Positions 1 through 14,326 of a DNA stretch of 14,326 nucleotides are shown here, in pieces; positions within the stretch are counted from its first letter, which is position 1, and every line of letters starts with the position of its first letter. The notes under the pieces were generated by a model. The model ran no database searches. It had not been told where the DNA came from and saw only the letters and a list, made by a program, of their open reading frames with translations. Made by a program: the position numbers and the translations under genes. Source of the stretch: Prolixibacteraceae bacterium (GTDB lineage Bacteria > Bacteroidota > Bacteroidia > Bacteroidales > Prolixibacteraceae); contig JAEUSS010000500.1 of NCBI GenBank assembly GCA_016788685.1, positions 1 to 14,326 of the forward strand, given 5' to 3'.

Positions 1-2
1 CG

Positions 3-659
3 TGCAATCCGGAAGATTTACAGAAAACCGACGAAATTGCCCTTCAGGTGTTAAACGAAATTGCACGCAGTGCGCCTCCGGAAATTAAAAACCAGCTGAA
101 CGACAACATTCACTGGATTGCCGAAGCCGGAAAAAACCAGATGGTGGTAGGCTCGCAGGCCCGCATCCTTTACGCCGACTGTGAGGGACGCACCAAAATT
201 GCGGCCGCCTTTAACCGGGCAATCCGCGACGGAATCATCAGCGCCCCGATTGTGCTGGGACGCGACCATCACGATGTTTCGGGCACCGATTCACCGTTTC
301 GCGAAACGTCGAACATTTACGACGGATCAGCCTTTACGGCCGACATGGCCATCCACAATGTCATTGGCGATTCGTTTCGCGGCGCCACCTGGGTTTCCAT
401 CCACAACGGCGGTGGCGTAGGCTGGGGCGAAGTAATTAACGGCGGCTTTGGCATGACCCTCGATGGCTCTGAGGATGCCGACCGGCGATTGACGCAAATG
501 CTTCACTGGGACGTGAACAACGGCATTGCACGCCGCAGCTGGGCCCGCAACGAACCGGCTATCTTCGCCATCAAACGCGCCATGCAGGAAAATCCGAACC
601 TGGTGGTCACGATTCCGAACCTGACAGATGAAAAGCTGATCGACAGCTTGTTTGAATAG
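3..659 (+). CDS. hutU: Urocanate hydratase, C-terminal part (5' end outside the window)
   Basis: This is the C-terminal 218 residues of urocanate hydratase (urocanase), the cytosolic NAD+-dependent enzyme that converts urocanate to imidazolonepropionate in histidine degradation. The frame is open from base 3 with no stop, so the gene starts upstream of the window; the GTG at 48 is an internal valine. Family-typical stretches are GSQARILYAD, the segment RDHHDVSGTDSPFRET, and the glycine-rich WVSIHNGGGVGWGEVINGG near the NAD-binding C-terminal lobe. The ending with NNGIARRSWARN also fits. The stop is at 657-659. Separated by about 160 bp from the next gene, it is probably the end of a hut operon lying to the left and not functionally tied to the isoprenoid genes. 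I am very sure of the family; only the N-terminal half is missing. Confidence 0.95.
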   Translation, partial: CNPEDLQKTDEIALQVLNEIARSAPPEIKNQLNDNIHWIAEAGKNQMVVGSQARILYADCEGRTKIAAAFNRAIRDGIISAPIVLGRDHHDVSGTDSPFRETSNIYDGSAFTADMAIHNVIGDSFRGATWVSIHNGGGVGWGEVINGGFGMTLDGSEDADRRLTQMLHWDVNNGIARRSWARNEPAIFAIKRAMQENPNLVVTIPNLTDEKLIDSLFE

Positions 660-776
660 AATATGTTTTGCATGATGTGATTTTGCCGACTGTTGGCGAG
701 GTAATATGTTGCGGCGAAATTTCTAATGTTTGTTAACGGATTCAATTTTCAGGAAGATCTGCTTTCCGGAGACTTG

Positions 777-784
777 TATTTTTG
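777..784 (+). promoter_or_regulatory. Candidate Bacteroidota -7 promoter element for the isoprenoid-type cluster
   Basis: TATTTTTG is an exact match to the Bacteroidota -7 consensus TAnnTTTG and lies 38 bp upstream of the ATG at 822. It would give a leader of roughly 30 nt. No convincing -33 TTTG lies at the usual distance; the nearest is a TTTC at about 747-750. It falls inside the longer open frame that begins at 726, which argues for the 822 start. Inference from motif matching only. Confidence 0.35.
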
Positions 785-821
785 GTTTATTTATACTGAA
801 TTAGGAATCTGGCTAAATGCA

Positions 822-1595
822 ATGAGTAAAACATGTATTCTTTTCTGTAAATGTGGCGGAAGTGTAATAACTCCGGAGAAATCGGAACAAATCAAATTGC
901 TGCTCGGATCGCTGGCGGCCGATTTATATCAGCTCGACGATTTTTGTGGAATTGTGTTGAACCGCAAGGATTTTATCCGGGAAATCGACCGGAAGTATGA
1001 GCAAAAGATTATGGTGGCCTGCTATCCGCGGGCAATCCGGAATTTGCTGGAACAAAACGATCTGGCACTTTCAGGGTTGGAGGTGCTGAATTTCAGGGAA
1101 CTTTCAGTTCAGGAAATTGAATCAAAACTCCGGAATGATTTTGCGCTTACTGATGGAAAAACTCGGGGAATGACAGTAGAAAGCGGGCTGGACGTTCCGG
1201 CCTGGTATCCGGTGATCGATCAGCCGCTTTGCATCGATTGCGGAAAATGCTTTAAGTTTTGCTTGTTTGGCGTGTACACCTTTGGCGGAAAACAGCTGAA
1301 AGTGGTAAATCCGCTGGCCTGTAAAAATAACTGTCCGGCCTGCGGGAGAAACTGTCCGACTTCGGCCATTATTTTTCCGCGCCTGAAGGAAAACGGCGTT
1401 CTGGCTGGTGCCGAGCCGGGAATCGAATCACGGACAAAAGAAGTGGTTGCAGACAGCAACCTGATTGCAACACTCAATCAGCGGTCGGCATTACGGCGGA
1501 ATATTTTCAGAACCGGCTTGCTCGAACAGGCTGAGGCCGAACGTAAAAAAGCACTGGAAGAATTGAAAAACCTGAATAAAGAATCTCAGAATTGA
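822..1595 (+). CDS. HdrA-like N-terminus fused to a double [4Fe-4S] ferredoxin domain
   Basis: A 257-residue iron-sulfur protein. Residues 1-105 form a domain with C-x-CGG at 9-13, C42 and ACYPR at 67-70, recalling the cysteine-bearing N-terminal part of HdrA-like heterodisulfide reductase subunits. Residues 137-178 carry two cluster motifs: C137-x2-C140-x2-C143-x3-C147 and C167-x3-C171-x2-C174-x3-C178. The tail (about 218-257) is charged and probably helical. It has no signal peptide or membrane segment, so it is likely a cytoplasmic electron carrier or donor. It is the first gene of the plus-strand cluster, 71 bp before a radical SAM gene, which needs a low-potential reductant; supplying that enzyme is an inferred role. 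The frame opens at 726, but ATG 822 is preferred because the family-like MSKTCILFCKCGG begins there and a promoter-like TATTTTTG lies just upstream. Confidence 0.75.
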   Translation: MSKTCILFCKCGGSVITPEKSEQIKLLLGSLAADLYQLDDFCGIVLNRKDFIREIDRKYEQKIMVACYPRAIRNLLEQNDLALSGLEVLNFRELSVQEIESKLRNDFALTDGKTRGMTVESGLDVPAWYPVIDQPLCIDCGKCFKFCLFGVYTFGGKQLKVVNPLACKNNCPACGRNCPTSAIIFPRLKENGVLAGAEPGIESRTKEVVADSNLIATLNQRSALRRNIFRTGLLEQAEAERKKALEELKNLNKESQN

Positions 1596-1666
1596 ACGGA
1601 TCGCTGAGGTTGAATAATTGCTAAACTAAACAGGTCGGGACTTGTCCTGATCCACACCAAAATGAA

Positions 1667-2848
1667 ATGGGGTTATTAAAAAACATACTGATCAGGGCTG
1701 ACAAACGATGTTTGTACAAGTTCGTTGTTAACATGGGCATCAAAGGTGCCATGTCGTTTGCCCGGTTTCAGAAACGGCAGAAGAAAGGCGAATTTTTTCC
1801 GGCCTTTAATTTTATTTCGGTTACCGACGATTGCAACCTGAATTGTCAGGGATGCTGGGTGATGGGAAAGGAGAAAAACAGTCGCTTAAAACCCGGGCAG
1901 GTTGACCGGATCATCGGTGAAACAAAAAAGGCGGGCTCGTATTTCTTCGGAATTTTGGGTGGCGAACCGCTGTTGTACAAGCCTCTTCCGGAGCTGTTCA
2001 AAAAACATTCGGATTGTTATTTTCAGCTGTTTACCAACGGAACGCTTATTACTCCGGAAGTGGCGGAAACACTTCGCAAGTGTGCCAATGTCACTCCGCT
2101 GATCAGCTTTGAAGGAGACGAAGAAGTGGCCGACGTGCGTCGTGGCGGAAAGAATGTGTTTCAGTCGGCTAACCGTGGCATCGAAAATTGCATCCATGCC
2201 GGACTGATTACCGGAGTGGCCATCAGTGTTTGCAAGTCGAACCTCGAAATGGCGATGTCGCACGAATTTATTCAATCGCTGATTGACAAAGGAGTGGCTT
2301 ATTTGTGGTACTACATTTACCGCCCGGTTGGTGAGCGCCCGAATTATGAGCTGGCGCTGAGTTCAGATGAAATCCGCCAGCTTCGTCAGCACATGGTTGA
2401 CGCCCGGATGAAATACAGCTTGGCCATTATCGATACCTACTGGGATGCCGATGGAAATGGCATGTGTCCGGCAGCTGAAGGGCTGAGCCACCACATCAAT
2501 GCATCAGGTTTCGTTGAGCCGTGCCCGGTCATTCAGTTTGCAGCCGATCATGTGGACGAGAAACCGCTGGATCGTTTGTATGCCGAATCCGGATTCCTCC
2601 GTGATTTCAGAACTCAGATTCAGCAAAAGACCAAAGGGTGTGTGGTGATGGAAGACTCGCGCTGGCTGGCTGATTTTGTGGAGAAACATCAGGCCAAAAA
2701 TACTTCCGGAAGAAAAAACGAGCCGGAACGTTTGCGGTTGGCTCCCGAAACCAACAGCCATGGTTCATGTGACGTGATTCCGGAGAAAAGCCGGATTTAC
2801 CGCTTTGCCAAACGGCGGGCCTTTTTCGGTTTGGGAGCCTACGGCTGA
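1667..2848 (+). CDS. Radical SAM enzyme with SPASM-like C-terminal cysteine motif
   Basis: A 393-residue radical SAM protein. C56-NLN-C60-QG-C63 is the CX3CX2C loop that binds the SAM-cleaving [4Fe-4S] cluster; GGEP at 98-101 is the SAM-amine-binding motif, and FTNGTLI at 122-128 is the usual later strand. In the C-terminal third, C267-x13-G281-x4-C286 resembles the start of a SPASM/twitch motif, with C325 as a further possible ligand, so one auxiliary cluster is plausible. The N-terminal 45 residues and the last 20 (SRIYRFAKRRAFFGLG) are basic and hydrophobic and could sit on a membrane. The overlapping ATG at 1662 stops after five codons, so ATG 1667 is the start. It lies between a ferredoxin-like gene and an isoprenyl diphosphate synthase gene. 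By analogy with HpnH, the radical SAM enzyme that adenosylates hopene, a polyprenoid substrate is conceivable, but the substrate is unknown. Confidence 0.85.
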   Translation: MGLLKNILIRADKRCLYKFVVNMGIKGAMSFARFQKRQKKGEFFPAFNFISVTDDCNLNCQGCWVMGKEKNSRLKPGQVDRIIGETKKAGSYFFGILGGEPLLYKPLPELFKKHSDCYFQLFTNGTLITPEVAETLRKCANVTPLISFEGDEEVADVRRGGKNVFQSANRGIENCIHAGLITGVAISVCKSNLEMAMSHEFIQSLIDKGVAYLWYYIYRPVGERPNYELALSSDEIRQLRQHMVDARMKYSLAIIDTYWDADGNGMCPAAEGLSHHINASGFVEPCPVIQFAADHVDEKPLDRLYAESGFLRDFRTQIQQKTKGCVVMEDSRWLADFVEKHQAKNTSGRKNEPERLRLAPETNSHGSCDVIPEKSRIYRFAKRRAFFGLGAYG

Positions 2849-2861
2849 TTTACGATTAGAC

Positions 2862-2895
2862 GATTTACTATTTGGAGAAAAATAAATGGTAAATC
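2862..2895. repeat. Intergenic inverted repeat in the radical SAM / synthase gap
   Basis: GATTTACTATTT at 2862-2873 pairs with AAATGGTAAATC at 2884-2895 with one mismatch around a 10-nt loop. Related TTTACGATTA and AAATCGTAAA pieces extend the pattern outwards, so the 71-bp gap is almost entirely AT-rich palindromic sequence. It could be a weak hairpin or an intergenic repeat unit. There is no T-tract, so it is not a clear terminator. Confidence 0.4.
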
Positions 2896-2919
2896 GTAAA
2901 TAGATAAATAGTAAATAAT

Positions 2920-4491
2920 TTGAAGGTTAAAGAAAATACATTGGTTGTTCCGGAGCAGGCATTGACGCGAAACCGGTTGAGGAAAGCGGCCCGCGAACTG
3001 GTTGCCGAAAGGGGAATTTTACCACCGGTAAGCTTTGCTCAGATTAGCCGGATGGCTGACGAGGTTATTGCTGTAACCGGTTCGGACGGCCAGTTTACTG
3101 AATTTGCCATGGTGGTTTGCGGCAACGAAATCTGGCGTCCGGTTGTGGCGGCCACTCCCTATAACCGCCGGCTGTTGCTTTTGCCTCAATGCCTGAAGAA
3201 CAACAGTTCCTGCCATGCCGAGATTGATCAGCTTGGTTTGATCTGTGCCGGCTGTCAGAGCTGCCAGATAGATTCGATCCTGCAAAAGGCCGAGGAACTG
3301 GGCTATGCTACTTTGGTGGCCGAAGGGACCACCGTTGCCGTGAGCCTGGTTCAGGAAGGCACGGTTGACGCGGTGATTGGCGTCAGTTGCATGTCGGTGC
3401 TTCAGAAATCATTCGAGCCGGTTTCGCGCGCTGCCGTTCCGGTAATCGGGATTCCGTTGTTGTTCGAGGGCTGTGCGGAGACCGATGTGGATAACCGCTG
3501 GCTGAACGACGAGCTGACCGCTTTTCAGGAAAATGAGCGGTTTCGTACGGTTTCTGTTTCGGCCCTGAAGGAAAAAGTCCGGCTCTTCTTTTCCGAAGAA
3601 AAACTTGCCGAAGTTTTTGGTTCAGCCAACGACCGCACCTGCCAGCTGGCTATTCAGTCGATGCTTACCGGGGGACAGCGTATCCGGCCCTTGCTGACTG
3701 CTTTGGCGTATTCGGCCTATTCCGGAACAGTGTCTGAGGAGTTGATGACTTCCCTCTCCATCGTGGTGGAATGTTTTCACAAGGCTTCGCTCATTCACGA
3801 TGATGTGGAAGACGACGACGATTTTCGCTACGACACCGAAACCATTCATAAACAAAATGGCATTCCGGTTGCCATCAATACCGGCGATTTCCTGTTAGGA
3901 AAAGGCTACGAACTGCTCGGAAACCTGCCGCTCGATCCGGCCAGGCTGGCTGCCTGCTATCAGCTGGTTGCCGCCGGACATGTCGCTTTGTCGCTGGGAC
4001 AGGGTGCCGATCTGTTGGCCAGTTCGCACCAAACGATTCTTCCGGTTGACCAGCAGCTCGAAATCTTTGAGCGGAAGACTGGTTCTGCCATTCGGGTGGC
4101 CTTGCTGTTGGGCGCCGTTGCGGCTGATGCTCCGGAAGCTGATCTGGCGACCCTGAAAATATTTTCGGGATACTTCGGAATGGCCTACCAGATCAAAGAC
4201 GATCTGGATGAATTCCGTGAAGCCGGCGAACATACCCAGCCCGCCGATTATCCGCTGCTGCTTTCCCTTCTGGCGCAGGAGTCGGATGAGTCACTGTCGG
4301 CAAATCTTCGGTTGATGTATGCCGGGAATAACCGGAGCCGGATTCCGGAGCTGATACGCGAAAAGGAAACCGACCTGAAAGCGGAGCAACTTCTGCATGA
4401 ATATACCGACAAAGCTTACCGCGAACTCGATAAACTGGAGAACCTGAAAATGAAACTGAGTTTATACACGGTGCTGGGGAAAATTTTCTGA
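2920..4491 (+). CDS. DUF116 domain fused to an isoprenyl diphosphate synthase
   Basis: A 523-residue two-domain protein. Residues about 60-192 are a DUF116 domain: LLLLPQCL, GLICAGCQSC with C109/C112/C115, VAEGTT, VGVSC-like IGVSC with C157, and EGC-x-ETDVD with C185, a set of cysteines that could bind metal or an Fe-S cluster. Residues about 210-523 are a trans-isoprenyl diphosphate synthase, which condenses IPP with allylic diphosphates. They show GGQRIRP (251-257, GGKRxRP in most members), the first Asp-rich motif D294-D295-V-E-D298 followed by three more Asp, GDFLLG (322-327), ERKTG (384-388) and the second motif YQIKDDLDE (423-431). Small residues A289 and S290 just before the first motif are compatible with a C20 or longer product. 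Start is TTG 2920: an in-frame TAA at 2905-2907 leaves no ATG nearby. Only 10 bp separate it from the next gene. The fusion implies linked functions; what DUF116 does is unknown. Confidence 0.88.
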   Translation: MKVKENTLVVPEQALTRNRLRKAARELVAERGILPPVSFAQISRMADEVIAVTGSDGQFTEFAMVVCGNEIWRPVVAATPYNRRLLLLPQCLKNNSSCHAEIDQLGLICAGCQSCQIDSILQKAEELGYATLVAEGTTVAVSLVQEGTVDAVIGVSCMSVLQKSFEPVSRAAVPVIGIPLLFEGCAETDVDNRWLNDELTAFQENERFRTVSVSALKEKVRLFFSEEKLAEVFGSANDRTCQLAIQSMLTGGQRIRPLLTALAYSAYSGTVSEELMTSLSIVVECFHKASLIHDDVEDDDDFRYDTETIHKQNGIPVAINTGDFLLGKGYELLGNLPLDPARLAACYQLVAAGHVALSLGQGADLLASSHQTILPVDQQLEIFERKTGSAIRVALLLGAVAADAPEADLATLKIFSGYFGMAYQIKDDLDEFREAGEHTQPADYPLLLSLLAQESDESLSANLRLMYAGNNRSRIPELIREKETDLKAEQLLHEYTDKAYRELDKLENLKMKLSLYTVLGKIF

Positions 4492-4501
4492 TCTTTAATT
4501 C

Positions 4502-5395
4502 GTGGCTCAATCCTCTGCTCATATTCCTTTTTACAGGCAAATGATTGCTTTGCCCGGCCATGCCCTCGACTTGCTCGACGGACAGGGCAGGGAAGACGTT
4601 TCCCGATTTTTGATCAGCCAGCAAAATGCCGATGGCGGATTCCGCGATCGGGGAGGACGATCGGATTTGTATTATTCGCTGTTTGGCGGACTGATACTTG
4701 GAGCGAAGGGTAAAGAACCCGGAGAACCGCTCCCTGAGCGCGAAGCAGTCGAAGGGAGAATTGCAACTCCGGACTTAAAATTGAAACAATTCGTCGCTCG
4801 GCAGGCGGCTTCGGAAGTTCCCGGATTCATTGAACGATGCTGCCTGGTTTTGCTTCAGAAAGAATTAAACGCCGGGCGGACTTCGCGAATCAGATCCTTT
4901 TTCTGGTTGGCCAAGTCATTCCTGAAAGAGCGGTATTCCATCAATCTGTCGTACCGGAGTTTTGTGCTGTTCCTGACCCTGGATGCCGTTTTGCCCTTTC
5001 GCGGATTGCTGAAGTTGGGTGCGGGCACGATGCTGAAACGAACAACGGTCGATCAGCATTCGCCCTGTTCGGAAGTGGCGGCGCGCCTGTTTCTGCTGAA
5101 AATGGAGAGCCGGGACACCTCGGCTGAGGAGGATTTGTTGCGGTCGTTTGCCTGCGGATCGGGAGGCTTTAAAGCTTTTCAGCACCTTCAGCAAGCCGAC
5201 ATGCTCTCGACTGCTGTCGCCCTGTTCGCCCTTCGTTTTGCCGGATGCGATTTGCGTTTGCTCAAGCCCGGCTGCCTCGGGTTTATTCAGGAAAACTATT
5301 CGGAGGGTGCCTTTTTGTCGGGCGATGGCGATCCGACCAGGGATGTGGAATATACCTTTTACGGGCTGCTGGCGCTGGGCGTGCTGGCCGAGTGA
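4502..5395 (+). CDS. Small alpha/alpha-barrel prenyltransferase/terpene cyclase-like protein
   Basis: A 297-residue protein with prenyltransferase/squalene-oxidase-type repeats, as in protein prenyltransferase beta subunits and the beta domains of class II cyclases. Clear repeats are at about 33-67 (QNADGGF then RSDLYYSLFGGL), about 210-247 (GSGGFKAFQHLQQ) and about 256-296 (EGAFLSGDGDPTRDVEYTFYGLLALG). The last resembles the RDFYHTCYCLSGL segment of farnesyl/geranylgeranyl transferases, but the zinc-binding His is replaced by Tyr284 and no D-x-C zinc pair is apparent, so an ordinary protein prenyltransferase is unlikely. No DxDD cyclase motif is visible. It could be a degenerate cyclase, a partner subunit of the 596-residue cyclase at 8619, or a polyprenyl-binding protein. 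Start GTG 4502 lies 10 bp after the synthase stop, so the two are almost certainly co-transcribed; ATG 4541 is an alternative. A diverged copy of its last codons lies at 6081. Confidence 0.72.
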   Translation: MAQSSAHIPFYRQMIALPGHALDLLDGQGREDVSRFLISQQNADGGFRDRGGRSDLYYSLFGGLILGAKGKEPGEPLPEREAVEGRIATPDLKLKQFVARQAASEVPGFIERCCLVLLQKELNAGRTSRIRSFFWLAKSFLKERYSINLSYRSFVLFLTLDAVLPFRGLLKLGAGTMLKRTTVDQHSPCSEVAARLFLLKMESRDTSAEEDLLRSFACGSGGFKAFQHLQQADMLSTAVALFALRFAGCDLRLLKPGCLGFIQENYSEGAFLSGDGDPTRDVEYTFYGLLALGVLAE

Positions 5396-5402
5396 TCGTA
5401 GC

Positions 5403-5433
5403 CTGATCCGATGACTGGGGTTCATCGGATCAG
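5403..5433 (+). terminator. Perfect 12-bp hairpin after the small cyclase-like gene
   Basis: CTGATCCGATGA (5403-5414) and TCATCGGATCAG (5422-5433) form a perfect 12-bp stem with a 7-nt loop, starting 8 bases after the stop codon. There is no T-run after it, so it may be a terminator without a classical U-tract, an RNA-stabilising 3' hairpin, or a DNA site. The corresponding part of the right-hand direct repeat (8079) keeps only about half of the stem. Confidence 0.5.
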
Positions 5434-5483
5434 TAGCAAGCCAAAGTGAAGCTGAAACGCTTGCCCACGACTGTAGTTAGGGC
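5403..5483 (+). repeat. Left copy of the direct repeat flanking the accessory insert
   Basis: This segment is a diverged copy of 8079-8153. Shared blocks include GATGACTGG, ATCAGTAGC-AGCCAAA, TGAAG-TGAAACG and CTGTAGTT. The left copy includes the full hairpin and ends in one degenerate version of the dyad seen in the 41-bp array (5463-5478, 12 of 16 bases). With its partner it brackets the AT-rich insert carrying the toxin-antitoxin and nuclease-like genes. Confidence 0.7.
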
Positions 5484-5484
5484 A

Positions 5485-5781
5485 TTATTTTGTCGTCGAT
5501 GTGATGGAATTCTGCCGGTTATCCCCAATGGATAAAACGATGATTTCCGTTGCGGTGACCTGGTAAATGATGTGGTAGTTTCGAAGTATTTTTACTCTTA
5601 CATTCTCTTTATTGGTAGGCTTGCCGATTGAAGGGAATTTGCCGATCAGTCTCAGCGAATCTTTTATCAGTTCATCCAATTTTCGGCTGTAGGTTGGTGT
5701 TTGATTTCGATTATTCCAGAAGCTTAATATTTCTTTTCGTTCCTGCTGGGCTCGTTTAGTCCAGATTATTTGCCTAGCCAT
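5485..5781 (-). CDS. RelE/ParE-family toxin
   Basis: A 98-residue protein of the RelE/ParE toxin superfamily. Visible features are an N-terminal strand with W7 (IIWTKRAQQE), a helical part with SFWNNRN and YSRKLDELI, then FPSIGKPT, RVKILRNYHIIYQV and a C-terminal strand ending in SIGDNRQN. These match the ParE-like pattern of a helical hairpin followed by an antiparallel sheet, with the Arg/Tyr-rich strand typical of the family. Whether it cleaves mRNA on ribosomes (RelE-like) or poisons gyrase (ParE-like) cannot be told from sequence. Its start codon overlaps the end of the upstream antitoxin gene by 16 bp, so the two are translationally coupled, antitoxin first. It is the leftmost gene of the AT-rich insert, on the opposite strand to the isoprenoid-type genes, and probably stabilises this segment. 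Confidence 0.85.
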   Translation of the reverse strand: MARQIIWTKRAQQERKEILSFWNNRNQTPTYSRKLDELIKDSLRLIGKFPSIGKPTNKENVRVKILRNYHIIYQVTATEIIVLSIGDNRQNSITSTTK

Positions 5782-6002
5782 TCTTCAATGTCTTTGTCAG
5801 CTTGTTCTTCCGTTAAAAATTCACCGTTTTTGTATTGAAGTTGCCCTTCTTCCACCGCTTTTATCTGTTCTTCTGAAAGTTCATAGATACTAATGTCTGC
5901 TTCTTCGTTAGCAATTAACCGGAACATTTCTTCCAACAACTCGTTGTTTTCTGACTGATCAATTTTGTGGATCAATCTTTTTTTTAATTCTTTAGCTGTC
6001 AT
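5766..6002 (-). CDS. Antitoxin of the RelE/ParE-type pair
   Basis: A 78-residue acidic, helical protein encoded immediately upstream of, and overlapping, the toxin gene. The first 30 residues (MTAKELKKRLIHKIDQSEN and following) look like the short helical dimerisation/DNA-binding segment common in Bacteroidota antitoxins. The second half, with YELSEEQIKAVEEG, FLTEEQ and ending DIEEWLGK, is the flexible acidic part expected to wrap the toxin. Such antitoxins usually repress their own operon; an exact TAnnTTTG promoter element lies just upstream. I assign the role from size, charge, gene order and overlap; the antitoxin family name is not certain. Confidence 0.8.
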   Translation of the reverse strand: MTAKELKKRLIHKIDQSENNELLEEMFRLIANEEADISIYELSEEQIKAVEEGQLQYKNGEFLTEEQADKDIEEWLGK

Positions 6003-6025
6003 GTGATTTCGTTTTTACAAACTTA

Positions 6026-6057
6026 CAAAATTAGTTTATACGATTCCATTACCCGAA
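6026..6057 (-). promoter_or_regulatory. Candidate promoter of the toxin-antitoxin operon
   Basis: On the minus strand TAATTTTG (6033 down to 6026) matches the Bacteroidota -7 consensus TAnnTTTG exactly. TTCG (6057-6054), one base from the -33 TTTG, lies 20 bp upstream. The predicted start would leave a leader of under 20 nt before the antitoxin ATG at 6002. Motif-based inference. Confidence 0.45.
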
Positions 6058-6080
6058 ATTGCCTTTTCTGTTGCAACGGC

Positions 6081-6132
6081 GATGTGGAATATACTTTTTA
6101 CGGGCTACTGGCGCTGGGAACGATTCAGTAAA
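6081..6132 (+). pseudogene. Relic copy of the 3' end of the small cyclase-like gene
   Basis: Bases 6081-6118 match 5342-5379 at 36 of 38 positions and encode the same 13 residues, from DVEYTF through the final LALG. Both differences are silent third-position changes. After the match the frame continues briefly as TIQ and stops at 6129-6131. A weaker match (TGCCTTTT) continues to about 6060, with indels. The silent differences suggest that this piece came from a functional, diverged allele and was then truncated. Confidence 0.75.
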
Positions 6133-6223
6133 TTAGTATTGATTTTAATGAGAAGTTGCTCAATTCAATTATTGGAGAAGTTTTTAAAAATTATTACTAT
6201 CCATTAATTTAAAGAAGTCTGCT

Positions 6224-7837
6224 TTATTTATTCCAATTCTTGTAAGCACCTGATCTAATTGCTTCAAGAGCTGTTCTGATTCTTTCTCTATAGATGTATT
6301 TTGTTGGTAGATCCCTGAGTAAGGCCATTGCATTATTGAACTTTTCAACCTCACGGGAAAATTCTCCATGTTTTCCAAAGTTTCCTTTTTCAAATTCTCT
6401 AATAATTCGCTTATTTCTTGCCTCAAAGTCAAGTTTGCTTGTTCTTCTATCTTCGTCAAGTCTTTCTGATAATTCGATTTCTTCAATTCTAAATTTTTCC
6501 GGTGAATTTCTGAGATTTTCTTCAATTCTTGCGAGACTTTCTCCTGCTCTTGTTGAATCTCGTTCAATGTTTTTGAATAACTCTCTTTTTCTATTTTCAA
6601 ATCTTCGCTCAATTTGTTCTCTAGTTGATCCAAAATTTCTTTCTTTTTGCTCCAACTCTCTCTGCTCTTCATTAATTGCTCTAATAGCAATTTCTTCGTT
6701 TTCAATTGTTCTGTCAAGATATTCCTCTTTTCCTCCAAGTAAGAGTTCTGCATCTCGATAGGATTCTGTATCGCATTCAATTTTTTCTCTCTTTGTATTA
6801 TATCGTTTTTCCAGAGATCTAACGTTTTCTTGAAATTTACGTTCTTCTTGTTCAACTCGCTTTTTCTCTGATTCAAAGCTTGCAGTTTCATTTGTAAGCT
6901 TTTCCGCAATTTCAGTTCTTCTATCCTCGCATATTCTGTTCCATTTGTCTCTATGTCCCTTTGTACTTTCCTCAATTCTTGATATTTCTGATCTAAAATC
7001 TCGTTCAATTTGAGTGTAGTATTCTGCTCCCAAACATTTTTTAATAGTTGATATGAGGTTTCCAATTTGCGCTGCTCTGCACTTGTAAGATTCCTCAAAA
7101 AGTCTTCTTTGGATTTCATCAATAGGTGGTATTCCCTCTGTACTTGATTTGGAAATTGGTATGTATGGAGTGATTTCTTGCTCATAATTGTATATCCATT
7201 TTGTGTGGTTAGTACTGTTTAAAGCTTTACCTATTGCCTCTGGTGAATCTTTGGGGATGGTTATCTCAATAGTGTCAATCCCTAATCTACTTAGTTTTAT
7301 TTTTTTTTCTTCAGAAACCTTGTGTGTTGCCACCAGCTCAATAAATAATATTGGATTCTGATTTTTATCAAAGAAAGTGACATCTGGCTTAAGCAAAAGA
7401 TACTTACTCGATGACTCATCATTCTTCCCATAAGAAATTCTGCCATTTTCGTCTTCATAGAAGTATCTTTCAATTCCGACAGAATATGCTTCGACAACTT
7501 TTGCTTCAGAAATCAAATTAGGCCAGCCTTCAACTCCTTTAGGAGGATATTTATAAACGGCAGGAACCTTTATGCTTTTGTTAATCTGAAGTATTTCTTT
7601 GGCTAATTTATGGCGATATGTTTCATCCGAATAAGTACATTTTTTCCCATCCCTTAATGCTTTTACATCATGCCTAAAGTATGGTCGAATGTTAGGATGC
7701 TTAGGCTTTACAGCTTGCATTTCTCTTTTACATCCCATGCAAAAGTATCCTTTCCGTCCTCTTTCAACATTACCAATAAAAACTTCCTCATCTTGGAGAT
7801 TTAGAGCGTAAACATTATCGATATGATTTTCTTCCAT
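6224..7837 (-). CDS. CoiA-like putative PD-(D/E)xK nuclease with long coiled-coil tail
   Basis: A 537-residue protein in two parts. Residues 1-220 look like a competence-protein-CoiA-like region: a small zinc-ribbon-like start (C33-MG-C36, H56, C67), ETYRHKLAKEIL at 72-83, then a restriction-nuclease-like core with KPDV (150-153), a strand with IELVATHKV (166-174) and a following LGIDTIEI. P151-D152 and E167 are candidate catalytic residues, although the expected Lys of ExK is not in the classical place. Residues about 245-500 are rich in Glu, Lys and Arg and should form a long coiled coil, ending with a small domain (FNNAMALLRDLPTKY). The codons follow a purine-first (RNY) pattern in this frame, supporting it over the overlapping frame. 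AT-rich and on the minus strand next to a toxin-antitoxin pair, it is likely acquired cargo, perhaps for phage defence; that role is inference. Confidence 0.7.
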   Translation of the reverse strand: MEENHIDNVYALNLQDEEVFIGNVERGRKGYFCMGCKREMQAVKPKHPNIRPYFRHDVKALRDGKKCTYSDETYRHKLAKEILQINKSIKVPAVYKYPPKGVEGWPNLISEAKVVEAYSVGIERYFYEDENGRISYGKNDESSSKYLLLKPDVTFFDKNQNPILFIELVATHKVSEEKKIKLSRLGIDTIEITIPKDSPEAIGKALNSTNHTKWIYNYEQEITPYIPISKSSTEGIPPIDEIQRRLFEESYKCRAAQIGNLISTIKKCLGAEYYTQIERDFRSEISRIEESTKGHRDKWNRICEDRRTEIAEKLTNETASFESEKKRVEQEERKFQENVRSLEKRYNTKREKIECDTESYRDAELLLGGKEEYLDRTIENEEIAIRAINEEQRELEQKERNFGSTREQIERRFENRKRELFKNIERDSTRAGESLARIEENLRNSPEKFRIEEIELSERLDEDRRTSKLDFEARNKRIIREFEKGNFGKHGEFSREVEKFNNAMALLRDLPTKYIYRERIRTALEAIRSGAYKNWNK

Positions 7838-8009
7838 AAATTAGCTAGACCAATTACTGTCGTTGGATGTAAATTTAAGTAAAATTACGTGATTATGATA
7901 GGGATTCTACTGTCTGTAAAATACGCAATATTTGTGTGCCTTAACTAATGCTTTTCATACAAAAGACATGTCTCTTGCGAATAAAAATATCCAAGCCAAG
8001 ACTTCGAAT
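7838..8009. other. AT-rich leader region of the nuclease-like gene, nothing identified
   Basis: This stretch precedes the minus-strand CoiA-like gene and ends where the relic of the large cyclase gene begins. I see no gene, RNA or strong hairpin. A TAATTTTA on the minus strand is a 7-of-8 match to TAnnTTTG but lacks a convincing -33 partner. The wider gene-free stretch up to 8618 holds the relic, the direct repeat, the 41-bp array and a hairpin, listed separately. Confidence 0.5.
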
Positions 8010-8070
8010 TTACCACTCCTTTGCTTCAATAGCGCAATGCTACCGATTATTAGGAGGGGCGGCTTTCATC
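8010..8070 (+). pseudogene. Dead 61-bp relic of the 5' coding part of the large cyclase gene
   Basis: Bases 8010-8070 match 8662-8722, codons 15-35 of the large cyclase gene, at 54 of 61 positions. In the cyclase frame the relic has two TAG stops (8030-8032 and 8051-8053), so it is non-functional. It is cut off on the right just before the direct repeat at 8079. It is one of two relics of neighbouring genes inside the insert. Confidence 0.8.
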
Positions 8071-8078
8071 CTGGGCAA

Positions 8079-8153
8079 CTGATCGGATGACTGGAGATCA
8101 GTAGCGAGCCAAATTGAAGATGAAACGGTCAACCACACCTGTAGTTTGGGCCA
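8079..8153 (+). repeat. Right copy of the direct repeat flanking the accessory insert
   Basis: A diverged partner of 5403-5483. It has lost the centre and one arm of the 12-bp hairpin, keeping CTGATC and GATCAG, but continues in register through ATCAGTAGCGAGCCAAA into the first unit of the 41-bp array. The shared order indicates common descent, not chance similarity. Confidence 0.7.
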
Positions 8154-8499
8154 AAATTGAAAAAGGAGCTCAACCACACCTGTAGATTGGGTGAAATTGA
8201 AAAAAGGAGCTCAACTACACCTGTAGTTTGGCTCAAAATAAAAAAAGGAAGTCAACCACACCTGTAGTTAGTCCCAAAATGAAAAAAGGAAGCCAACCAC
8301 ACCTGTAGTTTTGTCCAAATTGGAAAAAGGAAGCCAACCACACCTGTAGTTTGTTCCAAAATAAAAAAAGGAAGCCAACCACACCTGTAGTTTTGTCCAA
8401 AAAGAAAAAAGGAGGTCGGCCACACCTGTGGTTGGGTTCAAAAAATGAAATACAGATCGGCCACACCGGCGTAAACTTCAAAAATAGTTCCGTTGGGAC
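8131..8499 (+). repeat. Array of nine tandem 41-bp repeats with a central dyad
   Basis: Units begin at 8131, 8172, 8213, 8254, 8295, 8336, 8377, 8418 and 8459, an exact 41-bp period throughout; the ninth is degenerate. Each unit has the core AACCACACCTGTAGTT followed by a G/C-poor spacer with AAAAAAGGA. The core is a near-palindrome, AACcACA-CC-TGTaGTT, with one mismatched pair. The third unit restores perfect symmetry by C to T on the left, and the eighth restores the central pair by A to G on the right. Units are contiguous with no variable spacers, so this is not CRISPR. The period is not a multiple of three and no credible protein is encoded. It lies 120 bp upstream of the large cyclase gene. 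Function unknown; an operator array is possible because 41 bp is about four helical turns. Confidence 0.9.
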
Positions 8500-8517
8500 T
8501 GGCAGATCCGTCTGTTT

Positions 8518-8537
8518 CCGAGAACCTTATTTCTCGG
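8518..8537 (+). other. 7-bp hairpin in the leader of the large cyclase gene
   Basis: CCGAGAA (8518-8524) and TTCTCGG (8531-8537) form a perfect stem with the loop CCTTAT, about 80 bp before the ATG at 8619. No T-tract follows directly. It might be a weak terminator closing off the repeat array or a leader structure; short hairpins like this also arise by chance. Confidence 0.35.
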
Positions 8538-8618
8538 GGTCTTATTGCTTTCGTGAACGGATGTGTATGGGCAAAAATCTTCCATCTTTATTATCTTGCA
8601 GCTCAAATTGAAGTCCAC

Positions 8619-10409
8619 ATGAACGAATCTACAGAACACCTCGCCTCCCAACTCTCCGAGCTTACCACGCTGTTGCTTCAAAAGCGCAATGCTGCCGGTT
8701 ATTGGGAGGGGCGGCTTTCATCGAGCGCGCTGGGGGTGGCGGTGGCCATTGCAGCGCTGCATTTTCACGATGCGGCTGAAAACGCTTCCGAAATTTCTTC
8801 CGGATTAACCTGGCTGGATGCGCATGTCAATACCGATGGCGGATTTGGCGATTCGCCGGCCAGTGTGAGCAATGTGAGCACCAGCTTGCTTTGTTACGCG
8901 GCGGTAAAGGTGTGCAACCCGCAGGCCAATCTGCTCCCGAAAATTGGGGGCTATCTGCGTTCGCAGCACATCGACGTCCATTCGGAGCAACTGATTCCGG
9001 CGATACTCGATTTTTACCAGACCGACCGCACGTTTTCGGTGCCCATCCTGACCATGTGTGCCCTGTGCGGCGTTCCCGGCAAAGAAGCGTTCGATTCCAT
9101 TCCGCAATTGCCCTTCGAGTTGTCGTTGTTGCCCCGCAACTTCTACCGCATGCTCAACCTGAGTGTGGTGAGTTACGCCATTCCGGCGCTGGTGGCGGTG
9201 GGCATTGCAATTTTCAGGTTTAAGCAGCGGAAAAACCCGCTGATGCGGCTGGTGCGCGAAGCTTCGGTGAACCGCTCGCTGGCTTTGCTCCGGAAGATTC
9301 AGCCGGAAAGTGGCGGCTACCTCGAAGCCATTCCTCTGACGGCTTTTGTTTGCCTCTGCCTGATCGGATCGGGCTACCGCAAGCTCGACGTGGTGCGCGA
9401 CGGAATGAATTTCCTGAAACGTACCCAGCGCGAAGACGGCAGCTGGCCCATCGACATCGATTTGTCGACCTGGGTGACTACGCTCGCAGTGAAAGCGGTG
9501 AAAAATATTCCGGAGGTATTGACAACGACCGACCGGCAGCAACTGACCGGGCATTTGCTGGGCATTCAGAATAAACAGGTTCATCCGTTTAACGGGACGC
9601 AACCGGGTGGCTGGGGCTGGACCTCGTACCCGGGGTCGGTGCCCGACGGCGACGATACGCCCGGAACAATCCTGGCGCTGCTGGCCCTGAATCCGGAAAA
9701 TCCGGAGCCGGTACGCAAACCGGTTGTCGCGGCCTGCAACTGGCTGCTGCAATTGCAGAACAACGACGGCGGATTTCCAACCTTTTCGCGCGGATGGGGC
9801 AAGCTGCCGTTCGACCAGAGTTGTTCCGACCTGAGCGGGCACGCGGTTCTGGCTCTGGCGAAAGCCACCCAGGCTTTTGGCGATTCGCTGAGCCGCAAAC
9901 AACATTCCGGAATTAAAAAAGCGTGGGTGAAGGCGCTGATTTACCTGAAAAAGCAACAGCACCCGACGGGTTACTGGCTGCCGCTGTGGTTTGGCAACCA
10001 ACATACTTCAGATCATACGAACCCGGTATACGGCACGGCGCGGGTTACGGCTTACCTGAATGAAACGCTGAACACCGGCTTCGGAAAAGAATACGAGGTA
10101 ATCCTGAAACTGATGATCGGGCAGGGGTGCAAATTCCTGGCTTCGGTTCAGAATGAGGATGGCAGCTGGGGTGGCGCGAAGGGAGTGCCGGGAAGCATCG
10201 AAGAAACTTCGCTGGCGGTGACGGCCCTGGTCCGGAATGGTTTTCAGGCCGAATGTGCTTCCGGAATCAACTGGCTGACTGCCAAACTAAAATCCGACGG
10301 GTTGGTGGCTTCGCCCATCGGCCTGTATTTCGCCTCACTGTGGTACGACGAAGAAATGTATCCGCTGACCGCCTGCCTGGAATGCCTGGCTACGATTAAC
10401 GATTTGTGA
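8619..10409 (+). CDS. Squalene-hopene-cyclase-like class II terpene cyclase
   Basis: A 596-residue member of the squalene-hopene cyclase superfamily, which cyclises polyprenyl substrates by protonation and is usually membrane-associated. Landmarks in family order are GYWEGRL (27-33), NTDGGFG (71-77), LLPRNFYRMLNLSVVSYAIP (about 170-189), QREDGSWP with DLSTW (270-285), QPGGWGW (328-334), the catalytic D343-G-D345-D346 (DxDD), QNNDGGF (380-386), SDLSGHAVLAL (403-413), the GYWLPLWFGN to NPVYGTARV stretch (451-476) and QNEDGSWGG with EETSLAVTAL (511-537). Length is slightly below the roughly 630 residues of typical cyclases. The DxDD motif predicts activity, but the product cannot be read from sequence. 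The frame is open from 8493, but ATG 8619 gives the natural N-terminus and the upstream extension resembles no family member. It belongs with the synthase and small cyclase-like genes from which the insert separates it; the repeat array may now influence its expression. Confidence 0.87.
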   Translation: MNESTEHLASQLSELTTLLLQKRNAAGYWEGRLSSSALGVAVAIAALHFHDAAENASEISSGLTWLDAHVNTDGGFGDSPASVSNVSTSLLCYAAVKVCNPQANLLPKIGGYLRSQHIDVHSEQLIPAILDFYQTDRTFSVPILTMCALCGVPGKEAFDSIPQLPFELSLLPRNFYRMLNLSVVSYAIPALVAVGIAIFRFKQRKNPLMRLVREASVNRSLALLRKIQPESGGYLEAIPLTAFVCLCLIGSGYRKLDVVRDGMNFLKRTQREDGSWPIDIDLSTWVTTLAVKAVKNIPEVLTTTDRQQLTGHLLGIQNKQVHPFNGTQPGGWGWTSYPGSVPDGDDTPGTILALLALNPENPEPVRKPVVAACNWLLQLQNNDGGFPTFSRGWGKLPFDQSCSDLSGHAVLALAKATQAFGDSLSRKQHSGIKKAWVKALIYLKKQQHPTGYWLPLWFGNQHTSDHTNPVYGTARVTAYLNETLNTGFGKEYEVILKLMIGQGCKFLASVQNEDGSWGGAKGVPGSIEETSLAVTALVRNGFQAECASGINWLTAKLKSDGLVASPIGLYFASLWYDEEMYPLTACLECLATINDL

Positions 10410-10451
10410 TTAACGGTCAACGATTTCAGGAGATCTTTTACTTCGTTAATC
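10408..10451. terminator. Possible bidirectional terminator between converging genes
   Basis: GATTAACG (10408-10415) and CGTTAATC (10444-10451) are inverted repeats in the 54-bp gap between the plus-strand cyclase gene and the minus-strand OB-fold gene. The loop is long (28 nt) and no clean T-tract follows, so the call rests mainly on position. Confidence 0.3.
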
Positions 10452-10463
10452 TATAATCTGAAT

Positions 10464-10889
10464 CTATTTCATAATCACCGCCGGACTGACCTTTATTTCC
10501 ATCAGGTATCCTTTGCAAACGCCTTTCACGGTCAGCTCGCGGCCAATGGTCAGCTCCTGAAGGACGGGCTGGTTTGCAGCGGCCCAGCTGCTGTCGAGCT
10601 GGCAGCTGATTCCTTCCATTTCGTTTTCCAGGATCAGCAGGTGGGTTCCGTCCTGAAGTGTCGAGTAGGCTGCCAGTTTGCCCTTTATCTCGAGTACTTT
10701 TTCGCTGTATTTGGCTGCTGCCGCCGCCTCATCGTCCAGAAATGCGGAAAGCAGCGCGGCCGCTTCCACCCGGAAGTCGGTCTGGGCCCGGCTCACATCG
10801 GCATGAGGTTTGAAAAACATCTTCAGACCAATTCCTGCTCCAAGAACTACCAGAAAAAGAATGATCAGGATGATATATTTTGTTTTCAT
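10464..10889 (-). CDS. Membrane-anchored OB-fold (tRNA_anti-like) protein
   Basis: A 141-residue protein with one N-terminal transmembrane segment (about residues 5-27, IILIILFLVVLGAGIGL) and a C-terminal OB-fold-like domain. The pattern is typical of the tRNA_anti-like family found in Bacteroidota lipoproteins and membrane proteins: LLSAFLDDEAAAAAKY, then VLEIKGKL, LILENEMEGISCQL, LTIGRELTVKGVCKGYL and a short closing strand. The soluble domain is probably periplasmic. These proteins do not necessarily bind nucleic acid and their role is unknown. It is the last gene of a five-gene minus-strand operon, 18 bp after the YceI gene. Confidence 0.75.
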   Translation of the reverse strand: MKTKYIILIILFLVVLGAGIGLKMFFKPHADVSRAQTDFRVEAAALLSAFLDDEAAAAAKYSEKVLEIKGKLAAYSTLQDGTHLLILENEMEGISCQLDSSWAAANQPVLQELTIGRELTVKGVCKGYLMEIKVSPAVIMK

Positions 10890-10907
10890 ATTTAAAAAGT
10901 GAGTGAG

Positions 10908-11459
10908 TTACTGCCCGAAAGGCTGGTAGCTGGCTTTTACGGTAACTTCCATTTCTTTCCCGATTTTGTCGCGCACCAGCGCCGGAATGCCGATTCCGTA
11001 ATCTTCAGGCACCACTTTGAATTTTGAATTTCCGGTGAGTTTGCCGTTTTCGAGGCCGAGCGTTGCCGGAACGGTGATGGTCTTTTCGACCCCATGCACC
11101 GTCAGCTGGCCGGTAATTTGAATATTGGCGACCGGCGCTTTCAGCATCTCTTTATTAAACCCGACGATTTTTCCGTTGAATTTGGCTTTCGGGAACTTGG
11201 TGCTTTCCATGTAGTTTTCGTTAAAGTGCTCTTCCATCAGCGCCCGTTTGAAATGGAAGGTGGTCATAATCGCCTGAAACGCGATTTCACCTGTTTCGCC
11301 GTTGAGGATGGTTACTGCCTCGTTGCTTTCGCCCAGGATGTCTTCCATGGGGGTGGAGGAGAAGAATGAAATGTAGGCGTTTTTCGAGATGAATTTACCT
11401 TGTGCAAATGCTCCGGCTGTTGCAAGCAGGAAGATCGCGATAATTAAATTTTTGAACAT
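10908..11459 (-). CDS. YceI-family periplasmic protein
   Basis: A 183-residue YceI-family protein with a signal peptide (MFKNLIIAIFLLATAGAFAQ). YceI proteins have an elongated lipocalin-like barrel, and structurally studied members hold isoprenoid chains such as polyprenyl diphosphate or ubiquinone. Family landmarks are the early strand FISKNAYISFFSSTP, the TTFHFKRALMEEHFNENYMES segment, FPKAKFNGKI, the strand with ITGQLTVHGVEKTITVPA, and a C-terminal strand before KASYQPFG. The frame is open from 11537, but ATG 11459 places the signal peptide at the N-terminus and leaves a 20-bp gap after the DUF5777 gene. A periplasmic isoprenoid carrier so close to an isoprenoid-type cluster is suggestive but unproven, since YceI and DUF5777 also occur together elsewhere in Bacteroidota. 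Confidence 0.88.
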   Translation of the reverse strand: MFKNLIIAIFLLATAGAFAQGKFISKNAYISFFSSTPMEDILGESNEAVTILNGETGEIAFQAIMTTFHFKRALMEEHFNENYMESTKFPKAKFNGKIVGFNKEMLKAPVANIQITGQLTVHGVEKTITVPATLGLENGKLTGNSKFKVVPEDYGIGIPALVRDKIGKEMEVTVKASYQPFGQ

Positions 11460-11479
11460 GGCTTCGGTGTTTGATGAAG

Positions 11480-12370
11480 TTAAAAAGCGAAAACTCTGGA
11501 AATGTTGAATCCGAGGTGGATGTCGCCGTTGCCCCATTTGCCGGTGGTTTGCGGGATGAACGATGCTTCGCGCATGCCCAGCGAATTGGTCAGCATGATC
11601 TGGAAGACGTGTCCTCCGGTTTCGATGTCGACTCCCAGCGAACAGGCATTGTAGTACCTTGTTTCCAGGAACTTTGCGTTCGGATTGTAGGTGTAATAAT
11701 ATTCGGCGTTGAGTGAGAGTCGTTTGGTCAGTTTGTAGCGGGCTCCGGCTCCCAGCGCAAAGATGTCGTTCTGGTCGAGTTCGGTTTTTACCAGGTTGCG
11801 GTGGATGTAGGTAGGCGTAAGCTGAGCCGACAGGTTTTCGGTGAACTTACGGGCAATCAGCAGTTGGCTGACATAGGCCAGACGTGAAGAAAAGTAGTTG
11901 GTTGTCCCTTCCGGACGCTCCGGAAATTTCAGGGTGTTCAGTTCAACAGAGGTGAAATAACTTAAATGGATGGGCATGGAGCTTGCTCCTGAAGACTGGC
12001 GCAAAATACGGAATTTCGCAAACGCATCGTAGGTTTTATTGAAGCTGCCACGGCCGGCACCCAGCATCAGCCAATCTTTTACGCCGTATTCGAGGCTGAA
12101 ATGAATGGTCGACTGATCGAGTCCCCACAACCCGTAAGCTCCGTTATTGAGCGTGCCAAACCGGTGGGAAATGCGGAACTCCAGTTGCTTTTGTTTCATC
12201 TGTTCGATGGAATGCCCGTTGATGATGCGTGTTGATTTGAAAGTCGCGGTGGCATAGTCAACGGTTGGTTTGGACTCTGCATCGAGTAAAGCGTCAAGGT
12301 CCTGGCTTTTTACGTTTCCGGAGAAAAGCGCCAGGCATAATCCGGTGAAAATAACTAATCGTTTTTTCAT
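11480..12370 (-). CDS. DUF5777-type outer-membrane beta-barrel protein
   Basis: A 296-residue protein with a signal peptide (MKKRLVIFTGLCLALFSGNVKSQ) and alternating hydrophobic/polar strands typical of outer-membrane barrels. It shows the pattern of the DUF5777 family: FKSTRIINGHSIEQ, the strand with QLEFRISHRFGTLN, LWGLDQSTIHFSLEYG, GAGRGSF-x-KTYDAFAKFRIL, LLIARKFTENLSAQLTP, and a final aromatic residue (VFAF) as expected for barrel assembly. The function is unknown; in Bacteroidota the family is often encoded beside haem-binding lipoproteins and YceI proteins, as here. Gaps of 11 and 20 bp to its neighbours indicate co-transcription. Confidence 0.8.
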   Translation of the reverse strand: MKKRLVIFTGLCLALFSGNVKSQDLDALLDAESKPTVDYATATFKSTRIINGHSIEQMKQKQLEFRISHRFGTLNNGAYGLWGLDQSTIHFSLEYGVKDWLMLGAGRGSFNKTYDAFAKFRILRQSSGASSMPIHLSYFTSVELNTLKFPERPEGTTNYFSSRLAYVSQLLIARKFTENLSAQLTPTYIHRNLVKTELDQNDIFALGAGARYKLTKRLSLNAEYYYTYNPNAKFLETRYYNACSLGVDIETGGHVFQIMLTNSLGMREASFIPQTTGKWGNGDIHLGFNISRVFAF

Positions 12371-12381
12371 TGATCCGAAGT

Positions 12382-12762
12382 TTAGTTGTTGGGAGTATTG
12401 TTGTCAATCCATTTTTGCAGCTGGCTGATTTCGCAGTCGGTCAGTTTCCCTCCGCCTTTGGGCATGGCCGAAAATCCTCCGGCATGCTTTACCGAGCCCA
12501 TTAGTTTCCCGTTTTTAACCTGAACCAGCACGTCCGAATAGTTCTGGAGTCTGATTCCGTCGCCCGAGCTTGCCGCATTGGAGTTGGAATGGCAGGTGTA
12601 GCAGGAAGCCTGGAGAATCGGGCTCACTGTTCCGGAAAACGTAACATCGGTCAGGTTGCAGCCTGTCGAAATCTGGGGATAGAGTTTTTCTTCGGTGTCG
12701 TAGTAGCAGCCTGTCGTTGTTGCAACAAACAGGATGAGCAGAAGGGCATGTAATCGTTTCAT
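12382..12762 (-). CDS. Haem c-type lipoprotein with a CXXCH site
   Basis: A 126-residue predicted lipoprotein. MKRLHALLLILFVATTTGC gives a signal peptide ending in a lipobox-like TTGC. One CXXCH haem-attachment motif is visible (CYTCHS), with a downstream M in SAMPKGGG that could be the distal haem ligand. The end, LTDCEISQLQKWIDNNTP, is the usual last helix of these small planctomycete-type cytochrome domains. ATG 12762 is chosen over the longer frame to 12828 because the signal peptide starts there and the gene then begins 10 bp after its upstream neighbour. It is probably an electron-transfer or oxygen-related sensor/carrier at the outer membrane. Confidence 0.8.
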   Translation of the reverse strand: MKRLHALLLILFVATTTGCYYDTEEKLYPQISTGCNLTDVTFSGTVSPILQASCYTCHSNSNAASSGDGIRLQNYSDVLVQVKNGKLMGSVKHAGGFSAMPKGGGKLTDCEISQLQKWIDNNTPNN

Positions 12763-12772
12763 CGTTGCCGGT

Positions 12773-13186
12773 TTATGGTTGGGTATTGAAGGATGTGTTG
12801 CAGGTTGTTTCTTTGGCGCCCTGTTCAATCCACTGGCGGATGATGATGCGCTTGTTCATCGGAAGGGCATTGCCCGGAGGCATCAGTTCAGTGGTGCTGG
12901 TGATAGCTTTGTAGGCTTTGCTTTTATCGGCATTACCCGGCGTAATGGCTTCCATGATGCTGGTGTAGTTTGAAAAATTGTAGTCTCCTTCGGAGTTGTT
13001 GGCATCATGGCAACCGCTGGTTGCACAACTGTTCATAAAGATAGGGAGCACCTCCTCGGTGAAGCATACCTGCGGCATCTGGTCAGCGGGGATACCTTCG
13101 TGCTGGCAGGAGTTTGCCATGAATAACACAGAACCTAGCAAGAGAATCAGCGAGGCTGATAAAAATCCGGATTTTGAAATTTTCAT
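12773..13186 (-). CDS. Haem-binding-type lipoprotein with a CX4CH site
   Basis: A 137-residue predicted lipoprotein, first gene of the minus-strand operon. The signal region (SASLILLLGSVLFMANSC) ends in a plausible lipobox cysteine. The domain resembles its neighbour: CFTEEVLPIFMNSCATSGCHD contains C-x4-CH in place of CXXCH, a spacing known from some multihaem cytochromes, so covalent haem is possible but less certain. MPPGNALPM supplies a candidate Met ligand, and IIIRQWIEQGAKE is the terminal helix. ATG 13186 is preferred to the longer frame from 13258, which would bury the signal peptide. The two adjacent genes probably arose by duplication of one haem domain. Confidence 0.75.
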   Translation of the reverse strand: MKISKSGFLSASLILLLGSVLFMANSCQHEGIPADQMPQVCFTEEVLPIFMNSCATSGCHDANNSEGDYNFSNYTSIMEAITPGNADKSKAYKAITSTTELMPPGNALPMNKRIIIRQWIEQGAKETTCNTSFNTQP

Positions 13187-13328
13187 ATCAGGAATTGTTA
13201 AATGAGATAATAACAATTGAAACAGAAAAATGGCAGACGGAAAGTCGGACTTTATCAAATTAAACGATATGAAAGGCCAACGATGTCCTGAAGTAACTGT
13301 ATACTTATCAGTTTTATTGTGGAAACGA

Positions 13329-14326
13329 TTAATAGAAAGGCATCATTTTAATGATCTCGTCTTCGGTGGTCAGGTATTCTTTCATCAGGTTAGCGGTGAG
13401 GCACGAATGTACGGGGATGATTTCAATCAGTTTTCCGGGGACGAAGTAATGGAGGTCGCGTGGTGTGATTTTGAGTATGCCATGTTCCTGCGAAAGCGCA
13501 TGGAGGTAGTTTTTTTCATCCAGCAGGATGTTCTTGGTTCCGTCGTTTACAATGATCCGGCCGAAAAGTGGTTTGCCGTCGATGTTGATGATGGAGTCTT
13601 TGGCAAAATGGATGGCGCCCCCGTAAATAACCACCTCGTTTCGTGAGGGGTGTACGGCAATAACGGGGCAAATCATCCGCACGGCGATGTCGGTCAGTTT
13701 GCAAACGCCAAGTTTAAACTGCATCAGGTCGTAGAATACGAAGTTTCCCGGTCGTATCTCATCGACTCCGTCAAAGTTTTCGCAGAGGCTGCACGAAGGG
13801 GTGTCGCCCAGCGAGATCATCAGGTCGGGCCACTCTTCCTGATAGCGTAATTTCAGGGCTTTGAGTTTGAGCAGGGCATCAAAATGCCTGTTGAAAATGT
13901 CGTGGGTTGAGTTGGCCTGATAGGTATGGCCGGTGTGCGAAAGAAAACCCTTGAACTGCAGCAGGGGAGACTTTTGTATGCCTTCGAGCAGCTCGTCGAT
14001 CAGCGAAACCTGAGAGGCATCAATTCCGGTGCGGTGGTAGCCGGTGTCAATTTTAATGAAAACTCCGGTATGCCAGTTAATTTTCTCCTGAAGGGCGGCA
14101 AGGCCTTCGGGGTTCTCAATCAGGACGTTAAGTTTGATACGTCCCGCCAACTCATTGATGTCCGGAATTTCAGGAATATTGACAGAGAAAGCGATGGTGA
14201 TATCGTCCCATCCAAAATCAGCGAAGTAATTGGCCATGGTTAACGACGATACGGTAATGGCCGTTACTCCGGCCTCCCTGAACCATTCTCCTATTTCAGC
14301 CGATTGGTGCGTCTTAAAATGCGGGC
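13329..14326 (-). CDS. D-threonine aldolase / D-serine dehydratase-like PLP enzyme (N-terminus outside the window)
   Basis: A fold-type III (alanine-racemase-like) PLP enzyme. The frame remains open to the window edge, giving 331 visible residues, and the stop is at 13329-13331. Upstream of the ATG at 14237 the frame continues and encodes PHFKTHQSAE; its Lys (codon 14315-14313) is the expected PLP Schiff-base lysine of the family motif RPHxKTH. Further landmarks are FIKIDTGYHRTGI, FLSHTGHTY, ISLGDTPSCS, EIRPGNFVFYD and, near the end, PVHSCLTANLM, whose His and Cys are the metal ligands in DSD1-type D-serine dehydratases. It likely cleaves or dehydrates a D-hydroxy-amino acid. The ATG at 14237 is an internal Met. 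It lies 142 bp upstream of the haem-lipoprotein operon and may be transcribed separately. Confidence 0.88.
   Translation of the reverse strand, partial: PHFKTHQSAEIGEWFREAGVTAITVSSLTMANYFADFGWDDITIAFSVNIPEIPDINELAGRIKLNVLIENPEGLAALQEKINWHTGVFIKIDTGYHRTGIDASQVSLIDELLEGIQKSPLLQFKGFLSHTGHTYQANSTHDIFNRHFDALLKLKALKLRYQEEWPDLMISLGDTPSCSLCENFDGVDEIRPGNFVFYDLMQFKLGVCKLTDIAVRMICPVIAVHPSRNEVVIYGGAIHFAKDSIINIDGKPLFGRIIVNDGTKNILLDEKNYLHALSQEHGILKITPRDLHYFVPGKLIEIIPVHSCLTANLMKEYLTTEDEIIKMMPFY

Follow-up and report, generated by a model that had tools for sequence, protein, structure and literature searches.

Five genes in the window, the whole 14,326-nucleotide stretch of Prolixibacteraceae DNA analyzed here, may encode a dedicated isoprenoid pathway that prenylates an acceptor and then cyclizes the attached chain without the need for squalene. 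We give this reading a probability of about one half. The five genes form a conserved unit, and a modified cyclic isoprenoid, the product named in the original prediction, is still the most likely outcome.

Organization of the cluster in the window

Gene G1 (positions 822–1595, plus strand) encodes a ferredoxin/HdrA-like 2[4Fe-4S] protein of 257 residues with eight conserved cysteines. G2 (1667–2848, plus) encodes a radical SAM enzyme of family PF04055 with a CxxxCxxC motif. G3 (2920–4491, plus) starts with TTG, and its product is a fusion of DUF116 with a trans-isoprenyl-diphosphate-synthase-like domain. G4 (4502–5395, plus) starts with GTG and encodes a single-domain protein with the predicted fold of an (alpha/alpha) toroid. 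The product of G5 (8619–10409, plus) is a two-domain class II (DxDD) cyclase, read from the ATG at 8619, with a TTG at 8493 as a possible alternative start. The gaps between G1 and G2, G2 and G3, and G3 and G4 are 71, 71, and 10 bp, respectively. The coordinates and the family assignments confirm the earlier description of five closely spaced plus-strand genes with an insert. G1–G5 constitute a genuine operon; in the window, a lineage-specific insert separates G5 from the other four genes.

The insert holds a gene for a ParE/RelE-like toxin (5485–5781, minus; PF05016, 44.2 bits), whose start is overlapped by a small open reading frame of 78 residues, a probable antitoxin (5766–6002, minus). 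A few relatives from the genus also carry the DNA of this pair (5510–6083) between their G4 and G5 genes. The 3′ end of G4 is duplicated at 6003–6131 (plus), where an open reading frame reads GDVEYTFYGLLALG; positions 6081–6118 are 94.7% identical to 5342–5379. The next gene encodes a DUF7828-like coiled-coil protein (6224–7837, minus), which we take to be CoiA-like; it scores 19.6 bits against PF25165, below the cut-off of 25.7, and has no DNA match in any fetched locus. Neither this protein nor the toxin is a member of the pathway. Further along, the 5′ end of G5 is partly duplicated at 7996–8070 (plus), with 84% identity to 8648–8722 over 75 bases, and a tandem array (8128–8486, no strand) comprises about 7.7 copies of a 41-bp unit. 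Sequence resembling the array is located between G4 and G5 in two other loci (L033 and L036).

Conservation of the cluster across genomes

All five genes are found within one locus in 35 of the 80 loci listed. These five-gene loci belong to Bacteroidota, Planctomycetota, Verrucomicrobiota, Acidobacteriota, and Riflebacteria. When the count is restricted to loci with room on both sides, 25 of 43 contain the complete set; the genes are a conserved unit, and the scattering without linkage that would have refuted the original prediction is not observed. The distance matrices of G3 and G5 correlate with a coefficient of 0.86, and those of G3 and G4 with 0.93; the maximum of 500 shuffles was 0.30. 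A chance neighborhood was rejected, since the gene order recurs in other phyla, the genes co-occur, and their distances correlate. Bacteroidaceae from the rumen are among the cluster holders, as is Plebeiobacterium sediminum, a sequenced strain in whose genome no squalene/phytoene synthase gene (PF00494) was found.

Co-occurrence extends beyond the loci themselves. Among 61 near genomes, a PF13243 cyclase is present in 29 of the 30 cluster holders and, as a weak match, in 1 of the 31 others. The fetched G3 locus shows no G5 in 29 genomes, 24 of which have G5 elsewhere; it was not found in 3 of them. Ten genomes have neither G2 nor a substitute at the locus; eight carry G2 at another place, and in the other two it was not found anywhere. 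The place of G2 is taken by a different radical SAM family (C13) in six further genomes. The five genes are dispersed in part of Verrucomicrobiota and mostly co-occur there. In a phylum sample of 118 genomes, G3 and G5 were each present in the window's own genome alone, and the sample mainly shows joint absence because its other members represent other lineages.

We found no described pathway of this make-up in the open-licence PMC literature, in line with the original statement that no characterized pathway of this composition is known. The nearest report, in the part of PMC5898192 available, is one sentence on a fusion of DUF116 to a polyprenyl synthetase in Pirellula staleyi (Psta_0175), a domain arrangement identical to that of G3; that part mentions the fusion but does not describe the five-gene cluster. 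The excerpt of PMC4982196 lists terpene-cyclase and polyprenyl-synthase genes identified by antiSMASH in three planctomycetes, and contains no description of the cluster.

Iron-sulfur and radical SAM proteins

The assignment of G1 is based on its eight near-invariant cysteines and not on family-model scores, which are under the Pfam cut-off for all eight Fer4-type models listed. Residues C137, C140, C143, C147, C167, C171, C174, and C178 are conserved wherever covered (70 or 71 of 71 aligned sequences). G2 matches the Radical_SAM model PF04055 with 60.4 bits (cut-off 29.5). Its C56, C60, and C63, which form the CxxxCxxC motif, are present in 74 of 74 sequences covering them. Three further cysteines, C267, C286, and C325, are invariant in 78 of 78 sequences and likely bind an auxiliary cluster. 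Among solved structures, G2 is closest to SkfB, a peptide maturase (E 1.2e-21). HpnH, previously suggested as an analogue of the radical SAM step, is a weak one, as G2 reaches 38.7 bits against the adenosyl-hopene transferase model TIGR03470, below the cut-off of 225.

The DUF116-synthase fusion

G3 scores 112.2 bits against DUF116 (PF01976, cut-off 25) and 130 bits against polyprenyl_synt (PF00348, cut-off 27). The aspartate-rich motifs FARM and SARM, as well as the KT motif, are intact in all 101 copies. The earlier assignment of G3 as an isoprenyl diphosphate synthase thus stands as regards PF00348, FARM, and SARM; the enzyme does not, however, look like an ordinary member of the family. 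The second arginine of the RRG motif, which we take from FPP synthase structures to be an IPP-site residue, is replaced in 101 of 101 copies (99 by tyrosine, one each by histidine and asparagine), and the GKxxGxD loop that follows SARM was found in none of them. The arginine is kept in L002, the one in-genome canonical paralogue compared, and in the aligned solved synthases, and the loop is present in L002. We infer from the replaced arginine, the absent loop, and the retained aspartate-rich motifs that G3 transfers a prenyl chain to some acceptor that is not IPP. These losses do not prove that IPP binding is lost, since the GGKRxRP motif partly persists, with its lysine in 69 and its last arginine in all 101 copies. 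Upstream of FARM, alanine at −5 and phenylalanine at −8 are invariant in the 101 copies; presumably they would suggest a chain of about C20–C25, which we did not use as evidence.

Ordinary GGPP synthases and Ord1 match the fold of G3 equally well, with tied Z scores. For the DUF116 domain, the predicted model has four strands alternating with helices at residues 84–180. This arrangement is compatible with the flavodoxin-like fold proposed in the available part of PMC5898192; fold searches with G3 were filled by its synthase domain. An electron-transfer function of DUF116 is also proposed there.

The toroid and the cyclase

G5 is composed of SQHop_cyclase_N (PF13249, 65.5 bits, cut-off 26.2) and SQHop_cyclase_C (PF13243, 99.4 bits, cut-off 26.1) domains. 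The protonation motif reads DGDD in the window copy, and DxDD is present in all 64 sequences covering the place, among 65 aligned. The combination of DxDD with the SQHop fold identifies G5, at the level of sequence, as a class II terpene cyclase. Its nearest solved structure is an entry of the squalene-hopene cyclase of A. acidocaldarius (E 4.9e-35).

G4 scores below the cut-offs of both toroid family models, and was identified by its predicted (alpha/alpha) toroid fold, which relates it to terpene cyclases and to the beta subunits of protein prenyltransferases. The zinc ligands of the latter are aspartate, cysteine, and histidine. The near-invariant residues of G4, in the register of the sequence alignment, include D55, Y57, Y58, D233, D281, E283, and Y284, and no cysteine or histidine. 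A conserved DxDD was not found in the aligned G4 sequences, which have only single invariant acidic residues. SsDMS-type entries are among the solved relatives of both G4 and G5. The two proteins resemble MstE, which binds prenylated dihydroxybenzoates according to the titles of its structure entries, and drimenyl diphosphate synthase in fold or sequence; they differ from these in the lack of a conserved DxDD in G4 and in the presence of two toroid proteins per operon.

Proposed pathway and alternatives

In the pathway that we propose, housekeeping synthases would provide an allylic diphosphate, which the synthase-like domain of G3 would ionize, attaching the prenyl chain to a non-IPP acceptor. 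The acceptor may be made or activated by G2, with electrons passing through G1 and the DUF116 domain of G3. The putative DxDD protonase G5, perhaps together with G4, would then fold the chain into rings. Ord1, ComQ, PalQ, and ChrPC provide a precedent for the proposed role of G3, as they have a trans-IDS-like fold and use tryptophan as a non-IPP acceptor; ChrPC additionally carries a cyclase domain, and the prenyl chain is subsequently cyclized (PMC13290415). The system studied here differs from these enzymes by the DUF116 fusion, the iron-sulfur and radical SAM proteins, and the lack of a recognized precursor peptide.

Drimenyl and copalyl diphosphate synthases cyclize diphosphates directly. 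By analogy, G3 might make a polyprenyl diphosphate of at least C20 from IPP, which G5 would cyclize as such before G2 tailors the ring product. This conventional order is closest to the view of the original prediction. It is consistent with the intact FARM, SARM, and KT motifs, the frequent GGKRxRP lysine, the GGPP synthase fold of G3, and the SsDMS-type relatives of G5 and G4, but we regard it as possible rather than probable, given the uniformly altered RRG motif and missing loop of G3 and the two further PF00348 genes in the window's own genome. It is improbable that the radical SAM enzyme, the trans-IDS-like prenyltransferase, and the cyclases modify a peptide or protein, as ChrPC acts on tryptophan. 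The ChrPC/ComQ/PalQ precedent (PMC13290415), the relationship of G2 to SkfB, and the GcvH-like proteins found next to the cluster at 12 of 88 loci speak for such a modification; the window's gaps of 71, 71, and 10 bp are however too short for a precursor gene. No conserved gene for an acceptor protein or peptide was recognized beside the cluster, and none for an aromatic acceptor among the neighbors scanned. The 12 largest families of small open reading frames in 71 loci, many of which are probably alternative frames of neighboring genes, do not extend beyond the genus and its family, except for a repetitive frame in three loci (L070, L073, and L115). A peptide precursor adjoining the cluster is thus not supported.

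The two remaining alternatives involve squalene or a hydrocarbon resembling it. The absence of squalene and hopanoid genes claimed in the original prediction holds for the window, but not for the genome, where a single gene of the squalene/phytoene synthase family is located on a different contig (G000:C67). Genes of this family (PF00494) were not found in 6 of 30 near cluster holders, nor in 20 of the 30 genomes from which the named loci come, absences that are, like others reported here, partly uncertain because most of the genomes are MAGs. Since the family was not found in many holders, the pathway would not need squalene. The presence of both SQHop domains in G5 speaks for a divergent hopanoid or sterol-like pathway acting on squalene, and the cluster shares with the hopanoid pathway (hpnCDE, shc, hpnH) a two-domain DxDD cyclase of the same fold family and a radical SAM member. 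The hopanoid or sterol-like reading is nevertheless already contradicted and extremely improbable. G5 scores 72.3 bits against the squalene-hopene cyclase model TIGR01507, far under the cut-off of 431.1 (positive controls, 638.3–695.4 bits; G5 of loci L128 and L101, 82.4 and 98.1 bits), and true hopene cyclases coexist with the cluster in at least four genomes (G069, G070, G074, and G090), which shows that G5 is not one of them; squalene-type synthases are often absent, and the HpnH model does not assign G2 to that family. G3 might instead replace squalene synthase and reductively join two allylic diphosphates, with electrons provided by DUF116, into a squalene-like hydrocarbon cyclized by G5. 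The altered IPP site next to an intact allylic site, the fused redox-type domain, the squalene-hopene cyclase as nearest solved structure of G5, and the missing PF00494 genes agree with this coupling. We nevertheless consider it quite improbable: we know of no precedent for it in a trans-IDS-like fold, G1 and G2 are left unexplained, and PF00494 genes are present in 24 of the 30 near holders and 10 of the 30 genomes behind the named loci.

Electron-transfer genes adjoining the cluster

Some loci adjoin an operon for an NADH/Fe-S/beta-propeller electron-transfer complex, which contains a fused NuoE-NuoF, ferredoxins, a NapH-like polyferredoxin, and PQQ/BamB-like beta-propellers. Direct adjacency of these genes to the cluster is seen in Bacteroidales and Riflebacteria, as well as in one Acidobacteriia MAG and one planctomycete. 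Most near holders tested have a homolog of the NapH-like protein. A C7-like gene occurs in 28 of the 30 cluster holders but also in 9 of the 31 genomes that lack the cluster, counts from which kinship was not removed, and is located away from the cluster in the window's genus. An obligate tie to the electron-transfer module is thus not supported, nor is one to the CobW-like C5, for which 15 of the 61 near genomes gave a match and the window's own gave none. We speculate that the cluster might make a new redox lipid or cofactor, prenylated and cyclized, for use by this little-known membrane electron-transfer complex, as a counterpart of a quinone system, which we consider rather unlikely.

Implications

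The presence of a five-gene isoprenoid pathway across at least five phyla implies a generally useful lipid or cofactor, one that, as far as literature searches show, is not yet tied to genes. If G3 indeed uses an acceptor other than IPP, the pathway adds a redox-coupled branch to the chemistry in which prenylation precedes cyclization. For geochemistry, cyclic terpenoids of squalene-free anaerobes would be biomarkers missed by surveys of hopene cyclase genes.

Conservation of the five-gene cluster

The genes G1–G5 (2[4Fe-4S] protein, radical SAM enzyme, DUF116-polyprenyl synthetase fusion, small α/α-toroid protein and two-domain DxDD class II cyclase) constitute a real, conserved pathway, undescribed as far as subject searches of the open-licence PMC literature show. 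Those searches yielded no described pathway of such composition. The fusion gene G3 is present in 29 of 61 near genomes (own genome and 60 relatives; E < 1e-90). Genome G022, in which G4 and G5 lie at the beginning of a contig, was added to these, giving 30 near holders of the cluster. The cyclase family PF13243 occurs in 29 of the 30, versus one of the 31 remaining near genomes, with a weak match. The order G1-G2-G3-G4-G5 holds to about 36% G3 identity in the relatives' stretches inspected, contigs permitting.

In a 118-genome phylum sample, G3 was found only in the own genome, as was G5. Scanning named-species genomes gave at least 80 loci; the 576 candidates include any relative at 1e-3. 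Those listed belong, by titles that are in some cases doubtful, to Bacteroidota, Planctomycetota, Verrucomicrobiota, Lentisphaeria, Kiritimatiellae, Acidobacteriota and Riflebacteria. Co-occurrence of the fusion with the radical SAM and both cyclase-like genes is seen in the 35 of 80 listed loci that hold all five genes, 27 of them in exact order. Linkage is likewise confirmed by the recurrent order in relatives. Where the sequence extends 2.5 kb or more upstream of G3 and 4 kb or more downstream, the set is complete in 25 of 43 loci. Incomplete named loci, mostly from Verrucomicrobiota, contain G3 alone or with some partners, and part of them are truncated by contig ends. Across the 35 complete loci, correlations between the distance matrices of the five proteins, taken pair by pair, range from 0.66 to 0.93 (highest of 500 shuffles, 0.30). 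They show joint inheritance, not function, since shared descent of the hosts adds to them.

Missing partners were sought genome-wide. Among 29 genomes lacking G5 at the fetched G3 locus, 24 carry a G5 of the cluster type at another site, in one case as a fragment; G080 and G086 gave just a weaker match of 84–87 bits, and G075, G076 and G079 gave none. Sixteen genomes whose locus lacks G2 were queried. In six of them its place is occupied by C13, a different radical SAM family; five of the six lack G2 and one has only a 171.9-bit match. Of the remaining ten, with neither G2 nor C13 at the locus, seven from Verrucomicrobiota and one from Planctomycetota encode G2 at another site, and no G2 was found in G088 and G215. 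The C13-type enzyme stands instead of G2 in Phycisphaerae-type loci (L078, L089, L090, L109, L118, L125). The one replacement member scanned best matches TIGR04013, a B12-binding type; its Pfam matches included no B12 domain.

Substrate and chemistry

We estimate a probability of roughly 0.85 that the pathway makes a cyclised isoprenoid independently of squalene. A hopanoid identity of the cluster was rejected: G5 reaches 72.3 bits with the hopene-cyclase model against a cut-off of 431, and four G5 holders (G090, G070, G069, G074) also carry other cyclases scoring 638 to 695 bits (six non-G5 cyclases fetched, four scanned). The own genome has one gene of the squalene/phytoene synthase family PF00494. 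The family was not found in six of 30 near holders (G005, G006, G024, G026, G030, G052; 96–100% complete), nor in 20 of the 30 genomes queried behind the 80 listed named loci (completeness unstated). The latter 20 span Bacteroidota, including Plebeiobacterium sediminum strain AAT, Riflebacteria, Planctomycetota, Lentisphaeria and Kiritimatiellae. Among the 30 queried, G232, seemingly identical to G004 of the near set, does carry a PF00494 gene. Because PF00494 is absent from many holders, squalene probably does not serve as substrate throughout.

The chances are about even that G3 uses an acceptor other than IPP. The radical SAM cysteine triad of G2 is conserved in all 74 sequences covering the place, and three further cysteines are invariant in 78 of 78. 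Solved relatives of G2 include SkfB, cytosylglucuronate decarboxylase and archaeal macrocyclic tetraether synthase. PMC5898192 makes a case for DUF116 acting in electron transfer and mentions that in Pirellula staleyi the domain is fused to polyprenyl synthetase. A putative redox or radical step acting on the acceptor or product fits these features.

Probable insertions between G4 and G5

In the window, G4 and G5 are separated by a ParE-like toxin gene with a small ORF upstream of it, and by a DUF7828-like gene. The toxin and its probable antitoxin directly follow G4; their stretch occupies the equivalent position in L033, L039 and L136, and partially in L036. After it lies a second copy of the G4 3' end (6081–6118, 94.7% identity; toxin, antitoxin and copy together within 5485–6131), as though the end of G4 were the integration site of the toxin-antitoxin module. 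Just before G5, within 7996–8486, lie a copy of the G5 5' end (7996–8070; 75 bases at 84% identity) and a 41-bp unit repeated in tandem about 7.7 times, and L033 and L036 have a similar array. G4 and G5 abut or overlap in other relatives, and the interval elements look like later insertions.

Downstream of G5, the opposite strand (10464–13258) encodes a tRNA_anti-like protein, two further proteins, presumably YceI-like and β-barrel-like, and two small proteins, one with the c-type haem motif CYTCH. The block is maintained in several genus relatives.

Neighbouring genes and electron-transfer module

Neighbours were compared in 88 loci (the 80 named loci listed and eight relatives), with one representative annotated per family. 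Beside the cluster are CobW-like GTPases (C5, 24 loci), PQQ/BamB-like propellers (C6, 19), NapH-like polyferredoxin (C7, 12), GcvH-like proteins (C8, 12), ferredoxin (C9, 11), NHL-like proteins (C10, 10), NifS-like proteins (C11, 8), NuoE-NuoF (C12, 7) and the radical SAM family C13 (6). In Planctomycetota and Verrucomicrobiota loci L065, L072, L076, L082, L085, L095 and L106, GcvH-like and/or CobW-like genes lie upstream of G1, often with a small G1-like gene also upstream, and in some with NifS-like genes close by. Two Bacteroidia MAGs have an ArsP_1 permease gene (L126, 11190–11918; L127, 14310–15350) next to the cluster or to its CobW-like neighbour.

A conserved operon, here called the module, encodes PQQ/BamB-like propellers, NHL-like protein, ferredoxin, NapH-like polyferredoxin, fused NuoE-NuoF and a GltD-like flavoprotein (L131, 956–16511; L132; L134; L138; L130). 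It lies apart from the cluster in Prolixibacteraceae, where the own contig G000:C289 (L130) has just part of it, and adjoins the cluster in other lineages. The link between cluster and module is not obligate, since the module also occurs independently and a C7-like gene is present in nine of the 31 near genomes that lack the cluster. C7 accompanies the cluster in Bacteroidales-type loci (L050, L052, L055, L056, L058, L059, L062, L032), another Bacteroidota MAG (L122), Acidobacteriia (L087), Riflebacteria (L111) and a planctomycete (L128). Genomes carry about one copy of C7 each, so that its placement within 10 kb of the cluster would rarely arise by chance. The adjacency is suggestive, and on this basis we speculate that the cluster product may serve the electron-transfer complex encoded by the module.
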